Below are positions 1 through 5,328 of a stretch of DNA of 5,328 nt, piece by piece; position 1 is the stretch's first letter; each line of letters starts with the position of its first letter. The DNA lies in assembly GCA_017861495.1 (NCBI GenBank), contig JAGFXW010000178.1, positions 1-5,328 of the forward strand, given 5' to 3'. Below the pieces are notes generated by a model that was given only the letters and a program-made list of their open reading frames with translations, made no database searches and had not been told where the DNA came from. Origin of the DNA: Bacillota bacterium. Lineage in GTDB: Bacteria > Bacillota_C > Negativicutes > CTSoil-072. The position numbers and the translations under genes are program-made.

Positions 1-1
1 C

Positions 2-691
2 TGCGATGCCTGGCTTGATGAGCAGTTTCAGATGGCTGCCCAAGCTGCGCTGGGTGTGTCTGACCGTATTCTTTGGTCCGGTTCTGCGGGGTTGGCCGAG
101 TGCTTGCCGCAGTTATTGGTCCTGAACGGTGAACCGAAAATCTCCAAGCCGATATTGGTCGTTGCGGGCAGTGTGAGTGCTGTGACGCACAGACAGATTA
201 AATTGCTTCTGGACAGCGGTTTTGAATTGATCGAGGTCCAGGCGGCCGATTGTTTTTCCGAACACGAAAATTTCCTGCGGCCGTATATCCGTGCGGTACT
301 TGCCATTATGGCGCAAGGAAAAAATGTTGTACTTGCTTCTGGGTATCAAAGTGAAGCCGTAGAACAGACCAAAAAAGTAGGCGCAAAACTGGGCATGTCT
401 TCGGTTCAGATCAGCGAAGCTGTTGCTCAGATTCTTGGTTTGATAGGAGCTGCTATTCTGCGTCAGCAGGAAGTTGCCAGCGTGATCCTTACCGGCGGCG
501 ATACCGCTGCGGCTGTGTGCAAGGAACTTGGCGTGGTCGGTATCCGCGTTCTTGAAGAATTGGCGCCGGCGATACCGCTGGGCGAAATGAAAACGGCGGA
601 AGGGAAAACGTTGCGCGTGATTACCAAAGCAGGCGCGTTCGGCAGCCCGGATGTTTTGCTTAAAATTGCCAAACGGCTTCGGAAACGATAA
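2..691 (+). CDS. Four-carbon acid-sugar kinase, DUF1537 family, C-terminal part (5' end outside window)
   Basis: The reading frame is open to the left edge (first full codon at base 2), so the internal ATG at 32 is not the real start. About 229 residues are visible; family members are roughly 400-430, so the N-terminal substrate-binding domain is missing from view. Visible family signatures are the inter-domain GSAGLAE (about 80-100), the VVAGSVSAVT strand-loop (about 158-187), the nucleotide-binding LTGGDTAAAV (about 488-517) and the near-terminal TKAGAFGS (about 623-646). DUF1537 proteins are cytosolic ATP-dependent kinases that phosphorylate the 4-OH of C4 sugar acids such as D-threonate, D-erythronate or 3-oxo-tetronates. 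The next gene, 23 bp downstream, is a PdxA2-type dehydrogenase; that pairing is the known D-threonate/D-erythronate arrangement (DtnK or DenK type). Family assignment is secure; substrate is inferred from the neighbour. Confidence 0.92.
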   Translation, partial: CDAWLDEQFQMAAQAALGVSDRILWSGSAGLAECLPQLLVLNGEPKISKPILVVAGSVSAVTHRQIKLLLDSGFELIEVQAADCFSEHENFLRPYIRAVLAIMAQGKNVVLASGYQSEAVEQTKKVGAKLGMSSVQISEAVAQILGLIGAAILRQQEVASVILTGGDTAAAVCKELGVVGIRVLEELAPAIPLGEMKTAEGKTLRVITKAGAFGSPDVLLKIAKRLRKR

Positions 692-714
692 CGGTTTATT
701 AAGGAGAGTTATAC

Positions 715-1713
715 ATGATGAGACCAATTATTGCTATTACTATGGGAGATGCTACCGGGGCCGGCCCGGAGATTATCGTAAAATCCCTGAACGACAAAGC
801 AATTTATGAAATTTGCCGACCGCTGATTATCGGCGATAAAAAAATTATGGAACGGGCTGCTAAGATTGTTAATATTCCCATGCAGTTCCGGCCGATTCAA
901 GAGGTTGAAGAAAGCCAATTTGCGTTTGGTACGGTTGACATTATCGATTTCGATAATCTGCCGGCGAATCTTCCTTTTGCCACGATTGACGGCCGGGCCG
1001 GCAAGGCGGCGTACGAATACATTGAAAAGGCTGTTTCCTTGGCAATGGCGGGAAAAATTGATGCGATCGCTACATCGGCATTGCATAAGGAGGCATTGAG
1101 CATAGGCGGATATCCATTCCCAGGCCATACAGAAATTTTGGCCCATCTCTCAGGAACTCAGGATTATTCGATGATGTTGGCGGGTGGCCCGTTGCGTGTA
1201 ATTCATGTCTCTACGCATACTTCCTTGCGTAAAGCCTGTGATCGGGTGAAAAAGGACCGCGTTTTGAAAGTAATTCAACTGGCCGATAAAGCAGTTCGTG
1301 AATTAGGGATCGCCCAACCGCGGATCGCCGTGGCCGGATTGAACCCGCATGCCGGTGAAGGCGGATTGTTTGGCGACGAAGAAATCAAAGAAATCATTCC
1401 GGCTGTTGAAGAGGCGAAGAAACAAGGGATCAATGTGACAGGACCTATTGCTCCTGATACAGTATTTTATCGGGCGGCTCTGAAAGGCGAATTTGATATC
1501 GTAGTAGTTATGTACCATGACCAAGGCCATATTCCGTTGAAAGTGTTGGGCTTCGAGGAAGGGGTAAATATTACCGTTGGACTGCCATTTATCCGGACAT
1601 CGGTTGACCACGGGACCGCATTCGATAAGGCCGGCAAAGGCACTGCGGACAGCCGGAGCATGACGGCTGCCCTTGAATATGCGGCTCGAATGGCTGGAAA
1701 CGCCCACAAGTAA
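715..1713 (+). CDS. pdxA2: PdxA2-type 4-phospho-D-threonate / 4-phospho-D-erythronate 3-dehydrogenase
   Basis: 332 residues, the normal PdxA length. Two ATGs stand in tandem (715, 718); AAGGAG at 701-706 lies 8 nt before the first, which is therefore preferred. Family marks: N-terminal ITMGDATGAGPEI (8-20), GHTEIL (137-142), and three histidines in the contexts of the divalent-metal ligands of E. coli PdxA (H166, H211, H266): H168 in STHTS, H212 in GLNPHAGEGG and H268 in MYHDQGH. DHGTAFD (298-304) is also typical. PdxA proper oxidises 4-phosphohydroxythreonine in vitamin B6 synthesis; PdxA2 paralogues beside DUF1537 kinases oxidise C4 acid 4-phosphates with NAD, and the 3-keto product loses CO2 to give dihydroxyacetone phosphate. 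The kinase neighbour and absence of other B6 genes favour the catabolic role. The substrate loop reads TSALHKEAL rather than the TGPVHK type of E. coli PdxA. A role in B6 synthesis cannot be excluded from sequence alone. Confidence 0.92.
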   Translation: MMRPIIAITMGDATGAGPEIIVKSLNDKAIYEICRPLIIGDKKIMERAAKIVNIPMQFRPIQEVEESQFAFGTVDIIDFDNLPANLPFATIDGRAGKAAYEYIEKAVSLAMAGKIDAIATSALHKEALSIGGYPFPGHTEILAHLSGTQDYSMMLAGGPLRVIHVSTHTSLRKACDRVKKDRVLKVIQLADKAVRELGIAQPRIAVAGLNPHAGEGGLFGDEEIKEIIPAVEEAKKQGINVTGPIAPDTVFYRAALKGEFDIVVVMYHDQGHIPLKVLGFEEGVNITVGLPFIRTSVDHGTAFDKAGKGTADSRSMTAALEYAARMAGNAHK

Positions 1714-1914
1714 TTTTTAGCTATAGAATAATCGAATCCCATTGACTACTGATGCAGATGATATGAAGTAACTGAAGGTTCTAGGGAATTAACGTTCCTT
1801 GGAACCTTTAGATATAAACCTTGTATAAATCGTAATTCTTACTATTCCTGATTGATTTTTTGCGAGGGTTGTCAAAAGAAGAAGAAAATAGCAATGTGAA
1901 AGGATGATTATTTT
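1714..1914 (+). promoter_or_regulatory. Intergenic region between pdxA2 and larA, possible start of a second transcript
   Basis: 201 bp with no coding signal, much longer than the 23-bp gap before pdxA2. It contains a 14-bp hairpin (listed separately) and AT-rich sequence after it. The best promoter guess is TTGGAA at 1799-1804 with TATAAA at 1824-1829, but the 19-bp spacer is long and the -35 matches only 4 of 6 bases and lies inside the hairpin arm. An alternative TTGACT at 1742-1747 has no well-spaced -10. A moderate Shine-Dalgarno (AAAGGA, 1899-1904) serves the LarA gene 10 nt downstream. No sigma-54 site was recognised. Whether larA has its own promoter is undecided. Confidence 0.35.
1775..1808 (+). 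other. 14-bp RNA hairpin downstream of pdxA2, without a U-tract
   Basis: AAGGTTCTAGGGAA (1775-1788) pairs along its full length with TTCCTTGGAACCTT (1795-1808) around a 6-nt TTAACG loop. Two of the 14 pairs are G-U in + strand RNA (G1784 with T1799, T1781 with G1802 or their neighbours in register); on the - strand the same positions would be A-C mismatches. The structure therefore suits + strand RNA rather than a symmetric protein-binding palindrome. The following sequence (TTAGATATAAACC) has no T-run, so it is not a standard intrinsic terminator. It could protect the 3' end of the kinase-pdxA2 message, act as a weak or factor-assisted terminator, or mark a processing site. Confidence 0.6.
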
Positions 1915-3192
1915 ATGGAAGAAGTCATTGTATCATTACCGTACGGTGAGAAAACTGTGGAGATTGCTGTTCCTCAAAGTAATCTTATTGGCGTTTATTC
2001 ACCCCAAAATGTTGAACCGGTAACCGATATTAAACAAGAAGTAATTAGAGCGCTCAGCCAGCCGATCGGGACCAAACCATTGCGTGAATTGGTAGCCGGT
2101 GCACAAACAGTCGTTATTGTAGCGGATGACAATACCCGGTTGACGCCAACAGATAAGATCATTCCTGTTCTGTTGGATGAGATGAACGCGGCAGGGATTG
2201 CTGATGAACAGATCACCATCGTTATTGCGCTGGGAACCCACCGGTTTATGACGGACGAGGAGATTGTCATTAAATTTGGTGAAGCAGTAGTGAAACGGGT
2301 CAAAATAAAGAACCATGACTTCAAAAACCCGGATGCGCTTGTTGACCTGGGAAAAACGCCAAATGGAACGAGTGTCTGGGTCAATAAGGAAACGTACGAA
2401 GCGGATTTTAAAATTGGCATTGGCAGCATCGTTCCACACCATATTCCGGGCTTTTCCGGAGGGGCCAAAATCGTTCAACCGGGGATTTCCGGCGAACACA
2501 CGACGGCGGAAACCCATCTGCTTAGTGTACGGTCGCCGCGTTCCTATCTGGGCGTAGAAGATAATCCGGTCCGTCAGGAATTGAACAGCATCGCGGGGAA
2601 AATTGGGATGCATACCATTTTTAATACGGTTCTCAATCGTCATGGAGAAGTCGTGGGTGCCTTCTTTGGTGATTTAGTGGAAGCTTTTCATGTGGGCGTT
2701 GGTTTGTCGCGTGAGGTGTACGCGGTTGAAATTCCGGAAGCGGCAGATATCGTAATTTCCAGTTCCCATCCGTGCGATATCGAATTTTGGCAAGCGCATA
2801 AAACGTTGTATCCTTCCGATCTGGCAGTTAAAGCCGGCGGGACGATTATTATTGCGACTCCTTGTTATGAAGGCGTTGCCGTTACCCACTCCGAGATGGT
2901 CGATATTACTTGTCATTCGTCGACCTGTATGAAGCAAATGGTAGCCGATAAAGAAGTGCATGATGAAGTAGCGGCTGCACTGGCTATTGCCTGGGCGCAG
3001 GTCAAAGAGCGGGAAGATGTTTACTTTGTTTCCGATGGGATTTCACCGGAAGAAACGGAAAAATTGGGCTTTACGCCGTTTAGCTCGGTGCAGGAGGCGC
3101 TGGATGCAGCGTTTGCCAAACAAGGGAAAAATGCCAAAGTTACTGTGCTGACACATGCGCCGGATATGTTACCGATCATCAAAAATAAATAA
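1915..3192 (+). CDS. larA: LarA-family nickel-pincer-nucleotide racemase/epimerase of a 2-hydroxy acid
   Basis: 425 residues, the usual LarA length (DUF2088 N-terminal domain plus C-terminal domain). Key residues of Lactiplantibacillus plantarum lactate racemase are all found at nearly the same numbers: D72 and R75 in DDNTRLTP (71-78), H109 in GTHR (family H108), H175 in PHHIPGFSGGAK (family H174), K185 in the same motif (family K184, which bonds the cofactor), H201 in AETHLLS (family nickel ligand H200), and Q293/K296 in FWQAHK (family Q295/K298). An active nickel-pincer enzyme that inverts C2 of a 2-hydroxy acid by hydride transfer is expected. The substrate is not readable: LarA homologues include lactate racemases but also enzymes for other hydroxy acids and D-gluconate. 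Sugar-acid genes on both sides argue for a sugar acid. Start: ATG 1915, 10 nt after AGGA. Cofactor genes larB, larC and larE are not in the window and must be elsewhere. Confidence 0.93.
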   Translation: MEEVIVSLPYGEKTVEIAVPQSNLIGVYSPQNVEPVTDIKQEVIRALSQPIGTKPLRELVAGAQTVVIVADDNTRLTPTDKIIPVLLDEMNAAGIADEQITIVIALGTHRFMTDEEIVIKFGEAVVKRVKIKNHDFKNPDALVDLGKTPNGTSVWVNKETYEADFKIGIGSIVPHHIPGFSGGAKIVQPGISGEHTTAETHLLSVRSPRSYLGVEDNPVRQELNSIAGKIGMHTIFNTVLNRHGEVVGAFFGDLVEAFHVGVGLSREVYAVEIPEAADIVISSSHPCDIEFWQAHKTLYPSDLAVKAGGTIIIATPCYEGVAVTHSEMVDITCHSSTCMKQMVADKEVHDEVAAALAIAWAQVKEREDVYFVSDGISPEETEKLGFTPFSSVQEALDAAFAKQGKNAKVTVLTHAPDMLPIIKNK

Positions 3193-3212
3193 TTTTGGGC
3201 AAGACAAAGGGG

Positions 3213-3223
3213 TAAATTTATTT
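3213..3223 (+). repeat. 11-bp direct repeat, copy 1 (TAAATTTATTT)
   Basis: Exact match to 3289-3299, start-to-start distance 76 bp, one copy on each side of the leader hairpin. AT-rich, so chance similarity is possible, but the symmetric placement around the stem is notable. Confidence 0.6.
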
Positions 3224-3242
3224 GCTCTGCGTTCGTTTTGCA

Positions 3243-3277
3243 TCCCATGCTCCTCGGTTCGAACCGGGGGCATGGGA
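3243..3277 (+). other. GC-rich RNA hairpin in the dehydratase leader
   Basis: TCCCATGC (3243-3250) pairs with GCATGGGA (3270-3277). The stem continues through T3251-G3269, two C-G pairs and T3254-G3266, skips C3255 as a bulge, and is topped by GGT/ACC around a TCGA loop; the tip is the perfect 10-bp palindrome GGTTCGAACC (3256-3265). Two G-U pairs favour + strand RNA. No T-run follows directly (ACATGTGAAAGAT), so it is not a standard terminator. The tip resembles a tRNA T-arm loop (TTCGAAC), but there is no D-arm or anticodon arm, so it is not a tRNA gene. Confidence 0.7.
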
Positions 3278-3288
3278 CATGTGAAAGA

Positions 3289-3299
3289 TAAATTTATTT
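3289..3299 (+). repeat. 11-bp direct repeat, copy 2 (TAAATTTATTT)
   Basis: Identical to 3213-3223. It lies just before the ribosome binding site of the dehydratase gene; pairing of its TAAATTTA part with copy 1 would bring the hairpin close to the start site but would leave the Shine-Dalgarno itself free. Confidence 0.6.
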
Positions 3300-3302
3300 T
3301 AT

Positions 3303-3310
3303 GAGGAGGT
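3303..3310 (+). promoter_or_regulatory. Strong Shine-Dalgarno of the dehydratase gene (GAGGAGGT)
   Basis: GAGGAGGT matches the 16S rRNA 3' tail almost completely and stands 7 nt before ATG 3318. It fixes that start codon. The ATG at 3301 overlaps the site and is out of frame, so it is not a start of this gene. Confidence 0.85.
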
Positions 3311-3317
3311 CTTCAAC

Positions 3318-5048
3318 ATGAGTTGTAATTGTGGTCGGAGCCAATCCTTGCGGAAAGTGAATTATCAGGGGGACGGTTTGCGGGCTGGAACGCTATGGGA
3401 TCAGTGTGACCTTGGCAAATTGCAAATTTTGATTGATACTGCTCATGGTGACAGTCATCCGGGAAGTGTTCATTTGGGGAAATTGGCCGAAGAAGCAAAA
3501 TTGTCGGTGTATGAGGCACAGGGAAAACCGGCGCTCTATTCTGTGACCGATATTTGCGACGGAATTGCCATGGCGCATGATGGAATGAACTATTCGCTGG
3601 TAAGCCGGGAAATCATGTCCTACATGTACGAAATCCATGCACTGGCATCGCCGTATGATGGTGCGGTCTTCATGTCATCCTGTGACAAATCGGTCCCTGC
3701 CCAACTGATGACCATGCTGCGGATCGATATGCCGTCTATTCATGTTTGCGGCGGTTCGATGCTGAGCGGACCCAGCTTTATGTCGTCTGAGATTTTGTAT
3801 GGTGCTGGAGATAAATATGCTAAGGGCGAAATCAGCGACAATGAATTAATGTATTACTCCATGAATTGTTGTCCGAGTGCCGGCGCCTGTCAATTCATCG
3901 GTACAGCCAGTACCATGCAATCAATGTCCGAAGCATTAGGGTTATCTCTGCCGGGCGGTGCGTTAGCTCCTGCGTACACTGCTCACATCACCCGCTATGC
4001 CCGGGCCGCCGGTCGTCAGGTGATTGAGAACGTGAAAAATTGCCTAAGGCCGCGACAATTTATCACGAAAAAGAATTTCCTCAATGCAATGATGGTTCAT
4101 TCGGCAATTGGCGGTTCAACGAATGCCTTGCTGCATCTGCCGGCGATCGCCCGGGAGATTGGCATTGAAATCACGCCGCAGGATTTTGACCGGATTAACC
4201 GGGAGATACCGGTACTGGTCAGCCTGAAAACCGGCGGAGAATGGCCGACGGATATCTTCTGGTATGCGGGCGGCATTCCGGGTATTATGCGTCAACTGAA
4301 AGATTTGCTGCACTTAGATGTTATGACCGTTACAGGAAAAACGCTAGGCGAAAACCTGGATAATTTGGAAGCGGCCGGTTGGTTCCATGAAGCGAACAGC
4401 TATTTGGCCAATTATAAATTGTCGGCATCCGAAATCATCACAACGCGGCAAAAACCGACCAAACCGCAAGGAAACCTCAAAATATTGAGCGGAAACCTGG
4501 CTCCGGAAGGCGCAGTCATCAAAATGTCCGGTGTCGATGAAGCAATTCAAAACTTTACCGGCAACGCCCGTGTCTTTGATTCGGAAGAAGAGGCGGTTGC
4601 TGAATTACTGAATGGCGGCATTCAACCGCACAGCGCCGTCTTCATCCGGTTTGAAGGCCCACGTGGCTCCGGCATGCCGGAAATGTTGCGCACTACCGAG
4701 GCGCTGTGGAATATGCATGAATTGTCGAAGAGTGTGGCCTTGTTTACGGACGGCCGCTTCTCCGGCGCAACCCGGGGACCGGCGGTGGGACACATCAGCC
4801 CGGAAGCGGCTGAGGGCGGACCGATTGCGTATATCGAGGACGGCGATATCATTAAAATGGATGTAGCTGCCCGGAAACTTGATATCGTGGGGCTCAAAGG
4901 CCAGCCTGCTTCGGCCGAAGAAGTCGCTAAGGTTTTTGCAGAACGTAAGGCCGTGAAGAAACTGCCAATTAAGGAAGCATCACCAGTTGTCCGGTTGTAC
5001 CGGAAGCTTGCGATTGGCTGCAATAAGGGTGGCGGCTTGGACGTTTGA
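3318..5048 (+). CDS. IlvD/Edd-family sugar-acid dehydratase, variant iron-sulfur ligands
   Basis: 576 residues, typical for IlvD/Edd (550-620). The family dehydrates 2,3-dihydroxy acids to 2-keto-3-deoxy acids with an Fe-S cluster and Mg. Visible: DICDGIAMAHDGMNYSL (78-94; D81 fits the Mg ligand), SCDKSVPAQ (121-129; cluster C122 and K124, the lysine carbamylated in L-arabinonate dehydratase), CPSAGACQFIGTASTM (185-200; cluster C191), GGSTNALLHLPAIA (265-278), MTVTGKTLGENL (336-347), LAPEGAVIK (394-402), GSGMPEM (450-456) and TDGRFSGAT (477-485; S482 fits the catalytic serine). The usual first cluster cysteine, in PCNxHL, is absent: here HPGSVHL (47-53). Extra cysteines include C80, the CC pair 184-185 and C3/C5 at the N-terminus. 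As far as memory of it allows, E. coli YjhG (xylonate dehydratase type) shares the missing cysteine and the CDG motif. A C4-C6 aldonate is the likely substrate; branched-chain amino-acid synthesis is unlikely here. Confidence 0.9.
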   Translation: MSCNCGRSQSLRKVNYQGDGLRAGTLWDQCDLGKLQILIDTAHGDSHPGSVHLGKLAEEAKLSVYEAQGKPALYSVTDICDGIAMAHDGMNYSLVSREIMSYMYEIHALASPYDGAVFMSSCDKSVPAQLMTMLRIDMPSIHVCGGSMLSGPSFMSSEILYGAGDKYAKGEISDNELMYYSMNCCPSAGACQFIGTASTMQSMSEALGLSLPGGALAPAYTAHITRYARAAGRQVIENVKNCLRPRQFITKKNFLNAMMVHSAIGGSTNALLHLPAIAREIGIEITPQDFDRINREIPVLVSLKTGGEWPTDIFWYAGGIPGIMRQLKDLLHLDVMTVTGKTLGENLDNLEAAGWFHEANSYLANYKLSASEIITTRQKPTKPQGNLKILSGNLAPEGAVIKMSGVDEAIQNFTGNARVFDSEEEAVAELLNGGIQPHSAVFIRFEGPRGSGMPEMLRTTEALWNMHELSKSVALFTDGRFSGATRGPAVGHISPEAAEGGPIAYIEDGDIIKMDVAARKLDIVGLKGQPASAEEVAKVFAERKAVKKLPIKEASPVVRLYRKLAIGCNKGGGLDV

Positions 5049-5124
5049 TAAAAATAAGCTTGTTCAGACGGAATTTTAGCGCCGTTTGATCAGGAGCGCT
5101 TCGAATTATATCTCAAAAAACAGA

Positions 5125-5168
5125 TGATTCAGATGGGGCTTGGCCCCATCTGAATCACGTCTTTTTTT
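5125..5168 (+). terminator. Intrinsic terminator of the dehydratase gene, possibly bidirectional
   Basis: TGATTCAGATGGGGC (5125-5139) and GCCCCATCTGAATCA (5143-5157) form a perfect 15-bp stem with a TTG apex (or a 5-nt CTTGG loop), followed after CGTC by seven Ts (5162-5168). It starts 76 nt after the dehydratase stop codon. An A-run at 5115-5120 on the other side would give a U-tract on the - strand, so it may also stop transcription coming from the right. Confidence 0.93.
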
Positions 5169-5181
5169 CTAGGCTGTGGTA

Positions 5182-5205
5182 TATTATTATTATTATTATT
5201 ATTAT
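5182..5205. repeat. (TAT)8 trinucleotide microsatellite
   Basis: Eight uninterrupted TAT units (equally readable as ATT or TTA). It lies between the terminator and the inverted-repeat region, just upstream of a possible -35. Uninterrupted tracts of this kind can change length by slipped-strand replication; in this position that would shift spacing or UP-element-like AT content rather than a reading frame. Confidence 0.95.
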
Positions 5206-5207
5206 GT

Positions 5208-5238
5208 TTGCAATACAGCGAACCGGGGATAATATAAG
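5208..5238 (+). promoter_or_regulatory. Possible sigma-A promoter for a gene to the right
   Basis: TTGCAA (5208-5213) could be a -35 with TAATAT (5230-5235, 16-bp spacer) or TATAAG (5233-5238, 19-bp spacer) as -10. Matches are partial (4/6 and 4-5/6), but an AT-rich (TAT)8 tract directly upstream and a terminator before that make this a sensible promoter site. If used, transcription would begin near 5245 and the left arm of the outer inverted repeat (5224-5230) would not be in the RNA. Confidence 0.3.
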
Positions 5239-5323
5239 TGAGCCTTAGGTTCGGAGGGGGTTATTGCCCCCGCCGAACCCTTAGAGCGAACTTAGTTCGA
5301 GTGTTATAGCCTGTTGATCCCCG
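5224..5323 (+). other. Nested inverted repeats, candidate structured RNA or leader
   Basis: The outer arms CGGGGAT (5224-5230) and ATCCCCG (5317-5323) are exact complements; inside them TATAA (5233-5237) matches TTATA (5304-5308). Two hairpins are enclosed: GGTTCGG (5248-5254) with CCGAACC (5273-5279), continuing after one A-G mismatch as GGGGG/CCCCC around a TTATTG loop; and CGAAC (5287-5291) with GTTCG (5295-5299) around TTA. Together they can form a closed multi-branch fold. No known riboswitch, tRNA, tmRNA or ribozyme consensus was recognised. It could equally be the end of a small mobile element or an attenuator; the right edge cuts off what follows. Confidence 0.45.
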
Positions 5324-5328
5324 ACCTA

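Follow-up and report, generated by a model that had tools for sequence, protein, structure and literature searches.

The window, the whole 5,328-nucleotide stretch of DNA that was analysed, carries four genes on one strand followed by a terminator-like hairpin (Table 1). This layout and the four protein families given in a preliminary description of the locus were confirmed by the list of open reading frames, by Pfam, where every domain match in the window lay above the curated cut-off, and by the hairpin scan, with the kinase gene being partial. The names 'LarA', 'PdxA2' and 'aldonate dehydratase' denote families assigned from sequence. Within its inverted repeat, the hairpin comprises 15 pairs and a T run (5125-5157). 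The whole scan yielded three terminator-like sites as against 6.1 in shuffled sequences, so that the case for a terminator depends on the length of this hairpin and not on the site count. Promoter-like sites in the window numbered nine (6.9 expected by chance), a single weak match to an RNA element, CrcZ (E 0.21), was dismissed, and no relatives were found among viral contigs. The gaps between the PdxA and LarA genes (201 bp) and between the LarA and dehydratase genes (125 bp) are wider than in relatives: the former measures 20 to 89 bp between matched spans at 19 of the 24 loci with PdxA, and the latter 26 bp in L001, which among the relatives comes closest in its LarA, kinase and dehydratase. 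A single transcript for all four genes can therefore be proposed only with qualification.

Table 1. Features of the window, with positions counted from its first nucleotide
Feature	Position	Strand	Basis or remark
DUF1537-family kinase fragment, last 229 residues (NBD_C)	2-691	+	ORF open at 5' edge; N-terminal domain outside window
PdxA-family dehydrogenase, PdxA2-like	715-1713	+	Pfam PdxA and PDB chain matches
Homologue of LarA (nickel-pincer-nucleotide 2-hydroxyacid epimerase/racemase), member of the H-I-A-L pocket clade	1915-3192	+	Pfam Lar_N and LarA_C
Palindromic segment between larA and dehydratase	3213-3296	none	Perfect 9-nt inverted ends flanking G+C-rich hairpin; missing from the larA-dehydratase gap of L001
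IlvD/Edd-family dehydratase, divergent type (here DHD_a)	3318-5048	+	Pfam ILVD_EDD_N and ILV_EDD_C
Terminator-like hairpin, probably bidirectional	5115-5167	none	Arms of 25 nt with 88% complementarity, flanked by an A run and a T run

The LarA homologue matched Lar_N with 221.3 bits (cut-off 23.3) and LarA_C with 43.6 bits (cut-off 25). R75, K184 and H200, which bind the nickel-pincer nucleotide (NPN), and the catalytic H108 and H174 (LarA1 numbering) are intact in the window protein, as they are in all 42 orthologs, and the LarC family was detected in 32 of 40 ortholog-bearing genomes, many of which are MAGs. At the four specificity positions, 41 of the 43 sequences of the clade have H-I-A-L, a combination that none of the 27 other aligned LarA homologues shows. 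This pocket is different from those of the classes described in PMC11770544. Assignment as a lactate racemase was rejected on the pocket, for which F, F, W and E/Q (T in LarA1) would be expected, and on a score of 305 bits, below the cut-off of 460 of the NCBIfam model. The malate racemases LarAH5 and LarAH6 are not matched either: H/Q and K are expected at positions 358/359, where the window protein has A and L, and both NCBIfam cut-offs were missed (313 bits against 462 and 359.5 bits against 500). A D-gluconate 2-epimerase, finally, would carry E, V, A and H, of which H-I-A-L has the alanine alone in common. No NCBIfam model reached its cut-off for the LarA homologue, the kinase fragment or the dehydratase.

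The kinase gene adjoins the PdxA2-type gene, as in the D-threonate pathway. The kinase fragment gave 113 bits on NBD_C, which represents the C-terminal portion of DUF1537 proteins; the best NCBIfam model for the fragment was D-threonate kinase, with 137.9 bits and a cut-off of 450. The full-length kinase relative of L001 reached 321 bits on this model, the cut-off of which was missed by all seven full-length kinases tried. The PdxA protein scored 375 bits on Pfam PdxA and 366.7 bits on the NCBIfam model for D-threonate-4-phosphate dehydrogenase, below the cut-off of 583; in the PDB it matched 4jqp (365 bits), and 2hi1 (dehydrogenase 2) and 6e85 (D-threonate 4-phosphate dehydrogenase), both with about 318 bits, as against 203 bits for 1ps7. 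The known substrates of DUF1537 and PdxA enzymes are C4 acids, and the kinase/PdxA pair speaks for such an acid over a longer aldonate. A pentonate or hexonate substrate is disfavoured on this ground and because the pocket is not of the gluconate-epimerase type.

The gene neighbourhood was compared between 42 loci of the LarA clade (60-83% identical) and 20 loci of more distant LarA homologues, with a distance limit of 8 kb. The linkage of close LarA homologues to DUF1537 and PdxA, for which the preliminary description had proposed this comparison as a check, was recovered: one or the other gene was present at 27 of the 42 clade loci (both at 18) and at none of the 20 distant ones. Taken singly, PdxA was found at 24/42 against 0/20 loci (Fisher p 4e-6) and DUF1537 at 21/42 against 0/20 (Fisher p 3e-5), frequencies which argue that the linkage is not due to chance. 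The linked genes lay upstream of LarA and on the same strand in all cases, and PdxA was the most frequent and tightest neighbour. For dehydratases the enrichment was not significant (13/42 against 2/20, p 0.11) and for PanB it was weak (8/42 against 0/20, p 0.046). None of these four gene types was nearby at six of the 42 loci, two of which are on short contigs. L009, L076, L077 and L078 lack all four in full or nearly full flanks; L009 and L076 carry H-I-A-L, and L077 and L078 are the clade members that depart from it. The genomes of the latter two hold H-I-A-L copies as well (L019 and L079), with DUF1537 and PdxA nearby. Across loci, identity to the window varied least for LarA, as compared to 51-75% for PdxA and 28-72% for the kinase. 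TRAP or GntP permeases occurred near some relatives. By record titles, and within the groups searched, the clade was distributed over Negativicutes, Syntrophaceae and their kin, and Spirochaetes, and it was also met in individual MAGs with the labels Nitrospiraceae, Acidobacteriota and Clostridia; LarA proteins of this clade stand beside tetronate-breakdown enzymes in many anaerobic bacteria.

We propose, with a probability of about 0.55, that the LarA homologue uses NPN to epimerise four-carbon sugar acids at C2, most likely interconverting D-threonate and D-erythronate. It would belong to a set of genes for growth on tetronates, to which the dehydratase would add an exit. As a prediction, a D-threonate/D-erythronate epimerase is well supported by context. 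The Ni-pincer cofactor would take a hydride at C2, with H109 and H175 as acid/base, and C2 would be inverted. The kinase and PdxA2 would convert the D-tetronate via the 4-phosphate and the 3-keto acid to dihydroxyacetone phosphate and CO2, and inversion at C2 would thus allow one kinase/PdxA2 pair to serve both epimers. Epimerisation of 4-deoxy-threonate/4-deoxy-erythronate by members of the LarA family is described in PMC11770544. In agreement with the preliminary description, no described pathway joining LarA to PdxA2 was found in the open-licence papers searched, Table S1 of PMC7583248 (neighbours per LarA group) excepted.

A considerably less probable reading is that the enzyme has a different short acid as its substrate for epimerisation or racemisation, for instance malate, tartrate, glycerate or 2,4-dihydroxybutyrate, and that the tetronate genes are part of a broader acid-utilisation cluster. 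Its closest NCBIfam model is indeed malate racemase LarAH6, its best PDB sequence match is Mar2, and published LarA enzymes are promiscuous according to PMC11770544. However, by the class rule in the same paper malate racemases usually have H/Q-K where the clade has A-L, the 24 scanned neighbours of clade LarAs (a minority of all neighbours) included no enzyme family for malate or lactate, and the linkage to PdxA indicates C4 sugar acids.

The dehydratase of the window matched ILVD_EDD_N with 352 bits and ILV_EDD_C with 198 bits, and remained below the NCBIfam cut-offs for biosynthetic IlvD (517 bits against 644 and 512 bits against 618). A 93% identical copy lies directly 3' of LarA in L001. 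Loss of a cluster cysteine as a peculiarity of this protein was rejected: Gly stands opposite the 6ovt Cys in the alignment, yet all compared IlvD/Edd proteins except L123 are alike in this and have a Cys before the next D-G/D-A. Dehydratases of the window type (70% identity or more) were directly followed by PanB at 6 of 14 places and had DUF1537 within 8 kb at 8 of 14, as compared to 0 of 10 in both cases for dehydratases of 48-53% identity. The LarA clade was present in 10 of 13 genomes with a window-type dehydratase and in 22 of 300 overall (p 1e-10, uncorrected for kinship). The PanBs linked to dehydratases, 14 in number, fall into two groups distinct from the two panC-adjacent PanBs, and of 11 genomes with a single PanC, 9 hold at least two PanBs above the cut-off. 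In L025 the row reads dehydratase-DUF1537-PdxA-LarA-PanB; the 21-kb locus of L001 has no PanB, and the window itself carries only the dehydratase of this branch. In L164 and L165 window-type dehydratases lie beside SDF-family symporters, in L164 also near a D-cysteate sulfo-lyase-like gene, neighbours which the tetronate reading leaves unexplained. Of the 'aldonate dehydratase' in the preliminary description, the IlvD/Edd family was upheld by Pfam; the enzyme is more plausibly a second exit for the tetronate, running in parallel, than an aldonate enzyme feeding the kinase/PdxA pair.

In such an exit the dehydratase would convert the 2R epimer to 4-hydroxy-2-oxobutanoate (HOB). A PanB-like hydroxymethyltransferase, encoded in several relatives, would then move the terminal CH2OH from HOB onto tetrahydrofolate, yielding pyruvate and 5,10-methylene-tetrahydrofolate, which would suit acetogens and syntrophs whose C1 pathways run on folate. 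We put forward tentatively, at clearly lower confidence than the epimerase itself, a natural route of acetogens and syntrophs in which the nickel epimerase sets C2 of the tetronate, the IlvD-type dehydratase forms HOB and specialised PanB paralogues serve tetrahydrofolate, with kinase/PdxA2 as the alternative exit. This branch is an inference, as dehydratases near LarA were not significantly enriched. No described natural HOB/PanB route was present among the literature matches listed.

The grouping of LarA, IlvD and PanB could instead reflect biosynthesis of branched-chain amino acids and pantothenate, with LarA acting on 2,3-dihydroxyisovalerate, the racemisation of which is a published activity of the family, or on pantoate. 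IlvD cut-offs were passed by the dehydratases adjoining LarA in L014 (753 bits against 644 and 720 against 618) and upstream in L004 and L025, and panB cut-offs by all four linked PanBs tried. This reading is nevertheless improbable: the window dehydratase falls below the IlvD cut-offs, PanC (11/14 genomes) and ketol-acid reductoisomerase (10/10 genomes) lie on other contigs or more than 1 Mb from the LarA locus (in mostly fragmented MAGs), and DUF1537 and PdxA are left unexplained. In addition, the PanBs next to panC, known from two rows, lie on other branches than the dehydratase-linked ones. Similarly unlikely is an L series, L-threonate and L-erythronate mainly feeding the dehydratase beside a separate D-threonate route of the PdxA pair: ascorbate breakdown commonly yields L-threonate (PMC12540250), L-threonate dehydratases are reported (PMC10079672) and the dehydratase branch needs no D series because dehydration erases the chirality of C3, but the tightest and most frequent neighbour of LarA is PdxA and not the dehydratase.

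With its single pocket signature and single recurrent neighbourhood, the clade provides a directly testable function assignment in a superfamily for about half of which functions could be predicted (PMC11770544). The proposed D-threonate/D-erythronate epimerase, if correct, would add an epimerase to tetronate catabolism and a new role to the LarA family. If the dehydratase/PanB branch is real as well, it would explain why several genomes have many PanB copies but one PanC, and sugar acids would directly supply the folate one-carbon pool as well as pyruvate, as a natural counterpart of the synthetic HOB cycle. To our knowledge, a route from sugar acids to methylene-tetrahydrofolate is known only as engineered metabolism.

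With the lactate and malate racemases and D-gluconate 2-epimerases of the LarA superfamily, the window protein shares the fold, the NPN-binding residues and the two catalytic histidines, so that proton-coupled hydride transfer is probable here too. It differs in being 22-37% identical to solved members in structural alignment, in the H-I-A-L of its clade against F-F-W-E/Q (T in LarA1), H/Q-K at the last two positions or E-V-A-H, and in the tetronate-pathway genes beside it. D-threonate and D-erythronate are reportedly catabolised by a DUF1537 kinase and PdxA2 (Zhang et al. 2016), and genes of these two types lie side by side upstream here as well. Clade loci add a putative C2 epimerase and some also a dehydratase and PanB, whereas we know of none of these three as a member of the described pathway. 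In the synthetic HOB cycle (Bouzon et al. 2017, according to PMC6966089), E. coli PanB uses HOB as C1 donor, and HOB, there termed non-natural, is made from homoserine via an evolved transaminase in engineered E. coli. The route proposed here would likewise split HOB to pyruvate, with PanB passing the C1 unit to tetrahydrofolate, but its HOB would have a natural source, tetronates converted by an IlvD-type dehydratase.

To judge by sequence, the window LarA falls in a LarA clade of its own. Of 300 genomes from the class that includes Sporomusa sp. KB1 (G002; G-numbers denote genomes), 208 carry some LarA homologue (E 0.001), and 24 places in 22 of these genomes were 64-83% identical to the window LarA, with the next best at ≤41%. 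The clade was also detected in 12 of 155 genomes of the class of a Syntrophaceae MAG (G013) at E 1e-120 and in 1 of 247 genomes drawn from the phylum of a Spirochaetales MAG (G022). The ortholog set comprised 42 loci in 40 genomes, including the 25 loci found first and excluding the window; the controls were 20 LarA homologues of the same class (33-41% identity), picked by hand and non-randomly from the list.

Within 8 kb of LarA, PdxA was found in 24/42 orthologs versus 0/20 controls (p 4e-6), DUF1537 in 21/42 versus 0/20 (p 3e-5), the TRAP subunit DctP in 14/42 versus 0/20 (p 0.003) and PanB in 8/42 versus 0/20 (p 0.046), with p-values uncorrected for kinship among loci and for the 12 gene types tried and with flanks shorter than 4 kb in 10/42 ortholog and 5/20 control loci. 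Enrichment of IlvD/Edd was not significant (13/42 versus 2/20, p 0.11). Every linked PdxA and DUF1537 gene was located upstream of LarA on the same strand. At least one of DUF1537, PdxA, IlvD/Edd and PanB was present in 36/42 ortholog loci; those with none were L007 and L085, on short contigs, and L009, L076, L077 and L078, with full or nearly full flanks.

Genes and elements of the window
Feature	Position	Strand	Basis
DUF1537 kinase, last 229 residues	2-691	+	ORF call, Pfam score above cut-off
PdxA-family dehydrogenase	715-1713	+	ORF call, Pfam score above cut-off
LarA homologue, 425 residues	1915-3192	+	ORF call, Pfam score above cut-off
IlvD/Edd dehydratase, 576 residues	3318-5048	+	ORF call, Pfam score above cut-off
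Terminator-like hairpin	5115-5167		downstream of dehydratase ORF

The window LarA, kinase fragment and dehydratase fell below the cut-off of every NCBIfam model. The window PdxA exceeded the general pdxA cut-off (369.7 versus 290.35) and remained under that for D-threonate-4-phosphate dehydrogenase (366.7 versus 583). In a PDB sequence search it scored 365 bits with 4jqp, about 318 bits with 2hi1 and 6e85 (by name dehydrogenase 2 / D-threonate 4-phosphate dehydrogenase) and 203 with 1ps7. For the full-length kinases tried, D-threonate kinase was the best model, yet all seven stayed under its cut-off.

Judged by LarA (83% identity), kinase (72%) and dehydratase (93%), the closest relative examined was L001 from a Bacillota soil MAG. 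The window gene group looks mosaic in these comparisons, because its PdxA is closest to other loci: identity was just 62% to L001, 75% to L070 and L072, and 74-75% across L008, L011, L012, L070, L072, L074 and L075. The larA-dehydratase gap, about 22-26 bp in L001, contains in the window an 84-bp palindromic segment (3213-3296) whose 9-nt ends are perfect inverted repeats enclosing a G+C-rich hairpin; the segment looks like a small inserted element. Past the terminator lie a short ATT repeat (5182-5205) and a second G+C-rich hairpin (5248-5279).

D-threonate is 2S,3R and D-erythronate 2R,3R, and to our knowledge the familiar IlvD/Edd sugar-acid dehydratases take 2R acids. C2 inversion by LarA would thus sit between a kinase/PdxA exit to dihydroxyacetone phosphate and a dehydratase exit through 4-hydroxy-2-oxobutanoate to PanB. 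We infer that this placement fits both LarA neighbours in the window, and it is here that the argument is most likely to go wrong. Tetronate dehydration across C2-C3 to 4-hydroxy-2-oxobutanoate is demonstrated for D-threonate with AraD-type dehydratases (PMC10079672), and a synthetic cycle uses the product as a substrate of PanB (PMC6966089). Two IlvD enzymes were tested in PMC10079672, yet its section 8 names only two AraD enzymes as clearly D-threonate-active; the paper mentions a Sulfolobus IlvD as accepting 2S,3R acids too.

An IlvD-like dehydratase precedes LarA by 23-42 bp in eight loci (L013-L016, L018, L081-L083), with a PanB-family gene ahead of the pair in three (L014, L082, L083) and contig ends cutting others. 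Further orders were dehydratase-DUF1537-PdxA-LarA-PanB (L025), DUF1537-PdxA-LarA-TRAP genes-PanB (L021 and L022, the former with one extra ORF before PanB) and dehydratase-PanB-PanB-LarA-LarA2 (L069). The window-type dehydratase (≥70% identical) occurred at 14 places in 13/300 genomes, one of them, L165, with a contig end just downstream. PanB followed it directly in 6/14 (L088, L113, L159, L161, L162, L163), and DUF1537 lay within 8 kb in 8/14 (these six, L160 and L001); for ten dehydratases of 48-53% identity, both counts were 0/10. The LarA clade was present in 10 of the 13 genomes, compared with 22/300 overall.

The dehydratases of L014, L004 and L025 score above the IlvD cut-offs, and linked PanBs above the panB cut-offs (4/4 tried), so a conventional role in pantothenate or valine synthesis has to be weighed. 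PanC (found in 11/14 genomes) and KARI (10/10) are, however, apart from LarA, in genomes that are mostly fragmented MAGs. Among 11 genomes with one PanC, nine had more than one PanB over cut-off and two (G006, G438) a single one. In a tree of 31 PanB sequences, the 14 with a dehydratase within 4 kb formed two groups (supports 99/99 and 99/98), and two panC-adjacent PanBs branched outside both. The linked PanB of L088 aligned over near full length with PanB 1m3u, retaining the GDS, K.EGG and E..P stretches. Counted against a tetronate role are SDF-family symporters near the window-type dehydratase in L164 (5475-9713) and L165 (196-6066). In L164 the gene directly before this dehydratase exceeds the cut-off for D-cysteate sulfo-lyase (536.7 versus 450); L167 has nearby ORFs similar to the L164/L165 neighbours, as compared by size alone.

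Other arrangements were also observed. L014 (16057-18230), L016 (6525-8705), L082 (2158-4326) and L118 (4512-6685) each carry another LarA, 31-32% identical, with a same-strand PanB at a distance of about 50-90 bp; this second LarA passed the LarAH10 NCBIfam cut-off in both loci tried (L014, L069), and the native LarAH10 substrate may come from the same chemistry. Two unlike PanB paralogues accompany one dehydratase in L069 (5880-7579), L087 (6991-8687) and L127 (5942-8624); at a guess, dehydrated apionate, with two CH2OH on C3, could have both removed by two PanBs. Acylating acetaldehyde dehydrogenase and a DmpG-type aldolase near an IlvD-type dehydratase (L004, L006, L069/L112, L088, L159, L161, L114) would fit conversion of a 5-deoxypentonate to pyruvate and acetyl-CoA. 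In L160 (8001-15971) the window-type dehydratase occurs with DUF1537, a LarA of 35% identity and a permease of the KdgT family, a type used as D-threonate importer (PMC10079672).

A joining of LarA to PdxA or DUF1537 was not found in the open-licence literature searched, where the neighbour table of PMC7583248 (Table S1) may hold an earlier mention. The proposed D-threonate/D-erythronate epimerisation has a described counterpart: LarA enzymes epimerise 4-deoxy-threonate and 4-deoxy-erythronate (PMC11770544).
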